Shown here: piece after piece, positions 1 to 64,000 of the stretch
How the letters are laid out: the number at the start of each line of letters is the position of its first letter
Numbering within the stretch: position 1 is the stretch's first letter
Source: an uncultured bacterium
Lineage (GTDB): Bacteria; Bacillota_I; Bacilli_A; RFN20; CAG-826
Assembly: GCA_949295325.1 (NCBI GenBank)
Contig: CASFKG010000001.1
Span: 327,665-391,664 of the forward strand
DNA: 64,000 nucleotides
Reading direction: 5' to 3'
Notes under the pieces: generated by a model
Database searches by the model: none
What the model saw: only the letters and a program-made list of their open reading frames with translations
What the model was told of the DNA's origin: nothing
Made by a program: the position numbers and the translations under genes

Positions 1-394
1 GTCCCTTGTAGCTCGGCGCCGGCACGACCTCGTAGCCGCGGTAGATAAAGCCCAGGAGGGCGGCTTGGTAGGCGAGGAAGACCCCGGCCATCTCGATGTC
101 CCTCAGCCCCTTCAGGGCGTATAGCCTCTCCCGGAAGGCACCCTCGTAGGGATATAGGGCCAGGGCCTTCACGCCGCCGACCTCGAACCTTTCTTCCCCG
201 GGCCGCATTTCCTGGAAGCACTTCTGGCATATCGGTTCTTCTCCCCTGACGCTCAGGGAGGCGAACGAGAAGGATTTCGCATCCTTAAAACAGCATCTGC
301 AGATGGGCGTTGCAGGAACGTATTTCCCTAATCGAGTTTTCCATTTCCCGGCTGATTCGGCCAGAAAGGAAAACCACTTCCCCGTTTTCGGCAC
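1..394 (-). CDS. comFC: ComFC-like phosphoribosyltransferase-fold competence protein (partial, runs off window)
   Basis: I found this frame by reading the minus strand; it runs open off the left edge of the window. It begins inside the 3' end of comFA. The best start is GTG at 394, preceded by GGGAGG seven bases upstream. After about 30 residues come paired cysteines (ICRCC, then ICQKC), followed by the F-x-G-x-x-R-E-x-L-x-x-L-K-type segment (EGAFRERLYALKGL) seen in ComFC. The C-terminal phosphoribosyltransferase fold lies outside the window. ComFC works with ComFA during import of single-stranded DNA in natural transformation. The overlap with comFA implies translational coupling. The start is less certain than the identity. 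Confidence 0.82.
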   Translation of the reverse strand, partial: MPKTGKWFSFLAESAGKWKTRLGKYVPATPICRCCFKDAKSFSFASLSVRGEEPICQKCFQEMRPGEERFEVGGVKALALYPYEGAFRERLYALKGLRDIEMAGVFLAYQAALLGFIYRGYEVVPAPSYKG

Positions 395-1442
395 CTTTCT
401 TCCTCCCTACCCGGCCCGCGATCTGGATGAGGCTCGCCGCGTCGTAAACGGGCGAATCGGCCCCGTAGACTATGACCTGCAGGTCCCTTACGGTCACTCC
501 CCTTTCCAAAACCGCGGTGGTTACCAGATAGCCGTAACGGCCGTTTTTGAAATCGCTTATGACTCCGGCCCTATCTTCCTTTTTGCTCGTCACGTAGTTG
601 CCGCCGCTTACGAACGGGGCAAGGCGCCTATATAGCCGCGCCGCCTCGTCCACCGTCGGGACGAAGACGAGGGCGGGCTTCCCCTTCCTTCTATATCCGA
701 GCAATTTGCTCACGAGATAGGGCAAGGCGGTCAGGCCGGGCAATTGCCTGATCACCGGCACCGGAATCGGCTTTTTGTGGAATCTCGTCTTCAGTTCGAC
801 GACGGCCTTCCCTTCCTTGTGGTGTTCCAAAAGCGCCTCCGGGCTGGGGGTCGCGCTCATCTTGACGTAATGTCCGCGCAGCGCCCTTCTGAACATGGCT
901 TCCAAGACGTCGTTGCCCTTGAAGGGAAAGGCATCGACCTCGTCCATCACCAGCAAGTCGAAATAATTCCTGTAGCGGTAGAGCTGGTGGGTGGTAAGAA
1001 TCACGATGTCGCCTTCCAGCTTCTCGGCGTGGCCGCCGTAGACGCTTACGACCTTCAGGCCGCGGAAGGCGTTCCTTATCCTCTCCTCGAGTTCGATGAC
1101 GACGTCGCGCCTAGGCAGGGCGAAGCCGACGTTCTGGCCGTTAGCGACCGCATGGCCTATGACCCGGTAGCTCAGTTCCGTCTTCCCCGCGCCGCAAACC
1201 GCGTAGACCAGGCTGTCGATGCCCATGACGTAGTTGTCTAGTATCGCGGCGGACAGTTCTTCCTGCTCCTTGCTGAGTTCGTAACCGAGGGTGAGGTCGG
1301 CGCGTTTGGGCGGTTTCTTCCTATCGACCGCAAGGCCGCCCGAAAAGGATATACAGCGGCGGCAATAGGTTTCCCCGTTCCTTTTCCCTAGATACCTGGG
1401 ATCGGAGTTTCCGCAAAGCGGACAGACGAAAGCACTTCCCAC
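285..1442 (-). CDS. comFA: ComFA-like DEAD/DEAH-box DNA translocase
   Basis: This is a 385-residue superfamily 2 helicase-like ATPase of the late-competence ComFA type, which is thought to drive single-stranded DNA through the ComEC channel during transformation. An N-terminal four-cysteine zinc motif (CPLC near residue 7, CRRC near residue 27) is characteristic of ComFA. Walker A is CGAGKTEL (about residues 83-90), the DEAD-type box is MDEVDAF, SATP is motif III, and QIAGRVGRK is motif VI. The start is GTG at 1442. comFC follows with overlapping frames. A transforming ancestor is implied; whether competence still works cannot be told from two genes. Confidence 0.9.
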   Translation of the reverse strand: MGSAFVCPLCGNSDPRYLGKRNGETYCRRCISFSGGLAVDRKKPPKRADLTLGYELSKEQEELSAAILDNYVMGIDSLVYAVCGAGKTELSYRVIGHAVANGQNVGFALPRRDVVIELEERIRNAFRGLKVVSVYGGHAEKLEGDIVILTTHQLYRYRNYFDLLVMDEVDAFPFKGNDVLEAMFRRALRGHYVKMSATPSPEALLEHHKEGKAVVELKTRFHKKPIPVPVIRQLPGLTALPYLVSKLLGYRRKGKPALVFVPTVDEAARLYRRLAPFVSGGNYVTSKKEDRAGVISDFKNGRYGYLVTTAVLERGVTVRDLQVIVYGADSPVYDAASLIQIAGRVGRKKGAENGEVVFLSGRISREMENSIREIRSCNAHLQMLF

Positions 1443-1606
1443 GTATGAATGTAGGGGGCAATTACGCCAACGGGCCCCAGATTAGAGCAGATTCATGGAA
1501 AGCGGATCGAATACGGAGACGGGCCGTCTCCCCCATTCCGGGCCAAGGCCGACACGCCGGGGAACCGCCATAAATCGGCAAACCCCCTTAGAAAGGAGAC
1601 GTCGGC
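1443..1606. other. Intergenic stretch upstream of comFA
   Basis: No credible coding frame. A short hairpin (GGAGAC, loop GGGCC, GTCTCC) lies at 1515-1531. The comFA promoter should be here; TACATT lies five bases from the GTG start but has no good -35 partner. Confidence 0.4.
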
Positions 1607-1628
1607 AAGAAAAAAGGGCCGAAGCCCT
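1607..1628 (-). terminator. Rho-independent terminator of the prfA-prmC-sua5/rpiB operon
   Basis: On the minus strand AGGGC, loop TTCG, GCCCT is followed by six T. The hairpin overlaps the stop codon of the fusion gene, so there is almost no 3' UTR. Confidence 0.85.
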
Positions 1629-2680
1629 CATTGGTTTTCGAAGTCGATGATTTCGCCGACCCGCCTTTGGTGCCGGCCCCTTTCGAAATGGGAAGCCAGG
1701 AAGATGTCGGTCCTCCGGATCACGTCTTCCAAGTCCATGAAGTTGGCGCCGAAGGCGATCATGTTGGCCCGGTTGTGCTCGCGCATCAGATGGCAGACGT
1801 CGTCGCTATAGCCGATGCCGCATCTTATGCCCTTCACCTTGTTGGCCGCGATCGCGATGCCTTCCCCCGTCGAGCAGACGAGGATTCCGTAGTCGGCCTT
1901 CGAGGAACTGACCGCCTTGGCGGCCTTGAAGGCGAACAGGGGGTAGTCGCAGGACTCCTTGCTGTCGGTCCCGCAGTCCTTAACGTCGTAGCCCGAATCC
2001 AAGAGGTGCTTCTTTATCGCTTCCTTGTACTCGAATCCGGCGTGGTCGCTCCCTAGGGCGAGGACGATTTTCTTGCGGTAGCTCTCGGAAAGGCTGCGGA
2101 AAGATACCTTCCCTTCCCTCACGAGTTTGATTTCGCCCTTCTTTGACATGTCGACGATGGTCGTGGGGACCCCGTCGGGGTGGGCGGAGCCTTCGATGAC
2201 GCCGACATCGTCGTTGACGAATATGTTGATCGCGTCCGCGTAGGTGAGGGCGGGCGGGAATCCGGAAACGTTGCACGAGGTGACCAGGCAGGGCTTGCCG
2301 ACCAGTCCGATGAGTTTCTGGACGAAGGGATCGTCCGGGACCCTTATCCCGATCACGCCGGCCCCGAAGTCGGCCTGCCAGGGAAGCCCATCCTTGCTCG
2401 GCAACAAAAACGTCACCTCTCCGGGCAAAAAGCGGTCGAGGACGAGCCTCGTGCGGAGGTCGCTTTTGAAAAAGGCGAAAGCGTCGTTGAGCGAAGCGCA
2501 CATCAGGGCCAGGGGTTTGTCCTGGGGGCGCCGCTTGATCTTGATAAGCTTATCCAGCGCTTCCCTGTTGTCGTAGACGCAGCCGAGGCCATAGACGGTT
2601 TCGGTCGGGAAAGCCAGAACTCCCCCGTCCCTGAGCCACTTGGCGGCCTCTTCGATTCCTGAACCCGCGAAGACCTTCAT
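1628..2680 (-). CDS. Fused threonylcarbamoyl-AMP synthase (TsaC/Sua5) and RpiB-type sugar-phosphate isomerase
   Basis: One 350-residue frame contains two enzymes. Residues 1-200 are a YrdC/TsaC domain: FPTETVYGLG, the KIKRRPQDKPLALM segment and SCNVSG, which bind threonine and ATP when making threonylcarbamoyl-AMP for tRNA t6A37. Residues 204-350 are a complete RpiB/LacAB isomerase with GSDHAG and the catalytic-cysteine motif CSTGEG (Cys about 269); the usual reaction is ribose-5-P to ribulose-5-P. The junction SYRKKIVLALGSDHAG has no extra linker. In related Bacilli the two genes are near neighbours (the ywlC and ywlF order), so a fusion after loss of the intervening gene is plausible. A strong AGGAGG precedes the ATG. 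Last gene of the prfA operon. Confidence 0.93.
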   Translation of the reverse strand: MKVFAGSGIEEAAKWLRDGGVLAFPTETVYGLGCVYDNREALDKLIKIKRRPQDKPLALMCASLNDAFAFFKSDLRTRLVLDRFLPGEVTFLLPSKDGLPWQADFGAGVIGIRVPDDPFVQKLIGLVGKPCLVTSCNVSGFPPALTYADAINIFVNDDVGVIEGSAHPDGVPTTIVDMSKKGEIKLVREGKVSFRSLSESYRKKIVLALGSDHAGFEYKEAIKKHLLDSGYDVKDCGTDSKESCDYPLFAFKAAKAVSSSKADYGILVCSTGEGIAIAANKVKGIRCGIGYSDDVCHLMREHNRANMIAFGANFMDLEDVIRRTDIFLASHFERGRHQRRVGEIIDFENQ

Positions 2681-2740
2681 AGTTACCTCCTAATCCCGGA
2701 AAAGGGTCGACTTTATTCGCCCGTTTGTCAAGTTGCACGC

Positions 2741-3589
2741 TTAGGGCAGGTACACGAACAGGTGCCTGTCCATTCCCCTGAGGTCCTTCCGGAAATCGGC
2801 CTCGTAGGGCTTAGGCAGATATTTTTCCATGGCTTCCTCCAGGGGCCCGACCAGCCACGGATCTATTTCGAATACCATGAGCAGGCTTCCTTTTTTCACC
2901 TTCGGGGCGTCCATGAATATCTTCTCGTAGACCCAAGGATGTTCCCCGATATACAAGGCGCCGGCCGGTTCGTTGCTCCGGACCATTTCCTCGGCCGATT
3001 CCCGGTCCTTCACGTAGGGCGGGTTCGAAATGATGATGTCGAGGGCCATGTTGGCTTCGATATACGGTTTCAGGGCATCGCCGTGGAGGACGTTTATCTG
3101 CCGCCCGTATTTGGCAAAGTTCGTCTTGGCCACCTCGAGGGCCCCTTCCGACACGTCGCTGGCGGAAACGAGCCAGTTGGGGAAGAAAGTCTTGAGGCAG
3201 AGGGCGATGCAGCCCGAACCGGTGCCGACGTCCCCGGCCACCAAATAGTTCCGGGGATCGTAATATTCATCCACCGTTTCGCTGAAAGCCGCGAGCATCT
3301 CCTCGGTTTCGGGACGCGGTATGAGAACCCTTTCGTCGACGTAGAGGTCGTGCCCGAGGAAGGGGGCGACGTGGGTAACGTACTGGACGGGTATCCCCTG
3401 CTTCCTTTTCCCGAAGAAGGACAAAAAGACGTCGGGGTGTTTCATTTCCTTTTCGCGGTAGTAGATGACGTCCGCCGGGGAGGTAAAGCCCTCGGCGACC
3501 ATGATCAAATAGCGAACGTCGTTGCCGTCGATGCCGTATTCCCTGCCCTCCGAAAGGGCGTTCCTGTAGTAGAAGTCGACGCTAGGCAC
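2741..3589 (-). CDS. prmC: Release factor glutamine methyltransferase PrmC/HemK
   Basis: A 282-residue SAM-dependent methyltransferase that modifies the glutamine of the GGQ motif of release factors. The SAM-binding GDVGTGSGCIALCL motif and the catalytic NPPY tetrapeptide (SNPPYVKD) are both present, and the helical N-terminal domain is full length. It starts eight bases inside the end of prfA, so enzyme and substrate are translationally coupled, as in many bacteria. Sixty bases separate it from the fusion gene. Confidence 0.95.
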   Translation of the reverse strand: MPSVDFYYRNALSEGREYGIDGNDVRYLIMVAEGFTSPADVIYYREKEMKHPDVFLSFFGKRKQGIPVQYVTHVAPFLGHDLYVDERVLIPRPETEEMLAAFSETVDEYYDPRNYLVAGDVGTGSGCIALCLKTFFPNWLVSASDVSEGALEVAKTNFAKYGRQINVLHGDALKPYIEANMALDIIISNPPYVKDRESAEEMVRSNEPAGALYIGEHPWVYEKIFMDAPKVKKGSLLMVFEIDPWLVGPLEEAMEKYLPKPYEADFRKDLRGMDRHLFVYLP

Positions 3590-4670
3590 CTTGCTTGCTC
3601 TCCTCTAGCAGTTTCTGCTCCTGGTCGAAGTGGATGAGGGCTTCGATTATTTCCTCCAGTTCCCCTTCCATTACCCGGTCCAGCTTCTGGAGGGTGAAGC
3701 CGATGCGGTGGTCGGTTACCCGGTTTTGGGGATAGTTGTAGGTCCTTATCTTTTCGGACCGCTCGCCGGTGCCGACCTTCAGTTTCCTTTCCTTGGCCCT
3801 TTCGGCATCCACCTTCTCCTGGTAATAGGCATAAAGCTTCGCCCTCAGCATCCTCATGCAGATTTCCTTGTTCTGCAGCTGGGCCTTTTCGGTTTGGCAG
3901 CTCACCACTATCCCGGTGGGGACGTGCGTTATGCGGACCGCCGACTCGGTCTTGTTGACGTTTTGGCCGCCGGCGCCCTGGCTGCGGTAGGTATCGATCT
4001 TCAGGTCGCTAGGGTTGATGGTAACTTCGACTTCCTCGGCTTCCGGCATTACCAGCACCGTCGCGGTCGACGTGTGTATCCGGCCCATGGCCTCGGTCTT
4101 CGGCACGCGCTGGACCCGGTGGGCCCCGGATTCGAATTTAAGCTTGCTGTAGACGTTCTCGCCCTTGACCATGAAGGAAATGAACGAATAGCCGCCCATC
4201 GTGCCTTCGGCGAAGTCGAGTATCTGGACATTCCAGCCCTGCTTTTCGGCATACTTGGAATACATGCGGAACAAATCGCCCGCGAAGATGTTGGCCTCGT
4301 CTCCGCCGACCGCCCCGCGGATTTCGACGATGATGTTCTTGCTGTCGTTTGGGTCCTTGGGAAGCAGTTCCTCGGTCAGCGATTGCATTATTTCCCCGAG
4401 TCTGGCTTCGAGCCTTTTCTTCTCGCTTCGGGCAAGTTCCTCCATGTCCGGGTCGCCGTTAGAAAGTAGGCCGTCGGCTTCCTTTAGCTGCTGCTCGTCG
4501 GAAAGGTATTCCTCGTATTCCCTGACCGGCTTTTCGAGGTCGCTTCTTTCCTTGCTGAGCGACGCGAGCCTTTTGAGGTCGCTTGTCACGTCTTCCTTTT
4601 CTAGTTCCGCTTCTATTTCCTCGTAACGCCTCTTCATGGCCTCGAGGCGGTTTTTCATGCTTGTGTCCAT
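3582..4670 (-). CDS. prfA: Peptide chain release factor 1
   Basis: A 362-residue class I release factor that reads UAA and UAG. The GGQ motif sits in YRSQGAGGQNVNKTES; the P-x-T stop-reading tripeptide is PKT in RVPKTEAMGRIHTST. Two starts are possible: ATG at 4670 (MDTSMKNRLE) and ATG at 4658, which matches the usual family N-terminus. TATAAT lies eight bases before the 4670 ATG and no Shine-Dalgarno sequence exists, which favours leaderless initiation at 4670. First gene of the prfA-prmC-fusion operon and divergent from dnaX. Confidence 0.95.
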   Translation of the reverse strand: MDTSMKNRLEAMKRRYEEIEAELEKEDVTSDLKRLASLSKERSDLEKPVREYEEYLSDEQQLKEADGLLSNGDPDMEELARSEKKRLEARLGEIMQSLTEELLPKDPNDSKNIIVEIRGAVGGDEANIFAGDLFRMYSKYAEKQGWNVQILDFAEGTMGGYSFISFMVKGENVYSKLKFESGAHRVQRVPKTEAMGRIHTSTATVLVMPEAEEVEVTINPSDLKIDTYRSQGAGGQNVNKTESAVRITHVPTGIVVSCQTEKAQLQNKEICMRMLRAKLYAYYQEKVDAERAKERKLKVGTGERSEKIRTYNYPQNRVTDHRIGFTLQKLDRVMEGELEEIIEALIHFDQEQKLLEESKQGA

Positions 4671-4684
4671 CCGGATGGATTATA
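4671..4684 (-). promoter_or_regulatory. Leaderless-type promoter of prfA
   Basis: TATAAT at 4679-4684 is eight bases from the ATG at 4670. No good -35 and no Shine-Dalgarno sequence were seen. Confidence 0.6.
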
Positions 4685-4835
4685 CCTTCCGCGTCTAATT
4701 CCCGATAGGGAACATGGGAAGGCCAGTTTGGTAAAAAGGATGGCCGCGCGTTTTCCCTTTGCCGCCGGACCGCGTTTTCGGGCCTCCGCGCAATATTGTG
4801 GGAACAAGTCTCTAGGGGCCTCCGCTTAAAGAAAG

Positions 4836-4848
4836 TATAATGCAGGGG
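4836..4848 (+). promoter_or_regulatory. Leaderless-type promoter of dnaX
   Basis: TATAAT at 4836-4841 is seven bases before ATG 4849, which encodes the family-typical N-terminus MSYKALY. The upstream in-frame ATG at 4840 overlaps the -10 box itself and so cannot be on a transcript from this promoter. Confidence 0.65.
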
Positions 4849-6582
4849 ATGTCTTACAAAGCCCTCTATCTTGCCTACCGGCCCCAAACCTTCGACGAAG
4901 TCGCGGGCCAGGCCGCGGTGGTCAGAACATTGAAGAATTCTCTCTCGACCGGGCGCATCGCCCATGCCTATCTTTTCGCCGGCCCCAGGGGTACCGGCAA
5001 GACGACGATGGCGAGGCTGCTGGCCAAGGCCCTCAACTGCGAAGAGGGTCTGGGCCACCAGTGCTGCCGCTGCTCCAACTGCATCGACATCGCTAGCGGG
5101 GAGCATCCGGACGTGGTCGAAATCGACGCGGCCAGCAATAACGGCGTCGACCAGGTCCGGGAACTGATCGAGAAAGTCAGGTACGCGCCGATAAGGGCGA
5201 GGTACAAGGTGTACATAATCGACGAAGTCCACATGATGAGCGCCGGGGCGTTCAACGCCCTGCTAAAGACCCTCGAGGAGCCGCCCGAGAACGTCATATT
5301 CATCTTGGCGACCACGGAGGTCCACAAGGTGCTTCCCACCATCGTGAGCCGCTGCCAGAGGTTCGACTTCACCAGGGTCGAGGAAAAGGACATGGAGAGG
5401 AAGCTCCGCGAAGTTCTTTCCAAGGAAAACGCCAATTACGACGAAGACGCCCTTAAGGAAGTGATCGCCCTTTCGGACGGCGGGATGCGCGACGCCCTAA
5501 GCATACTCGACCAGGTGCTCGCCTATTCCGGGGGCTATCTCAGGATGAACGACGTCCTCGACATATACGGCCTGCTCGACAAGGGCGAGAAGATAAGGCT
5601 GCTCGAAGCGCTTTCGGAGAACAACGCCGGCGACGTCCTGGACAGCCTCAATGCCTACCGCGACCGCGGTATAGACATACGCCGGCTGAACGACGACTTG
5701 GTCGCCATATTGAAAGACGGGCTGGCCTATTCCCTTACGGAAGACAAGGGGCTGCTAACCTACCTCACGGAAGAGGAAGCAAGGGAAATAAACGGGAGGA
5801 TAGGCAGGCAAAAGGCGAACGACTATCTCGCCGCGTTTTTGAAAAACGCTTCGGATTTCAAAAGCGCCTCGAGCGTTTCCACTCTCTTCGAAATCAGCCT
5901 GCTCACCCTCATGAGCGGCCCGGTGCCCGCGCCGATAGCCCCGCAGAAAGAGGCTACCCCGCCCAAAACCGAGGAAATCCCCGTGCAAAAGGACGAAAAA
6001 CCCGTTTTCGCGGAAACCCCGCAGAAACCGGCTCCGGAGAAGAAAACCGAGCAGGCCCCCAAGAAACCGGCCATCATCACCAAGCCGCAGGAATTCCTCT
6101 TCGACAACGATCCCGAGGAGGAAACGCCCATAGACGCCTCGGGCGTGTCGGCCCTTCCGCTTGCGACCTCGGGCGAATCCTACGAGATAAGCGACGACGA
6201 ACTGATAAAGATCATGGTCCTCGGCGACAAGGCCGAAAGGACCGCGCTCGTGCCCAAGTGGGCGAAGCTCGAGCCCCTGAAGGTGGACCTGAAGCTTGGT
6301 CCCCTCGCCAACCTGCTTTCGCAGGGCAACCCCTTCTGCCTCTGCAAGCAGGCCATCATACTCACCTACAAGTTCAAGGGACAAAAGGAAAAAGCCAACC
6401 TCAAGGCCAACCAGAAGCCCCTCGAGGAACTTCTGGAGGTGCTATTGGGGCGAAAGGTATTCATAATCGCCATCGACCACAACGACCAGAACAGGCTTTG
6501 GGGCAGCTTCACTTCGTTGCAGCAGATCAGGAAGCTGCCAAGCAAAGCGGGTATCGTATTGAACCTGCCCAAGGTTGAATAG
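4849..6582 (+). CDS. dnaX: DNA polymerase III subunits gamma/tau
   Basis: Clamp-loader ATPase of the replisome, about 577 residues from ATG 4849. Walker A is GPRGTGKTTMA, a zinc module CCRCSNC follows, IIDEVHMMS is Walker B, and SRCQRF carries the arginine finger (sensor SRC motif). The C-terminal third is a Pro/Lys/Glu-rich linker and a tau-like domain. I chose 4849 rather than 4840 because MSYKALY is the conserved family start. First gene of a seven-gene operon through rsmI. Confidence 0.97.
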   Translation: MSYKALYLAYRPQTFDEVAGQAAVVRTLKNSLSTGRIAHAYLFAGPRGTGKTTMARLLAKALNCEEGLGHQCCRCSNCIDIASGEHPDVVEIDAASNNGVDQVRELIEKVRYAPIRARYKVYIIDEVHMMSAGAFNALLKTLEEPPENVIFILATTEVHKVLPTIVSRCQRFDFTRVEEKDMERKLREVLSKENANYDEDALKEVIALSDGGMRDALSILDQVLAYSGGYLRMNDVLDIYGLLDKGEKIRLLEALSENNAGDVLDSLNAYRDRGIDIRRLNDDLVAILKDGLAYSLTEDKGLLTYLTEEEAREINGRIGRQKANDYLAAFLKNASDFKSASSVSTLFEISLLTLMSGPVPAPIAPQKEATPPKTEEIPVQKDEKPVFAETPQKPAPEKKTEQAPKKPAIITKPQEFLFDNDPEEETPIDASGVSALPLATSGESYEISDDELIKIMVLGDKAERTALVPKWAKLEPLKVDLKLGPLANLLSQGNPFCLCKQAIILTYKFKGQKEKANLKANQKPLEELLEVLLGRKVFIIAIDHNDQNRLWGSFTSLQQIRKLPSKAGIVLNLPKVE

Positions 6583-6598
6583 ATTCAAGGAGGAAAAT

Positions 6599-6901
6599 AT
6601 GAACCAGATGCAGCAGATGCTCATGCAGGCCAACAAGTTGCAGCGCGAACTACTGAAGGCCCATGAGGAACTAGACAAGAAGGAATTCACCGCCGAACAG
6701 GGCGGCATGGTCAAAATGACCGTCAAGGGCGATAAGGAGATCGTCAAGATCGAAATCGACGGTGATGCCCTAGACGCCGAAAACAAGGAGATGCTGGAAG
6801 AGGCGATAGCCCTTTGCTATAACGGCATCCTGGCCGACATCAAGAAAGAAGCCGACGCGATAGACGAAAGGATTACCGGCAAGTCGGGACTCCCCTTCTA
6901 A
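6599..6901 (+). CDS. ybaB: YbaB/EbfC nucleoid-associated protein
   Basis: A 100-residue protein of the YbaB/EbfC family: a dimeric DNA-binding protein almost always encoded between dnaX and recR. The start at 6599 follows a strong AAGGAGG; the preceding in-frame codons overlap the end of dnaX. The methionine/glutamine-rich N-terminus (MNQMQQMLMQANKLQREL) and acidic C-terminus are typical. Confidence 0.95.
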   Translation: MNQMQQMLMQANKLQRELLKAHEELDKKEFTAEQGGMVKMTVKGDKEIVKIEIDGDALDAENKEMLEEAIALCYNGILADIKKEADAIDERITGKSGLPF

Positions 6902-6902
6902 A

Positions 6903-7502
6903 ATGGATCTATTGCCCTCGATCGAAGCCCTGAAGGAATCCTTCGGCCAGCTCCCCGGCATCGGGCCGAAGTCCGCCGAACGGATGGCCTATGCCGTTTT
7001 GGGCATGGAAAGAAACCGGGTCGAGGAATTCTCCAAGCGCCTCTTGGACGTCAAAAACAACATCGCCCCCTGCCCGGTCTGCGGCCTCTATGCGGAAGGC
7101 GGGGCCTGCCCCGTCTGCTCCGACGATAGCCGCGACAAATCCACCATCATGGTGGTTTCGTCCTACAAGGACGCGCTCGCCATCGAGAAATCGGACTGCT
7201 ACAAGGGGCTCTACCACTGCCTGAACGGGGCGCTTTCCCCTTCCAAGGGCGTCTACCCCGAGGACCTGAACATCGCCCCTCTCCTCGCCCGCCTCCGGGA
7301 CGGTACGGTGAAGGAGGTCGTCGTGGCCACCAACCCGAACCTCGAAGGGGAAACCACCGCCCTCTACCTTTCCAAGAAGATCGGCGAGGCAAGCCGGGTC
7401 AAGGTAACGAGGCTGGCCTACGGCCTGAGCATGGGTTCGAGCCTCGAGTACAGCGACGCGATAACGCTGGAAAAGGCCATCGAGGGGAGGAAAGGACTAT
7501 GA
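6903..7502 (+). CDS. recR: Recombination protein RecR
   Basis: A 199-residue RecFOR-pathway protein for gap repair. In order: helix-hairpin-helix (LPGIGPKSAERMAY), zinc finger CPVC-x9-CPVC, then a Toprim domain with NPNLEGETTALYL and a Walker-like C-terminus. It starts one base after the ybaB stop and overlaps tmk by four bases. Confidence 0.97.
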   Translation: MDLLPSIEALKESFGQLPGIGPKSAERMAYAVLGMERNRVEEFSKRLLDVKNNIAPCPVCGLYAEGGACPVCSDDSRDKSTIMVVSSYKDALAIEKSDCYKGLYHCLNGALSPSKGVYPEDLNIAPLLARLRDGTVKEVVVATNPNLEGETTALYLSKKIGEASRVKVTRLAYGLSMGSSLEYSDAITLEKAIEGRKGL

Positions 7503-8134
7503 AAGGCAAATTCATCACCCTCGAAGGCGGGGAAGGATCCGGGAAAAGTTCCGCCCTCGAGTACGTAAAGAGGAAACTGGACGAGGACGGGGTCCGCTAC
7601 ATATTGACCCGCGAACCGGGCGGCACCCCGATTTCCGAGGAAATCCGCAGCGTCATACTGGACAAGGCCAACACGGGGATGGACCCCATGACCGAGGCCC
7701 TTCTCTACGCCGCCTCGAGAAGGCAGCATCTCGTCTCCAAGGTCATACCCGCCCTCGAGGAAGGGACGAACGTCATAAGCGACCGCTTCCTCGATTCCTC
7801 CCTTGCCTACCAAGGCGGGGCCCGCGGGCTGGGCATCGAGAAGGTCTATGCCCTGAACCAGTACGCGACCGACGGGCTATTGCCGGACCTCACCCTGCTT
7901 TTCGACCTCGATCCCGAGAAGGGCCTCGAGAGAATCGGGGAAAACGCGGACCGGGAAGTAAACAGGCTCGACCTGGAGAAACTCTCCTTCCACAAGGCCG
8001 TCCGCTCCCATTTCCTCAAGCTGAAGGAAATGTTCCCCGAAAGGATACACGTGATAGACGCCTCGAAGTCGCGGGAGGAAGTCGGCGAAGCCGCCTACCG
8101 CGAGATAAAGAAGGTCATCGGAAACAATAGATGA
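7499..8134 (+). CDS. tmk: Thymidylate kinase
   Basis: A 211-residue dTMP kinase. The P-loop is EGGEGSGKSS, the substrate-binding TREPGGTP motif follows, and DRFLDSSLAYQG stands for the DR(Y/F)-x-DSS motif. ATG overlaps the recR end by four bases, and the stop overlaps holB in the same way, so the operon is translationally coupled. Confidence 0.97.
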   Translation: MKGKFITLEGGEGSGKSSALEYVKRKLDEDGVRYILTREPGGTPISEEIRSVILDKANTGMDPMTEALLYAASRRQHLVSKVIPALEEGTNVISDRFLDSSLAYQGGARGLGIEKVYALNQYATDGLLPDLTLLFDLDPEKGLERIGENADREVNRLDLEKLSFHKAVRSHFLKLKEMFPERIHVIDASKSREEVGEAAYREIKKVIGNNR

Positions 8135-9105
8135 AGATAAGGGAGTACCTCGAAAAGACGCAGAAGATCGCCCTCTGGTCGTTTTCGAGCGCATTGGCCC
8201 ACAAACGTCTCGGCCATGCCTACATTCTGGTGGGCGAAAACGGCACGCCCCTATACGAAACGGCGATGTTCCTTGCCAAATCCATCCTCTGCGATAACGG
8301 CGACCCGCTGGCCGACGAAACCTGCCGGACCTGCGACCGCATCGAAAGGGGGAACTACCCCGACCTCGTGGTCCTAGACGGAACCAAGGGAAGCCTTAAA
8401 AAGGAAGATGTAACCGAACTGGTCGGCGATTTCCGGAAAACCCCCCTCGAGAAGAAAGGGATCATGGTGTACGTCATCCATCACGTGGAGGCCATGACGC
8501 CGGAAGCGGAGAACTCCCTGCTGAAGTTCTTGGAGGAACCAAGCGACAACACCTACGCGATACTCACCACCGCGAACGTCGCGAAGATACTGCCGACCAT
8601 CCTTTCGAGGGCGGAAACCCTGCGCCTTAACCTGCCGGACCGCAAATTGGTCTACGGGGAGGCGGTCAAGCTCGGGGTAAAGCCCGAAGACGCTTTCCTC
8701 CTCGCCCCGCTAGAAGGCACCGGGGAACTGGTCAGGTCCACCGCGGAATCCGACGATTACCAAAACGCGAAGGCCGCCCTCTACCTCTTCATCGACGAAG
8801 ACAAAAAGGAGAATAGCGACTTCCCGACCCTCTTCGCCGGGAAAATCGACGGCCTGCTCAAATCATCCGGATCCGCCATTTTGTTCCTAAATCTATTAGA
8901 ATGGGAAGGGCGCCATGCCCTATACTCCAGATTGAGACGCGACTTGCCGGTGACCGCCTACCAGGTCTACAGGGGCCTCGCGGGCAAAAGCGACCCCATC
9001 GCCCTATTCACCGCCTTGGGCGTCTCGCGGAAGCTGATCGACGCCGGAGGAAGCACCGGCCTCGCATTAGATGCCCTCGCCTATAACCTCGCCTATGGAA
9101 AATAA
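8131..9105 (+). CDS. holB: DNA polymerase III subunit delta prime
   Basis: A 324-residue clamp-loader subunit. A zinc-module cysteine cluster (CDNGD..CRTCDRIERGNYPDL) and SLLKFLEEP are typical of the HolB/DnaX AAA fold. The P-loop position reads GENGTPLYETA without GKT, consistent with the non-ATPase role of delta prime. It overlaps tmk by four bases and ricT by eleven. Confidence 0.93.
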   Translation: MKIREYLEKTQKIALWSFSSALAHKRLGHAYILVGENGTPLYETAMFLAKSILCDNGDPLADETCRTCDRIERGNYPDLVVLDGTKGSLKKEDVTELVGDFRKTPLEKKGIMVYVIHHVEAMTPEAENSLLKFLEEPSDNTYAILTTANVAKILPTILSRAETLRLNLPDRKLVYGEAVKLGVKPEDAFLLAPLEGTGELVRSTAESDDYQNAKAALYLFIDEDKKENSDFPTLFAGKIDGLLKSSGSAILFLNLLEWEGRHALYSRLRRDLPVTAYQVYRGLAGKSDPIALFTALGVSRKLIDAGGSTGLALDALAYNLAYGK

Positions 9106-10225
9106 TACAACTTACTACGAACGTTATTACGTCGGGGTCCGTTTCGAGACCGGCGGCAAGCAATACTACTTCGCCACCGATTTCGAGGATCTATCACCCG
9201 GCGATTTGGTCGTCGCCGAAACCGTCAACGGCGAATCGGTCGGCATCGTGCAGAGCCGTCTATACCGGATCGAGGACTACCACGGCGGCTTGGCCCTCCG
9301 CCCGATCGTCCGCAAGCCCAACAAGGAAGACCTTTCCGAGTACGCGGAGAACATCAAGAAGAGCAAGCTCGCCCTGAAGATCGCCGAAAGGGAAATCGGG
9401 CGGCTCAATCTCCCGATGCGCCTTTACGACGCCAACTATTCGCTGGACGGCGACCGGTGCACGATAACCTTCTTCGCCGAGAACCGGGTGGACTTCCGGG
9501 AACTCCTCAAAGCCCTGGCCTACGCCCTCCACTGCCGCATCGAACTAAGGCAGATACCGCCCCGGAACAAGGCGGCCCTGATAGGCGGCATCGGCATCTG
9601 CGGCCTGCCCCTTTGCTGTTCGACCTTCCTGAAGGAATTCGACTCCATTTCGATAAGCAAGGCCAAAAACCAGATGCTTACCATCAATGTCCCGAAGCTT
9701 TCGGGACCCTGCACCAAACTCATCTGCTGCCTGGGCTTCGAGGACGCGGCCTATACCGACGCCAAGAGGCTCTTCCCCAAAATCGGTTCGATCCTCCACC
9801 TGGTGGAAGGCGACTACGCGGTAACTTCCTATAACGTCCTCAGCCGCGAGGTCCGGGTCGCGAAGGACGCCGACATCAAGAACCTGACGCTCGAGGAATA
9901 TAACGCCTATGCCTCCGGCAAGGTCCCGCCCAAGAGGGCGGATAAGGCGGCGGAACTGCCGGAACTCACCTCCTCGTCCCTGGCTTTGCCCGAAAGCGAA
10001 TTCGCAAAGAGCATCCCTCTTGAGCAAAACCGGCAGGGAAATAGGGAAAATGACCGCGGGAACGGCCGTAAACACCGCAATAACCAAAACCGGAACAACC
10101 GGAATTCCCCGCAGAAAGCCGCCGGCCAAGGCCAAAACGGCCAAAATAGCCAAAATCGGAACGGCAATTTCCGCCGACACCGCCACCGGAACAGAAACGC
10201 CAAGCCCGAAGGTGGAAACCGGTGA
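9095..10225 (+). CDS. ricT: RicT/YaaT PSP1-domain protein with Asn/Arg-rich tail
   Basis: About 376 residues from ATG 9095, where MENNTTYYERYYVGVRF matches the family start; an upstream in-frame start lies inside holB. The core has the PSP1 domain with the conserved cysteine cluster CGLPLCC, CTKLICCLGF. RicT is a subunit of the Fe-S-containing Ric complex, which directs RNase Y in B. subtilis. The last 65 residues are a low-complexity Asn/Arg/Gln/Gly tail (NRENDRGNGRKHRNNQNRNN and similar), probably disordered and RNA-binding; this tail is not part of the B. subtilis protein. Overlaps holB and rsmI. Confidence 0.9.
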   Translation: MENNTTYYERYYVGVRFETGGKQYYFATDFEDLSPGDLVVAETVNGESVGIVQSRLYRIEDYHGGLALRPIVRKPNKEDLSEYAENIKKSKLALKIAEREIGRLNLPMRLYDANYSLDGDRCTITFFAENRVDFRELLKALAYALHCRIELRQIPPRNKAALIGGIGICGLPLCCSTFLKEFDSISISKAKNQMLTINVPKLSGPCTKLICCLGFEDAAYTDAKRLFPKIGSILHLVEGDYAVTSYNVLSREVRVAKDADIKNLTLEEYNAYASGKVPPKRADKAAELPELTSSSLALPESEFAKSIPLEQNRQGNRENDRGNGRKHRNNQNRNNRNSPQKAAGQGQNGQNSQNRNGNFRRHRHRNRNAKPEGGNR

Positions 10226-11079
10226 TTAGACGTCCTTCCTTCGACGGTTCGGCCCCCCTCTTGACGCTGGTGGCCACCCCGATCGGAAACCTCGCCGAGA
10301 TTTCGGAAAGGGCCAAGGAGGTTCTTTCCGATGCCGACGTCGTAGGCTGCGAGGATACCCGGGTCGCCGGTTTTTTGCTTAACCGGCTCGGCATCCGCAA
10401 ACCTTTGGTCAAAGTGGAAAAGCATAACGAGGAGGAAGGGGCCTCAAGGCTTCTAAGGGAAGCCGCGGACGGAGGGAAAGTCGCCTATGTCTCCGATGCC
10501 GGATATCCGGGCCTGAGCGATCCGGGGGAAAGGCTCGTCAAGGCCTTCTTGGGGAAGGGCTACCGCGTCTGTTTCGTGAACGGACCGTGCGCCTTTTTGC
10601 CCGCCTTGCTGGGGTCGGGACTGGAAACGGCCCACTTCTATTTCGAAGGCTTCCTGCCGAGCAAGCCGGCGGAAAGAAGGAAAAGGCTCGCATTGCTCGG
10701 GGACTACCCCTGCACCACTCTCTATTACGAAGCTCCCCACCGCCTGGCGGAAACCCTCTCCGACATGCTGGAAGCCATGGGAAACCGGAAGGCGGTCCTC
10801 GCAAGGGAGCTCACCAAACTGCACGAGGAATACATCGAGGGCACATTGGAAGAGCTTCGGGACTACGCCTCGGAAAAGGCCCGGGGCGAGTACGTGGTGG
10901 TCGTGGAAGGGAAACCCGCAAAGGAAGCACCTATTGGCGAAGAAGAGATAAGGAAAGCGCTGGAGGACGCCCTGGGCGACCTCCGCGGCAAGGATGCCGT
11001 AAGCTACGTGAGCAACAACCTCGGGGTACCCAAAAAGAGGGTCTACTCCGTCTATCTGTCCCTCAGGGGACGCGAATGA
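10222..11079 (+). CDS. rsmI: 16S rRNA (cytidine1402-2'-O)-methyltransferase RsmI
   Basis: A 285-residue tetrapyrrole-methylase-fold enzyme that 2'-O-methylates C1402 in the ribosomal P site. The family motifs LVATPIGNLAEISERA, CEDTRVAG and VSDAGYPGLSDPG are present. GTG at 10222 overlaps the ricT stop (GTGA). Last gene of the dnaX operon, followed at once by a bidirectional terminator. Confidence 0.96.
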   Translation: MIRRPSFDGSAPLLTLVATPIGNLAEISERAKEVLSDADVVGCEDTRVAGFLLNRLGIRKPLVKVEKHNEEEGASRLLREAADGGKVAYVSDAGYPGLSDPGERLVKAFLGKGYRVCFVNGPCAFLPALLGSGLETAHFYFEGFLPSKPAERRKRLALLGDYPCTTLYYEAPHRLAETLSDMLEAMGNRKAVLARELTKLHEEYIEGTLEELRDYASEKARGEYVVVVEGKPAKEAPIGEEEIRKALEDALGDLRGKDAVSYVSNNLGVPKKRVYSVYLSLRGRE

Positions 11080-11082
11080 AGG

Positions 11083-11105
11083 AAAAGGGCCGGCGGCCCT
11101 TTTTC
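11083..11105. terminator. Bidirectional terminator between rsmI and the yfhO-type gene
   Basis: AAAAGGGCC, loop GGC, GGCCCTTTTT. It works in either direction because the stem is flanked by A and T tracts, and it overlaps the stop codon of the minus-strand gene. Confidence 0.85.
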
Positions 11106-14100
11106 ATTTTCCGTTTTCCTTTTCCTTCTTCCTATAGCCCAGATAGAAGGCCGCCCCGTTGAACCCGAAGAGGAGGACGAAGCCGATGATGGAAAGCGGA
11201 ACGCCCCAATATAACGTCGGCGTAAGGTAAGAGAGTTCGTAACGGATGTTCCCGGAAGGGGCGTTGAATCCCACCAGCCCGCCGTCGAGCTTGTATATTT
11301 CCACCCCGTCGACCGGGTTAGCGTTTTCGTCGTAGGCCTTTATCCCGAATCCCTCGTCGTAGCCGAGGGAAGTCACCACCATCTTAGGGTTCCGGAAAGA
11401 GGTGGAGAAGGTGAACAGGTCGTTGTTTACCCGGTAGACGTCCTGCAGGGCGTACTCGCTGCCGCCTAGCTTTTCCATCAGGCCGTCGATATACGACTTC
11501 TCGATCATGTAGAAAGTCGCGGTCGACACGGTGTAGGGGCCGGTGAAGGCGCCGCTTCCGCCCTTGGGACAGATGACGATGTGCTTGACCTTCCCTTCCG
11601 CGTAGATGCCGAAGAGGGGCGCGCCCTGGTCGTTGTTGTCCACGTAGTTGTCGATCATGTAGTAGTCGTAGGCAAGCGGCACGTCTTCCAGAAGCAAGTT
11701 GCCTTCCGAATCGAACTTGTCGCCGATGACGTAAACCATCGCGGAAGCGCTGGAGCTACGGCCGGCGGGAGTGAAATACATGGCGAAATAGGCCCCGTCG
11801 GACTCGTTGAAATAGCCGGAAGCCGGACTATAGACCACCTTCCCGCTTTCGGCTGATATGTAAAGCGAGTCGGTGGCGGCCATCCTCCGCGGGTCCTCCT
11901 GCCAAGTCGACGAATCGCGCAAGAACAGCCCCGGATCCTCCGGGTGGTAGCCGCCGTATTCGGGAACCGTCGTATAGACGTCGACGAGCGGGGCGAGGCG
12001 CTTGTAGCCGTAGTCGCCGACGGAAGGAAGGTTCTCCCCCGCCTCGGAATTGAGAATCTCGAAGTTTTCCCCTTCGGGAAGCCTCGCCACGTCTTCGTCC
12101 TCCACGACCGCGCTTTGGAGGAAGACGCCTTCGTTTCTCATTATCCCGGTATAGCTAAGGGTGGAACTTCCGGTCCCCGGGTAGAAATCGCTGTGGTTTA
12201 TCGTCGCTTCGCTATCCGAGGCATTCATCCGGTAAAGCGTGTCGACCCCGTGCCCGAGTTCGAAACGGAGGCCCGATTCGTAGATGCGGTAGGCCTCGCC
12301 GTAACTCACCAAGGTCGATCCGAAAGGGACGTTGACGTGCGGATAGTCAACCGTGTCGAAGCCCTCGTAGCCTTCGTTACGCAATATGTAGTACTTGTGG
12401 CCGGTGACCGTGTCGAAGCCGAAGCGCTTGTTGTCGTAGTTGGCGCTCCAGACCTTGTTCGTGTAGGTATAGCCGCCGTAGGTCGCGACCGGCAGGGACT
12501 CGTTCCTCGTTATCCCGGTCAGGCGGGCGAAGTCGACGAGGTCGTAGTTGAACAGGGAATGGAAGTGGGAAGCGCCGCCGTAGCCGTAGGTAAGGCCGTC
12601 GTTTTTCACCTCGTAGAAATCGCTGTAGACCCGGTAGAAGGAATGGCTGTCGAGATCGTTTATCTCGTCGGCCGCCCTCTGGGCATTGGTGTGGTTGACG
12701 ATTCCGCCCTCGAACCAGTTCTCGTAGTTCCATAGTCCCCCGAAGGAGAAACTGAGGTTGCCGGCGACCACGGTTTCCACGATGACGAAGAGCATCAGCG
12801 CCTTCGGCAGCACCTTCTTGCTTCTCAGGTAGAAGATGGCGATCACCTCGAATAGAAGCAGGATTATCTGGTAGACCGCGACGTAGACCGTCGAGGAGTA
12901 GCTGACGTTGGTGAACGAAGAGGGATAGTAGGTAAGGTGGTTTTCGCTCACGAAAGTCTTCCCGTCGAGGGAAAGATGGCAGATCACGAGGGTCATAACC
13001 GTCATGAAAAGGGTGATGCCGCTGGCAAGCGGCAGCTCGTAGTCCGGGCCGTCGCGGAAGTGTTCCATCGTATCGGCGGCCAGATGGATGATCAAAGGCA
13101 CCAAAACGACCAGCCACCTTCCATAGCCGTCTCCCGAGAAGAGGTAGAAAAAGTAATAGCTGAACGTGGTAAAGCAGGCGACGGCGCAGAGCCCGAAGCC
13201 GGCCAATACGCCCCATCTTTTCTTACGCAGTGCCCGAAGTAGGCCCAAGACGAAGAATATGGTCACCGGGGTATAGCAGAATATCGAGGCCGTCCAGGCA
13301 TCGTATCCCTGGCCGGAAGGCACCGCGAGGGGCAAATAGCTGTAATTGACCGTCGGATAGAAGAAGGAAATGAGGCACATGAGTTCGCGGCCTGGGTTTT
13401 CCCCCACCATCGAGAAGACGGTGGAAAAAAACGTGCCTAAATCGAAGCTTTTCAATGAATCGACCAGGGTCTTGAGATAAGCTTGGCCGATGGAATCGGT
13501 CCGGCCCGAGAGCGAGGTGTTCCTAAGCGAGGGGAACAAGACGAAGGAGCAAAGCAATAGTCCGACCGCGAAGGCGAAGACGCCCACCCCGATGACGGAG
13601 AGCTGCTCCCGGTAGCCTTTCCTTTCCCGGAACGTCATGAAGTAACGCCAGAGGGAATAGATGACCCCGAAGACGCAGTAGACGACGAGGTAGAAGAAAT
13701 TGCTTAGCCCGACTAGGAAAAGGGCAAGCGAAAGCCAGGTCGGCTTTCTTTCCCGGATGACCTTTTCGATTCCGAGGAGCAAGAGGGGCAGGAACACGAC
13801 CGCGCTCACGACGTCGGGGAAACCGACCATGAAGTTGAAGAAGCCGCAGAAGGCGAAAGCCAATCCGCCCACGCGGCTATAGGTTTCGCCGACCCCGCGG
13901 TATCGGAGATAGGCCCGCATGGCCAAGGCCCCGCAGGCGCCTTTTACGAAAGTCGCGACGGCAAAAAGCTGGGGGACGGCCTCGCGGGGGAATAGGGCCA
14001 TCCACACGACGAAGGGATCGAAGAGGCCGTAATAGGCGTTCGCGCCGATGCCGTCGGCCCCGAGGAACGTTTCCTGGCTATAGAGATTGAAGTGGCCGGT

Positions 14101-14388
14101 TTGGAAAAACTCGGTCCAGACGTCGTGGGTGTAGTAGCCGATCGGGACGTACTGCCAGGTATAGTCCCAGTTGTAAAGCTGGGTGAACCCGTTGGTGACA
14201 AGCGAATAGAAGCACCAGGCCACGCCGACGAAGAATACCAAAAGGAAGTAGTAGAAAAGGCTCTTGTAGTCGAAGAGGAAAGGCAGGTGCCGCCTCAGGA
14301 AGCGGGCAGGCGAAAAACGCTTCTCCCCTTCGGCGCGGAGTTCGGCCATCGATTGTTCAGCTATTTCCTTCTCCGCCATTTTCCTCAA
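11104..14388 (-). CDS. YfhO-family large membrane protein
   Basis: A 1094-residue polytopic membrane protein of the YfhO (GT-C-like) family. After a soluble N-terminus come about a dozen hydrophobic segments; the early loop NWDYTWQYVPIGYY and the G-x-D/N-x-x-x-x-Y-G-L-F-D-P-F segment (GANAYYGLFDPF) match the family. The second half is a large extracytoplasmic region rich in Tyr/Asp/Ser, closed by one membrane helix (VPLSIIGFVLLFGFNGAAF) and a basic tail. B. subtilis YfhO takes part in lipoteichoic-acid glycosylation; here the acceptor is unknown. It overlaps the PII-like gene upstream, so it belongs to the patatin-DUF1538 operon. Confidence 0.85.
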   Translation of the reverse strand: MRKMAEKEIAEQSMAELRAEGEKRFSPARFLRRHLPFLFDYKSLFYYFLLVFFVGVAWCFYSLVTNGFTQLYNWDYTWQYVPIGYYTHDVWTEFFQTGHFNLYSQETFLGADGIGANAYYGLFDPFVVWMALFPREAVPQLFAVATFVKGACGALAMRAYLRYRGVGETYSRVGGLAFAFCGFFNFMVGFPDVVSAVVFLPLLLLGIEKVIRERKPTWLSLALFLVGLSNFFYLVVYCVFGVIYSLWRYFMTFRERKGYREQLSVIGVGVFAFAVGLLLCSFVLFPSLRNTSLSGRTDSIGQAYLKTLVDSLKSFDLGTFFSTVFSMVGENPGRELMCLISFFYPTVNYSYLPLAVPSGQGYDAWTASIFCYTPVTIFFVLGLLRALRKKRWGVLAGFGLCAVACFTTFSYYFFYLFSGDGYGRWLVVLVPLIIHLAADTMEHFRDGPDYELPLASGITLFMTVMTLVICHLSLDGKTFVSENHLTYYPSSFTNVSYSSTVYVAVYQIILLLFEVIAIFYLRSKKVLPKALMLFVIVETVVAGNLSFSFGGLWNYENWFEGGIVNHTNAQRAADEINDLDSHSFYRVYSDFYEVKNDGLTYGYGGASHFHSLFNYDLVDFARLTGITRNESLPVATYGGYTYTNKVWSANYDNKRFGFDTVTGHKYYILRNEGYEGFDTVDYPHVNVPFGSTLVSYGEAYRIYESGLRFELGHGVDTLYRMNASDSEATINHSDFYPGTGSSTLSYTGIMRNEGVFLQSAVVEDEDVARLPEGENFEILNSEAGENLPSVGDYGYKRLAPLVDVYTTVPEYGGYHPEDPGLFLRDSSTWQEDPRRMAATDSLYISAESGKVVYSPASGYFNESDGAYFAMYFTPAGRSSSASAMVYVIGDKFDSEGNLLLEDVPLAYDYYMIDNYVDNNDQGAPLFGIYAEGKVKHIVICPKGGSGAFTGPYTVSTATFYMIEKSYIDGLMEKLGGSEYALQDVYRVNNDLFTFSTSFRNPKMVVTSLGYDEGFGIKAYDENANPVDGVEIYKLDGGLVGFNAPSGNIRYELSYLTPTLYWGVPLSIIGFVLLFGFNGAAFYLGYRKKEKENGK

Positions 14389-15169
14389 CGCCGCCGGCGA
14401 GGCCTATCGCTTCGCTTACCGGCAAACTAAAGCAGATGCCCTGCCCTTTGGTCAATAGGCCGCAGGCCTTCCCGATGGACTCAAGGACGCTGTCCCGTAT
14501 CGCCCTATCGACGATTATGAGCACCATTTCCTTTTCCGGGGTGACTTCGATCCCGTAGAAGGTTTCGGCTTCCTTCGAGCCGCTTCCCCGGGCATGCATG
14601 ATGGTCCCGCCCCGGGCCCCGGCGGCCTTGGCCGAACTCATGACGATGTCGCTATAGCCATCGTTGACTATGGCGATTATGGCTTCCATAGAATTGTCCA
14701 TGCTGCTTTTCTCCTTTTCGGTATCTTCCCCCGCATAGGGCAAGGGATGGTGGCTGAACAGCTTATAGGCGCTGAGTCCGTATAGGGAGGTCGCCTTGAT
14801 GAGGACGGCGATGCCGCGGGAGTATTCCGAGGCCCTGAATTTCGCGCTTAGTTTCGGGGCGATGTCATCGTAGGTGTCTTTCCTTAGGAGCGAGACGACG
14901 GTCCTCTTCTTATTGTTTTCCAATCCCAGGACTTCGTAGAGGTCGCTCGAGGCGGTACCCGATGCCCGGTGGGAGAAGAGCATCGCGGCCGGGGGGTTGG
15001 CGTTCAGCAGGAGGTCCTTCACGTATTTGTCCTGCCCTTCCGGCACGACCACCAGCAGGAAATAGAGGGGAACCACCGCGTTTTTGCGCTCGAAAGGCTC
15101 GAAGCCTTGGGAAACCGCCGCAGAATCCTTCTCTTTTTTCCGCAACGTCAAAATACGGGCATTAGACAT
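14357..15169 (-). CDS. Tandem PII-like protein associated with DUF1538
   Basis: A 270-residue soluble protein that reads as two PII/GlnB-like halves. The second half (residues about 147-255) is clear: MEAIIAIVNDGYSDIVMSSA, then ARGGTIMHARGSG, where PII proteins carry the T-loop, then PEKEMVLIIVDR. The first half (from about residue 30, YFLLVVVPEGQDKYVKDLLL) is a divergent copy. PII proteins bind adenine nucleotides and gate transporters. SD GGAGGAAAG precedes the ATG, which overlaps the DUF1538 gene. The partnership with DUF1538 is known from other genomes; the ligand and target are not. Confidence 0.75.
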   Translation of the reverse strand: MSNARILTLRKKEKDSAAVSQGFEPFERKNAVVPLYFLLVVVPEGQDKYVKDLLLNANPPAAMLFSHRASGTASSDLYEVLGLENNKKRTVVSLLRKDTYDDIAPKLSAKFRASEYSRGIAVLIKATSLYGLSAYKLFSHHPLPYAGEDTEKEKSSMDNSMEAIIAIVNDGYSDIVMSSAKAAGARGGTIMHARGSGSKEAETFYGIEVTPEKEMVLIIVDRAIRDSVLESIGKACGLLTKGQGICFSLPVSEAIGLAGGVEENGGEGNS

Positions 15170-16718
15170 GGCTTTCCTCCGCGAAATGGATGATCTGCGC
15201 TTCTTCCAAGGAAACGAAGGAACGCTTTATCTTCCTGAGCCTGAGCTTCTTCTTCTCGCTTACGTAGACGCCCATTAGTTCGATGACCAAAAGGGGCATC
15301 ATCGCGATGAGGGCGACCACCCCGAAGGCATAGGTATAGACGTCGACGTTCCTGGAAAGGGCGATGCCGATGACAAAGGGCAGCAAGAAGGCGCTGGACA
15401 TGGGACCGGAAGCGACCGCCCCGGAGTCGAAGGCGATGTAGGTGTAGATGTTCGGGGTAACGGCCATGAGGACGAATATGGCGATGTAGCCCGGTATGAC
15501 CACGTATTCGAGGGGGAAGACGTAGACGACCCTGAGCACCGCGATGACGAGGGCCAGGGCATTGCCGAGTGCCAGTACCGCCAGCACCGACCAGGAACGG
15601 ATGCCGCCGTCGCTAAGCTGCTCGACCTGCTTGACCAGCACGTGGACGGCCGGTTCGGCCAAAACCCCGACCAGGCCGAAGACCGCGGCGACCAGCAATA
15701 TGAGGTAGAGGGGTTCTTCGGTCCCGAGGCTGCTCCCCACTATCTGGGCGGTCGGCCAGAAGGCGCTGTTGACCGCGGTCAAAAAGAGCCAAAGTCCGAG
15801 AAATCCGTAGACCAGGCCGACCAGTATCTTGAGCAGGGCCTTGAAGGAGAGCCGCAAAAAAAGCAAATCGTAGACGACGAAAAACAGGATGAGCGGCCCG
15901 AAGGCCAAGGCCACGTCCCCGAGGGCCCCGACGAAGGCCTCGAGAAGGGCGGGGCCGCTATAGGCCCTGACTTCGGCGGTGTAGGACTCCAGGGCGCCGT
16001 CGCCAAGAAATAGCGAAAGCACCATGACGGCGATGATGGGCCCAACCGAGCAAAGGGCGGACAGCCCGAAGGAATCCTCGCCGCTGCTCTTGGCGTGGGT
16101 CGACATGGCGATGCCGGCACCGAAGCTCAAGATGAACGGCACGGTGACCGGCCCGGCGGAAACGCCGCCGGAATCGAAGCACAGCGGGAGCAGTTCGGGG
16201 TTCACGAGCGCCACGAGGGCGAATACCAGCGCGTAGAAGGCCAGGAACATCACCTTCAGGTTTTTCTTCAGCAGTATCCTCACCACCCCGATGACGAGGA
16301 AGAGGCCGGTTCCCGCGGAAACCGATACGATGACTATGATGTTCGGCAGGCCCACCTGGCTTGCCAACACGGTAAGGTCGGGCTCCGCCATCGTCACCAA
16401 GAACCCCAGGACGAAGGTCATGACGATGAGCAGGAACATGGATTTCTTCCCGGTCGCCGTTTCGCCGACCAGGGTACCCATCCTCGACATCGATTTGTCG
16501 ACGCCGATCTGGAAAAGCCCTAGGCCCAATACGGCGACGAGGCTCAGCCCGAGGAAGAAGAAAAGCGCGTTCAGGTCGAAGGTCCCGTAGGAGGAGGAAT
16601 CCATGAGGCCGAGCACGAAAAAGGCAATGACGCAGAGGTCTATCGGGAGCACCGAAACGAAGCTTTCGAGCATGTTCCCGAAATATGAGTTGCTTTTAAG
16701 TCTTTCGAGTACCTTCAT
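15162..16718 (-). CDS. DUF1538-family membrane transporter
   Basis: A 518-residue integral membrane protein made of two related halves: the GVSAGPVTVPFILSFGAGIAMSTH segment in the first half is mirrored by GAVASGPMSSAFLLPFVIGIALSRN in the second, as expected for an inverted or tandem repeat transporter. These glycine/serine/proline-rich segments are the DUF1538 signature. A short cytoplasmic C-terminus follows. The substrate is unknown. It overlaps the pseudouridine synthase (ATGA) and the PII-like gene, which suggests PII-type gating. Confidence 0.8.
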   Translation of the reverse strand: MKVLERLKSNSYFGNMLESFVSVLPIDLCVIAFFVLGLMDSSSYGTFDLNALFFFLGLSLVAVLGLGLFQIGVDKSMSRMGTLVGETATGKKSMFLLIVMTFVLGFLVTMAEPDLTVLASQVGLPNIIVIVSVSAGTGLFLVIGVVRILLKKNLKVMFLAFYALVFALVALVNPELLPLCFDSGGVSAGPVTVPFILSFGAGIAMSTHAKSSGEDSFGLSALCSVGPIIAVMVLSLFLGDGALESYTAEVRAYSGPALLEAFVGALGDVALAFGPLILFFVVYDLLFLRLSFKALLKILVGLVYGFLGLWLFLTAVNSAFWPTAQIVGSSLGTEEPLYLILLVAAVFGLVGVLAEPAVHVLVKQVEQLSDGGIRSWSVLAVLALGNALALVIAVLRVVYVFPLEYVVIPGYIAIFVLMAVTPNIYTYIAFDSGAVASGPMSSAFLLPFVIGIALSRNVDVYTYAFGVVALIAMMPLLVIELMGVYVSEKKKLRLRKIKRSFVSLEEAQIIHFAEESHV

Positions 16719-17668
16719 TTCCTGGCTTTACCTTGTAAAGCAAAGAGGGTCGCAAAGCAAGATGGCATTTTGCTTTTGAAATCGAAAACCCGGCCGGTAT
16801 AGGGGCATTTTATTTTTAGCTCGTAGGCATGGAGCCCTAGCCGGTGGAGCGGATCGGAAGGACGGCCGTACTTGTCGTCCCCCACGACGTGGTGGCCCCG
16901 GGTGCCCAGCTGCACCCTTATCTGGTTTTTCCTGCCGGTGGAAATATCCACGTCGAGCAGGCTATAGAGGGGGCTTTCGGCAATCCTGACGAAGTGGGTG
17001 ACGGAAAGCTTTCCCTTCGTCTTGTCGCCGGTCAGGTGGACGAGGTTGTTCTTGTCTTGTTCGAGATAGTCGCGGTAGGTCGCTTCCTTGGCCGTTTGGC
17101 CTTCGACGATCGCATAATATCCCCGTCTAAGGCAGAGGTCGCCCCAGGACCTCTGCAGCGCTTCCTTGTAGTCGTAGTCTTTGCTGAACACGAGGACGCC
17201 CGAGGTATCCTCGTCGAGCCTATGCACGACGAATAGCCGGGCCTTGGGGTCCTTGGCTTTCAGGTAGTCGCTTGCCATATGGTAGGCGGTCCGGCCCTTT
17301 TCCTTGTCCGATTCCACGCTCAGCAGCTTCGTCGGCTTGTCGATGACTAAAAGCAGGTGGTCCTCGTAGATGACCTTGAGGTGCCTTTCGGCCTTCGGGC
17401 GGATGGGGAGTTTGCTCACGATGACCGTGTCCTCGGGATATAGCCGGTAGTCGAACTGGCTGACCGGCACTCCCCCGACCGCGACCTGTTTATGGCTCAA
17501 TAGGTGCTTGACCGCGTTCCTCGACAATTCCTTTCCCATCTTGAAGAGCAGGAACTCGAGAAGGGTCGTTTCCACGTACACCTTGTATTCCCTGATGGAC
17601 CTCGGGTCGACCTTGCCCCGGTTCGGGTTGGCCTTCCCGTATCCCTTCCTTTTGTTGTTCACCTGCAT
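16715..17668 (-). CDS. RluA-family pseudouridine synthase with S4 domain
   Basis: About 317 residues. An N-terminal S4 RNA-binding domain (SRNAVKHLLSHKQVAVGG) precedes the catalytic domain with HRLDEDTSGVLVFSK (catalytic Asp) and STGRKNQIRVQLGTRGHHVVGD. It isomerises uridine in rRNA or tRNA; which site (RluD-like or RluC-like) cannot be told. I start it at ATG 17668 because the frame upstream only shadows the patatin gene. It overlaps the patatin stop by ten bases. Confidence 0.9.
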   Translation of the reverse strand: MQVNNKRKGYGKANPNRGKVDPRSIREYKVYVETTLLEFLLFKMGKELSRNAVKHLLSHKQVAVGGVPVSQFDYRLYPEDTVIVSKLPIRPKAERHLKVIYEDHLLLVIDKPTKLLSVESDKEKGRTAYHMASDYLKAKDPKARLFVVHRLDEDTSGVLVFSKDYDYKEALQRSWGDLCLRRGYYAIVEGQTAKEATYRDYLEQDKNNLVHLTGDKTKGKLSVTHFVRIAESPLYSLLDVDISTGRKNQIRVQLGTRGHHVVGDDKYGRPSDPLHRLGLHAYELKIKCPYTGRVFDFKSKMPSCFATLFALQGKARK

Positions 17669-18513
17669 AAGTACTCCATTATCGCGCCGATGTTTTCCCG
17701 GACGGCCTTCCTGCCCAGATATATCGCCCCGTAGAGGCGGAAGGCATCCGTCTCCGCGACCCCGAGGGCGATGGGCGTCTTCGGGTATATGACGAATATC
17801 TTCCCGTCTTCCTCGTCCTTGGCCATCGCTTCGACCTCGCGGTTGTAGGCGTCTATGGAAGCGGCAAAGGCCTTCTGCCAATTGGGATATTTGGAATAGA
17901 AGGCCTTCGCGGCCACTTTGCTGCTTCTTTTCTGCGGCGCCTTCGTGTAGCCCTTGGGACGCGAGGAAACGACGATCACCTTGGAAAGCCCCTTGCCGAG
18001 GAGATACCCGTAGGGTATGGGGTCGGTCGTACCGCCGTCCAGATAGCCTTCGCCGTCTATTTCCACGGGCCTCGAGAAGAGGGGCAGGGCGCAACTGGCC
18101 TCGATGGCCTTGTAGATGTCGCACTTCCCCTTTTCGAAATACGTGGCCTTGCCGCTATTGCAGCCGGTGGCCACCGCGACGAAAGGTATGTCCGAGGATT
18201 CGAACGAAGCCAGGTCTATTTCCTTCCGGTTTTTGGCCAGATCGTCGTAGAAGAAGGAGAAATTGAACAGCCCGCCGTGCCTTATCACGTTGGAGAGCCC
18301 GACGAACTGGCGGTTGCCCATGTAGTCGATGAAGGCCTCTTCCACCCCTTCGCTCTCCTTCAGGAGGTACATCAGGCCGATCAAGGATCCGGCGGAAGTG
18401 CCGGATACCGCGGAGGCCAATAGCCCCCGTTCCTTGAGTTCGAGCGCGGCCCCGAGGCAAAAGGAGGCCCGGGTGCCCCCGCCTTGGATAGAAAGACCGA
18501 AACCCTGTTCCAC
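17659..18513 (-). CDS. Patatin-like phospholipase
   Basis: A 284-residue patatin-fold serine hydrolase. The oxyanion hole is IQGGGTRASF, the nucleophile elbow is GTSAGS (Ser-Asp dyad) and the Asp partner lies in LDGGTTDPIPYGY, where DGG is the family motif. Probably a cytoplasmic lipid acyl hydrolase. GTG start with TAAAAT six bases upstream, so leaderless; first gene of the operon that continues through the YfhO-type gene. Confidence 0.9.
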   Translation of the reverse strand: MEQGFGLSIQGGGTRASFCLGAALELKERGLLASAVSGTSAGSLIGLMYLLKESEGVEEAFIDYMGNRQFVGLSNVIRHGGLFNFSFFYDDLAKNRKEIDLASFESSDIPFVAVATGCNSGKATYFEKGKCDIYKAIEASCALPLFSRPVEIDGEGYLDGGTTDPIPYGYLLGKGLSKVIVVSSRPKGYTKAPQKRSSKVAAKAFYSKYPNWQKAFAASIDAYNREVEAMAKDEEDGKIFVIYPKTPIALGVAETDAFRLYGAIYLGRKAVRENIGAIMEYLCR

Positions 18514-18525
18514 CCATCTATTTTA
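18514..18525 (-). promoter_or_regulatory. Leaderless-type promoter of the patatin operon
   Basis: TAAAAT at 18520-18525, six bases before GTG 18513; no Shine-Dalgarno sequence. A CCTATAGG palindrome lies just upstream, between this promoter and the divergent HAD promoter. Confidence 0.6.
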
Positions 18526-18557
18526 GCCTATAGGCTAGGGCAATTAGCAAAGTCGCG

Positions 18558-18593
18558 TTGAAAGAAGGAGAAAGTTAATTTATCTTTCTGGCC
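18558..18593 (+). promoter_or_regulatory. Leaderless-type promoter of HAD phosphatase gene
   Basis: TTGAAA at 18558-18563, 17-bp spacer, TATCTT at 18581-18586, then seven bases to the ATG at 18594. A purine-rich stretch exists only inside the promoter spacer, upstream of the expected transcription start, so it cannot act as a ribosome-binding site. Confidence 0.75.
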
Positions 18594-19382
18594 ATGAAAG
18601 ACATCAAAGCCGTATTCTTCGATTTCGACTGGACCCTCTTCAACCACAAGGTACGCGACTTCGTCGATAGCGCCGTCTCCTCCATAAGGGAAATCCACGG
18701 CAAGGGCATAAAGACCTTCGTCAATTCCGCACGCAGCTACTACGCTTTGGAAAAGCTCGGTACCTTCGAGAAGATGCCCTTCGACGGCTTTGCCGTTAAT
18801 AACGGCGGGGCGGCCTTCACCCGCGAGAAGGTCATATACGCCAAATACATGGCGGAAGACACCGTGGAGAAGATAATCGCCACCGCCAGGGAAAACGGCT
18901 TTTCCTACCTTGTCTGCACCCTTAGGCACACCTACATATCGAGGGTGGAAGGCGACGCCAACGTCGCGGATTTCTACTCCGTCTACTACGAACCCCATCC
19001 CCTCGACATTTCCGAGTACGACGGAACGGAAGGGGTACTCGCGATCCAGGTGTTCGTCGATTCGGGCAAGGACCATCTCTTCGATTCCATCAAGGGAAGC
19101 GTCTTCAACCGTTTCTTCGAAAAGGCCATCGAGCTCACGAGCTCCCGCTTCAAGAAGGACGACGGGATCAAGGCCCTGATAAGCGACTACGGCTTCGGCA
19201 AAAGCGAACTTGCCGCCTTCGGCGACGACATAAACGACATCGACATGTTCGATTTGGTCGAATACGGCATCTGCATGGGAAACGGCAAAAAGGAAGCCAT
19301 GCAGCATGCCCGTTTCGTCACCACGAACATCGATGACGACGGCATAAAAAACGGCCTAAGGAAACTGGGCCTATTGGACTAA
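18594..19382 (+). CDS. Cof-type HAD-superfamily phosphatase
   Basis: A 262-residue haloacid-dehalogenase hydrolase. Motif I is FFDFDWTLF, motif II NSARSYY, motif III the Lys region before GFGKSELAAFGDDINDIDMF (motif IV Asp residues). The cap is of the Cof/YidA type. Substrate unknown; relatives hydrolyse sugar phosphates or flavin phosphates. The stop overlaps the convergent mntP gene by four bases with no terminator between. Confidence 0.9.
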   Translation: MKDIKAVFFDFDWTLFNHKVRDFVDSAVSSIREIHGKGIKTFVNSARSYYALEKLGTFEKMPFDGFAVNNGGAAFTREKVIYAKYMAEDTVEKIIATARENGFSYLVCTLRHTYISRVEGDANVADFYSVYYEPHPLDISEYDGTEGVLAIQVFVDSGKDHLFDSIKGSVFNRFFEKAIELTSSRFKKDDGIKALISDYGFGKSELAAFGDDINDIDMFDLVEYGICMGNGKKEAMQHARFVTTNIDDDGIKNGLRKLGLLD

Positions 19383-19972
19383 AAGACGTTCAGTCCTTTA
19401 AGAAGAAGGTATATCCCTAACCCTATCAGGATAAGCCCGCCGAAAACCTCGGCGAGATGGTAATGGCTTTTGAGCGCCTTGTTCACCACCTTCCCGAGCA
19501 CGAGCCCGAGGAGGGAAAACACGAAACTCACGAAGGCGATGATGCAGAAGCAGACGTAGACCTGGTAGTCCGCGGTCGCCCCTATCGAGGCGGTTATGGT
19601 GATGCCGACGGCAAGGGCGTCGATGGAGTCCGCGATCCCCTGCAGCAACACTTCCGGGACCGAGAAGGCCTTTTCCTTGGCCTTCTCCGGCCTGATTGTG
19701 GAAATGATACCCTCGATCATCATCTTCCCGCCGATGACGGCGAGCAAGGCAAAGGAAACGTAATGGTCGTAGGCGTCGATGAAGCCGGCGAAGGTCAGGC
19801 CCACCAGGTACCCGATTAGGGGCATCAGCCCCTGCATGAGGCCGAAGACGAGGGCGATGAAAACGCCCTTCTTCTTGTTCAGGTCGCGGTAGGCCAAGCC
19901 GTCACCTAGGCTCAGGGCGAAGCAGTCCATCGCCAGCCCCACCCCCAGTAGAAACGACAGCCCTATCCACAT
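19379..19972 (-). CDS. mntP: Manganese efflux pump MntP
   Basis: A 197-residue six-helix protein of the MntP (DUF204) family that exports Mn2+. The two conserved acidic helices are GLAMDCFALSLGDGLAY and GIADSIDALAVG. Length is typical. It has its own promoter with TAGAAT seven bases from the ATG and converges on the HAD gene. Confidence 0.92.
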   Translation of the reverse strand: MWIGLSFLLGVGLAMDCFALSLGDGLAYRDLNKKKGVFIALVFGLMQGLMPLIGYLVGLTFAGFIDAYDHYVSFALLAVIGGKMMIEGIISTIRPEKAKEKAFSVPEVLLQGIADSIDALAVGITITASIGATADYQVYVCFCIIAFVSFVFSLLGLVLGKVVNKALKSHYHLAEVFGGLILIGLGIYLLLKGLNVF

Positions 19973-19985
19973 GCGGCCTATTCTA
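19973..19985 (-). promoter_or_regulatory. Leaderless-type promoter of mntP
   Basis: TAGAAT at 19980-19985, seven bases before ATG 19972, no Shine-Dalgarno sequence. Confidence 0.6.
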
Positions 19986-20007
19986 GTCGAAGAAGGACGT
20001 CAAAAGT

Positions 20008-20035
20008 AGAAGAAAAGGCTTCCGTTGCGGAAGCC
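20008..20035 (-). terminator. Terminator of the agmatine operon
   Basis: Minus strand: GGCTTCC, loop GCAAC, GGAAGCC, then TTTTCTTCT. It follows the flavin-reductase-like gene and ends the operon just before mntP's promoter. Confidence 0.85.
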
Positions 20036-20052
20036 GTTCCGGTTTTGCCTTC

Positions 20053-20487
20053 CTATAGCCCCAGTTCCCCGTAACCTAGGAATTCCTTGGTCGGATCGTC
20101 CTCGTAGCCGTCCACGCGGAGATAGACCAGGTGGTCCCCGTCCAAACAGTCTATGCGGGTGACCTCGCAGCGCATCCTCACCTTGGCCCCGTCGATCAAT
20201 ATGACCCCGTGGTCGTTCGTGTACTGGATGCCGGAGAACTTGTCCGAGGTAAGCGAATGCCCGGTCCCGAGTTGGAGGGCGATGTTGCCTTGCCCTTTGG
20301 AAAGGGAACTCACCCCGACCATGTCCCCGACGCCGAGGCAATTGCCCGTGTCGCTTTGGGAGCCAAGAAGCATCAGCAGGTCGCTATAGGAGTACTGCAT
20401 GGCCCAGGCGCAGCACATGGCCATCTTGCGGCCCCGGCGGTCGTAGGCGAGGACGTTGCAGCCCGAGTTGAAGGCGTTGAGGCTCAT
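20053..20487 (-). CDS. Flavin reductase-like (FMN-binding split barrel) protein
   Basis: 144 residues from ATG 20487, which follows GGAGGAGAGGA and overlaps the aguB stop. CNVLAYDRRGRKMAMCCAWAMQ, then GSQSDTGNCLGVGDMVGVSSLS and GTGHSLTSDKFSGIQYT match the flavin reductase-like domain, in which the GxxHS/DKF segment lies near FMN. Role in the polyamine operon is unknown; it may simply be co-transcribed. A longer frame upstream only shadows aguB. Confidence 0.8.
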   Translation of the reverse strand: MSLNAFNSGCNVLAYDRRGRKMAMCCAWAMQYSYSDLLMLLGSQSDTGNCLGVGDMVGVSSLSKGQGNIALQLGTGHSLTSDKFSGIQYTNDHGVILIDGAKVRMRCEVTRIDCLDGDHLVYLRVDGYEDDPTKEFLGYGELGL

Positions 20488-21344
20488 TCCTCTCCTCCGT
20501 TCAGGGTAAGCAGGCCGGCATAGAGGTCCTTCCTCCTGTCGCGGAAGACGCCCCAGGTCGTCCTTTCCTTCCTTATCGCGTCGATGTCGTACTCGACGAT
20601 CTTGTAGCCCTCTTCCGTATCGGAGAAGGAAGCGATGACGTCGCCGTGCTGGTCGGTCGCGAAGGAATTGCCGAAGAAAGTGACCTCGGCGTCCCCGTCG
20701 GTTTCCCGGCCGATCCGGTTGGCCGCCAGCAAAGGCATGACGTTCTGGGCGCTGCTGCCTATCATCGCGTTGCGCCAATGGGAGCGGGAATCCTTGTGGG
20801 TGACGGGTTCCGATCCTATCGCCGTGGGGAACATGAGGATGTCCGCGCCCTGAAGGGCGAGAAGCCTCGACGTTTCCGGGAACCACTGGTCCCAGCAGAT
20901 GCCGATTCCAAGTTTCCCGGCATGGGTATCGTTCGCGAATATCCCGGTATCGCCGGGGGCGAAGTAGAACTTCTCCTCGTAGCCCGCGCCGGTGGGGATG
21001 TGGGACTTGCGGTAAAGCCTGCCCAAAGACCCGTCCGAATCGGCGACCACGAGCGAGTTGAAATAACAGGTATTGGCCTTCTCGAAAAAGGAAACGGGTA
21101 TGACTATCCCGAGTTCGAGGGCCAGGCGCTGGAAATGGAGCAAAATCTTCGAATTCTCGATGGACTCGGCCAAATCGAAATAGGCGTAGTCTTCCCTCTT
21201 GCAGAAATAGGGAAGGTAGAAGAGTTCGGGAAGAAGCACGCAGTCGGCCCCGTCGGTCTTGGCGCTTACGATGAGCGAATCGACCTTGGAAATGTTCTTC
21301 TCGCGGTTTTCGTCCACCGCGAACTGCGTCAGGGCGAACTTCAT
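20484..21344 (-). CDS. aguB: N-carbamoylputrescine amidase
   Basis: A 286-residue nitrilase-superfamily amidase that converts N-carbamoylputrescine to putrescine, CO2 and ammonia. The catalytic triad is visible: Glu in LLPELFYLPYF, Lys in RLYRKSHIP, Cys in GIGICWDQWFPE. SD AAGGAGG; the ATG overlaps the stop of the decarboxylase-deiminase fusion (ATGA), so the whole arginine to putrescine route is made from one coupled message. Confidence 0.93.
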   Translation of the reverse strand: MKFALTQFAVDENREKNISKVDSLIVSAKTDGADCVLLPELFYLPYFCKREDYAYFDLAESIENSKILLHFQRLALELGIVIPVSFFEKANTCYFNSLVVADSDGSLGRLYRKSHIPTGAGYEEKFYFAPGDTGIFANDTHAGKLGIGICWDQWFPETSRLLALQGADILMFPTAIGSEPVTHKDSRSHWRNAMIGSSAQNVMPLLAANRIGRETDGDAEVTFFGNSFATDQHGDVIASFSDTEEGYKIVEYDIDAIRKERTTWGVFRDRRKDLYAGLLTLNGGEE

Positions 21345-23965
21345 ATCGTGTCCTCCTTCTTGGGGTACTGCATGGTGATGCAGTGGATGCCGCCCCCGCC
21401 TAAGAGTATTTCCCTCGAAGGCAGGGCATGGATCTTCTTGTCCGGGAAGAGGGCGGTGAATATCTCGAGCGCCTTTTCGTCTTCTTCCACCCCGAACTTC
21501 GGGATGATGACGAAGTCGTGGCCCTGGTAGAAGTTGATGTAGCTGGCGGCGAGGCGCCGTCCGCCCTTGCGGACGTCCTTCGTGTCCTTCAGGACGTGGA
21601 TGGTCTTGGCCTCTTCCTTGGTAAGGAAAAGGGGCGGGTTCGGAAGGGGGACCAAGGTGATCTTCAGCTTCCGGCCCTGCGCGTCCTTGGCCTTGCGGAG
21701 GGCCTTGTAGGTTTCCTCGCAGTAGACGTACTGGGGATCGCTTTTCTCCTCGGTGTAGGCCATGGCGACTTCGCCCGGCCTAACGAAGGCGACCATGTTG
21801 TCGATATGCTCGTCGGTCTCGTCGAGATAAATGCCGTGCGGGACCCAGATGACTTTCTCCAAACCCAGATATTCCCGCAAAACCTCCTCGATTTGTTCTT
21901 TGTTCAGCGTGGGATTGCGGCCTTTGCTAAGCAGGCAGGCCTCGGTGACTATCGCGGTCCCTTCCCCGTCCACGGCGATGCTGCCGCCTTCCAAGACGAA
22001 ATTGTCAAGCCGGTAGCTAGGCAGGTGGTAGCGCTTGCTTATGAGAGCGCCGAGCTTATCGTCGTCGCGGTAATCCGCGTAGAGGCCGTTGAAGTCGCCG
22101 CCGTAGGCGTTGAAACGGAAGTCGACGGTCCGCAGGTTCTCGCCGTTGGTGAGGAAAATCGGGAACGTGTCGCGGGCCCAGGCGTCGTCGTAGCGGATGC
22201 AGATGGGGGAAACGTTGTCCATGGCTTCGTAGACCGGGCCTTCGGTTTTCCATAGGCGCGGGTGGATGCCGACGATGACCGGTTCGTGCTCGGCGATGGC
22301 CGCTATCACGGACTTGTACTCTTCCCTGGCGGGAACGCCTTTCCGGCGCCAGGTATCGGCCCGGTAGGGAAGCAACACGAAAGTGGCCTGGTGCTCCCCG
22401 CCTTCGAAAGGCATGCGGTAGCCGTCCAGCAAAGGAAGCGTCATCCTCTTCTTGAAATAGTCCCTCAGCCTCTTTTCGTAGACCGGGTAGCGTTTCCACT
22501 TGGCGACATCGACGATCTCGAAGCCCTTTTCGTAGCCCGAAATGAGGGTGACCCCGCTTCCGGTTATGTGCTTGACGCGTTCGACGAGTTCCTTGGTCCA
22601 GACTTCGCCGGGGACGATGAGCGGGATTCCGGGCGGGTACATCATGACCTGCTCCTTGGATATGGCCCCGTCGCATTCTTCTATGGGTACGACCTTGCCG
22701 GGGGCGTGGAAGGCCGTACGCGGGCGGACGAGCATATAGGGGAAGGAAGTATCGAAATGGTGGTCCGGGTAGGTGACGTCCGGATGGTAGTGCTTGGCGC
22801 TGATGTCCTTGAGGGCGGCGACTAGGTGGTCGACGTGTTCCTTCCGGCTGCCGATGGCGAAAACGCCCATGACCGCATAGGTCTCGGCCAGTTCCATCTG
22901 GACCTCGTATTCGCACTTCAGCAGGCGGTAAAGTTCGAAGCCGCTGATATCGAGTCTATCGAGTTCGATCACCAGCTTGGAAATGTCGTAGTCGTAGCAG
23001 CCGCGTTCGAGGAAGTGTGCCTTGTCCACCGGAATGAAACCCGGGATCTTGGCGATCTCGCCGCGGGCGTACTTCACGAGTTCGATCGTGTCCTCCATGG
23101 CCTTCTTGCCTTCCCTGGAGGCGAGGAAGGAGCGCGCCCCGTCCACCGAGCCGATGAGGATGGAGGAGGGGGAAGTCGTCGTCAGGACGTTGAGGACCTT
23201 CTGGATGCTCTCGCGGGTGAAATAGCCTTCGCGCATGAGCAAGACGCTCGATTGGGTAAGGCTGCCCGCGGTTTTGTGGAAGCTTACCGCGGAGAGGTCC
23301 GCCCCGGCATCCATCGCCGAGACGGGCGAGCCCTTGGCCCGGAAATAGTAGTGGGCGCCGTGGGCTTCGTCGGTCAGGACCGCCATGTGGTGGCTGTGGG
23401 CCAGCTCCACGATGGCCTTGAGATCGTTGACCGCGCCGAAATAGGTGGGATTGATGACCAAGACCGCCTTCGCGGAAGGGTTCTTCACGATCGCCTTGCG
23501 GAAGCTTTCGACGCTCGGCTGGTTGGCGATTTCCAAATCGGGGTCGATTTCCGGCATGACGTAGACCGGCACCGCGCCGGAAAGGATGAGTCCGTTGATG
23601 ATCGATTTGTGGACGTTTCTGGGAAGTATTATCTTGTCGCCGGCCTTGCAGCTGGCCATTATCATCGCCAAGATGCCGCTCGAAGTGCCGTTTACCAGAA
23701 AAAAGGCTTCGTCGGCGTGGCACGCCTTCGCCAGGAGCTTTTCCGATTCGAGGATGACGCCGTGCGGCTTGGCCAGATTGTCCAGGCCGTAGGGCGAATT
23801 GAGGTCGTAGCGGTAGACGTTCTTCCCGAAAAGCTCGACTGCCGGATTGTCGATGTTCCCCATGTGGTGCCCGGGAACGTCGAAAGGCGATACCTTCTCC
23901 TCCACGTATTGTTTGAGCGCGTCGAGGAACGGGGTGTCGCTTTGCCTGAGGGTCTTTTTTGCCAT
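21341..23965 (-). CDS. Fused Orn/Lys/Arg-type decarboxylase and agmatine deiminase
   Basis: One uninterrupted 874-residue frame. Residues 1-500 are a PLP-dependent Orn/Lys/Arg decarboxylase of the short SpeA/Cad type: FDVPGHHMGN, TDEAHGAHY, and the PLP lysine in SFHKTAGS (Lys about 231). Residues 512-870 are a complete agmatine deiminase: YRMPFEGGEHQATFVLLPYR, the acidic RYDDAWARDTFP, and the catalytic Cys (about 862) in GGGGIHCITMQ. With aguB next, the first domain is most likely an arginine decarboxylase, so the protein would turn arginine into agmatine and then N-carbamoylputrescine. The two enzymes are normally separate proteins. TATAAG lies 12 bases upstream of the ATG. Confidence 0.92.
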   Translation of the reverse strand: MAKKTLRQSDTPFLDALKQYVEEKVSPFDVPGHHMGNIDNPAVELFGKNVYRYDLNSPYGLDNLAKPHGVILESEKLLAKACHADEAFFLVNGTSSGILAMIMASCKAGDKIILPRNVHKSIINGLILSGAVPVYVMPEIDPDLEIANQPSVESFRKAIVKNPSAKAVLVINPTYFGAVNDLKAIVELAHSHHMAVLTDEAHGAHYYFRAKGSPVSAMDAGADLSAVSFHKTAGSLTQSSVLLMREGYFTRESIQKVLNVLTTTSPSSILIGSVDGARSFLASREGKKAMEDTIELVKYARGEIAKIPGFIPVDKAHFLERGCYDYDISKLVIELDRLDISGFELYRLLKCEYEVQMELAETYAVMGVFAIGSRKEHVDHLVAALKDISAKHYHPDVTYPDHHFDTSFPYMLVRPRTAFHAPGKVVPIEECDGAISKEQVMMYPPGIPLIVPGEVWTKELVERVKHITGSGVTLISGYEKGFEIVDVAKWKRYPVYEKRLRDYFKKRMTLPLLDGYRMPFEGGEHQATFVLLPYRADTWRRKGVPAREEYKSVIAAIAEHEPVIVGIHPRLWKTEGPVYEAMDNVSPICIRYDDAWARDTFPIFLTNGENLRTVDFRFNAYGGDFNGLYADYRDDDKLGALISKRYHLPSYRLDNFVLEGGSIAVDGEGTAIVTEACLLSKGRNPTLNKEQIEEVLREYLGLEKVIWVPHGIYLDETDEHIDNMVAFVRPGEVAMAYTEEKSDPQYVYCEETYKALRKAKDAQGRKLKITLVPLPNPPLFLTKEEAKTIHVLKDTKDVRKGGRRLAASYINFYQGHDFVIIPKFGVEEDEKALEIFTALFPDKKIHALPSREILLGGGGIHCITMQYPKKEDTI

Positions 23966-24006
23966 AACGCTAGAAATCTTATAGGCCTGCGCCGGAAAGG
24001 GAAGGG

Positions 24007-24627
24007 CTATTTTCGTTTCTTTTCCTGCACGGCCTTATCTGTTAGATAAGCCCTGACCCTCTCCTGGTCTTCTTTATTCATGTAGGAAACCATGGCCGCG
24101 TGGTTTTCCTCCCCGTAGAGTCCATGGCATATCCCCATCGCCACTTCGTGCAACGCCTCTTTGCTTGCAAAGGAAGCGTAGCTCACGGCCTTCTGGTAAT
24201 CGCGGGAGAGCCAGTATTTGAAGAAATTGTCCTTCACGGTCCTCGAGGCCTGCGGCAAAAGGCTTTCCACCTTCATATCCCCGAGTTTGCCCTCGGGCAG
24301 GAATGCCGGTATGAGGGAATCCACCGCCGGCAAAGACAAAAACGGAATGTGCTTGTCTAGTCCCTTCGGCCACTTCTTCTCCGCGAGTATCCTATTGGCA
24401 AGCTTCAAATAGGCTTCCGGGAAAAGGAACCCGGCAAGAAGGGAAATGTCTTCCTCCTTATCGAGTCCGAGCCTAAGCAAATCGAGCCGGGCCTCTGGCG
24501 ATAGATAGGGCAAGAAGTAGGTGAGGGAAAGCCCTTGAGCCTTTTTGTTCTTGGCCAGCAAGGCCTCCGAGGCCAGTTCGTAGATTTTGTCCGCCGGCAG
24601 CGTATGGAGTTTGAAGAGTAGATCCAT
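24007..24627 (-). CDS. Uncharacterised helical protein
   Basis: About 206 residues, not recognised. It is leucine-rich and predicted all-helical, with a regular hydrophobic spacing that could suit a HEAT-like or TPR-like solenoid. No signal peptide or membrane segment. The ATG at 24627 has AAAGGGG ten bases upstream, and also GACAAT six bases upstream, so either an operon-internal start or a leaderless start is possible. It follows the HAD gene by 37 bases and the decarboxylase fusion gene comes next on the same strand. Confidence 0.65.
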   Translation of the reverse strand: MDLLFKLHTLPADKIYELASEALLAKNKKAQGLSLTYFLPYLSPEARLDLLRLGLDKEEDISLLAGFLFPEAYLKLANRILAEKKWPKGLDKHIPFLSLPAVDSLIPAFLPEGKLGDMKVESLLPQASRTVKDNFFKYWLSRDYQKAVSYASFASKEALHEVAMGICHGLYGEENHAAMVSYMNKEDQERVRAYLTDKAVQEKKRK

Positions 24628-24664
24628 GGCCAAATTGTCCCCTTTCTTGCCGAAATTATAAAGA

Positions 24665-25444
24665 TTAAATGCCAAGCAGGCGGTAGACCGCCTTGGCAAG
24701 ACCGTCCTCGTCTATGGGCGAAGTCACGATGTCGGCGGCTTTCTTCAGTTCCTCGTGGCCGTTGCCGAGGGCGACCAGGGTCCCGAGCCCTTCCTTCATG
24801 CTGATGTCTTGCCTTCCGTCGCCGAAGCCGGCGGCCTCCTCCTTTTGTATATCGAGAAAATCGAGGACCGCCCGGATCCCGTCGCCTTTCTTGTTGGGTG
24901 AGCCGAGGACGTCGACCCCGTACTCGGCGAAACGTTCGAAATAAAAATGCGGGCAACGCTCCTTGAGGACCTGGTCGTAGCGCCTATCGGCGAATAATAG
25001 CAGCGATATCGTTTCCTCCCCGGAATAGGGCCGGTACTCGAGCATCCTGTCGGGGAATTCCCGATGGTAGAGATCCACCCTCCGGTCGTAGTGGCGGCCA
25101 AGGAAAGCATCGCTTATGCCGACTCTTTCGTAGGTCAATCCAAGCTTGGCACATACCGCATCGAATCTGCGTATTAGCTGTCCTTTCAGGGCCTTTTTGC
25201 GGACATATCGCCCGCCGGCATGGGCCAAGGCCCCGCAGCTGGAAACATAGCCGTCCCAGTCGATGCCGAGGTCGAGGGCCCCGAAGGCCTTGAGGGAATC
25301 GTAGGGTCTAGAGGTGCATAGAAAGCACTTCACCCCCGCTTCCTTGGCTTTCTTAACCGCCTCTATGCCGCTAGGGACATAACGTTTGCCCCCGTGGTCG
25401 TAAAGGGTCCAGTCGATGTCGAAGAAGAAGGCCCTATAGCTCAT
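24665..25444 (-). CDS. Cof-type HAD-superfamily phosphatase
   Basis: A 259-residue HAD hydrolase with motif I FFDIDWTLYD, motif II CTSRPYDS and motif IV GFGDGRQDISM. It is a distant paralogue of the gene at 18594. The ATG overlaps the stop of the aconitase-X small-subunit gene, so it belongs to the GH2 operon. Substrate unknown. Confidence 0.88.
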   Translation of the reverse strand: MSYRAFFFDIDWTLYDHGGKRYVPSGIEAVKKAKEAGVKCFLCTSRPYDSLKAFGALDLGIDWDGYVSSCGALAHAGGRYVRKKALKGQLIRRFDAVCAKLGLTYERVGISDAFLGRHYDRRVDLYHREFPDRMLEYRPYSGEETISLLLFADRRYDQVLKERCPHFYFERFAEYGVDVLGSPNKKGDGIRAVLDFLDIQKEEAAGFGDGRQDISMKEGLGTLVALGNGHEELKKAADIVTSPIDEDGLAKAVYRLLGI

Positions 25445-25881
25445 TTGACGATTTCCACTTCCCCCCGTTCCCTTATGCGGAGGCGGGAGCCGGTGCGGAC
25501 TTCGTCGAGAAACCCGTTCCCGAGTCCGTCTATCAGCACGAACGGCGACCCTTCGCCCTGCAGTTCCCTGAGCAGCAGGGCCGGGCCGTTATCGGTCGAG
25601 GAGATGAGCAAAGCGCTTGGACCCTTCCCTTTCCTTATAAGGTAGGAGAGGGCGCATATTCCTTCTTCTGGACCGGCCAAGGAGGAGACGCAGAGTATCT
25701 TCCCTTGGAGGGAATTGCCGTATAAATCGAGGTTCCCGCGCTCTTTGCATACCGCATGATGGAACTTCCTCTTCGTGGAGCAAAGGAGGTTCAGATACGG
25801 GTCGAAAGCGGGGCGCGACACAAGCGCGGTCCCTTCCAGGGCCCGGCACATCAAAGGACGTCCCTGTGCTTTCTTGTTCAT
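25441..25881 (-). CDS. Aconitase X swivel-domain (small) subunit, divergent
   Basis: A 146-residue protein that resembles the AcnX swivel subunit (DUF126): SLQGKILCVSSLAGPEEG followed by ALSYLIRKGKGPSALLIS matches the G-K-I-L-V-x-x-x-G-R-G-S-S core followed by L-x-x-N-G-x-A-P-A-A-I-V. The glycine/serine-rich turn of the family is replaced by LAGPEEGI, so the active site is altered or the enzyme uses another substrate. It overlaps the large-subunit gene by four bases, which supports a two-subunit enzyme. Confidence 0.65.
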   Translation of the reverse strand: MNKKAQGRPLMCRALEGTALVSRPAFDPYLNLLCSTKRKFHHAVCKERGNLDLYGNSLQGKILCVSSLAGPEEGICALSYLIRKGKGPSALLISSTDNGPALLLRELQGEGSPFVLIDGLGNGFLDEVRTGSRLRIRERGEVEIVK

Positions 25882-27092
25882 ATGCGTCCCTCCGAAGCCA
25901 ATCTAAGGGCATCCCGGGCCGAAAGGTAGGCGACCCCGAGCTTGGAGAGGGCCGGGCTGCTGGTGACGATCCTGCTTTTCCCGAGGCCGGAATCGGCCAC
26001 GAACCTGAAAAGGCAGACGCTAAGGGTCTTCCCGCCCATCTTGGCGAACTCGATTCCGGAAGGGGAGGAAAGGAACTTCTCTATGTTCTCCTTCGAGGAA
26101 TTGAAATAGACCGGGTGCCGGAGATGCCCTCCCCCGAGATTCCGGAGCAGGCGGGTGTAGCTTTCCATCTGGGTCAGGGTCAGTTCGGGACAGCCCATCA
26201 CTACCGCGGAAGGCCGGACGTTCCCGCCGGCGATGGAACCGTATAGGGAATCTATTTCCTTGGGCGAAACCGCGATTTCCTTCCAGTCGGGTTTGAGCAG
26301 CGATTCGCCGCTTTCTTTGGCCTCCCTGGTAATCCCGTCGATATGGAAGAGGGGCCGGCCCTCGAGGGCCATGGCCGCGGCGAAGGCGCGGACATAGCCT
26401 TCCGCTTCCTCTTTCCCGAGTCTGCCCAGCGGGTTCGCAAGGCCCTTTATATAGGCAACCCCGTCGCACTTGGAGGCGATCGCGCGGGCCAAAAGATAGG
26501 GCTCCGGCAGTACCTCGGCATAGACGCCAACCCGATAGGAAGCGGCCCGGTTTTCCTTTAGGAAAAAGCCGACGGCCGGGACCTTGCCCATGATGTTGCA
26601 GTAGAGGGCGATTAGGGCAGGTAGCGGTTCCGCGTAGGCCCCGTAGTAGCTGGAAACGAAGGCCGCCGCTGGGGCGGACCCGTAAGCCAGGACCCTGCCG
26701 TATAAATCATCTTTCTCGCCATAAGGGATGCAGGTCCTCTTTTCGATGTCGCCGCCTAGTTTCCTCAGTCTTTCCTCCAAGGCCCTTTCGCGTTGCCCCT
26801 TCTGGGCGAGAAACGGGGAAAAAAGAGGAAGCTTTCCCCTGATGGGCGGCGGCAGGTAAAACCCGTTTTTGCTCGATTCTCCCGAATTCACCAATAGGTC
26901 GAGGGGCCGGTAGATTTCTTCTTCCCCGTAACGGTAGGCGAACAGGGGCACGTACCCTTTGCTTTCGGCGATGTCGAGAAGGAGGTCGGCCCCGCGGCTT
27001 TCGGCATAGGAAACGATGGCTTTGGCCATCATGGCCTTGGCTTCGCCTTTTTTGCCTTTCAGGCAATCGGAATAGAATTTATCGTTGTCCAC
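25878..27092 (-). CDS. Aconitase X catalytic (large) subunit, divergent
   Basis: A 404-residue protein of the AcnX (DUF521) family. Visible family traits are SAPAAAFVSSYYGAYAEPLPALIALYCNIMGKVP, the position of the family's A-N-S-V-x-G-A-R-T-N segment, and AVVMGCPELTLTQM, matching the G-C-P-H-x-S motif. Several of the usual metal/cluster residues look replaced, so the chemistry may differ from hydroxyproline or mevalonate-phosphate dehydration. GTG at 27092, SD AAAGGAAG, directly after the glycosidase. Genetic partner: the swivel protein next door. Confidence 0.7.
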   Translation of the reverse strand: MDNDKFYSDCLKGKKGEAKAMMAKAIVSYAESRGADLLLDIAESKGYVPLFAYRYGEEEIYRPLDLLVNSGESSKNGFYLPPPIRGKLPLFSPFLAQKGQRERALEERLRKLGGDIEKRTCIPYGEKDDLYGRVLAYGSAPAAAFVSSYYGAYAEPLPALIALYCNIMGKVPAVGFFLKENRAASYRVGVYAEVLPEPYLLARAIASKCDGVAYIKGLANPLGRLGKEEAEGYVRAFAAAMALEGRPLFHIDGITREAKESGESLLKPDWKEIAVSPKEIDSLYGSIAGGNVRPSAVVMGCPELTLTQMESYTRLLRNLGGGHLRHPVYFNSSKENIEKFLSSPSGIEFAKMGGKTLSVCLFRFVADSGLGKSRIVTSSPALSKLGVAYLSARDALRLASEGRI

Positions 27093-28859
27093 TTATCTTC
27101 CTTTCAGGAAAAGCTCCTGCGCCTCTTCGTTCAGCGCGGCTATTTTCCGCCCGTCGCATTTGAGGACCCGGCGGTCGTAGGTAACCAGCCCGTTTATTTC
27201 CCCTTCCACGTCGCTAAGCTGGGTCAAAACCGACATGGCGAGGCCGTGCTTGCGGATATTCGGGAAGAGGTCCTTGACGAATAGTTCTTCGAAGCCCCGC
27301 TCCAGTTTCTCGGGATCGCGGTAGAGCTTGTAGCCGAACGCCTTGTCGCCGTAGGTATGGCCCTTTACCGCGTAGGAATAACCGCCGAACTCGCTTAGGC
27401 TCAGTATCCGGTCCTTGCCATGACGCAGGCGGACCCGCCTGAAATAAACGTGCCTGCTGCAGAAGTCGCCGGCCCCTTGGTCGAACCAGCCCGAAGCCGC
27501 ATCGTAAAGTCTCGTGGGATCATGGCCGTAGGCGTAGTCGGTAAGGGATTCGCTGTCGAACTGTCCCCAGCCTTCGTTGAAGACCGTGTACATGAACAGG
27601 GAGGCCGAATTGAACAGATAATCCTGGGTTTTGTAGACCGAAGAGTAGAAATAGTCCCGGCCCTTCTTTTCTTTCCGGCCCAGCAACGAGTAATGGTTGT
27701 CCTTGATGGGAAGATGGATGAAAGGCGCGGCGACGATGAGGAAGGGATTATATTTGCTTCCGCCGTTGACGAAGTCCTGGGCCACGAGCATCCCCATTTT
27801 GTCGCACAGGTAGTAGAAGCGCGGGACCTCGAGCTTGATGTGTTTCCTTAAGGCATTGAATCCTAGCCTCTTAAGCAAGGCGATATCGCCTTCCATGGCC
27901 TTGTAACTGGGGGGCGTCAGTCCCGATTCGGGGAAATACCCCTGGTCCAAAACCGCGGAGACGTATAGGGGCTTGCCGTTGAGGGCAAAGGCCTTGCGGC
28001 CGTTTTCGCCGACGATGGAAAATTGCCTCAGGGCGCAGCTCGAGGAAACCTCGTCCCCGTTATAGGAAAGGACCATTTCGTAGAGATTCGGATTATCGAG
28101 GTCGTAGACGAAGTACTCCCCCTTGGGGCCGACCGCGGATATCTCGACGCCGGAAACTTCCGCTTTGGCGGAGAAGCATTTGCGGGAAACCAAATCGCCG
28201 TCATGGTAGAGGCAAAGCACCGCTTCGCCCTTTTTCCCCGCAAAAGCGCAGTCGACTTTGAAGCTTTTCCTATTCAAATCGGGTTTTATGGTTAGTTTGG
28301 TGACGTAGCCGCTAGAAGGAACGGCTTCTAGATAAACGGGGCCGTAGATGCCGCTCGTCGGAGTGTACCATATGCCTTTGGGGTCATTGGACTGCTTGCC
28401 CCTAGGGTAGACCGGGGAATCGGTATCGTCTTGGACGATTACTTCCAAAACGTTCACGTCCTTGTAACGGTCGATCTTGAAGGAAAAGGGAAGATACCCG
28501 CCCTCGTGGGTACCGAGCAATTGGCCGTTCCAATACACTTCGGCCACCTGGTCGACGAACGTGAAGTTGACCAATAGCGACTTGCCTTTGAAGTTCTCGG
28601 GTACCCTTACTTCCCGGCGGTAGACAAGATAGTCGTCGGCCTCCACCTTGCGGTTGATGCCGGATAGTCTGGTCTCGACGGCAAAAGGCACGAGTATCTT
28701 TTCGCCATAGTCCCTGTCCTTCTTGTCTTTCGACATCAGGAAATCCCACTCCCCGTTGAGGGGCATGTAGAGTTTCCGTTCGAAATAGGGATTGGGGTGT
28801 TCCTCGTAGAGACGGTTGGGATCAAGCCCTTCCCCGTAGGGACTGCGGATGTCGTTCAT
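27093..28859 (-). CDS. Glycoside hydrolase family 2 enzyme
   Basis: About 588 residues from ATG 28859. N-terminal jelly-roll sugar-binding domain (YRREVRVPENFKGKSLLVNF), immunoglobulin-like domain, then a TIM barrel with the acid/base Glu in FNEGWGQFDSE and the nucleophile Glu in SLSEFGGYS. Beta-galactosidase, glucuronidase or mannosidase activity cannot be separated by eye. No signal peptide, so cytoplasmic. An upstream in-frame ATG at 28955 adds an unlikely basic leader; TAGAAT is seven bases from 28859, which fixes the start. First gene of an operon with AcnX subunits and a HAD phosphatase, perhaps a pathway for an unusual uronic acid or hydroxy acid sugar. Confidence 0.88.
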   Translation of the reverse strand: MNDIRSPYGEGLDPNRLYEEHPNPYFERKLYMPLNGEWDFLMSKDKKDRDYGEKILVPFAVETRLSGINRKVEADDYLVYRREVRVPENFKGKSLLVNFTFVDQVAEVYWNGQLLGTHEGGYLPFSFKIDRYKDVNVLEVIVQDDTDSPVYPRGKQSNDPKGIWYTPTSGIYGPVYLEAVPSSGYVTKLTIKPDLNRKSFKVDCAFAGKKGEAVLCLYHDGDLVSRKCFSAKAEVSGVEISAVGPKGEYFVYDLDNPNLYEMVLSYNGDEVSSSCALRQFSIVGENGRKAFALNGKPLYVSAVLDQGYFPESGLTPPSYKAMEGDIALLKRLGFNALRKHIKLEVPRFYYLCDKMGMLVAQDFVNGGSKYNPFLIVAAPFIHLPIKDNHYSLLGRKEKKGRDYFYSSVYKTQDYLFNSASLFMYTVFNEGWGQFDSESLTDYAYGHDPTRLYDAASGWFDQGAGDFCSRHVYFRRVRLRHGKDRILSLSEFGGYSYAVKGHTYGDKAFGYKLYRDPEKLERGFEELFVKDLFPNIRKHGLAMSVLTQLSDVEGEINGLVTYDRRVLKCDGRKIAALNEEAQELFLKGR

Positions 28860-28872
28860 CGCAGACATTCTA
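28860..28872 (-). promoter_or_regulatory. Leaderless-type promoter of the GH2 operon
   Basis: TAGAAT at 28867-28872, seven bases before ATG 28859; no Shine-Dalgarno sequence. Confidence 0.6.
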
Positions 28873-28953
28873 CCCTGTTTGGAAGCAAAGGCACGAGCAA
28901 CCGGCGAAAACCCATTAATATAGCGGGGAAAATTTTTCGTTTTTCCCGAAAAC

Positions 28954-29097
28954 ATGGAATGGTCCGACCATTATGTCCTTGACGGCGTGTGCGACGTTTA
29001 TTTTTCAACCAACCATTTGCCGAACTACGTCCACCAAATCGAAATGACCTTCGGGGTCGAGCCCCTGCTCGACACGGATTATCCGGTCGTCTGCTAA
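28954..29097 (+). CDS. Possible 47-residue protein
   Basis: A short open frame, MEWSDHYVLDGVCDVYF and on to DTDYPVVC, in the divergent gap between the GH2 operon and the M24 peptidase. Codon choice resembles the neighbours, and a TAATAT hexamer lies about 35 bases upstream, but there is no clear Shine-Dalgarno site and no terminator. It could also be a decayed C-terminal fragment. Not recognised. Confidence 0.35.
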   Translation: MEWSDHYVLDGVCDVYFSTNHLPNYVHQIEMTFGVEPLLDTDYPVVC

Positions 29098-29114
29098 AAT
29101 CCGGCTTTCGTTTA

Positions 29115-29149
29115 TTGGCCTCGCGGCCAAGTGGATTTAGGATAATCCC
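29115..29149 (+). promoter_or_regulatory. Leaderless-type promoter of the M24 peptidase gene
   Basis: TTGGCC at 29115-29120, 17-bp spacer, TAGGAT at 29138-29143, then six bases to GTG 29150. Confidence 0.65.
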
Positions 29150-30325
29150 GTGGAAAAGAAGGTACTATTCGAAGAACTAACCCGCAAAGAGGCGGATGCC
29201 TACGTCTATTTCGACTACGAAGGAAAACATCCTTTGGCCAAGGCCGACTTCGGCGACAAGATGCTTACCCGCAAGATCGCGGTCATACACGCAAAAGAAG
29301 GCAGGCCCATCGCCATATGCCATCTCATCGACAGCATTTTCATAGACGGCAAAGACTTCGACAAACGCGTCTACCGCGATTACCGGGAAATGCTCGGCCT
29401 TATCGAAAAGGCGCTTGCCCCCTACAGGGTCATTATGGCGGACTATTCGGAAAACGGCCTCCTCCCCCGGGTCAGCTATGCCGACTACGGGTCCGTCAAA
29501 TACCTGATTGATTTAGGAAAGAGGATAGTGCCTAGCGGCGACCTTCTTTCGCAGCTTTACGCCGCTTACGGGGAAAAGTCGCGGAAGCTTCAGGAAAAGG
29601 CCAATGCCCTGAATCTCCTGATCAAGGACGAGGCCTTCAAAAAGATAAAAGAGGACATACTTTCCAAAGGCCATAGCGACGAACTCCAAATCCAGCGATT
29701 CATCGCGAAGCGTTACGAAGAGGAAGGGATGGTCACCGACGATCCTCCGATCGTCGCCGTAAATAGCAGGGCCAGCAATCCCCATTTCGCCCCAAGCGTT
29801 AGCGACCACGCGGAAATACGTAGGGGCGACCTGGTCCTCATCGACATGTGGGCGAAAATAAACGACCCTGAGGCCGTCTATAGCGACATCACCTGGATGG
29901 CCTACTGCGGCAGCCGCGTCCCCGAAAACCTCGCAAAAGCGTTCCAGGTTCTCGTGGATTCCATCGATCTCGCGGTAAACTACCTCGATTCGAAACTCCC
30001 GCAGGACGAAGTCAAAGGCTACGAAATCGATAGATTGGTCAGGGATTTCATAACCTCAAAAGGCTATGGAGGATATTTCACCCACCGCACCGGGCACAAT
30101 ATCGGGGTGGACGTCTCACCCCATGGCCCGGGACCCAACATCGACGACTACGAAAGCAAGGACGATAGGAGGCTGGTGCCCTGCACCTCGTTTTCGCTTG
30201 AACCCGGTATCTACACGCCGGGCTTCGGGATGCGCAGCGAAACCGACGTCTACATAGACGCGGAAGGCCGGCCCCACGTGGTCGCGGGGCGGCAAAGGGA
30301 AATCATTCCCCTATTCGGGCTTTGA
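29150..30325 (+). CDS. M24-family metallopeptidase (Xaa-Pro aminopeptidase-like)
   Basis: A 391-residue pita-bread metalloenzyme. The five metal ligands can be placed: Asp in LIDMWAK, Asp in YSDITW, His in HRTGHNIG, Glu in SLEPGIY and Glu in MRSETDVYI. The N-terminal domain is short and divergent. Likely a cytoplasmic dipeptidase or aminopeptidase acting at X-Pro bonds. GTG start with a leaderless-type promoter. Its 3' end overlaps the convergent amidohydrolase gene by 23 bases. Confidence 0.87.
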   Translation: MEKKVLFEELTRKEADAYVYFDYEGKHPLAKADFGDKMLTRKIAVIHAKEGRPIAICHLIDSIFIDGKDFDKRVYRDYREMLGLIEKALAPYRVIMADYSENGLLPRVSYADYGSVKYLIDLGKRIVPSGDLLSQLYAAYGEKSRKLQEKANALNLLIKDEAFKKIKEDILSKGHSDELQIQRFIAKRYEEEGMVTDDPPIVAVNSRASNPHFAPSVSDHAEIRRGDLVLIDMWAKINDPEAVYSDITWMAYCGSRVPENLAKAFQVLVDSIDLAVNYLDSKLPQDEVKGYEIDRLVRDFITSKGYGGYFTHRTGHNIGVDVSPHGPGPNIDDYESKDDRRLVPCTSFSLEPGIYTPGFGMRSETDVYIDAEGRPHVVAGRQREIIPLFGL

Positions 30326-31586
30326 GCCTGTTGGTTATTTCCTGGGCCTTGGAATAGATGCGGTCAATGTCCTCCCCGACGTGGAACTTCCCGTCCTTAT
30401 AGAGGATGCGTCCGCCGACCATGGTCATTTCGACGCAGTCCTTCGCGCCGCTATAGACGAGGTTCTTGGCGATGTTGTTGAAGGGCTGCATGGAAGGTCT
30501 ATCGAGATCGATCATCACGATGTCGGCCTTCTGTCCTTCCTTCAGATACAGGCAGTCGGTCAGTCCCATCGCGACGGCACTTCCGACGGTCGCGGCCCTT
30601 AGGGCCAGCAAGGCATCGAAGGACGCCGGGTCTTTGTTGAGAAGTTTCTGCAATACGCAGCAAAGTCTCATCTCGTAGAACATGTCGAGGCCGTTGTTGC
30701 TGCCGGCCCCGTCGGTGCCGATACCGAGGTTTATCCCGGCTTCCGCGAACTTCTCCAGAGGGGCGATGCCCGAGGCCAATTTGGAATTGCTGCCCGGGTT
30801 TGTCACGATGCTCAGGCCGTGTTTTTTGAATATCCAGATATCCTTGTCGGTGAAGGCCACCGCATGGAAGCCCCCTCCCCCGTAGTCCCATAGTCCCAGC
30901 GACTCGAAGTATTCGGGCGGGGTCATGCCGCCGTGCCTTTGCCTGCAGCCTTCGACTTCCGCCTGCGTTTCGGAAATATGGGTGAATATCGGGCACTGCA
31001 GTTCGTGGCTGGCCTTGCTTAGTTCCCTCAGTATTTCGTCGGAGCACGTGTATTCCGCGTGGAACCCGAGCCGATAGGAAACAAGGGGATTGGCCCCGTT
31101 GATGTTCCTATAGCTTTCCTTCATCTCCTCCACCGATTCGCGGAACTTGGTGACCGTCCCCAAGAGGACGGTCCGGAAATTCAAATCGATGCTCGCCCTC
31201 GCCATTTCCTCCGGGTGGTAATACATGTCGAAGCAGGAAGTAATGCCGCTGCTGAGGTATTCGAGTATCGACACTTTACTAAGATGGTAGATGTCTTCGC
31301 CCGTAAGCAGATCCTCGAGGGGGAATATCCTTTTGTTAAGCCAGTCAGCTAGGGCAAGGTCGTCGCTCAGCGAGCGGGCAAAGGACATGGCGCTATGGGT
31401 ATGCGCATCCTTGAAGCCGGGCATCAGCAGATGCCCGTGGCATTCGATGACCCTTTCGGCCTTGAGGTCTTTCCTTTTGGGCCCGGCGTAGGCGATGGTG
31501 TCCCCGTCGATCAAGACATCGCCCCGGTATATGCCTTCCCCGAAGGCCATATCCATGATGCGGGCGTTCTTCAGAAGCGTTTTCAT
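30303..31586 (-). CDS. Amidohydrolase of the MTA/SAH deaminase (TrzN/MtaD, SsnA-like) family
   Basis: A 427-residue TIM-barrel amidohydrolase. Metal ligands: HxH in KDAHTHSAMS, His in GFHAEYTCSD, His in THISETQAE, Asp in GTDGAGSNNGLDM. Closest known activities are deamination of methylthioadenosine or S-adenosylhomocysteine and guanine-type bases; the exact substrate is open. I start it at ATG 31586 because TATGAT sits six bases upstream; a longer upstream frame only shadows hsp20. Confidence 0.88.
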   Translation of the reverse strand: MKTLLKNARIMDMAFGEGIYRGDVLIDGDTIAYAGPKRKDLKAERVIECHGHLLMPGFKDAHTHSAMSFARSLSDDLALADWLNKRIFPLEDLLTGEDIYHLSKVSILEYLSSGITSCFDMYYHPEEMARASIDLNFRTVLLGTVTKFRESVEEMKESYRNINGANPLVSYRLGFHAEYTCSDEILRELSKASHELQCPIFTHISETQAEVEGCRQRHGGMTPPEYFESLGLWDYGGGGFHAVAFTDKDIWIFKKHGLSIVTNPGSNSKLASGIAPLEKFAEAGINLGIGTDGAGSNNGLDMFYEMRLCCVLQKLLNKDPASFDALLALRAATVGSAVAMGLTDCLYLKEGQKADIVMIDLDRPSMQPFNNIAKNLVYSGAKDCVEMTMVGGRILYKDGKFHVGEDIDRIYSKAQEITNRLKARIGE

Positions 31587-31622
31587 GCCCATATCATAAA
31601 GAAAAACGGCCCCCGTGACCAA
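31587..31622 (-). promoter_or_regulatory. Leaderless-type promoter of the amidohydrolase gene, inside the hsp20 terminator
   Basis: TTGGTC at 31617-31622, 18-bp spacer, TATGAT at 31593-31598, six bases to ATG 31586. The -35 lies in the loop of the upstream terminator, and its T tract forms the spacer. Confidence 0.7.
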
Positions 31623-31635
31623 CTCACGGGAGCCG
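31601..31635 (-). terminator. Terminator of hsp20
   Basis: Minus strand: CGGCTCCCGTGA, loop GTTGG, TCACGGGGGCCG, then TTTTTCTTT. Confidence 0.85.
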
Positions 31636-31644
31636 CCAGCGCGG

Positions 31645-32094
31645 TTATTCGATCGCGATGGTATGTTTTTCCTCGACGGCCTTCTGCTCTTTCTTGGGCA
31701 AGGTAAGGAAGAGGCAGCCGTTTTCGAGCTTGGCTTTGATGTCCTTCTCTTCGATGTCTTCACCGATATAGAAGGAACGGGAGACGGAACCGCTGTAGCG
31801 TTCGCGACGGACGTATTTTCCGTGCGAATCCTTTTCGTCGTCGCTGCGGTTGGCTTCCGCATTGACGACAAGGTAGCCGTCTTCGAGGGAGACGTGGATG
31901 TCTTCCTTCTTGACGCCCGGCATGTCGATGGCGATCTGGAAGTGGTCGCCCTCGTCGGTGACGTCGCAGCGCATATCAAGCTTCTTTAGGGCATAGCGTT
32001 CTTCGGGTTCATCGCCGAAGAGGGAGCTGATCGCCCCGAAGAAGGGGTCGAATAAGTCATTGTCGGTTAGGTTCAACAGTTCGTTTCTTTTCAT
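31645..32094 (-). CDS. Hsp20-family small heat-shock protein
   Basis: About 149 residues from ATG 32094 (SD AAGGAG); upstream in-frame codons lie in the operator region. The alpha-crystallin domain has DHFQIAIDMPGVKKEDIHVSLEDGYLVVNAE and the terminal strand with GSVSRSFYIGEDI; the I/V-x-I/V C-terminal anchor is TIAIE. It prevents aggregation of unfolded proteins. Two CIRCE operators flank the promoter, so HrcA repression is expected. Confidence 0.93.
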   Translation of the reverse strand: MKRNELLNLTDNDLFDPFFGAISSLFGDEPEERYALKKLDMRCDVTDEGDHFQIAIDMPGVKKEDIHVSLEDGYLVVNAEANRSDDEKDSHGKYVRRERYSGSVSRSFYIGEDIEEKDIKAKLENGCLFLTLPKKEQKAVEEKHTIAIE

Positions 32095-32113
32095 AAGAGG
32101 AACTCCTTTTCTA

Positions 32114-32140
32114 TTAGCACTCGTTCTTCCCAAGTGCTAA
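32114..32140 (-). promoter_or_regulatory. CIRCE operator 1 (HrcA) upstream of hsp20
   Basis: TTAGCACTC, nine bases, AAGTGCTAA: one mismatch from the CIRCE consensus. It sits downstream of the -10 box. Confidence 0.9.
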
Positions 32141-32144
32141 GCAT

Positions 32145-32172
32145 ACTATAGTCCCCTTTTTAGCACTGTCAA
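32145..32172 (-). promoter_or_regulatory. hsp20 promoter
   Basis: TTGACA at 32167-32172, 16-bp spacer, TATAGT at 32145-32150, lying between and overlapping the two CIRCE sites. Confidence 0.85.
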
Positions 32173-32186
32173 CACCAAAGTGCTAA
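32160..32186 (-). promoter_or_regulatory. CIRCE operator 2 (HrcA) upstream of hsp20
   Basis: TTAGCACTG, nine bases, AAGTGCTAA; overlaps the -35 hexamer. Confidence 0.85.
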
Positions 32187-32211
32187 TTTTTCAAAAGGAA
32201 TTTTCCGAGCC

Positions 32212-32529
32212 CTAAAAGGCTTCCAAAACATCGATGAAATCTTGACGGTATGCCCTGAAATCGGGGGCGACGAGGATATAGCCTTCCTTGATTTCTATGC
32301 TTTCTTCGACTTTTTCGTTCAGGGTTTCCGCTATGTCCTCGAGGACTTGGTTTACCTCCTTTCCGTTTCCCTTCTCCTTATATAGAAGGTATAGGGAGAT
32401 AAGCCTCTCCTTTACCCCGAAATGGAAATCCGCCTTCGCGTAGAACCTCGCAAAGGGTTCCAAGACCCTGGACATGACGCCCGTCATCTCCCCGATATAT
32501 CCTTCCGGTATCTCGATTGTCCCTTCCAC
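32212..32529 (-). CDS. Uncharacterised 105-residue protein
   Basis: Not recognised. Soluble, with a mixed alpha/beta look: an N-terminal hydrophobic motif IPEGYIGEMTGVMSRVLEPFARFY, a central positively charged stretch, and KVEESIEIKEGYILVAPDFRAY. GTG start at 32529; CTATCT lies six bases upstream, so it may also be leaderless. It stands alone between hsp20 and the four-helix membrane pair. Confidence 0.6.
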   Translation of the reverse strand: MEGTIEIPEGYIGEMTGVMSRVLEPFARFYAKADFHFGVKERLISLYLLYKEKGNGKEVNQVLEDIAETLNEKVEESIEIKEGYILVAPDFRAYRQDFIDVLEAF

Positions 32530-32572
32530 ATGGATAGATAGGCCCCAAATCGGCGGATGGTCCCGAAAGCAA

Positions 32573-32601
32573 GGAAAAAGGCCACCGCGAGAGCGATGGC
32601 C
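32573..32601 (-). terminator. Terminator of the four-helix membrane protein pair
   Basis: Minus strand: GGCCATCGC, loop TCTC, GCGGTGGCC, then TTTTTCC. Confidence 0.8.
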
Positions 32602-32616
32602 CGTTGGATTACGAGG

Positions 32617-33165
32617 TTACTTGATCGCGTTCACCGCGCCGCCGGCAACGGAGCAGATTCCGCCCAAGATACCGGCGATGCCGGTCAGCCAGAGGCCGTA
32701 CTCGAGAGTAAATCCCGCCTCGACGATGCCGATGTCGAACGCCTCGCTGATCCCGGCGATGTTCAGGGCGAGTATCGACATGACCCCGCCGACGACGACG
32801 GCCGCCCCGCCTAGTATTTCAAGGGCGGCACCGGCCTTCTTGAGGCCTATGAGGGCCAGAAGCACGCCGACAAGAGGCAGCGCGACGCCCACGCAGAGAA
32901 GCGCGAAGGCCGCGATTAGTCCGCCATAGGGCCCGAGGTTCATGACGTTGTTGAGCCCTTCCGGGATGTCGTAGCCGCCGGTAAAGCCCTGCAGGAAGAA
33001 GTCGAAGCCGCTAAGAGGGGAAGACCCGTACACGGGATCCGACCCGAAGGCGGCGGTGTAGGAGTTGACGCCCGGGGCGAATAGGCAGGCCACGGCCGCT
33101 ATCGCCAGCACAACCCCGATGAGGGGAACTATGGTCAACGGTTTTGTCTTTTTCTTCTTGGCCAT
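32617..33165 (-). CDS. Four-helix membrane protein (paralogue B)
   Basis: About 182 residues from ATG 33165 (SD GGGAGGAAG). A lysine-rich N-terminus (MAKKKKTK), then four hydrophobic segments, with an external loop of about 60 residues between helices 1 and 2. Layout and loop size match the gene just upstream, so the pair looks like an old duplication. No known family recognised. ATG lies one base after the upstream stop. Confidence 0.75.
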   Translation of the reverse strand: MAKKKKTKPLTIVPLIGVVLAIAAVACLFAPGVNSYTAAFGSDPVYGSSPLSGFDFFLQGFTGGYDIPEGLNNVMNLGPYGGLIAAFALLCVGVALPLVGVLLALIGLKKAGAALEILGGAAVVVGGVMSILALNIAGISEAFDIGIVEAGFTLEYGLWLTGIAGILGGICSVAGGAVNAIK

Positions 33166-33166
33166 T

Positions 33167-33652
33167 TTACTGCTTCCTCCCAATCATTCCGAAGAATCCG
33201 ATGAATAGTTCGATTACGCCGCCTAGGGCCGCGAGTATCGCGGCGATGAAGAAGCCGTATCCGAGGGTATAGGAGGCATTGGCGAGGGCCGGAAGCGGAA
33301 TAAGCGAGGTCGCTAGGAAAAGCAAAACCCCGGTAACGACGAGGCTGAGCCCCGAGATGACGTCGATGAAGCCCGAGAACTTGGTTGATCCGGTTAGCGG
33401 AAGCAACAGCCCGAAGACGCCGAAGACCGTCCCGATGACGAGAAGGACGAAAGCGGCGATCATTCCGCCGGTGGCTTCCTTGGTGATTTCGGAGGCATCG
33501 TTGGTAAAGATGAAGTCGTACCCTGAGAAGGCCTCGACGATGCCGCTCGTGGTAGTGCGCACCAAGCCATCCCCGATCGGGAACAGGAAGGCGCCAAGGC
33601 ACAGGAGGGCGACAATCAGCCCTCCGATGATCATGATGGTTTGTTTTTTCAT
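33167..33652 (-). CDS. Four-helix membrane protein (paralogue A)
   Basis: A 161-residue integral membrane protein with helices at about 7-27, 65-90, 98-120 and 132-155 and an external loop after helix 1 (GLVRTTTSGIVEAFSGYDFIF). SD GGAG before the ATG and TAGTAT about 25 bases upstream give a normal leader. Partner of the next gene; function unknown. Confidence 0.75.
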   Translation of the reverse strand: MKKQTIMIIGGLIVALLCLGAFLFPIGDGLVRTTTSGIVEAFSGYDFIFTNDASEITKEATGGMIAAFVLLVIGTVFGVFGLLLPLTGSTKFSGFIDVISGLSLVVTGVLLFLATSLIPLPALANASYTLGYGFFIAAILAALGGVIELFIGFFGMIGRKQ

Positions 33653-33731
33653 AATTACTCCGTATTGGCAATGGGAATACTACACTTTAGGGACAACTAG
33701 GGCAAGGCGATTTCCCTTTTAGGGAACCTTC

Positions 33732-35579
33732 CTAGTTTTCCTTTCCGAGCTCGGTTTCCCGGTTCTTCAATTCCCTAAGTCCGTAAGTCAGGCCGCTTCT
33801 TTCGTAAGGCGACAGTTTGTGGAGCCTTTCGATTTGGGCGGCGATTTCCTTTACGGCGCTGGCTTTGGGGTAGTTCGGGTTGTTCAGGTTGGCCTTCAGG
33901 CGCATATCGGCCTTCCTGGCTTCCTCGAGTTCGGGGGAAAGCGGCTTCTTTGCCTTGACCTTGACGGCGGTCGTCTTGGGTTCCTCTTTCGCTTCGGACC
34001 GGGGTTTCGGTTCGGCTTCCGGTGCTGATTTGGCCTTGCCGTCCGCTTTCTTGGCCGTTTCGGCCTCGATGCGCCTGGCCTTGCGGTCGATGGCATTCTT
34101 TTTCCGGCCTTCCGGAACGCCGACGATCAGGGTGGCACCCTTCGGCACTACTGCCCTCGGGGTCGCCTGGACGTCCTTGCGGTTGGTGCCCTTGACCTCG
34201 ATGGTACCGTCTTCCTTTTTGATGACGACGGTCTTTTCGGCTTTGGGCTTGCCGGCCGGCTTTGCATCCTCGGCCGGGGTCTTCGCTACGGCGATTTTGA
34301 CTTCTTTATGGTCTTTTTGCGCCGCAACGGGCTCGTTTTGCGGGGTTTTCGGCGTTCCTTCAGCCTTCGGCGCGGTTTTTTCAACGCCGGACCTTATAAG
34401 CATTATCGGGTCGTAGGCATCGAAGAACTTGCCGTAGGTCTTCAGGCCGATAGGCAGGCCGCCGATATCGCCGGTGAAGTCGAGTTCCTTGTCGCCGGGA
34501 ACATTGGCCAGGAATTCGGCCACCGTCTTTTCGGTGATGTCGAAGGGGCCGTGGACCGCGGCGAAGTAGGGTACCGAGTCGTCGCGGACGATGATGGACT
34601 TGGCCCGGCAGTAGCCGCGGACGGCTTCTTCCAGGGATTTGCCGCTGGCGAGGGCCTTTGGCTTAAGGGGCTTGGTCTCGCGCGGGGCCTCGGGTTTGGC
34701 TTCGGCGGGTTTTTGCTCGGTCGGTTTGTTTGCCTCGGCCTTGGCGGCTTCATCTTTTGGCTCGGGCTGCTTCTTCGCGGTCAGCCCGGCAAGGCGTTCG
34801 GCAAGGGACTTCTTGTCGAAGTAGAGGTGCAGGGACGCGATTTTGTCGCTTCCGGCCTCGTCGAGTGCCTTGATCTGGGCGTTGATGTCGGCGATTTTCC
34901 TATCCAAAGGATAGGTCGGGTTATCGATGTTCGCCTTGATCCGGATGTCGCCCTTCAGAAGCGGATCCGTTTCCGGTTTCGGCGTCTGTTTCCTATTCGG
35001 GAGGTTCCCGTTTTCGCCACGGGGCTGGTCTTTGACCGCGCGGAACCCGTATAGTTCCGCCCGTTCACCCTTATTGAAGATGAGGTCGCCCAAACGTCCG
35101 ATCTTGAATACCTGGACTGGGTAGCCTTTCTGGCTTCCGAGATGGTTTTGCTCGAGTAGATCGTAGGCAAAATTCTTATCCTGGGTGATGACCATTATCC
35201 TTTCGGTCAGACGGTGAAGATTGACGAAGTTGTAGATGGCGTTGTCGGCGATGGCCCACGGCCCCTTTTCCTTTTTCAAAAAGGTCAGCACCTTGTGCCA
35301 TTTCGCGTGCCTTACTATCTTCCTGGCCCGCTTGGCGGCTATGCGCTTGGCTATGTTCTTCTTGGATTTGTCGCGGATATGCTTTTTCAGTTCGTGCAGG
35401 CATTCCTCCGGGACCAAAATCTGCAAGCCTTCTTCTTTCCAATACTTCTTTCCGCCCGACAAAGTGTCTAACCACATCGGGAAGGAATCTTCCATCAGGG
35501 AACAAGTGTCCAGGACCACGTAGTCGTAAGCGCTGAGCTTCGCGGCCAGGGCCGAGGTTTTGTTCTCGTCTGTATACAT
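33732..35579 (-). CDS. Large modular PIN-domain protein
   Basis: 615 residues. Residues 18-165 are a PIN nuclease-like domain with its acidic residues in place: Asp24 (VVLDTCSLMED), Glu59 (PEECLHEL), Asp112 (AIADNAI) and Asp134 (VITQDKNF). Then comes a module at about 211-260 (DIRIKANIDNPTYPLDRKI), a K/A/P/E-rich linker, a globular part at about 315-400 (AVRGYCRAKSIIVRDDSVPYF), a second long K/A/P/E linker, and a repeat of the first module at about 560-610 (DMRLKANLNNPNYPKASAV). The duplicated module and charged linkers suggest a scaffold that binds RNA or ribosomes. SD AAAGAAG. The N-terminus resembles PIN domains often fused to PhoH, but no PhoH ATPase is present. Confidence 0.75.
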   Translation of the reverse strand: MYTDENKTSALAAKLSAYDYVVLDTCSLMEDSFPMWLDTLSGGKKYWKEEGLQILVPEECLHELKKHIRDKSKKNIAKRIAAKRARKIVRHAKWHKVLTFLKKEKGPWAIADNAIYNFVNLHRLTERIMVITQDKNFAYDLLEQNHLGSQKGYPVQVFKIGRLGDLIFNKGERAELYGFRAVKDQPRGENGNLPNRKQTPKPETDPLLKGDIRIKANIDNPTYPLDRKIADINAQIKALDEAGSDKIASLHLYFDKKSLAERLAGLTAKKQPEPKDEAAKAEANKPTEQKPAEAKPEAPRETKPLKPKALASGKSLEEAVRGYCRAKSIIVRDDSVPYFAAVHGPFDITEKTVAEFLANVPGDKELDFTGDIGGLPIGLKTYGKFFDAYDPIMLIRSGVEKTAPKAEGTPKTPQNEPVAAQKDHKEVKIAVAKTPAEDAKPAGKPKAEKTVVIKKEDGTIEVKGTNRKDVQATPRAVVPKGATLIVGVPEGRKKNAIDRKARRIEAETAKKADGKAKSAPEAEPKPRSEAKEEPKTTAVKVKAKKPLSPELEEARKADMRLKANLNNPNYPKASAVKEIAAQIERLHKLSPYERSGLTYGLRELKNRETELGKEN

Positions 35580-35721
35580 ATTTCTATTTCTTCTTTCCGG
35601 TTTCTTTTATTCGAAACCTCCTTTCGGCCATATCTTATTACCAAATCGGTTTTGTTTGGATAGTTTATTTCCAATAAGCGCCATCTGGGCGGCAACGGAG
35701 GCAAAGCGGAGGCTTAATTAA

Positions 35722-35737
35722 ATGAAAACGCTTTCCA
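35722..35737. promoter_or_regulatory. cre-like operator 1
   Basis: TGAAAACGCTTTCC matches the CcpA cre pattern except at the last position. Confidence 0.5.
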
Positions 35738-35775
35738 AGTGGAGATATTTTCCTTAGTGTTTATCGGGTGTTTTT

Positions 35776-35801
35776 CTGAAACCCCTTTCTGAAACCCCTT
35801 T
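35776..35801. repeat. 13-bp tandem repeat
   Basis: Two exact copies of CTGAAACCCCTTT, running directly into a third, degenerate copy that forms the left half of the palindrome at 35802. Confidence 0.85.
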
Positions 35802-35817
35802 CTGAAAACGTTTTCAG
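35802..35817. promoter_or_regulatory. cre-like operator 2, perfect palindrome
   Basis: CTGAAAACGTTTTCAG is a perfect 16-bp palindrome and a full match to the cre core TGWNANCGNTNWCA. It ends 13 bases upstream of the -35 of the small gene. Confidence 0.65.
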
Positions 35818-35829
35818 GGCCTACCCCCC

Positions 35830-35857
35830 TTGCCGGGCTTCCCGCCTGCAATATATT
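35830..35857 (+). promoter_or_regulatory. Promoter of the 35-residue gene
   Basis: TTGCCG at 35830-35835, 16-bp spacer, TATATT at 35852-35857. Confidence 0.65.
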
Positions 35858-35893
35858 TGGGGCGCCGGAAGGCAGAAAGGAAGATTACCTCCC

Positions 35894-36001
35894 ATGGAAA
35901 ACAGCGAAATGTATACCGAAATTGGCTATGGCGATCTCCTCGAAGAAATCGCCAGTCAGGAATCTCCGATCTTCAACGATTCGGAAGACGACCTCAGGTA
36001 A
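35894..36001 (+). CDS. Possible 35-residue acidic protein
   Basis: MENSEMYTEIGYGDLLEEIA and on to NDSEDDLR: an acidic short protein, not recognised. Support comes from its setting: a promoter, AAAGGAAG about ten bases before the ATG, and a near-perfect terminator 14 bases after the stop make a complete small transcription unit under cre-like sites. It is too short to judge by composition alone. It could instead be a leader or an RNA gene. Confidence 0.55.
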   Translation: MENSEMYTEIGYGDLLEEIASQESPIFNDSEDDLR

Positions 36002-36014
36002 ATAGTCCATTCAG

Positions 36015-36037
36015 AGAGCCCCGCGGGGCTCTTTTTT
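36015..36037. terminator. Terminator after the 35-residue gene, also usable by the MazG-like gene
   Basis: AGAGCCCC, GC, GGGGCTCT followed by TTTTT on the plus strand. Confidence 0.88.
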
Positions 36038-36546
36038 CATAGTTCCGTGTATTTGGTGGCCTTGCCCTTGCACTTTTCCACCGGGTAGTGGGCCGCGGTC
36101 TTCTTCAGTTTGTCGTTAAGGCAGGCAAGCGGATCGAAACCCATGGTCTTCATATAGGATGCATATAGGTCCATGCACCGGAGAAACAGCCCGTAATAGT
36201 CCCCTTCCCCGATATCCGGATCGACCATCTTGGAGGATTGGATCAGCAAAGCGTCCGTCAGGGCGAGGGCATCGCCTTTTTTGGCCTCCTCGAACATTTC
36301 GGCCAGACGGCGGTCGTCGAAGCTCTCCCCCGTTTCCTTTTCCCGGAGCATGTCCAGCTGGAGAAGGGCGCTGTAGACGTCCCCGGCCTCTTCCTTTTGG
36401 CCTTCGATGCTACCCGCGTGCAGGTCGTCGCTCAGTTCCCCGCATTCGATGAAAAGGGTCTTCGAAAGGCTTTTCCTGCTGTTGAAGCGGAGCCAATCCC
36501 TCTCTTCGAGGAAGACGGCCAACGGGGCCTTTATCCTACTTAGCAT
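36037..36546 (-). CDS. MazG-like nucleotide pyrophosphohydrolase
   Basis: A 169-residue all-alpha NTP pyrophosphatase-like protein. RDWLRFNSRKSLSKTLFIECGELSDDL followed by EEAGDVYSALLQL gives the E-x-x-E and E-x-x-D metal-binding pattern of the MazG/dCTPase fold (here ECGEL and EEAGD). Probably removes a non-canonical or excess NTP. It overlaps the GT8 gene by 11 bases. Confidence 0.75.
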   Translation of the reverse strand: MLSRIKAPLAVFLEERDWLRFNSRKSLSKTLFIECGELSDDLHAGSIEGQKEEAGDVYSALLQLDMLREKETGESFDDRRLAEMFEEAKKGDALALTDALLIQSSKMVDPDIGEGDYYGLFLRCMDLYASYMKTMGFDPLACLNDKLKKTAAHYPVEKCKGKATKYTEL

Positions 36547-37390
36547 GGCTAAGCGTGCCCTTCGGGGCTATGCCTTTTGAATAGTTTTCCTTGAGGAGCA
36601 GGAATGTATCGAGCACCTCGTCGTTGGAATGGTCCTTAAGTACTTCCCTGACCCTTTTGACGTCCCACTGCTTGACGCGCGTGACGTGGAGTACCGGCCA
36701 TAGATGCATGACGTCGCAGTAATGTCTGATGAGGGTGTCGGGCCTGACCTTCTTCTGCTCGTTGAAGCGTTCCGGCAAGAAGGCGATCTTGTCGCTGAAA
36801 TAGAGATTCAGGGCGGTCTGGTCGGGCATGAACATCCTCTTTTCTATGACCGCCCGGCGGCAAAGGGAAAGGATGTTGGTTTCCCGGATTTTGGCGATAT
36901 CCATCAAAAGCACGCCGGAATTGCAGTAATCCGCGTTCAGCCAGACGCTTCCCACCGCGTCTTTCGCCATGCCTAGCATCGAGTCCCTGAGGTCGTATTC
37001 GAATAATTCCTTTATGTCCCCCAGAGCCAAGGTATCGCAATCCAGATATAGGAGCCGGTCGGGCACCGCCTCCACTTCGTCGAGGAAGAGCCTCAGGAGG
37101 CAATAGGGAGAAAAACGGCCCCTTTTGTTTTTGCTTTTGGCGATTTCGCCCTTTATCGGACCGGTGAGGTCGACGAGCCTTATCCTCGAATCGGGGTTGT
37201 AGAACCTTATCGTGTCCCCGATGTACTCCGCTTCCTTCTCGCCCATTGGAACGTATTCCTTTTTGATGTCGGAAAAATCCCCGGTCAGTATGAGAACATC
37301 CAGTTTCTCGTGGCTCCTGGAGGCGATGCTTAGCAAAGACGAGAGCATCCCGTCGAACATGGCCAGATTGCCGCAGTAGAGTAGATTCAT
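36536..37390 (-). CDS. Family 8 glycosyltransferase
   Basis: A 284-residue GT8 enzyme of the LgtC/galactosyltransferase type. The DxD motif is LYLDCDTLAL, NSGVLLMDIAKI and PDQTALNLYF are the following conserved blocks, and HVTRVKQWD stands where the H-x-x-G-x-x-K-P-W block lies. Probably acts on a surface polysaccharide or glycolipid. Leaderless-type promoter; first gene before the MazG-like protein. Confidence 0.88.
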   Translation of the reverse strand: MNLLYCGNLAMFDGMLSSLLSIASRSHEKLDVLILTGDFSDIKKEYVPMGEKEAEYIGDTIRFYNPDSRIRLVDLTGPIKGEIAKSKNKRGRFSPYCLLRLFLDEVEAVPDRLLYLDCDTLALGDIKELFEYDLRDSMLGMAKDAVGSVWLNADYCNSGVLLMDIAKIRETNILSLCRRAVIEKRMFMPDQTALNLYFSDKIAFLPERFNEQKKVRPDTLIRHYCDVMHLWPVLHVTRVKQWDVKRVREVLKDHSNDEVLDTFLLLKENYSKGIAPKGTLSHAK

Positions 37391-37424
37391 GGTTAGATGA
37401 TAAACGATTTGGCAGATAGGAAAA
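37391..37424 (-). promoter_or_regulatory. Leaderless-type promoter of the GT8 gene, embedded in the clpB terminator
   Basis: TTTTCC at 37419-37424 (the T tract of the clpB terminator), 16-bp spacer, TATCAT at 37397-37402, six bases to ATG 37390. Confidence 0.6.
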
Positions 37425-37452
37425 CCCCCGGGAGGATTACTTCCGGGGGTTG
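37419..37452 (-). terminator. Terminator of clpB
   Basis: Minus strand: ACCCCCGG, loop, CCGGGGGT, then TTTCC; the stem overlaps the last codons of clpB. Confidence 0.8.
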
Positions 37453-39548
37453 ATGACGATATTCTGTCCGTCGTAGTCGACCTGATAGACCGTTTCGGTG
37501 TCCATCTTGCCTTCCACGATGGCCGTGGCCAACGCGGTTTCGACCTTGTCGTCGATGAAACGCCTTATCGGCCTGGCGCCGAACTCGGGGCTATAGGCGG
37601 AATCGAGGATGTACTTCTTCAAAGCATCGCCGAAGACGACGCTGAAGTACTGGCCCTTAAGCCTATTCCCGAGCAGGCGGAGCATTTTGTCGACTATCTT
37701 CATCTGCACGTCTTTGCTAAGCGGGTTGAAGTAGACGATTTCGTCGATCCTGTTGAGAAATTCGGGCTTGAAGGTCCTATGCAGCAGTTCCTTCACCGGC
37801 TCGCGCTCCCCTTTGAGGAGATACTCGCTTCCGAGGTTGCTCGTCATGATGATGATGGTGTTGCGGAAATCCACGGTGCGGCCCTGCGAATCGGTAAGGC
37901 GGCCGTCGTCGAGTATCTGCAAAAGCAGGTTGTAGACTTCGGGGTGGGCCTTTTCGATTTCGTCGAACAGCACGATGGAGTACGGGGCACGCCTCACCTT
38001 TTCGGTCAGCTGTCCTCCTTCTTCGTATCCGACATATCCCGGCGGGGCGCCGATCAGGCGCGAAACGCTGTAGCGTTCCATGTACTCCGACATGTCGATC
38101 CTTATGATGTTCGACTCGCTGTCGAACAGGGCCTCGGCAAGCGCCTTGGCGACTTCGGTCTTGCCGACTCCGGTAGGACCGAGGAACAAGAAGCTGCCGA
38201 TGGGGCGGTTCGAGTCCTTTATGCCGGCCCTCTGGCGGAGTATGGCGTTGCTTACCAGCCTGATGGCTTCGTCTTGGCCGATGACCCGCTTGCTTAGGGT
38301 GTCCTTGAGGTCGAGGACCTTTTCCCTATCGCCTTTTTCCAGGCGGCTGACCGGTATTCCGGTGGTCTTCGAGACGATGCGGGCGATTTCGTTTTCGTCC
38401 ACGACCTCGCTTACAAGACGGTCGTTGCCGCCCTTTTCGAGGTCCTTGATGGTCTTCTCGAGTTCCGGGATTTCCTTGTACTGGAGTTCGCTGGCCCGCG
38501 CGTAGTTCCCGTTGTTGAAGGCGGTCTGGAGTTCGAACTTCGCCTTTTCCAGCCTTTCCTTGCTGTCCTGGGCGAGCTTGATCTCCGACTTTTCCTTCTC
38601 CCACTTCTTGGAGAGTTCATCGCGCTCCTTCTTTCCGTCCTCCAGTTCCTTTTCGAGATCGGAAAGGCGGCGCTTGCTCGATTCATCGGTCTCTTTCTGC
38701 AGGGCGACCTTCTCCACTTCGAGCGAGCGCAGTTTCCTTTCGATGTCGTCTAGTTCGGCCGGGGAAGACTGTATTTCCACTTTGATGGAAGCGCAGGCTT
38801 CGTCGACCAAGTCGATGGCCTTGTCGGGCAAAAAGCGCGAAGTGATGTAACGGTTGGAAAGCGTGGCGGCGGCCACGAGGGCACCGTCGGTGATACGGAC
38901 CCCGTGGAAGGATTCGAATCTCTCTTTCAATCCCCTCAATATGGTGATCGTGTCTTCGACGCTCGGTTCGTTGACCATGACCGGCTGGAAGCGCCGTTCC
39001 AAAGCCCTGTCCTTTTCGATGTACTGGCGGTACTCGGATAGAGTGGTCGCGCCGATGCAGTCGATTTCGCCGCGGGCGAGCATCGGCTTGAGCATATTCG
39101 AGGCATCGAGGGCCCCGTCGCTTCTCCCGGCGCCGACGATGAGGTGGATTTCGTCGATGAAGAGGATTATCTTGCCGTTGGATTCCTTGATTTTGTTAAG
39201 GACGGCCTTGAGACGCTCCTCGAATTCGCCGCGGTACTTGGCCCCGGCGACGAGGGCGCCCATATCGAGCTCGTATATTTCCTTGTCCCTTAAGGTGGAC
39301 GGTACATCGTTTTTCACGATTCGTTCGGCCAGGCCTTCGAGTATGGCCGTCTTGCCGACGCCCGGTTCGCCTAGCAATATGACGTTGTTCTTGGTCTTGC
39401 GGGCCAGGATTTCTATTATTTTGTGGATTTCTTCGTCCCGTCCGATGACGGGGTCGACCTTGCCGTCCTTGACGGCTTGGTTGATGTTGCGGCCGAATTT
39501 GTCCAAAACGTTCGGATCTTCGGCGTAGTTTTCCATTCCTTCGTTCAT
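37437..39548 (-). CDS. clpB: ClpB disaggregase lacking the N-terminal domain
   Basis: 703 residues against about 860 for full-length ClpB. It begins just before NBD1 (ALTERNATIVE N-domain absent): [16 protein letters not shown], Walker A GEPGVGKT, Walker B ILFIDEIH, the coiled-coil middle domain (about 240-370), then NBD2 with [14 protein letters not shown] and [13 protein letters not shown]. It solubilises aggregated proteins with DnaK. The same short form is known in mycoplasmas. The start is set by AGGAGG eight bases upstream. CIRCE operator over the promoter. The pore-loop [12 protein letters not shown] is intact. Confidence 0.95.
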
Positions 39549-39572
39549 GAAAGGTTCCTCCTTTCAATCGGT

Positions 39573-39600
39573 ATCATACTATGTTCTTTAGCACTCGCAA
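39573..39600 (-). promoter_or_regulatory. clpB promoter
   Basis: TTGCGA at 39595-39600 inside CIRCE, 16-bp spacer, TATGAT at 39573-39578. Confidence 0.75.
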
Positions 39601-39614
39601 GTGTAGAGTGCTAT
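39588..39614 (-). promoter_or_regulatory. CIRCE operator (HrcA) of clpB
   Basis: TTAGCACTC, nine bases, GAGTGCTAT: one mismatch from consensus and overlapping the -35. Confidence 0.9.
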
Positions 39615-39631
39615 TTTTATAAAGATTCAAG

Positions 39632-39667
39632 TAAAAGAAAACCCGCTTCCTGCTTGGGGAAACGGGT
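39632..39667 (-). terminator. Terminator of the ECF S-component gene
   Basis: Minus strand: ACCCGTTTCCCC, loop, GGAAGCGGGT, then TTTTCTTTT. Confidence 0.75.
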
Positions 39668-39681
39668 CGTTTGCCAACGGC

Positions 39682-40257
39682 TTAGTTCCTGTCCTTGGCG
39701 AAGGGATATAGGAGCAGCGACAAAAGCGGCAGTCCGACGACGGAGATGAGCATTCCGGGCCAGCTTTGGAGAATCTGGCTCCAGATGAGACTCCCGGAAA
39801 GGCCGCCGACGCTTTCGAAGATGTAGGCGGCGGCGAGGAAGGATAGACGGCCGAGGACCACCGCGGCCAAAGCGCCCGCGAAGGCGAACAGGGGATTCTT
39901 GGCACTCGGCTTGCTGAAGGCACCGGAAACGCCGGCGAAAACGGCAAGTTCGAATACCATGTAGGGCAAGCGGGCAAGAGCCGGCATGGCATTGCCGGTC
40001 GCAGAAGTGATGAGGAAGCTAACAATCGGGGAAAGAAGTCCGATGCCGAGTCCCCACTTCCACCCCAATAGCAGGCCGCCGAGTATGACGGGTAGATACA
40101 TCGGCAGATAGGTCATGCCGCCCGCGGCTCCGGCATAGATATGCACGATCTGGGGAAGGGCTACGGCCATCACGACGAGCAAAGCGCTCAGCGCGGCCTT
40201 GAGGGTAAGGCCCTTGGCCTTGGCCAGGCCATGTGCTTTCAGAATCGAATCGATCAT
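39682..40257 (-). CDS. ECF transporter substrate-binding S component
   Basis: A 191-residue membrane protein with six hydrophobic segments of the general ECF S-component family (PF12822 type): YLPMYLPVILGGLLLGWKWGLGIGLLSPIVSFLIT, then MPALARLPYMVFELAVFAG. It would capture a vitamin or related ligand and dock with a shared EcfAAT module encoded elsewhere. SD AAAGGAG. No riboswitch was seen, so the ligand is unknown. Confidence 0.85.
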   Translation of the reverse strand: MIDSILKAHGLAKAKGLTLKAALSALLVVMAVALPQIVHIYAGAAGGMTYLPMYLPVILGGLLLGWKWGLGIGLLSPIVSFLITSATGNAMPALARLPYMVFELAVFAGVSGAFSKPSAKNPLFAFAGALAAVVLGRLSFLAAAYIFESVGGLSGSLIWSQILQSWPGMLISVVGLPLLSLLLYPFAKDRN

Positions 40258-40332
40258 TGGAACAACTCCTTTAACGAAAAGTAGTTTATGGAAGTAGAGT
40301 GGCGGGTCAAGGGTTTGGCTTTGCGAAAACCG

Positions 40333-41688
40333 TCATTTCGGCAAAGTCTCGGGCAAATCTTCTATTCCGCATTCCCCGTGGAGGTACTTGTAGATACCAT
40401 CATAGAACTCGGGGTTCCTAGTTTTGTCAAAACCGTCGAGATCCCCTAGCGGTACGAATATGACCATGCCCTGGCGGGCTCTGGTTAGCAAGACGCGGTA
40501 GGCATTTACCAAATAACGCTGGCGGGCCTCGCTGTTGCGGTGTTTCCAGGAACTCCCGCTGAAGCTATACGGATCCCATTTACCGTTTTTGGGATTGATC
40601 CGCAAATCGGCATCCCACCCGACTATGGCGTAGTCGAGTTCGAGGCCCTGGACCTTGAATTCGGTCGCGGCGACATCCATGAAGTCGGAGGAACGCAAAT
40701 CGTCTTTGGGCGAAAGAAACCACTGGGAAGGATTCATATCGATGGAAGAGTAAACGCCCTCGGCCTTCAAGCGTTGGGCGGAGCTCGAAATGACGATTCC
40801 CGAGCGCTGGCTTCCTCTTACCTGCCCCCGGATGTAACGTTTGGCCGCCCGGATGTCGCGCGTAATGAAAATGGGAAATTTGTCTTTGATTTGGGTGTAG
40901 ATTTGTCGGGCTTTTCCGCAGTCCTGCGCCAAAACCGCGTCCACGAAGGCGCTTTGCTGCTCGCTTCGGAAGGTCCGCACCGAGACACTAAGGTGCAAAC
41001 CGTCTATTTGATGGCATTTCTGTGAGGATAATACCGATTTCTTGTCGATTCTCGCGTCTTCCTGCTGACCGAATATGCCAGAAGAATAATAGATGTCCCA
41101 ATCGGGAAAATAGTCTATGGCACTCGAGAACCACTCCCCGATGCCGACTTCACCGTCATTGATGTCTTGGCCAAGGCCGACTAGGCAAACTATGGCGGAC
41201 CAGTCCTTTCTTCTATCCATTACGGAAAGGAAGTAGTGTGGTTCGCTTACGTCTATTTGGACGTTCATTTTCTTCTTTGACCAATCAGATAGTTTGGCCT
41301 TGTCCCAGCATCTCTGGGCTTCGTCGAAAATGATGACGTTTTCGTTCGGTGGGACGTCGCTATGGTTGATGCTGTAGCGCCTGAAGGCATAGGCGGCCTG
41401 TATGAAAGTGGCAACGCCGGCTTTGATTTCTTCCTTTGTGTGTTTCCCTTTTCCCTTTTTGACTCTTTCCAACGCGTCGTCGGTCAGGGCTTTCCTCAAT
41501 ACCTCGACCAGCGGGCCGTTCCCGGATAGATAAACGGCCCCGGAAGTGCCGTCGGGTTTGAGGTTGCCCGCGGCGATATCAAGACCCACCAAGGTCTTGC
41601 CGGCTCCAGGCACGCCGGTAATGAAAATTATGGATTTCCTCCCTGGTTTTTGGTTTTTTCGATTATCTCGGCAACTGCCTTTTCGCAT
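40333..41688 (-). CDS. DUF2075-type P-loop ATPase, C-terminal part after a frame change
   Basis: The C-terminal ATPase/helicase-like half of a DUF2075 (schlafen-like AAA) protein: Walker A ITGVPGAGKTLVGLDIA, Walker B NVIIFDEAQRCWD, and late motifs FKVQGLELDYAIVGWD and NAYRVLLTRARQGMVIFVP (superfamily 1 helicase-like). Family members are normally one protein of over 600 residues. Here the N-terminal half is the next upstream frame, which ends at 41628. No Shine-Dalgarno site precedes any start here. The two frames join if the A6 run at 41654-41659 (T on plus strand) is read as seven. Confidence 0.8.
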   Translation of the reverse strand: MRKGSCRDNRKNQKPGRKSIIFITGVPGAGKTLVGLDIAAGNLKPDGTSGAVYLSGNGPLVEVLRKALTDDALERVKKGKGKHTKEEIKAGVATFIQAAYAFRRYSINHSDVPPNENVIIFDEAQRCWDKAKLSDWSKKKMNVQIDVSEPHYFLSVMDRRKDWSAIVCLVGLGQDINDGEVGIGEWFSSAIDYFPDWDIYYSSGIFGQQEDARIDKKSVLSSQKCHQIDGLHLSVSVRTFRSEQQSAFVDAVLAQDCGKARQIYTQIKDKFPIFITRDIRAAKRYIRGQVRGSQRSGIVISSSAQRLKAEGVYSSIDMNPSQWFLSPKDDLRSSDFMDVAATEFKVQGLELDYAIVGWDADLRINPKNGKWDPYSFSGSSWKHRNSEARQRYLVNAYRVLLTRARQGMVIFVPLGDLDGFDKTRNPEFYDGIYKYLHGECGIEDLPETLPK

Positions 41689-42380
41689 TTGTCAATGTTC
41701 TCCTGCCCAGCTTCCGACCTTGCTATTTCATGGACGTTATGGCCCCGGTATGCGGTTAGGGCCGCTTCGATGATATTCGGGGTCGGATGGTATTCGGAAT
41801 TAAACCATTTTTCGAAATCGAGTTTTTCGTTGGTCCCGTAAACCTTTGCTACTTCCTCCACCCTATCCAAAAGGTTTTCGTTGTTTGCATATTGCAGGCG
41901 GACCTGCTTGTCGCTATAGGCATCTATCCTGTTGTTCTTATAGTCCTTGGCTTCGGTGGCTACGAGGATTGGGCAGACATAAAGATCTTTGGATTCCTTG
42001 TGGAAGTTCTTCAAATCAAGTGCGTAATCCTCGGCTTGTTCAGCATCGCGGGCCTCGTAGCTCTTCGCCCCGTTTTTGAATTCGAGCGAAAAGACCATGT
42101 GCTTGATCAGCAGCACGACATCGATCCTTTTCCCCATCCTAACGATGTCGTATTCGAAGATGATGTCGCCAGAACAGCCGGATCTTTTGAGTTTCTCCTG
42201 CAGTTCCCAAATCTGGCTTTGCCAAGCCTTGGACTGTTCGACCGTATCATCGAAGCCAAAGTCGGTTCCGAACCTGGTCAACTGCCCCAGGATATAATCG
42301 GGTTCGTCGGTCAAGAATGCGTCGATGGTGTTGAAATAATAGGCTTTCCCGGACTGCTTCGAATAAATGGAATGTTCCAT
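41628..42380 (-). CDS. DUF2075 protein, N-terminal part (frame-changed)
   Basis: About 250 residues from ATG 42380. It carries the PD-(D/E)XK-like front domain of DUF2075 proteins: YDIVRMGKRIDVVLLIKHMVFSLEFKNG (motif D..E-x-K), YALDLKNFH and PTPNIIEAALTAYRGHNVHEIAR. It ends in EIIEKTKNQGGNP where relatives continue straight into the Walker A region, so it is the front of a broken or frameshifted gene. Leaderless-type promoter with a palindrome over the -35. Often linked to defence or DNA metabolism; the exact role is not known. Confidence 0.8.
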   Translation of the reverse strand: MEHSIYSKQSGKAYYFNTIDAFLTDEPDYILGQLTRFGTDFGFDDTVEQSKAWQSQIWELQEKLKRSGCSGDIIFEYDIVRMGKRIDVVLLIKHMVFSLEFKNGAKSYEARDAEQAEDYALDLKNFHKESKDLYVCPILVATEAKDYKNNRIDAYSDKQVRLQYANNENLLDRVEEVAKVYGTNEKLDFEKWFNSEYHPTPNIIEAALTAYRGHNVHEIARSEAGQENIDKCEKAVAEIIEKTKNQGGNP

Positions 42381-42416
42381 GGGAGTAAACCTATCAGAGC
42401 CATTGATCGAGATCAA
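42381..42416 (-). promoter_or_regulatory. Leaderless-type promoter of the DUF2075 gene
   Basis: TTGATC at 42411-42416, 17-bp spacer, TAGGTT at 42388-42393, seven bases to ATG 42380. Confidence 0.65.
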
Positions 42417-42417
42417 T
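42402..42417. promoter_or_regulatory. Palindrome over the DUF2075 promoter -35
   Basis: ATTGATC, GA, GATCAAT: a perfect 7-bp inverted repeat placed where a repressor would block RNA polymerase. Confidence 0.5.
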
Positions 42418-42442
42418 TAAGGGCTCGAGAAATACGGACGTA

Positions 42443-42478
42443 AAACAAAAAAGGAAAAGGGCCGGAGCCCCTTTCCTT
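42443..42478 (-). terminator. Terminator of the 437-residue lipoprotein gene
   Basis: Minus strand: AAGGAAAGGGGCTCCGG pairing with CCCTTTTCCTT, then TTTTTGTTTT. Confidence 0.85.
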
Positions 42479-42486
42479 GAACCGGC

Positions 42487-43800
42487 TTATTCCGGTAGTA
42501 CCGGAGTGTACGGCAATTCGGTTTGGCCTATGTTGCTGAAGGCGAACGATGCGGTGACAGTCGATACCGCCCCGGTTCCGTAGACGGAAGTGACGTCGAT
42601 TTGGAAGGACTTCTCCCCGGTTACGGCGAAGGTCGCCGCAGTCGTGTTGAGGCGGAAGTCGTCGTAAGGCGCCAAGAGCAGGGCGTCGTGGACCATCGGG
42701 ATGATCGCCCCGATACGGCTAAGGGCGATGTCTTTGACCTTGTAGCTTCCGTCGGTGTCCTCGTAGAAGATGCCGCTGGATAGCTCGGCCAAATCACCGG
42801 CGAGATAGTCGTATGTTTCCTTTTCGTAATACGTTTCGTATATCTCCGGATCGTTTGGCAGCCACTCGAAGTTTTCGTTGTCCAAGGTGAAATACCAATA
42901 GAGATCCATGGTGCCTTCCGGATTCGGCGTGAAGTACCAGTCCATCATCGCCGGTTCGGAACCGCCGATTCCGAACATGGTGAAAAGGATGTTCTCCCCG
43001 TCGAAATAGACGCGGCTTGTCTCCTCGCCTTCCATCAACGTGGAGAAGGTAAATCCGTCCTCCGCTCCTTCGAACACGGAATCGAGTTCCCCGATGGTCG
43101 TGCCGACGGCCACGGTGTCTTCGACGGTCGCCCCAAGCGTGATTTCGTAATCGACAACCACTTCGACATCGACGGCGGTATAGGTGCCGGTGCTCACGAA
43201 TTTCTCGCTGCCTTTCAGGGTTCCGGTCAATCCATAGCCTTCCTCGCCGACGGAAAGGACGAGTTGTCCGGAATAACCGGCCCCGAAGATCCGGTGGGCC
43301 AAATCAAGGCCCAAGTCGGCCGGCAATTCGTACTCGCCGGTGGATCCGGCAACGGCCGTGAGGTCTTCTTCCGCCAAACCGGCAAGGGGGTTGTCGAAGT
43401 TCCCCTTGAAGGGTACCGCTTCTCCGTCCACGAGATAGTTTTCGTAGCCTATCGTATTGTCGATCGCGAGGTACTCGGTTTTGGCCAAGCCGTCGGTTCC
43501 CTTGAATACCGTTAGGCTGTCGCGGGCTTCGTCGGCCGGCCTTTCGGAAAGCGAGGAAAAAGCATCCGCGGCAAAGCTTACGGTATCGTTGAAGACGGAG
43601 ACGTTGTCGTTTTCAGAATAATAGGGGTTGGGGAACGTCCTGCTCCTAGTAGAGGTACCGGTGATCGTTATTTCGCCGCCGAGAGCGGCCAAAGCGGCAT
43701 CGAGTTCGCTTGGTTCCGAGGAACCAGAAGTGGTTTCTCCTCCCGCGCAGGCCGCCAAGGCCAGCATCGGAAGCAATAGAAGTAGTGGCGTCTTTTTCAT
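42487..43800 (-). CDS. Secreted lipoprotein (paralogue 1)
   Basis: 437 residues. A lipoprotein signal peptide with lipobox LAAC (Cys18) is followed by a Ser/Gly/Thr/Glu spacer. The mature part is acidic, threonine/tyrosine-rich and mostly beta; several segments repeat a pattern of short strands. The C-terminus SNIGQTELPYTPVLP is shared with the lipoprotein at 48896 (SDIGSATLPVTP), so the two are relatives. SD AAAGGAGG. Function unknown; a cell-surface protein anchored in the membrane. Confidence 0.85.
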   Translation of the reverse strand: MKKTPLLLLLPMLALAACAGGETTSGSSEPSELDAALAALGGEITITGTSTRSRTFPNPYYSENDNVSVFNDTVSFAADAFSSLSERPADEARDSLTVFKGTDGLAKTEYLAIDNTIGYENYLVDGEAVPFKGNFDNPLAGLAEEDLTAVAGSTGEYELPADLGLDLAHRIFGAGYSGQLVLSVGEEGYGLTGTLKGSEKFVSTGTYTAVDVEVVVDYEITLGATVEDTVAVGTTIGELDSVFEGAEDGFTFSTLMEGEETSRVYFDGENILFTMFGIGGSEPAMMDWYFTPNPEGTMDLYWYFTLDNENFEWLPNDPEIYETYYEKETYDYLAGDLAELSSGIFYEDTDGSYKVKDIALSRIGAIIPMVHDALLLAPYDDFRLNTTAATFAVTGEKSFQIDVTSVYGTGAVSTVTASFAFSNIGQTELPYTPVLPE

Positions 43801-43857
43801 TTCTTACCTCCTTTTAAGGTGCTCAAAAAATAAAGGCAAAACGCAAAATTTCAATGA

Positions 43858-44748
43858 TTATTTTTGAACTTTCCCGGCCAAATCCTCGTGTTCCTTCAGG
43901 TATTGCAGGAAGGAGGAAGCGCTATAGGAAAAGACGGCATCGCGGCGATAGACGAGCCGCGCCCGCATGCTGAGCCCGGGTTCGAGCGGTTTGAATACCA
44001 AGGCCCCTTGCCCCTCGGGCAACAGTTCTTTCAAGGCAAAAGCGTACCCGAGTCCCTCGTTCACCATGAAGGCGACGTTGTATCCGAGGTTATAAGTCGC
44101 GGCGATGTCGAGTTCTTCCCTCTTTTTGCCGAGCCAATGGAGCAATAGGCCGCTTTCCAGCCCCTGGCGGGAAAGGATCAGCGGCCTATCGGCAACATCC
44201 CCCCTTCTTACCGATTCCAAAGAGGAAAGCGGATCGTCTTCCCTCATCACTATCCCCCACTTGGAAGGCTCTCCGACTTCGAACGATTCGTAAAGCGATC
44301 CGTCCACGTCGCCGAACGTCAGGCCGAAGTCGTATATGCCTTTCCTTAGCCCTTCGAAGGTGGAAACCGAGTCCCCCGCGACCATGTTGAGGGAAAATAA
44401 AGGCAGTTTTTTCTTCAAGGCAGCCGCGGCCTTGGCAAGGGAAGCAAACGCCACCGCTTCCGCGGCACCGACGTAGACGCTTCCGCCTTGGGACTCGCCC
44501 CTGATGTCGCTGATCGATTTTTCCACCAAGGAGGTTATCTCCTCGCATCTTTTCTTGAAAAGGGTTCCTTCCTCGGTAAGGACGATCCCGGACTTTCCGC
44601 GCTTGAATAGGCTTACCCCGAGTTCGTCTTCCATGTCCCCGAGCTGTCTGGACAGGGTCGGCTGGCTTATATGGAGATAGGAAGCGGCCTTGCTGATGGA
44701 GCCTTCGCGGCATAGGGCCAAATAGTAACGGACGAGACGCAGTTCCAT
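43858..44748 (-). CDS. LysR-family transcriptional regulator
   Basis: A 296-residue LysR regulator. N-terminal winged helix-turn-helix (MELRLVRYYLALCREGSISKAASYLHISQPTLSRQL), linker helix, then a periplasmic-binding-like effector domain. Divergent from the cyclophilin-like/hydrolase pair, with a LysR box between them, so it most likely controls that pair and itself. TATAAT is six bases before the ATG. Confidence 0.92.
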   Translation of the reverse strand: MELRLVRYYLALCREGSISKAASYLHISQPTLSRQLGDMEDELGVSLFKRGKSGIVLTEEGTLFKKRCEEITSLVEKSISDIRGESQGGSVYVGAAEAVAFASLAKAAAALKKKLPLFSLNMVAGDSVSTFEGLRKGIYDFGLTFGDVDGSLYESFEVGEPSKWGIVMREDDPLSSLESVRRGDVADRPLILSRQGLESGLLLHWLGKKREELDIAATYNLGYNVAFMVNEGLGYAFALKELLPEGQGALVFKPLEPGLSMRARLVYRRDAVFSYSASSFLQYLKEHEDLAGKVQK

Positions 44749-44760
44749 GGCTTGATTATA
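44749..44760 (-). promoter_or_regulatory. Leaderless-type promoter of the lysR-type gene
   Basis: TATAAT at 44755-44760, six bases before ATG 44748, partly covered by the LysR-box palindrome. Confidence 0.65.
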
Positions 44761-44779
44761 TATGCTCGCGAAGCATATA
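44759..44779. promoter_or_regulatory. LysR-type operator
   Basis: TATATGCT, five bases, AGCATATA: an 8-bp dyad that contains the T-N11-A LysR box, overlapping the regulator's own -10. Confidence 0.7.
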
Positions 44780-44798
44780 TCCCATTAATAATTAGGTA

Positions 44799-44833
44799 TT
44801 ACCTATATGGTTGCGAATTACTAAAATTGGCCC
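44799..44833 (+). promoter_or_regulatory. Leaderless-type promoter of the cyclophilin-like gene
   Basis: TTACCT at 44799-44804, 17-bp spacer, TAAAAT at 44822-44827, six bases to GTG 44834. Confidence 0.7.
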
Positions 44834-45187
44834 GTGGAAAAGGTGAAAGCGGTCCTGACCCTCGGGGCCACGAGGCTAAACGCCGACCTCCTGGATACCG
44901 ATTCGGTGCATTGGCTCCTCGATAAGTCCTATCCGGTCGAGATGTCGCCCCTTAACGGCAACGAGCTATACCACTACTTCGAGGGCTGCATTCCGGGCCA
45001 TTCCGAGGCAGTAGGGAGCATCGAAGCGGGAGACGTGATGCTGTTCGGAAACGACTGCCTGGTCGTCTTCTACGAAAGCTTCGCGACCCCCTATTCCTAT
45101 ACGAGGCTGGGACGTATAAAGGATACAAAAGGCTTGAAAAAGGCGGTAATGGAGGGAAATTTCCGCCTTACCCTGGAAAGGATTTGA
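44834..45187 (+). CDS. Cyclophilin-like fold protein
   Basis: A 117-residue single-domain protein similar to the small cyclophilin-like family (DUF369 type): LDTDSVHWLLDKSYPVEMSPLNGNELYHYF, then GSIEAGDVMLFGNDCLVVFYE and TRLGRIKDTKGLKKAV. The catalytic residues of true prolyl isomerases are not evident. GTG start with leaderless-type promoter; the stop overlaps the region just before the hydrolase gene. Confidence 0.75.
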   Translation: MEKVKAVLTLGATRLNADLLDTDSVHWLLDKSYPVEMSPLNGNELYHYFEGCIPGHSEAVGSIEAGDVMLFGNDCLVVFYESFATPYSYTRLGRIKDTKGLKKAVMEGNFRLTLERI

Positions 45188-45189
45188 AC

Positions 45190-46146
45190 ATGCATAACGG
45201 ACAAGGCTACATCGCTCCTTTACCCGAAGGCGTTATAAGGGAACACGTGCGGTTCAAGAACCGCTACGGCCTATGTCTTGCCGGCGATATCTACTACCCC
45301 GAAAACCACGATGACGGATTAAGCGCCGTGATCGTCGGCGCCCCTTACGGCGGGGTCAAGGAACAAGGTCCCTGCGTTTACGCCGGGGAGCTCTCCAGAC
45401 GCGGCTACGTCGTCATGGCCTTCGACCAGGCACATACGGGAGAATCGGGCGGCGAACCCCGCAACCTCTCCTCGCCCGATCTGTTCAGCGAATCCTTCAT
45501 GGCCTGCGTGGATTATCTCGGCACCAAGGTCGGCTTCGTCGACCGCGAAAGGATCGCGGTACTGGGGATATGCGGGTCGGGCGGCTTCAGCCTGCTCGCC
45601 GCGAGCATGGACGTCCGCATCAAGGCGGTCATCACCGCCTCCCTGTACGACATGACCGACGTAAGGGGCATGAACCATCTGGATAGCCAGGGGATCTACG
45701 AAATGAAGAAGGCCCTCTCCGAGAAGCGCTACGAGGACTTTCTCAGCGACCGGCCCGAGTACATACCCTATTTTCCGGAAGAGCCATACAAGGACCTCGG
45801 TTCCCTTCCGGAAACCGATCCGGTCACCAACGAGTGGAACCGCTTCTACGCCCTACCGCGCGGGCACCACGTCCGGGCCAGGGGCGGCTTCACCACCACC
45901 AGCGGCCTGACGATGCTGGTATTCGACGCCTTGGCCCACATAAAGGAGATATCGCCGCGTCCGATACTCTTCATTGCCGGCGACAAGGCCCATTCGCTCT
46001 CCTATAGCCAAAGGGCCTACGACCTCGCGGACGACCCCAAAGAGCTATATCTCGTAAAGGGAGCAGAGCACATCGACCTCTACGACAACGTGAAGCTGAT
46101 CCCCTTCGACAAAATAGATTTATTCCTGAGGCAAAATCTCAAATAA
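45190..46146 (+). CDS. Alpha/beta hydrolase
   Basis: About 318 residues from ATG 45190 (AAAGG upstream); a TTG start two codons earlier is less likely. The nucleophile elbow reads GICGSGGFS, which puts Cys where a GxSxG serine usually stands and a Ser two positions later, a pattern seen in this hydrolase subgroup. GADIYY-type entry, FDQAHTGESGG, and the acid and His in ILFIAGDKAH and KGAEHIDLYD. Probably a carboxyl-ester or peptide hydrolase induced through the LysR regulator. Confidence 0.82.
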   Translation: MHNGQGYIAPLPEGVIREHVRFKNRYGLCLAGDIYYPENHDDGLSAVIVGAPYGGVKEQGPCVYAGELSRRGYVVMAFDQAHTGESGGEPRNLSSPDLFSESFMACVDYLGTKVGFVDRERIAVLGICGSGGFSLLAASMDVRIKAVITASLYDMTDVRGMNHLDSQGIYEMKKALSEKRYEDFLSDRPEYIPYFPEEPYKDLGSLPETDPVTNEWNRFYALPRGHHVRARGGFTTTSGLTMLVFDALAHIKEISPRPILFIAGDKAHSLSYSQRAYDLADDPKELYLVKGAEHIDLYDNVKLIPFDKIDLFLRQNLK

Positions 46147-46161
46147 TCCCTGCAAAAAGGG

Positions 46162-46187
46162 AAAAAGGCCGCAAAAACGGCCTTTTT
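46162..46187. terminator. Bidirectional terminator between the hydrolase gene and uvrA2
   Basis: AAAAAGGCCG, loop CAAAAA, CGGCCTTTTT, serving both converging genes. Confidence 0.88.
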
Positions 46188-48684
46188 ATATCATTCCCTT
46201 GAGATAGGGCGCGGTTAAGGAACCTTCCGCGGCGAGGATGCCGTTTACCGGTCCTTGGTAGACCAGTTTGCCGCCGTGGATGCCCCCGCCGGGACCGAGG
46301 TCCACGATGTAGTCGCTATTGGCGATGAAGTCCAAATCGTGTTCGATGACGACGATGGTGGCGCCGTTTTGCAGAAGTTCGTCGAAGACGTTGAGCAAAA
46401 GCCGTACGTCGAGCGGGTGAAGCCCGATGGTCGGCTCGTCGAAGACGAACAGGGCATCTTCCTGCATCTTCCCCATTTCGAAAGCCAGTTTGAGCCTTTG
46501 GGCTTCCCCGCCGGACAGACTCGGCGTGGCTTCTCCGAGGGTAAGATATCCAAGGCCCAGCTTCGACAAAACCTCAAGCTTGTCGCGGCACTTCCTTATC
46601 GCCTTGGTTTTCTCCAAGGCCTCGTCCACGGTAAGGGACAGCAGATCGACGATCGACAGCCCGCCTTCGTCCGGCCACCTGATGGCGCCGGCTTCTTCCT
46701 TGTACCTATGGCCGCGGCAATTAGGGCAATCGATGTCCATGTCGGGCAAAAACTGCACGTCCAACGTTATCTTCCCGGTGCCGTCGCATTCCGGGCAGCG
46801 GAGACTTCCGGAATTGTAGGAAAAATCCCCTGCCTTCAGTCCCTTTGCCTTGGAAGCGGGGAGTCTGGCGAAAACGTTTCTGAGATCGTCCAAGACGCCG
46901 CTATAGGTGGCAACGGTCGAACGCACGTTGGCCCCGATTGGAGTGGCGTCTATGAGGTTGATCCGCGATATGCCTTCCCCTTCTATCGATGTCACGTGTT
47001 CCGGCAAGGGACGTCCTTCTATCTTGGCTTTGAGGGCGGGCACCAGGGATTCCAAAACCATCGTGGTCTTGCCCGATCCGGAAACGCCGGTTACGACGCT
47101 CAGCCTTCCTTTTGGAATGCGGATATCCAGATGGCCGACCGTGTGGATCGGCGTGGTCGTCAGGCGTATTTCGCCCTTTTCGAACATGCGGGCGTCCTCG
47201 CATTTCTTCCTCACCGCGACTTTTTCCCTTCCGCTTAGGAACGGGCCGATCAAGGAGGAAGGGTCGTTTTCCACTTCTTCCACCGTGCCTTTGCTCACCA
47301 GGTTCCCTCCGCCTTTCCCGGCCTCGGGGCCTAGTTCGATGAGATAGTCGCATCTCTTCAGTATCCTCTCGTCGTGGTCCACCATGACGATGGAATTGCC
47401 TTGCGAGAGCAAATCGTCGAATACGCCTAGCAGTCCGTCGACGTTATGGGGGTGAAGGCCGATGGACGGCTCGTCCAAAACGTAGAGAACGCCGGTCGTT
47501 TCGCTTCTCACGGCCCTGGAAAGCTCGACCCTTTGCCGTTCGCCGGTGGAAAGGCTTTCGCCGCTTCTGGAAAGCGAAAGGTAGTCCAATCCGAGATCGA
47601 CGAGCCTTTTGCCCATGTGGAGGAATTCCCCGCTTAGGCCTTCCGCCATGTCTTTCACCTCTTCGGGCAGGCGTATCGGTAGGGCCTTTACGAAATCCAT
47701 CAGTTCGTTCAAGGGGAGGTTTCCCGCTTCGGCGAGGGTCAATCCGTCCAAGCGGCTGCTTAGGGCCTTCGGATTCAGCCGGCTCCCGTGGCAGTCGGGG
47801 CACGGTTCTTCCTTCAGGAATTTGGAAACCCTTTTCATGGCCTTTTCGTCCTTGGCCTTGTGGAGGGCGTTAAGGACCGTGTTGACCGCCGAATAGTATG
47901 TAAAGTCGAGTTCGGCGAAATCATCGCCCTTCTTGCTTCGATAGAGGATGTGCTTCTTTTCCATGGGACCGTCGTAGACGATGCTTTTTTCCCTATCGCT
48001 TAATTCCTTGAACGGGACGTCGGTCCTGACGCCCATCGCCCTCGCCACGTCTACCATAAGCGACCACATGAGCGAATTCCAAGGAGCGACGGCGCCCTGT
48101 TCCAGGCTCAGCGATTCGTCGGGTACGAGGGAGGCCCGGTCGACTGAAAGCCTGACGCCGGTACCGCCGCACGATTTGCAGGCCCCTTCCGAATTGAAGG
48201 CGAAAGACTCGGCGCTCGGTCCGGGGAAAGACGCCCCGCAGACGGGGCAGACCAGGTCCTTTCCCAAAGCGACGTCTTTGCTCGGCGGGACCATGTGCCC
48301 GTTCGGACACATGTGGCTGCCCAGCCTGGAAAACATGAGCCGGAGGACGTTGTTGAGTTCACTCATGGTCCCGAAAGTCGAACGGATTCCGGGGACGATG
48401 GGCCTTTGCCTAAGGGCTATCGCGCTGGGAACGTTTCTCACTTCGGCATGGCCGCTCGGCGAATCCTGGCTTATCCGCCTTCTCGTATAGGTGGAAAGGG
48501 CCTCGAGATACCTTTTCGATCCCTCGCTGTACAAGACGCCCAAGGCAAGGGACGACTTGCCGGAGCCCGATACTCCAGCTATTCCGACGAGTTCGTTTAA
48601 CGGTACGTCGACGGAAAGGCCTTTTAGGTTATGGACCCGCGCGTTCCTGACGCTTATATGGTCCGGGGGAATTATTTTCGGCAT
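46186..48684 (-). CDS. Class II UvrA (UvrA2-like) ATPase
   Basis: An 832-residue UvrA homologue, about 100 residues shorter than UvrA1 because the UvrB-binding region after the first Walker A is missing. Both ABC cassettes are complete: Walker A GVSGSGKSSLALGVLY and GVSGSGKTTMVLES, signatures SLSTGERQRVELSRA and SLSGGEAQRLKLA, Walker B VLYVLDEPSIGLHP and LFVFDEPTIGLHP. Zinc modules CPVC..CKSC and CPEC..CPNC remain. Class II proteins serve in DNA-damage or drug tolerance without UvrB. Converges on the hydrolase gene. Confidence 0.9.
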   Translation of the reverse strand: MPKIIPPDHISVRNARVHNLKGLSVDVPLNELVGIAGVSGSGKSSLALGVLYSEGSKRYLEALSTYTRRRISQDSPSGHAEVRNVPSAIALRQRPIVPGIRSTFGTMSELNNVLRLMFSRLGSHMCPNGHMVPPSKDVALGKDLVCPVCGASFPGPSAESFAFNSEGACKSCGGTGVRLSVDRASLVPDESLSLEQGAVAPWNSLMWSLMVDVARAMGVRTDVPFKELSDREKSIVYDGPMEKKHILYRSKKGDDFAELDFTYYSAVNTVLNALHKAKDEKAMKRVSKFLKEEPCPDCHGSRLNPKALSSRLDGLTLAEAGNLPLNELMDFVKALPIRLPEEVKDMAEGLSGEFLHMGKRLVDLGLDYLSLSRSGESLSTGERQRVELSRAVRSETTGVLYVLDEPSIGLHPHNVDGLLGVFDDLLSQGNSIVMVDHDERILKRCDYLIELGPEAGKGGGNLVSKGTVEEVENDPSSLIGPFLSGREKVAVRKKCEDARMFEKGEIRLTTTPIHTVGHLDIRIPKGRLSVVTGVSGSGKTTMVLESLVPALKAKIEGRPLPEHVTSIEGEGISRINLIDATPIGANVRSTVATYSGVLDDLRNVFARLPASKAKGLKAGDFSYNSGSLRCPECDGTGKITLDVQFLPDMDIDCPNCRGHRYKEEAGAIRWPDEGGLSIVDLLSLTVDEALEKTKAIRKCRDKLEVLSKLGLGYLTLGEATPSLSGGEAQRLKLAFEMGKMQEDALFVFDEPTIGLHPLDVRLLLNVFDELLQNGATIVVIEHDLDFIANSDYIVDLGPGGGIHGGKLVYQGPVNGILAAEGSLTAPYLKGMI

Positions 48685-48895
48685 GTGAAAAGTCTGAAAC
48701 CCGAATGGAAAAAAGGGAAGAACTTATAGCCTTTAGAGGCTATCGGAAACGAGGAAAAGGTGGGTAATCTACCTATTTTTGCAAAAACAACGTCCATAAA
48801 TCACCGCAAAAACGACATGTTTTCCAACGCCGTCAATTTGTGCGTGACATTTGGAACACGGCATATAAAATCCGTGCCTGCGAAAGGAAAAAGCA

Positions 48896-50497
48896 ATGAC
48901 CAAAAAAGCAAAAACCATCTCAGCCGTCGCGGCCGGGCTATTGGTCCTGGCCAGCTGCGCTAATACGCCCGGAACCTCGGGCGGAAGCTCTAGTTCCGGG
49001 TCGGCCGAGGAATTCAATCTGGCGGAAACCCTCCAAGCCTTAGCCGGGGGCTACCATCTGACCGCGACCTATACGGAAACGACCGTCGACGGTACCGACG
49101 AATACACGGAGGACGTCTATTCCCTTGCCGACAAAATAACCTTCCTGGTCGACATGGAGGGCCAGGACTACCTAAACGAGACCTACGTCCAGGCCGATGA
49201 AGACGAGCTACAGGCCACGCGTCTTGGAATCGACAACGATTTCAACTACTACGACTACTACAATCCGGCCGCCGAGGACTTCTACAAGTTCGCCGCCGAC
49301 GGCTTCTCCAACTACTTCGCTTCCCTAAGCGCGGCCGACTTCTCCCTAAACGAGGGCACGTTCGAACTGAAATCCGTTGGCGACGACGCCGAACAGGCCA
49401 TAGTAACCCAGCTTTACGGCAACCCGGGTTTCGACCTGGTGTCTTATAAGATTACTCCCGGCGAGGAAGGCGTCGACGTGGATGTCTCCTTCGCTTTCGA
49501 GACGTCTTATACCTACACTTTGTCCGGAACCTACGAAGCCATCACCGGGGATGATTTCGTTTACGCCTATCCTCCTTACGAAACAATCGAGGACGAGGTC
49601 TTCGACAACACGAAGGCCAGCCTTAAAAACCACGATTTCGTTTTGACTCAAATAAGCGATTCCTCCGAATACGATTCGGTATTGATCTGCAACGACGAAG
49701 GAATCTACTACAAAACCTACAACGATTGGGAGGAAGAACTTTATGAGTACTTCTACTACCCGGTTGGCGAAGGTCTGGTCCAAGAAGCCGTCAAGTCTGG
49801 CGATTATTGGATCAAATCCAACGAGCCGATGGAAGGCTCCCTCGAAGAACTCGGGTTATATCCTTCCTTGAACTACGACCGGGCGGTATTCGACGAGGTC
49901 TCGGACGGCAAATACGAGCTCAAAAAGGGAATCGACGGCGGCATTTCCACTTTCACCATCTTCGCCGCCGACGACGGACAGAAGCTGACCCTCGAAATCG
50001 GAAATGGCGTGATGGATGTAACAACCACCGGCGGTGACATCTCGACGATGGTGGAATTCTCCGACATCGGTTCCGCTACCCTGCCGGTAACCCCGGACGA
50101 AGTCTTGGACGAAATACCTTCCCAGAAATTTGCCGATCTGCTCGAACAAGCCACGGTCGATACCCTTCTGACGGTGATGAGCCAAGAGGATTTGGACAAT
50201 TTCCCCGTCATCAGTGGATTCAACGGACCGAACTGGGTCGACTGGACCGAAGACCCGATGCTTCCCATGCTGGTATACGGCGATGAATCCGCGGACGCGG
50301 AAGCCGGTGTTGCCGCCTATGCTGAAGCGCTGGAAGCCTTGGGCTACACGCCGTTTGCCGATTCCCTTAACGGAGGGGCGGCCTTTACCAAGGAAACGAC
50401 CTTGGACGACGGCGTCCACGCTTTCTACGTCGAAGCCGTCAACGACGGCTACCTCATCCTGGTTTTCTTCGACATGGCAAACATCGACAATCTCTGA
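48896..50497 (+). CDS. Secreted lipoprotein (paralogue 2)
   Basis: 533 residues. Signal peptide with lipobox LASC (Cys21), then a Gly/Ser/Thr spacer. The mature part is acidic and rich in Tyr/Asp, and ends its main domain with VEFSDIGSATLPVTP, the motif shared with the lipoprotein at 42487. A further C-terminal domain (about 410-530) follows, absent from that relative. SD GAAAGGA; TATAAA about 25 bases upstream. Function unknown. Confidence 0.85.
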   Translation: MTKKAKTISAVAAGLLVLASCANTPGTSGGSSSSGSAEEFNLAETLQALAGGYHLTATYTETTVDGTDEYTEDVYSLADKITFLVDMEGQDYLNETYVQADEDELQATRLGIDNDFNYYDYYNPAAEDFYKFAADGFSNYFASLSAADFSLNEGTFELKSVGDDAEQAIVTQLYGNPGFDLVSYKITPGEEGVDVDVSFAFETSYTYTLSGTYEAITGDDFVYAYPPYETIEDEVFDNTKASLKNHDFVLTQISDSSEYDSVLICNDEGIYYKTYNDWEEELYEYFYYPVGEGLVQEAVKSGDYWIKSNEPMEGSLEELGLYPSLNYDRAVFDEVSDGKYELKKGIDGGISTFTIFAADDGQKLTLEIGNGVMDVTTTGGDISTMVEFSDIGSATLPVTPDEVLDEIPSQKFADLLEQATVDTLLTVMSQEDLDNFPVISGFNGPNWVDWTEDPMLPMLVYGDESADAEAGVAAYAEALEALGYTPFADSLNGGAAFTKETTLDDGVHAFYVEAVNDGYLILVFFDMANIDNL

Positions 50498-50531
50498 GTT
50501 TGTCGGAAATCGAAAGGAAAGTTGTCTAGCC

Positions 50532-50567
50532 AATACCCCGAATCCCGAAAGGGAGGAGGGGTATTTT
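50532..50567 (+). terminator. Terminator of the 533-residue lipoprotein gene
   Basis: AATACCCC and GGGGTATT enclose a second small stem TCCC-GAAA-GGGA, followed by TTTTC. Confidence 0.8.
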
Positions 50568-50787
50568 CATGGGCACCGAACCATGAAAATTCCGCAGAAC
50601 GCCAGGAGGGCGAAAGAGGCCCCAAAGGAACGGACGAACACAAAAAGGATGCCCTTACGAGCATCCTTATCGGCCGCTTCCGCGGCAACGGATTTCGGAG
50701 ATCGGGAACGCTGGCGCTCCCGCGAGCCAACGTTCCCTCGGAATCATCGTGGGGAATGTGGTCCCGTCTTGAGAATGGGGTTCTTGG
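50568..50787. other. Non-coding gap with structured elements
   Basis: No credible gene. It holds a minus-strand terminator at 50641-50668 and a long imperfect inverted repeat at 50704-50737 (GGGAACG and CGTTCCC around TGGC/GCCA arms, with GATT/AATC flanks). Confidence 0.5.
50641..50668 (-). terminator. Probable terminator of the PH-domain gene
   Basis: Minus strand: AAGGATGC, eight-base loop, GCATCCTT, then TTTG. Same stem as the hairpin at 51591. Confidence 0.6.
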
Positions 50788-51180
50788 CTAGTTTGCAAGA
50801 ACCTGGGCCATATCGGTGGTCCTGGCCTTTTCGATGTACTTCCTGAGCAGTGCCTGGACTTCCTCCGGGTCCTTCGCGTAAGGGATGGCTACCCTCTTTC
50901 CACCGATGATGGATAAAGAGATGTCGCCGTACTTGCAGATCCTTCCCCAGAAAGGGACGGAAACCCGGCAGTCGAGGACGTTCTTGAAAAGTATGATCTG
51001 CTCGTTCTTCGAGAAGAGGCCGAAGGTATGGATGATCCTGTCGTCCCTTATTTCGAAGATGTCCCTCCTCACGGTCATGACGGTGATTATCAGGATCACG
51101 AGCGGCACGATGAGCCAGAACAATATGGCACAGATGAAAATCTTAAGAGCTTCGCTCCAAAGACTTTTGTAGATCGTCAT
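50788..51180 (-). CDS. Bacterial PH-domain membrane protein
   Basis: A 130-residue protein with two N-terminal membrane helices (about 12-36, ALKIFICAILFWLIVPLVIL) followed by a YdbS/bPH2-type domain: DIFEIRDDRIIHTFGLFSKNEQIILFKNVLDCRVSVPFWGRI and GDISLSIIGGKR. Such proteins are poorly understood membrane-associated factors. It follows the 51-residue gene by five bases, so the two form an operon. Confidence 0.8.
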   Translation of the reverse strand: MTIYKSLWSEALKIFICAILFWLIVPLVILIITVMTVRRDIFEIRDDRIIHTFGLFSKNEQIILFKNVLDCRVSVPFWGRICKYGDISLSIIGGKRVAIPYAKDPEEVQALLRKYIEKARTTDMAQVLAN

Positions 51181-51185
51181 GTCGG

Positions 51186-51341
51186 CTACTTAGCGACGGC
51201 GATGACGTAAGCGCACGGGAAGAAGAAACCCCTGCCGAGGATAATGTCGACGTAGGTGTATCCGAGGCCGTCGATCTTGTTTAGAACCTTCTCGAGCTTT
51301 CTTACTTTCAACGATGACTTAAAAATTTTGTAAGTTTTCAT
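51186..51341 (-). CDS. Small 51-residue protein, DUF4177-like
   Basis: MKTYKIFKSSLKVRKLEKVL and on to YVIAVAK. The pattern K-Y-x-I followed by L-E-K-x-L-N-x-I-D-G-x-G-Y-x-Y-V resembles the DUF4177 fold, here with a final hydrophobic strand (FFFPCAYVIAVAK). The strong purine-rich SD (GGAGAGGGG), a promoter with 17-bp spacing and the adjacent PH-domain gene support it as real. Function unknown. Confidence 0.7.
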   Translation of the reverse strand: MKTYKIFKSSLKVRKLEKVLNKIDGLGYTYVDIILGRGFFFPCAYVIAVAK

Positions 51342-51369
51342 AAAATTCCCCTCTCCTTTCTCTAAAAGT

Positions 51370-51398
51370 TTAATACCCCCCCGGAGAAATCAAGACAA
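51370..51398 (-). promoter_or_regulatory. Promoter of the 51-residue/PH-domain operon
   Basis: TTGTCT at 51393-51398, 17-bp spacer, TATTAA at 51370-51375; about 30-base leader with a Shine-Dalgarno site. Confidence 0.6.
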
Positions 51399-51477
51399 AG
51401 ATAAAAAAGCGGCGTCATCGGCTGTTTTTTATTTGTAAAATTAAAACCCCGGCAATGGTTGATTCTATTTTTGCCAA

Positions 51478-51512
51478 TTGGACATAATTTACTTTAATAA
51501 TAAAATGGCATA
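51478..51512 (+). promoter_or_regulatory. Strong promoter, leaderless spacing
   Basis: TTGGAC at 51478-51483, 17-bp spacer, TAAAAT at 51501-51506, six bases to GTG 51513. Confidence 0.65.
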
Positions 51513-51785
51513 GTGAATTTTCGCATATTTTACGTGGAGGTCGAGCTTTATGGAAGCATTGGCAAATCGATGGGCTATAGCCAAAAGCAAAAGGATGCCG
51601 GTTTTGGCATCCTTGTCGGCCACTGGCCTTCCAACCTTCCCAATAAACAAGCGGCGAACATGAAGGCATCACGCGTAGGGCCATTGGTACGGAAACACGC
51701 CGTGGAAAGCAAGCAACCAGCAGATCGCGATGCCAAGGAGGACGAAAGTGAAAAAAACAAGGCGCTGCAGCGAAAGCCGCGTTAG
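51513..51785 (+). CDS. Possible 90-residue basic protein
   Basis: MNFRIFYVEVELYGSIGKSM and on to a Lys/Arg/Glu-rich tail. It is supported by a textbook promoter at leaderless spacing and a terminator 11 bases after the stop, making a complete transcription unit. Against it: the C-terminal half has low-quality composition, and two frames on the other strand overlap it. The transcript could instead be a small RNA. Not recognised. Confidence 0.45.
   Translation: MNFRIFYVEVELYGSIGKSMGYSQKQKDAGFGILVGHWPSNLPNKQAANMKASRVGPLVRKHAVESKQPADRDAKEDESEKNKALQRKPR
51582..51614. repeat. Dyad repeat element, second copy
   Basis: AAGGATGCC, loop GTTTT-type, GGCATCCTT, followed by GTCGGCC. Copy 1 at 50645-50674 has the same stem and an ATCGGCC right flank. 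On the minus strand a T-rich tract follows, so it may also terminate transcription. Confidence 0.6.
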
Positions 51786-51839
51786 AAACGGATTTCCCGC
51801 CGCGGAGCGGGTTTTCCTCTTTAATTTAACAACTCCCAT
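51669..51839 (-). CDS. Possible 56-residue single-helix membrane protein
   Basis: A basic N-terminus (VVKLKRKTRSAAGN) followed by one clear hydrophobic helix (RLVFFTFVLLGIAICWLLAF) and HGVFPYQWPYA. The hairpin at 51591-51614 lies 55 bases after the stop and could terminate it. No Shine-Dalgarno site; the ATG overlaps the end of the next upstream frame. It conflicts with the plus-strand frame at 51513. Confidence 0.3.
   Translation of the reverse strand: MGVVKLKRKTRSAAGNPFLTRLSLQRLVFFTFVLLGIAICWLLAFHGVFPYQWPYA
51796..51822 (+). terminator. Terminator of the 51478 transcription unit
   Basis: CCCGC, loop CGCGGA, GCGGG, then TTTTCCTCTTT. Confidence 0.7.
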
Positions 51840-52039
51840 ACCCGGTTCTTGGTGGAGGCGGGATAATCCGTCCTCTGCAGCACGTGGCTGAAAAAACGCA
51901 GCCTGTCCTCTTTCAACGGCCGGGCACGGCATCCGGGGGGTTCGGCGCCTTCTTTTGGGCAGATCCCCGCTACGTCGGTGCGACCGGCGTCGGCATAGAA
52001 ACCGGAGAAGGGGAACGGGTTCCGGGAAGCGGTCGCCAT
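51821..52039 (-). CDS. Possible 72-residue protein or gene remnant
   Basis: MATASRNPFPFSGFYADAG and on to DYPASTKNRVWELLN. The C-terminal 30 residues look like genuine protein, but the frame continues antisense through the whole GT4 gene, no Shine-Dalgarno site sits at a usable distance, and the region also carries the GT4 promoter. May be the tail of a lost gene. Confidence 0.25.
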   Translation of the reverse strand: MATASRNPFPFSGFYADAGRTDVAGICPKEGAEPPGCRARPLKEDRLRFFSHVLQRTDYPASTKNRVWELLN

Positions 52040-52084
52040 ATCGAAGAACGGTGTCCTCCCGTTTCCCTTTCCCTCTCCTTCTTT

Positions 52085-52096
52085 TATGATTACCCC
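52085..52096 (+). promoter_or_regulatory. Leaderless-type promoter of the GT4 gene
   Basis: TATGAT at 52085-52090, six bases to ATG 52097; TTTCCC about 16 bases further upstream may be the -35. Confidence 0.6.
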
Positions 52097-53140
52097 ATGC
52101 GGAAACTCAAAATAAACATGTATGCCGGAGGACTCAACATCGAGGGCCAAGGCGTCGGAAGCAACTTCTTCGAACAGGTCTCTTTGGTCAAGAAGATCGA
52201 TGGTCTGGACATATCCGTCAACGGAAAGCATCCGAAAGACTACGACATCTGCCATTTCCATACGGTCAATCCGTCTTTCTATTTCAAGTTCAGGAAGGAC
52301 GTAATAAACGTCTGCTACGTCCACTTCATCCCCGACAAGGACGACGGAAGCCTCAAAATGCCCGGTTTCATGTTCGGCCCCTACAAGTGGTACGTCCTGC
52401 GGTTCTACCGCAAGGCCGACGAAGTCATCGTCGTCAATCCTTATTACATGAAATCGCTGGAGGAAATAGGGATTCCGAAAGACAGGATCACCTATATCCC
52501 CAACTACGTAAGCAACGAGGAATTCCATCCGATGGACAAAAAGGGAAAACTGAGTGCCCGGCGGGAATTCGGATTGAGGGAAGACGTCTTCACCGTTTTG
52601 GGCGTAGGCCAGACGCAAACCCGGAAAGGGGTATTGGACTTCGCGGAAGTGGCCAAAAGAAATCCCGACATGCAGTTCGTCTGGGCCGGCGGGTTCTCCT
52701 TTGGGAAAATCACGTCCGGCTATAGCGAAATCAAGGCCCTGATGGACAATCCGCCGGCCAACCTCCGGTTCTTGGGAATCGTCCCGAGGGCGAAGATGAA
52801 CGAGGTATTCAACGCCGCCGACATGCTGTTTTTGCCTTCCTACCAGGAACTGTTCCCGATGACCTTGCTCGAGTGCATCAACGTGGAACTGCCGTTCCTG
52901 GTCCGCGACCTCGATCTCTACAAGGACATATTCCTCTCCCCCTATACCGTCGGCCACGATAACGGCGAGTTCGCGGAAATCATCAAAAGGCTAAGGGACG
53001 ACGAAGGATACTACGAAGAAGTAAGGAAACAGTCCCTTGCCATACGCGACTTCTATAGCGAGGGCAACGTAAAGAAACTATGGGACGGCTACTACCACCG
53101 GATCTACGACAAGTATCCGGACAAGCACCGGATCAAATAG
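52097..53140 (+). CDS. Family 4 glycosyltransferase
   Basis: About 347 residues from ATG 52097; longer upstream frames are not needed. N-terminal INMYAGGLNIEGQGVGSNF, then YIPNYVSNEEFHP, GVGQTQTRKGVLDF and the E-x7-E region SYQELFPMTLLECINVELPF. This is the GT-B fold with retaining chemistry, close to enzymes that make glycosyl-diacylglycerols (diglucosyl lipid anchors of Bacilli). Its 3' end overlaps the convergent GT2 gene by eight bases. Confidence 0.88.
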   Translation: MRKLKINMYAGGLNIEGQGVGSNFFEQVSLVKKIDGLDISVNGKHPKDYDICHFHTVNPSFYFKFRKDVINVCYVHFIPDKDDGSLKMPGFMFGPYKWYVLRFYRKADEVIVVNPYYMKSLEEIGIPKDRITYIPNYVSNEEFHPMDKKGKLSARREFGLREDVFTVLGVGQTQTRKGVLDFAEVAKRNPDMQFVWAGGFSFGKITSGYSEIKALMDNPPANLRFLGIVPRAKMNEVFNAADMLFLPSYQELFPMTLLECINVELPFLVRDLDLYKDIFLSPYTVGHDNGEFAEIIKRLRDDEGYYEEVRKQSLAIRDFYSEGNVKKLWDGYYHRIYDKYPDKHRIK

Positions 53141-54095
53141 CCTCTTTTAAACAGCCCTCGTAAATTTTCACCAGCTCCGGGCAGGACTCGAAGACCGGTT
53201 TCGACAAATCCATTGCCGCCTTGTAGACAAAGGCGGCCTTTTTCGCCCCGTCCGGGTCCATGCCGTCCTTCTTGGAACGCCACTTCGAATAAAGCAAAGA
53301 AAGGTCGCTTCTTATCTTGAAACGCCGAAGAAGCCGGTTGGCCCAGTCCAAGCCATTCGCATCGAAGTAGCATCTGAGAAGAATGAAAGCAAAAGCGTGC
53401 TCCTGATACCTCAGGGCGTCTTTCTTGGCGGTAAGCGACTGGCTAAGTCCCTTGTGGTAGAGGTAAAGACAGTTCGGAAGGACGAGGAACCGTCTGACCC
53501 TCGTGGCGACGACCGCGGTGAAGACCGTATCCTCGAACATCGGCGAAATGGGTATCGGGGAAGAAAACAGCAATTCCCTTCTGTATATCTTCGTAACCGA
53601 ATAGGCCCTCACCCACAAGTCGACGAGAAGGTTGGATAGGAGCTTTTTCCCGTCTCCGGAAATCCTCGGTCTCATGAAGGATTTGCGGATTTTCCCGTTT
53701 GTCATGTAGGACACCGTAAAACCCAGCAAATCCAAGTCGTTTTTCTCAAGATACGGGGTAATTACGTCGAAATAATCTTCCGAAATCGTATCGTCGGCGT
53801 CTATGAAGCCGATATATTTGCCCTTCGCGTGCCCCGCGCCGAAATAGCGGGTTTTGCCCGCTTTGAATTGCCTCGGGGTCGAAAAGGCCTTGAAGCGCGG
53901 GTCGCCGCCGATGAAACCCCGGAGGATAGCAAGGCTATCGTCCCCTTCGGAGACATTGACCGCGTAGATTACCTCGACGTCGTTCCTGCCGCCGAGGGCT
54001 TTTGCAATGCTGCGAAAGTTCTCCGGCAGGTAACGGGCCGCTTTGAAACACGGGATGATTATCGAGAGTAAAGGGACCCCCTCTAGGTTTGACAC
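53133..54095 (-). CDS. Family 2 glycosyltransferase
   Basis: A 320-residue GT-A enzyme: LLSIIIPCFKAARYLPENF, the DxD-type motif FIDADDTISEDYFD, and a helical C-terminal part with MFEDTVFTAVVATRV. Probably decorates a surface polymer. GTG start, GATAAT six bases upstream. It converges on GT4 with overlapping ends and no terminator, so the two may interfere with each other's expression. Confidence 0.86.
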   Translation of the reverse strand: MSNLEGVPLLSIIIPCFKAARYLPENFRSIAKALGGRNDVEVIYAVNVSEGDDSLAILRGFIGGDPRFKAFSTPRQFKAGKTRYFGAGHAKGKYIGFIDADDTISEDYFDVITPYLEKNDLDLLGFTVSYMTNGKIRKSFMRPRISGDGKKLLSNLLVDLWVRAYSVTKIYRRELLFSSPIPISPMFEDTVFTAVVATRVRRFLVLPNCLYLYHKGLSQSLTAKKDALRYQEHAFAFILLRCYFDANGLDWANRLLRRFKIRSDLSLLYSKWRSKKDGMDPDGAKKAAFVYKAAMDLSKPVFESCPELVKIYEGCLKEAI

Positions 54096-54107
54096 GATTC
54101 GATTATC
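54096..54107 (-). promoter_or_regulatory. Leaderless-type promoter of the GT2 gene
   Basis: GATAAT at 54102-54107, six bases before GTG 54095. Confidence 0.55.
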
Positions 54108-54127
54108 CTCTAATACGGCCTCGGACT

Positions 54128-55834
54128 CTAGGGCCGTTTCGGTTCACCGCACGGGTAAGTCTCGCCCGAAAGCAGTCTATCCTCGTGCAGATAGGCGTAA
54201 TGCATGTACCCTCCCTTGAAGTTGAAGGCCTTGAATCCGTGGCCTTCGAGGATGCGGCAGGCGATATAGCTCCTAAGCCCCGACTGGCACATGACGTAGA
54301 CGTCTTTCCCTTGCGGGAGCCTATCGATATTCTCCCTCAGCTCGTCGACGGGGATATTCACGAATCCTTCGACGTGTCCGTAGGAATACTCCCTCGGGGT
54401 ACGGGCATCCAGAAGGATTACCGAACCGTCTTTCGGCAGATTCGCCAATTCGTCGTACCCGAATTGCCTAAGCAGGCCGTTTTCGACGTTTTCGACCATG
54501 AAACCGGCCATGTTGACTGGATCCTTGGCCGAAGAATACGGAGGGGCATAGGCCAGGTCCAGGTCTTTTAGGTCGCGGGCCTTCATGCCGTTAAGCAAAG
54601 CAGTGGCCAAAACGTCGATCCTCTTGTCCGCCCCGCTTCCTCCTATGCATGAAGCGCCGAGCAGTTTCCCCGAATCCTCGTCGAAGACCACTTTCAGGGC
54701 CAGTCCCCTGGCCCCGGGATAATAGGAAGCGTGGTCGTTGGAGAACAATATAACGCTCGAGGCGCGGATGCCCGATTTCAGCGCGGCATCCTCCGATAGA
54801 CCGGTCATCGCGACGGTAAGGGAGAATACCTTGAGGACGCTCGAGGCAGCCGAACCCCTGTAGGCGGAAGGGATTCCGGCGATGTTGTCCGCGGCAATCC
54901 GTCCCTCCTTGTTCGCGGGACCCGCCAGGGAAACAAGCGCCTTCACGCCGCCTGGCAGGCGTTTTATTTCCACCGCGTCTCCGACCGCGTAGATGTCGGG
55001 GTCGCTCGTCAGCATGTGCTCATCGACGGAAATGCCGCCCCGCGGACCGAGGGCCAATCCCGATTCCAAAGCCAGTTTGTTTTCGGGCCGGACCCCGAGC
55101 GAAAGTATCACGATATCGGCTTCCGCACGGTGCCCGCCGGAAGTGACGACCCCGGCTTTGCTCCCGCGGTCTAGTATCTGTTCGACCCCTTCGCCGAGCA
55201 GTAGTTCGACCCCGTTCCCCCTCATTTCCCGGTGGACCAAGGCCGCCATGTCGGCATCGAGTGGGTTAATGAGGTGGGGGTCTTTCTGCACCAAGGTCAC
55301 CTTGATTCCGAGGCGGGCGAGGTTTTCCGCCATCTCGACACCGATGTAGCCGCCGCCCGCCACGAGGGCGCGGCCTATATCATGGGTATCGATGTACTCT
55401 TTGATCCGGTAGGTGTCCTCGACGTTCCGCAAGGTGAAGACGGCCCGGTGGTCTTTGCCGATGATGTTGGGCACGATCGGCTTGGCTCCGGGGGAAAGCA
55501 CGAGTTTGTCGTAGGAATCGATAAAGGTCTTTCCGGTTTCGAGATCCTTTACGGCAACCGTTTTGCTTTTTCTATCGATGGATACGACTTCGTGGTTGAC
55601 CTCGACTTTGATGTTGAAACGCCTTTGGAACGACAGGGGCGTCTGGAGGGTCAGTTCCCTTTTGTCCTTTATCACTCCCCCGACGAAATAGGGAAGGCCG
55701 CAGTTGGCATAACTGACATATCCGCTTTTTTCGTAGATGGTTATCTCGGCGTCCTCGTTCAGCCTTCTAAGCCTCGCCGCGGCGGAGGCACCGCCGGCAA
55801 CGCCGCCGACGATTATCACCTTGAGTTTTTCCAT
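54128..55834 (-). CDS. CoA-disulfide reductase with C-terminal rhodanese domain
   Basis: About 568 residues from ATG 55834. FAD-binding GGVAGGASAAARL, the redox cysteine in SYANCGLPYFVGG, NAD(P)H-binding ALVAGGGYIGVEMAENLA, and the second FAD motif DIYAVGDAVEI. A dimerisation domain and then a complete rhodanese domain with catalytic Cys in YVMCQSGLRSY. CoADR-RHD enzymes reduce CoA disulfides, polysulfides or CoA persulfides. Single-gene unit; GATAAT seven bases upstream fixes the start. Confidence 0.92.
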   Translation of the reverse strand: MEKLKVIIVGGVAGGASAAARLRRLNEDAEITIYEKSGYVSYANCGLPYFVGGVIKDKRELTLQTPLSFQRRFNIKVEVNHEVVSIDRKSKTVAVKDLETGKTFIDSYDKLVLSPGAKPIVPNIIGKDHRAVFTLRNVEDTYRIKEYIDTHDIGRALVAGGGYIGVEMAENLARLGIKVTLVQKDPHLINPLDADMAALVHREMRGNGVELLLGEGVEQILDRGSKAGVVTSGGHRAEADIVILSLGVRPENKLALESGLALGPRGGISVDEHMLTSDPDIYAVGDAVEIKRLPGGVKALVSLAGPANKEGRIAADNIAGIPSAYRGSAASSVLKVFSLTVAMTGLSEDAALKSGIRASSVILFSNDHASYYPGARGLALKVVFDEDSGKLLGASCIGGSGADKRIDVLATALLNGMKARDLKDLDLAYAPPYSSAKDPVNMAGFMVENVENGLLRQFGYDELANLPKDGSVILLDARTPREYSYGHVEGFVNIPVDELRENIDRLPQGKDVYVMCQSGLRSYIACRILEGHGFKAFNFKGGYMHYAYLHEDRLLSGETYPCGEPKRP

Positions 55835-55847
55835 TTGCCTAATTATC
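55835..55847 (-). promoter_or_regulatory. Leaderless-type promoter of the CoA-disulfide reductase gene
   Basis: GATAAT at 55842-55847, seven bases before ATG 55834. Confidence 0.6.
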
Positions 55848-56217
55848 CACCATAAAGGCACCGGATAGCGATGACGTGCACCAAAGGCAGTTTGCGAATG
55901 TCCCACTGGCATAGAAACATACCCCTCGTCCGATATATCAACGGTCTAATGCCGTCGACTCCTGAATTGGCAAACGGAACGGCCCACCCGGAATCCGATT
56001 GCCCTTTGCGCCGCAATCGCCGAAGAAAGGCCAGGATAGTCCTTTCACGCGTTTGTTTCCGTAAGAAAGAAGCCAAACCTCCGATGATTTCCTTGACAAT
56101 AGGCAAAATGGGAAAGCCATCGGGAAGAAGAAGCGTTTATTAATATTTTTTTCTTTTCAAGCAGATTTTATGTCTGAATGCAAAAAGTTTGTTATCATTT
56201 GAGACGGAGGAAGTTAT
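55848..56217. other. Gap at the left edge of the AT-richer insert
   Basis: No gene I can support; frames on both strands look like chance. The right half turns AT-rich (poly-T and TATCAT at 56193-56198), and is probably the promoter region of the AAA gene. Confidence 0.4.
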
Positions 56218-57408
56218 ATGTTCCGTCTGTTGAATGTCGCAGCCAAAGGCTACAGGGGGTTAAAACACAAGAGCACCTTATCTTTTCTTACGCTAGCGAG
56301 GGTATCGGAAGAAGATCTCTCGAATCAGGTATTCGAAATAGAGAAAAACCTCCGCGCCTTCAAAAGCCTCGCGGTCGTGGGTCCGAATTCTTCGGGAAAG
56401 AGTACCGTTCTCAACCTAATCGTTGATGCTTTGAGTATTTTGAAGCACGGTCGTTTGCCGTATCGCAAATTCGATTTCGAAAACGATGAAATCGAACTCG
56501 ACATGGATTTTTATCTTGACGGAAACATCTATTTTTATTCAACAAAGCTTGGAAAACCGCTTCTCCAGGAACCCGGCATTTCCCAAGAAGGGCCTCTTTT
56601 CGACGTATTCAAAAGCCAGACCCTCAAGGTAACCCCATACAAGCCATACAAAGGAAACGGGGTCGTCGAACGACGCGAATCTGCCTCAGATGTGACGGAA
56701 AAATACTTGTCAAAATCCATTCCCGACACTTCCTCGATTTCGGAGCTCACCGGTCGAAGCGTCTTCTTCGACTGCTTTACGACGAACATTGCGGAAGACT
56801 TCGGCGAGGTCCTGATAAGAAATACATTCTACACGCTCATAAAATCAGCCGATCCTTCCGCTCTTGCCCCAACCCTCGCCCTCCTCGACGACTCAATAGA
56901 GAAAATAGAGGCAACGGAACCGAATCTCTTCCTTTTCAAAAGAAAAGGGAAAGAGGAAATCAAACTAAACACAGCCAAGCTGGCTAGTCTGCTTTCGATG
57001 GGGACCATGCGAGGCACGGAAATGTTCTTGAGGGCTTTCTTTGCAATCAAAAACGGGTACGTTTTCATCGTAGACGAAATAGAAAATTCCTTTCATAAAG
57101 ACATAGTCAACAACCTCATTCTTCTGTTCAACGACCCGAAAACCAACCCCAAAGGCGCAACGCTCGTCTTTTCGACCCACCTTACGGAGTCGCTGGACGT
57201 AATGAGCCGCACCGATTCGGTTTACATTACCCACCGAGGCGAAGACGGGATCAGGATAACGAATCTCAAGAACGACCACAGGCTTAGGTCAGGCTTATTG
57301 ACTTCAAGGCAATTGGACAGCGGTATCTTCGGGACCGGGATCAATTACGACAGCACGATCGAGGTAAGGAGAGCATTCGCCCGTGGAGCGCAAACTGATC
57401 TTAGCTGA
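56218..57408 (+). CDS. AAA15/OLD-like (RloA/AbiLi-type) ATPase
   Basis: A 396-residue SMC/ABC-like ATPase: Walker A VVGPNSSGKSTVLNLI near residue 55, then an insert, a signature-like region SLLSMGTMRGTEMFLRAF, Walker B GYVFIVDEIENSFHKD and the switch histidine in VFSTHLTESLDV. This layout is typical of COG1106-type ATPases in RloAB, AbiL and similar two-gene defence systems. SD GGAGG, TATCAT about 20 bases upstream. The gene is clearly richer in A/T at third positions than its neighbours, suggesting transfer. The partner gene overlaps by 26 bases. Confidence 0.8.
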   Translation: MFRLLNVAAKGYRGLKHKSTLSFLTLARVSEEDLSNQVFEIEKNLRAFKSLAVVGPNSSGKSTVLNLIVDALSILKHGRLPYRKFDFENDEIELDMDFYLDGNIYFYSTKLGKPLLQEPGISQEGPLFDVFKSQTLKVTPYKPYKGNGVVERRESASDVTEKYLSKSIPDTSSISELTGRSVFFDCFTTNIAEDFGEVLIRNTFYTLIKSADPSALAPTLALLDDSIEKIEATEPNLFLFKRKGKEEIKLNTAKLASLLSMGTMRGTEMFLRAFFAIKNGYVFIVDEIENSFHKDIVNNLILLFNDPKTNPKGATLVFSTHLTESLDVMSRTDSVYITHRGEDGIRITNLKNDHRLRSGLLTSRQLDSGIFGTGINYDSTIEVRRAFARGAQTDLS

Positions 57409-57943
57409 AGGAAAAAACGAGTATGCCCTGCTCGAGCTCTTGCTAAATAGGAACCTGCTTTGCTTCAAAAGAGAGGACCTTTTGTTTGAATCAATCCGCC
57501 ACGAAAGACAGTTGAGCGGGGCGACTCTAAACATGATCCGTCAGTCCATATCGTCCGGCAAACTACGAATCTATCGTGTCGGAGACAAATTTAGCGATGC
57601 TTTGAAAATTCCAAACGACTGTTTCATAAAAGAAGCGCTCATCAAGCCGGAAACGAAAGTTCTAACAACACCGGAATTAGAGATACTTATGCTGATAAAA
57701 GAAGGCAAACTAAAGGATTTTCTAAAGGAAAAATCCAAACTGAAGCCTTCGGAGTTCTATAGGCGAATCCATCCCGATTACAGCAAAAAATCAAAAGCTT
57801 TGGTGGAATATTTCGAAAAAATGTCGAACAAGGAGATCGTCGTTTTATTTAAAAGTTACAAGAGACTAAGAGGAAAGACCCATAAAACGGACGAATTGTC
57901 CCTTTACGACATTCTTTCGGACGAAGCTAAAAAGATAAAATAA
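57383..57943 (+). CDS. Partner of the AAA ATPase, possibly Toprim/RloB-like
   Basis: 186 residues, lysine- and leucine-rich, AT-rich codons. The start MERKLILAEGKNEYALLELLLNR recalls the Toprim opening (E-G-x-x-D/E), and TTPELEILMLIKEG recalls the late RloB block, but the D-x-D of a full Toprim is not clear (VGDKFSD is the nearest). GTG with AAGGAG about 12 bases upstream, overlapping the ATPase gene, so the two are coupled. Probably the effector or nuclease of the pair; this is inference. Confidence 0.55.
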   Translation: MERKLILAEGKNEYALLELLLNRNLLCFKREDLLFESIRHERQLSGATLNMIRQSISSGKLRIYRVGDKFSDALKIPNDCFIKEALIKPETKVLTTPELEILMLIKEGKLKDFLKEKSKLKPSEFYRRIHPDYSKKSKALVEYFEKMSNKEIVVLFKSYKRLRGKTHKTDELSLYDILSDEAKKIK

Positions 57944-57958
57944 AACGGCACGAGAAAT

Positions 57959-57993
57959 CGACACTTTTCCGTTTCTGTGTCGTTCTTTTTCTT
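57959..57993 (+). terminator. Terminator of the AAA/partner operon
   Basis: CGACAC, 12-base loop, GTGTCG, then TTCTTTTTCTT. Confidence 0.75.
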
Positions 57994-58038
57994 GCCGGCA
58001 AATCGTTAGATAAAGCCGTGCAGGAAAGGAGAAACGAA

Positions 58039-58480
58039 ATGAACACGGACAAAATCTACGCACAGAACATCGCCAACGAATACGCGCCGAACGTTCCCTC
58101 CTTCGACAAGAAAAAACCGGAACATCGTGGACGAAATACCAACCGCGGGGCTAGACGACCTAGTTTTTATCAAAAAGGAATATCTTTGCCCGTCTCTTTC
58201 CTTCATGAAGGAAAACAAAGACGTCTACAAAGCCGCCTTCCACAACCCGTCCCAGATGGGTGGCGACTCCCGTTACGGTTACCTGAAACGCCATGTCTTA
58301 GAGCCGATACTCAAAAGGTTTGGGGTCGACGAGACGAAATGGAAATACTACATCGCCTACTACGTCGAAGGAATCACGGCAATAGCAAGGACGTGGCTGC
58401 TTTCCGGCTGCGAAGACGAGGTCGAGGACCTGGCTGATTTGATAGAAGGCTGCGTCCTCAAGCCGCAAAGGCACGGAAAG
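58039..58480 (+). pseudogene. Chimeric remnant: start of a small membrane protein gene joined to a TetR C-terminal domain
   Basis: The promoter-proximal part has a strong SD (GAAAGGAG) and encodes MNTDKIYAQNIANEYAPNVP, the opening of a widespread small membrane protein often labelled dihydropteridine reductase. After about 26 residues that similarity stops, and in another frame (from about 58115) a TetR-family C-terminal domain begins: KEYLCPSLSFMKENKDVYKA and YYIAYYVEGITAIARTWLLSG. The TetR DNA-binding domain and the membrane helices are both missing. A deletion that joined two genes out of frame explains this best. The TetR frame runs on into the antisense of the next gene. Confidence 0.7.
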
Positions 58481-58483
58481 GGT

Positions 58484-59836
58484 CTATTTCCTCGAAAGCA
58501 GGCACACCGTTTCCACGTGGAAGGTGCGAGGGAACATGTCGAAGGGCTGGATTTCCTTTATCTCGAAGCCTTTTAGCAGATCGACGAGGTCGCGGGCCAG
58601 GGTACCGGGGTTGCAGGAAACATATATGACGTTCCGGGGCGACAGTGAAAGGACGCTTCCGATGAACTCGGGGGTGGAACCTTTCCTCGGCGGATCCATG
58701 ACCACGAAGCCGATGTCCGCCTTCTCTTTGGCCAGTTCCCCGATGTACTCCGTAGCGTCGCCTTCCACCATTTCGAAATTGTTTATGCCGTTGTCCTTCG
58801 CGGAGTTTGCCGCATCGATGCAGGCGGAATGTTCCACCTCTACGCCGATGACCCGTTTCGCCATGCCGGAAAGCAGTAACCCGATGGTACCGGTACCGGA
58901 ATAAGCGTCCAAAACGGTGTCGTCGGAGCCGATTTCTGCGTGGTTTTTCAAATATCCGAACAGGGATTCCGCCATCGCGACGTTGGTTTGGAAGAAGCTG
59001 GAAAGCGATATCTTGAACTTGAGCCCGAGCAGTTCCTCTTCGACGTAGCCTTTGCCGTAAAGGATCCTTTCGCGGTTTCCGAGTATCACGTTGGTGTGGC
59101 GTGGATTGATGTTTTGGACGACGCTAACGATTTCGGGATGTTTTTTCCTCAGGGCGGCGATCAATTCCTTCTTGCGGGGGAAGTTCTCGGCTCTGGTCAC
59201 GATGCCGAGGAGCACTTCCCTCTTGGCCCGGCTCGTCCTCATTATCAGGTGGCGGATGTCCCCCCTTCCCCTGTCCTCGTCGTAGGGGGATATCGACAGT
59301 TTGTCCAAAAGAGAAGCGAAATCCTCGGCGATCCCATGGGTAATGGGGTCGTCGTTCGGACAATAGGCCGCCGGAACCAGCCTATGGCTATACGGCGCGT
59401 AAAAACCCAGGGCCGGACGGCTTTTGTATAACCCGACCGGCATCTGCACTTTGTTGCGGTAGCCCACGGGGCTATCCATCCCGACGAGGGGCTTGACCGG
59501 GAAATCGATTTTCCCGATCTTGCGGAGCTGGTCTTCGACCATCTTCCGCTTTATTTCGAGTTCGTAGGCATAGTCGGCGTTTTGGAACGAGCATCCCCCA
59601 CAGCGGAGGAATACCGGGCAGTCGGGTTCCACCCGATGCCGGTTTTTCTCCAGTATCTTGTCCACTTCCCCGAAGAGGGTGCCGTTGCGGCTGTATTTGA
59701 CTTCGATGACCGCTTCTTCGCCGGGGAGCAGCCCGTCGACGAAAACGGTTTTGCGTTCCGACTTGAAAACCCCCTTGCCTTCATAGGAGGTATCCACGCA
59801 GGAACCTCGAAGAAGAAAGGGGGCGAAAGACGGCAT
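58484..59836 (-). CDS. RlmD/RlmCD-type 23S rRNA (uracil-C5)-methyltransferase
   Basis: A 450-residue TrmA/RumA-family enzyme. TRAM domain at the N-terminus, a [4Fe-4S]-type cysteine set (CPVFLRCGGCSF), SAM-binding LDAYSGTGTIGLLLS, MDPPRKG, and the catalytic cysteine in VSCNPGTLARDL. It makes m5U in 23S rRNA, probably U747 and/or U1939. It starts two bases before the end of metG (TGATATG), so it is coupled to it. Confidence 0.92.
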   Translation of the reverse strand: MPSFAPFLLRGSCVDTSYEGKGVFKSERKTVFVDGLLPGEEAVIEVKYSRNGTLFGEVDKILEKNRHRVEPDCPVFLRCGGCSFQNADYAYELEIKRKMVEDQLRKIGKIDFPVKPLVGMDSPVGYRNKVQMPVGLYKSRPALGFYAPYSHRLVPAAYCPNDDPITHGIAEDFASLLDKLSISPYDEDRGRGDIRHLIMRTSRAKREVLLGIVTRAENFPRKKELIAALRKKHPEIVSVVQNINPRHTNVILGNRERILYGKGYVEEELLGLKFKISLSSFFQTNVAMAESLFGYLKNHAEIGSDDTVLDAYSGTGTIGLLLSGMAKRVIGVEVEHSACIDAANSAKDNGINNFEMVEGDATEYIGELAKEKADIGFVVMDPPRKGSTPEFIGSVLSLSPRNVIYVSCNPGTLARDLVDLLKGFEIKEIQPFDMFPRTFHVETVCLLSRK

Positions 59837-59837
59837 A

Positions 59838-61448
59838 TCAGGCGGCGGCCTTCTCCTTGGGGGATGCCATGAGGGCCGCGATGTATTCGGTCTCGGCCTT
59901 CGCGTCGAGCCGTGGGAAAAGGGGTTCGCCCTTGTTGGTTTTGGTGCCTTCGAGACTGGTCAGCCCTACCGCGTCTTGGTAGGTACGTTTCTCCGCGGGG
60001 ATTCCGAGCTGGTCGAACAAAGCCGGGCTCTTGTCCACCAAAACCGGCGAAAGAAGCATGCCGGCGAGATAGATTACGGAACAAAGGACGTTCATCGCGT
60101 TGGATAGCGAATGTTCCTTGCTTTCGTCCTTGGCCAAAGCCCACGGGGCCTTGTCCTGGATGTACTTGTTGGCCTTCGCCACCAAATCCATCGCCGCGGC
60201 GATGGCTTCGGTGACCTTGAGGTCGTCGAAATATTCCTCGTAAAGGCTGACGGTGTTTTTCGCTTCCTTCAACAGTGCCCTGTCGAGGTCGTCCAGTTCG
60301 TCTTCGTAACGCTTGGATACGACGCCGCCGTAGTATTTCCCCAGCATCCCCAGGGTCCTGTTGAGCAGGTTCCCGAAGTCGTTGGCCAAGTCGTTGTTGG
60401 TCCTTTCGACGAACTGCTCGGGGGTGAAGCTTCCATCCATGCCGAAGGCGATTTCCCTGGCCATGTAGTAACGCACCGCGTCCACGCCGTAACGTTCGAT
60501 AAGGGGTTCGACGTAGACGACGTTGCCCTTGCTCTTGCTCATCTTCTCGTCCTTCATCATGAGAAGGCCGTGGACGAAGACGCGGTCCGGTTTCCTAAGG
60601 CCCAGCGCTTCGAGGAACATCGGCCAGTAGATGGTATGGAAGCGGGTGATGTCCGCGCCGACTACATGGACGATCTCCGTATCATCGCTCCAGAACTTGT
60701 CGAAAAGCGAATGGTCTTCCTGAAGGTATCCGAGGGCGGAAATGTAGTTGGTCAGGGCATCGAGCCATACGTAGACGACGTGGCCCGGGCGCTCCTTCAC
60801 TGGTACGCCCCAATCGAAGGAAGTACGGGTAACGCAGAGATCGTTGAGTCCCGGCTTTATGAAATTGTTGACCATCTCGGTCTTGCGACCGGCCGGGGTA
60901 ATGAAATCCGGGTGCCCGTCGTAGTATTCCAAAAGGGAGTCGACGTATTTCGAACAGGCGAAGAAATAGGCTTCCTCCTGTTTCTTTTCCACGGGCCTGC
61001 CGCACTCGGGGCAGACGTGGTTTTCCCCGACCTGGGTCTCGGTCCAATAGGATTCCTCGTGGACGCAGTACCAGCCTTCGTAGGAGCCGAGATACACGTC
61101 TTCGTTTTCCACGAACGCGTGGAAAATCTTCTGGACGGTCTCGACATGGCGGGCCTGGGTGGTACGGATGAAGTCGTCGTTGGAAATCCTCAGAAGCTTC
61201 CATAGATTCAGGAAGGTGACGGCCACCGAGTCGACGAACTCCTGCGGGGTCACTCCTTTGGCAGCGGCGTTTTCCTCGATCTTCTCGCCGTGCTCGTCTA
61301 GCCCGGTCAAGAAGAAGACGTCGAATCCGCGCATCCTCTTGCTGCGGGCGATGATGTCGCTCAAGGTCGAACAATAGGCATGTCCAAGATGCGGCTTGGC
61401 CGAGGGATAGTAGATGGGGGTCGTGATGTAGAACTTTTTCTTAGCCAT
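59838..61448 (-). CDS. metG: Methionyl-tRNA synthetase
   Basis: About 536 residues from ATG 61448. HIGH-type motif PHLGHAYC, zinc knuckle CPECGRP with a single CxxC set, KMSKS in DEKMSKSKGNVV, and the anticodon-binding helical domain. No C-terminal tRNA-binding (Trbp111) domain, so it is the short form. ATG sits directly after the rpmE terminator with no Shine-Dalgarno site; leaderless start or read-through are both possible. Confidence 0.96.
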   Translation of the reverse strand: MAKKKFYITTPIYYPSAKPHLGHAYCSTLSDIIARSKRMRGFDVFFLTGLDEHGEKIEENAAAKGVTPQEFVDSVAVTFLNLWKLLRISNDDFIRTTQARHVETVQKIFHAFVENEDVYLGSYEGWYCVHEESYWTETQVGENHVCPECGRPVEKKQEEAYFFACSKYVDSLLEYYDGHPDFITPAGRKTEMVNNFIKPGLNDLCVTRTSFDWGVPVKERPGHVVYVWLDALTNYISALGYLQEDHSLFDKFWSDDTEIVHVVGADITRFHTIYWPMFLEALGLRKPDRVFVHGLLMMKDEKMSKSKGNVVYVEPLIERYGVDAVRYYMAREIAFGMDGSFTPEQFVERTNNDLANDFGNLLNRTLGMLGKYYGGVVSKRYEDELDDLDRALLKEAKNTVSLYEEYFDDLKVTEAIAAAMDLVAKANKYIQDKAPWALAKDESKEHSLSNAMNVLCSVIYLAGMLLSPVLVDKSPALFDQLGIPAEKRTYQDAVGLTSLEGTKTNKGEPLFPRLDAKAETEYIAALMASPKEKAAA

Positions 61449-61486
61449 AAAAATAAACAAAGGGCCGCGGAGAGCCCGCGGCCTTT
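61449..61486 (-). terminator. Terminator of rpmE
   Basis: Minus strand: GGCCGCGG, loop GCTCT, CCGCGGCC, then CTTTGTTTATTTTT up to the metG start. Confidence 0.85.
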
Positions 61487-61506
61487 AGTTTAAACCAAAT
61501 CCTCGC

Positions 61507-61740
61507 TTATTTGTTGACGGCTTCGGCCTTCTTGGCTTCTACCTTGGCGAGCTTCTTGTTGAAGCGGTCGATGCGGCCGTCGGCGGCGACGAAGCGCTGC
61601 TTGCCGGTGTAGAAGGGATGGCAGTTGCTGCAGGTATCGACCTTGATTTCCTTGAGGGTCGAACCGGTTTCGAAGGTGTTCCCGCACGAAACGCAGGTGA
61701 CCTTGCAGCGGTGGTATTCGGGATGGATGTTCGCTTTCAT
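61507..61740 (-). CDS. rpmE: 50S ribosomal protein L31
   Basis: 77 residues, zinc-ribbon (C+) type: CVSC and CSNC pairs, then [23 protein letters not shown]. The zinc form serves as a zinc store that is replaced by the C- paralogue under starvation. A short Lys/Ala tail extends the C-terminus. ATG 61740 with AAAGGAG; a longer upstream frame is not needed. Confidence 0.96.
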
Positions 61741-61793
61741 TTCTTTACTCCTTTCGCCTTGCGGGAAGGCCCCGCAAAGAGAGTTACCGCCAT

Positions 61794-61823
61794 AATATAC
61801 GCGCGGGCGCAACCCTTTGGCAA
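61794..61823 (-). promoter_or_regulatory. rpmE promoter
   Basis: TTGCCA at 61818-61823, 18-bp spacer, TATATT at 61794-61799; leader of about 45 bases with Shine-Dalgarno site. Confidence 0.65.
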
Positions 61824-61884
61824 CGCAAAACTTCGCCCGCCCGGCCCTATTTCCGAAACCGGTTCAGCCCGAGGGTTTGTTTTC

Positions 61885-62487
61885 TCAGTCGAGACCCAAG
61901 GCAATTTCGTCGCCCGGCCGCACGAACATCGCCCGGGCCGAAGTAACCTTCATGTCCTGATGGTAATCCCAAAGCATCCCGGGTTTCATGTGGATGGGTA
62001 TGAGATGCTTCGGCTTTATGACTTCGTCGGCGGCCTTGGTCGCGTCTTCGGGGGTCATCGTGTAGAAACCGTCGATCGGCAGCAAGGCATAGTCGATGTT
62101 TTCCTTTTCCAAATCCTTCATCTCGGGAATCAAATCGGTATCGCCGGCGTGGTAGACGGTTATGCCGTCGGTCCTTACGAGATATCCGACGCATTCCTCC
62201 TTCTTGTGGTGGGAGTTGTAGGCCGGGACGGCCTGGACGTCGTAGCCGAAAGTGCTGTAGCTGAAGTATTTGCCGTCCTTGAGCATGTCGCGGCTACGGA
62301 GCACGACCATGCGGGGGCTAGGATTAAGAAGGGCCACGTTGTTATGGTCGTAATGCTCGTGCGTAATGAGGCATAGATCGCAGGGCCTCTTATAGTCGTC
62401 GCCGGCGAATGGGTCTATGTAGAGGGTCTTGCCCTCGTTATTGACCATGCGGACCGAAGCATGTCCCAAATAAAGAAGTCTTGTCAT
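61885..62487 (-). CDS. Metallo-beta-lactamase-fold hydrolase (UPF0173/UlaG-like)
   Basis: 200 residues. Metal-binding THEHYDHNN, His in YNSHHKKEECVGY, Asp in YHAGDTDLIPEM and final His in LIPIHMKPG. Small metal-dependent hydrolases of this type are widespread and mostly uncharacterised. ATG overlaps the stop of the upstream gene (ATGA). Confidence 0.85.
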   Translation of the reverse strand: MTRLLYLGHASVRMVNNEGKTLYIDPFAGDDYKRPCDLCLITHEHYDHNNVALLNPSPRMVVLRSRDMLKDGKYFSYSTFGYDVQAVPAYNSHHKKEECVGYLVRTDGITVYHAGDTDLIPEMKDLEKENIDYALLPIDGFYTMTPEDATKAADEVIKPKHLIPIHMKPGMLWDYHQDMKVTSARAMFVRPGDEIALGLD

Positions 62488-63083
62488 TTCAAATCCCCTT
62501 CCGAATAGGCTTTGTAAATCGGCAAAGGCACGAACCTTGGCGCAAGCATCATGAGCTCCCGGCTGATCGCGGGACTATGGATGAAGAAATTGTATCCTAG
62601 CCTCGTCTCAGGGTATCTCTCCTTCCGGTAGTCGATGATGAACAGCTGAAGCAGCCGGCCGGGAACGATATCGGTAGGGACTTCCAACCCCATCGCGTCG
62701 GCGTAGGGTTCGATCAGGGCGGTTTTGAATCCCCGTTCCGCTTTTGCGGGCTTTTTCGGAAAGCGGTAGGTTTCTATGAGATTGGCGTTTTCCGCGTAAA
62801 GCGCCGGTTTTTGCTCGAATATGCTCTCGGGGGAATACAAAACGTAGAGGCGGGCGTACGCGGAATCGGGACGCGGCAAAAATTCCTTGAACGCATAGCC
62901 GAGCACGACCTCCCCTTCCATGAGGAGTTTCTTCCTCTTCCGGTACTCCGGGGTAAGGAAGCCGATCAGCCGCCCCCGGAAGGTATCGCGGTCCAAGGCG
63001 AAGGATATTTCCTCCTTACCGAAAGAAAGCCTCCTTGCGTAGAAGTCTCTCCTCAATTCCTCCAAGGCCTCTTTTACGTCCAC
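62484..63083 (-). CDS. Uncharacterised 199-residue protein
   Basis: Not recognised. Soluble, mixed alpha/beta, with FLTPEYRKRKKLLMEGEVVLGYAF and a conserved-looking PGRLLQLFIIDYR stretch. GTG start; TAGTAT is six bases upstream. Coupled to the MBL-fold hydrolase, which suggests a joint function. No signal peptide or membrane helix. Confidence 0.65.
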   Translation of the reverse strand: MDVKEALEELRRDFYARRLSFGKEEISFALDRDTFRGRLIGFLTPEYRKRKKLLMEGEVVLGYAFKEFLPRPDSAYARLYVLYSPESIFEQKPALYAENANLIETYRFPKKPAKAERGFKTALIEPYADAMGLEVPTDIVPGRLLQLFIIDYRKERYPETRLGYNFFIHSPAISRELMMLAPRFVPLPIYKAYSEGDLK

Positions 63084-63095
63084 GGAACAATACTA
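63084..63095 (-). promoter_or_regulatory. Leaderless-type promoter of the 199-residue/MBL operon
   Basis: TAGTAT at 63090-63095, six bases before GTG 63083. Confidence 0.6.
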
Positions 63096-63256
63096 ACAAA
63101 GCCAACCCGCCGGGGATAATGGAAACGGAAAATTGGCCTTGGGCCGGGGCAAAATCCCCAAAGGCCCGTATATGTGGCATAAAATGCCCCGAAACCAAAT
63201 TTACTTCGGGAATTGGCTCCGTTTTGGTGGTAGCATCCTCCAAAGAAGGGAAACAA

Positions 63257-64000
63257 ATGATTAGCAAAAGCACAGCGATACAGGTTCTCAACATAGCCCT
63301 CTCCACCGGCGGGGACTACGCGGAGATCTACGTGGAAGACACCAAAAGGCTTTCGTTGAACTATCTGGACAAAAAAGTCGACGGCGTCTCCCGCGGCCAT
63401 AGTTACGGGGCCGGCATCAGGATCTTGCTCGGCACCGATTCGGTTTACGGCTCCACGAACGATCTGAGCCGAAAGGGGCTTGGCGCCCTCGCGGAAACGT
63501 TGTCCGCGAGATTTGACGGCGAAAGGAAATTCACCGTCTCTTCCCTGAAAAAGGGAAAGGTACCGACCGTCAACGAATACGAAGACCATCTTTCGGATGC
63601 GCCGGTCGAGGAAAAACTTTCAGTCCTCAAGGAAATCCAGGACGCGGCCTTCGGTTACGATCCCCGCATCGTCTCGGTTCGTTCTTCCTTCCTCGAAACC
63701 CATAAGGACATCGAAACCTACGTGGCCGAAGGCGAGACCGCCTATGTCTACAAAGCCAGCGAGGAAAGGGGCCGCATGGCCGCCAGCGCGGTTGCCCGCG
63801 AAGGCGATAAGGTCGAAACGGGATTCGAGGCCCCGGGCCGTTCGGCCGGCTGGGGCTGGTTTAAGGAAAACGTCGATCCGAAGAAACTCGGGACCGAAGC
63901 CGCCAGGCAGGCCGTCGTGCTGCTCGGAGCCAGGGAATGCCCGAGCGGCCGCTTCCCGGTCATCATCGGAAACGGCTTCGGCGGCGTGCTTTTCCACGAA
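63257..64000 (+). CDS. tldD: TldD-family metalloprotease subunit (partial, runs off window)
   Basis: 248 residues are visible from ATG 63257 (AAGAAGG upstream); the frame is open to the last base. GDYAEIYVEDTKRLSLNYLDKKVDGVSRGHSYGAGIR is the conserved TldD/PmbA opening, and the visible part ends at GNGFGGVLFHE, the first half of the HExxxH zinc site. TldD and its partner TldE (PmbA) cleave small peptides. The presence of the metal site marks it as TldD rather than TldE; TldE probably follows outside the window. Confidence 0.9.
   Translation, partial: MISKSTAIQVLNIALSTGGDYAEIYVEDTKRLSLNYLDKKVDGVSRGHSYGAGIRILLGTDSVYGSTNDLSRKGLGALAETLSARFDGERKFTVSSLKKGKVPTVNEYEDHLSDAPVEEKLSVLKEIQDAAFGYDPRIVSVRSSFLETHKDIETYVAEGETAYVYKASEERGRMAASAVAREGDKVETGFEAPGRSAGWGWFKENVDPKKLGTEAARQAVVLLGARECPSGRFPVIIGNGFGGVLFHE

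Follow-up and report, generated by a model that had tools for sequence, protein, structure and literature searches.

A gene coding for a nuclease-helicase of defence type is divided between two overlapping frames in the window, i.e. the whole 64,000-nucleotide stretch of DNA analyzed here. The arrangement is best attributed, at about even confidence, to an ordinary recent one-base frameshift mutation in an accessory gene. One gene, specifying an N-terminal PD-(D/E)XK-type nuclease and a C-terminal Schlafen-group-3 helicase, would have had one base deleted from the codons that specify the interdomain linker. Translation would end shortly past the nuclease domain, the helicase half would be made from the ATG at 41688 in small amounts at most, and the intact protein would not be formed. 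The mutation would be real and recent, and splitting presumably abolishes the function of the nuclease-helicase protein. A recent frameshift is favoured because the halves match the family end to end, most relatives are open, the motifs are kept, the gene is accessory and the assembly is not rich in indels. The locus comprises the following elements.

41628..42416, minus strand: N-terminal half, PD-(D/E)XK-type nuclease-like domain, 262 aa from TTG 42416 (ATG 42380 is an alternative start)
40333..41688, minus strand: C-terminal half, Schlafen group 3 type helicase/ATPase, 451 aa from ATG 41688
41628..41688, minus strand: frame overlap of 61 nt, containing the frame change according to crossover profile scores
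41654..41659, minus strand: A6 run, one among several equivalent places for the lost base
41700..41704, minus strand: AGGAG, which may serve the second frame as a weak ribosome site, 11 nt 5' of ATG 41688
42451..42478, minus strand: terminator-like hairpin 3' of the upstream lipoprotein-like gene, at the upstream edge of the inserted gene (compare the intergenic stretch of genome G029)

The two frames differ by one base. When compared with the PADLOC PDC-S41 model (657 positions), the N half corresponds to positions 3-233 (E 9.6e-71) and the C half to positions 229-653 (E 1.2e-167). Since the halves match successive parts of one model, the split is not a chance arrangement of ORFs. No further frame break or stop was found within either half, both ORFs reading through. 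The place of the lost base was analyzed by joining the two frames at each of 20 positions, and scoring the products against a profile of 20 intact relatives. Scores were 785.7 bits at 41688, 802.7 at 41661, 803.7 at both positions inside the A6 run, and 798.8 at 41631, with a maximum of 807.2 at 41640-41643. From 41661 to 41634 they are nearly flat (801.4-807.2 bits), and the loss is therefore equally possible elsewhere in about 41631-41661, where it most probably lies; the A6 run is a candidate site, one of several. The frame-change stretch holds A6, A5 and G3 runs. A6 runs are unremarkable in the window, numbering 39, versus 69 expected from shuffles. The preliminary description had placed the nuclease-like and ATPase halves of one protein in overlapping frames, as is borne out here; the exact joining that it drew at the A6 run was overstated.

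It had also proposed a comparison with relatives, and these are not likewise split. Loci were taken from the 80 best of 466 confirmed relatives, 8 viral loci, and family searches that listed at most 30 matches each. The 180 loci correspond to 167 distinct genes, 165 of which were counted, two being left out as not reaching the linker. Among the loci as sampled, 157 of the 165 linker-spanning genes form a single frame, whereas 8, counting the window gene, are broken. A stable two-gene form was seen in no clade of these 165 distinct genes. Carriers are rare in the genus, as only one (G003) of 36 other genomes has a copy. This is 47% identical, and is a single open frame of 604 aa that has no stop and runs off the contig. 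In the same phylum, strong matches (>200 bits) were found in 7 of 392 genomes; six are in one frame, and the seventh is the window gene. Matches at E up to 1e-40 occur in 40/357, 22/365, 4/351 and 11/364 genomes of the phyla of loci L057, L038, L079 and L019, respectively. Strain variation was sought, but genomes of the genus, phages and plasmids yielded no close relative, and E. coli gave no match to two family genes from Gammaproteobacteria. In the genome of the window, a 633 aa ORF on contig 2 matches PDC-S41 weakly (E 2.3e-6), and is at most a distant relative. Of 147 near-invariant columns, the window gene deviates at 14, a number reached by none of 141 intact members; the count does not date the break, because the equally divergent intact gene L164 deviates at 13.

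The other broken homologues are listed below with the type of lesion, positions after "near" being those of the break.

L057, 3221-5293: Verrucomicrobial gene, A8 run in the same linker as the site of a frame change; the run includes an in-register A AAA AAC
L079, 3067-5263: Candidatus Nomurabacteria gene, in-frame TGA in the same linker, CGA in the close relatives L035 and L059
L085: stop near position 45
L161 (genome G505): stop replacing the Walker A lysine, near 250, otherwise open
G1108: stops near 47 and 107, and frame change in Walker A
G560: frame changes near 254 and 588
G714: break near 362

The first two genes are otherwise intact. The second frame of L057 has no ATG, GTG or TTG upstream of the first helicase strand, and this gene is a better candidate for slippage than the window gene. 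Changes private to L079 are 45 synonymous and 7 non-synonymous (69/14 and 62/19 in the pair of intact relatives), where 3.45 non-synonymous per synonymous are expected at random. Purifying selection over the gene appears normal, which suggests that the stop is recent, tolerated or an error. G1108 and G560 each have several breaks, and resemble ordinary decay or sequence error.

Of the 10 break events other than that of the window, two lie within the linker proper (binomial tail 0.016). The sampled-genome set taken alone has seven events: positions 228-255, an interval fixed after inspection of the data, hold three of them (tail 0.002), positions 213-253 hold two (tail 0.066), and positions 218-248 hold one (tail 0.29). 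Genes with an intact helicase half are preferentially included in the best-80 list, whose three events, two of them in the linker, are thereby skewed to the N half and linker. In the lysine-rich linkers of the family, A runs range from 2 to 8 bases in length, and indel-prone DNA thus suffices to account for part of the clustering. Clustering of breaks at the linker is no more than suggestive, the numbers being small and one of the lists biased.

The split gene is located between a lipoprotein-like and a transporter-like gene, labels that come from reading the translations rather than from a family search. In genome G029, whose ClpB is 85% identical, the lipoprotein-like gene directly adjoins the transporter-like gene, after which comes ClpB, and the split gene is absent from this place. 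Its G+C content is 0.508, versus 0.531-0.599 in nine neighbours. Mobile-element ends were not found around the gene in a repeat scan, which detected only short imperfect matches. Judged by gene order, the split gene is a lone accessory insertion relative to G029. Elsewhere in the window (56218-57940, plus strand) a gene for an AAA_21 (AbiEii-like) ATPase is followed by a second ORF; neither has a convincing match in the same-genus stretches examined, and they are probably another accessory pair of defence type.

The main competing explanation, less probable than mutation and still to be taken seriously, is a consensus or assembly error, the gene of the organism being intact and one base missing from the assembled sequence. 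On the assembled sequence alone, such an error at 41628-41688 looks the same as a real mutation. The change is of one base in a stretch with several short runs, the rest of the gene is intact, the genome assembly consists of 3 contigs and is 95% complete, and a second ORF of the window changes frame likewise near an A6 run (58111-58116); all these data fit an error. The quality of the surrounding sequence points the other way. The window contains 63 coding-signal segments, 46 of which have a homologue in frame in reference stretches from seven same-genus genomes; the 17 segments that lack one include both segments of the split gene. Of the 46, 44 align in a single frame over at least 85% of the homologue, and amount to 46,017 bases of segment; of the other two, one is a weak match (30%) and one belongs to a gene truncated at the edge of the window. 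Alignment rows spanning several frames were considered as broken genes, and were attributed instead to shadow ORFs in overlapping or antisense frames, or to weak matching of a paralogue. Because 44 of the 46 testable segments are unbroken, the assembly is not riddled with indels, and errors of this kind must be rare in it.

The second frame-changed ORF (58039-58573, plus strand) has a start with AAGGAG 7 nt upstream, and its coding signal changes frame near the A6 run. The later part matches TetR_C_8 (PF14278, E 1e-8), and no DNA-binding domain was seen in the ORF, which, from its sequence, may be a recombination remnant.

Mutation or error, and not mutation alone, were foreseen in the preliminary description as decay or misassembly, and are still the two leading explanations. 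A third one, that the halves are separate working proteins, the helicase being translated from ATG 41688 and cooperating with the nuclease, is unlikely. AGGAG is found 11 nt upstream of this ATG, and each half is predicted to fold alone (mean pLDDT 83.2 for the N half and 85.7 for the C half). In the defence systems McrBC and Gabija nuclease and helicase/ATPase are separate proteins, and both systems are among the fold matches of the halves. Against this reading, the 165 genes include no stable two-gene clade, and L057, split at the same place, lacks a usual start codon ahead of the first strand of its helicase. Moreover, as ATG 41688 is situated 61 nt within the first ORF, coupled restart is unlikely. 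The second frame had been described as devoid of a Shine-Dalgarno site. The AGGAG corrects this in part; its spacing is long and it sits inside coding sequence, so that the site looks weak rather than absent, and a weak start is possible. The best start of the first ORF, ATG 42380, is itself preceded only by AGGT at 8 nt.

Ribosomal (-1) or transcriptional slippage at the A run, which would yield some full-length protein together with a nuclease-only product, is quite improbable. The direction of the frame change fits -1, the A8 run of L057 is found in the same linker with a heptamer in register, and L079 combines a linker stop with apparently normal purifying selection. Programmed -1 frameshift sites consist of an in-register X XXY YYZ heptamer. 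The A6 run of the window reads GAA AAA ACC in the first frame, and no slippery heptamer in register was found there. The run is short. Phase variation would call for a repeat tract of varying length among cells or strains, and the tract here is no longer than A6. No stimulatory RNA structure was detected, as folding z-scores are unremarkable both for 161 nt around the site (-0.24) and for 84 nt downstream (-0.39), pseudoknots being outside the model. Nor is the split conserved across the family, as programmed -1 frameshifting would lead one to expect. The two-product slippage proposed in the preliminary description is accordingly not upheld, and slippage and two working proteins are both possible but unsupported; the gene does not look built to yield two products.

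Least probable of all, and improbable in itself, is that the nuclease-helicase linker is a recurrent, tolerated or regulated break point. In this reading, some lineages (those of the window gene, L057 and L079) would make a nuclease-only product, and slippage, readthrough or restart would give them full-length protein in small amounts or not at all; an expensive defence gene would thereby be kept off or on standby. Were the break recurrent and functional, the nuclease-helicase defence protein would have a simple on/off switch. Two other relatives broken at the same linker are rarely expected by pure chance, which counts against the recent-frameshift reading. With a recent frameshift as the preferred reading and an error as the next, the window copy is a broken or mis-sequenced version of a known defence candidate, and is mainly a caution for annotation.

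The C half matches Pfam PF09848 (SLFN-g3_helicase) with 238.7 bits (cutoff 24), an entry that we take to be the same as the DUF2075 of the preliminary description, and its Foldseek matches include human SLFN11. No Pfam match was found for the N half; among 36 aligned family members, NERD was matched in two, HSDR_N in one and ABM in one. Residues E88, D99, E112, K114 and Q127 of the N half are invariant across 36 sequences, and catalytic motifs are retained in both halves of the split gene. The predicted fold of the N half best matches Can2 (Z 8.6, rmsd 4.3, 140 residues), as well as Cdn1, McrC and Hjc nucleases; values of Z near 8 are modest, as the structure tool itself warns, and sequence identity to the fold matches is low (4-21% over the rows listed). 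The acidic, ExK and Q residues that mark PD-(D/E)XK enzymes are found on a matching fold, at the level of sequence and predicted structure. Motif and fold together make it likely that the N half is a PD-(D/E)XK-type nuclease.

The intact protein would act against phages or other foreign DNA, PDC-S41 being a PADLOC candidate only; none of the papers searched mentions PDC-S41 by name. Several Schlafen-linked prokaryotic systems are described, in one report, as able to act against phage (PMC12839542).

Three known systems resemble the split gene. PADLOC PDC-S41 (model PDLC05014, a phage-defence candidate) has the same domains in the same order, and the match covers the whole model, in two frames. 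In contrast to most homologous genes, the window copy does not hold both domains in one open frame. Can2/Cdn1, McrC and Hjc share with the N half the conserved E, D, ExK and Q residues and the fold, whereas sequence identity is low and a Pfam match is lacking. The Schlafen group 3 helicase of Pfam PF09848 corresponds to the C half; the N half is PD-(D/E)XK-like, unlike the Schlafen RNase core that long human Schlafen proteins carry.
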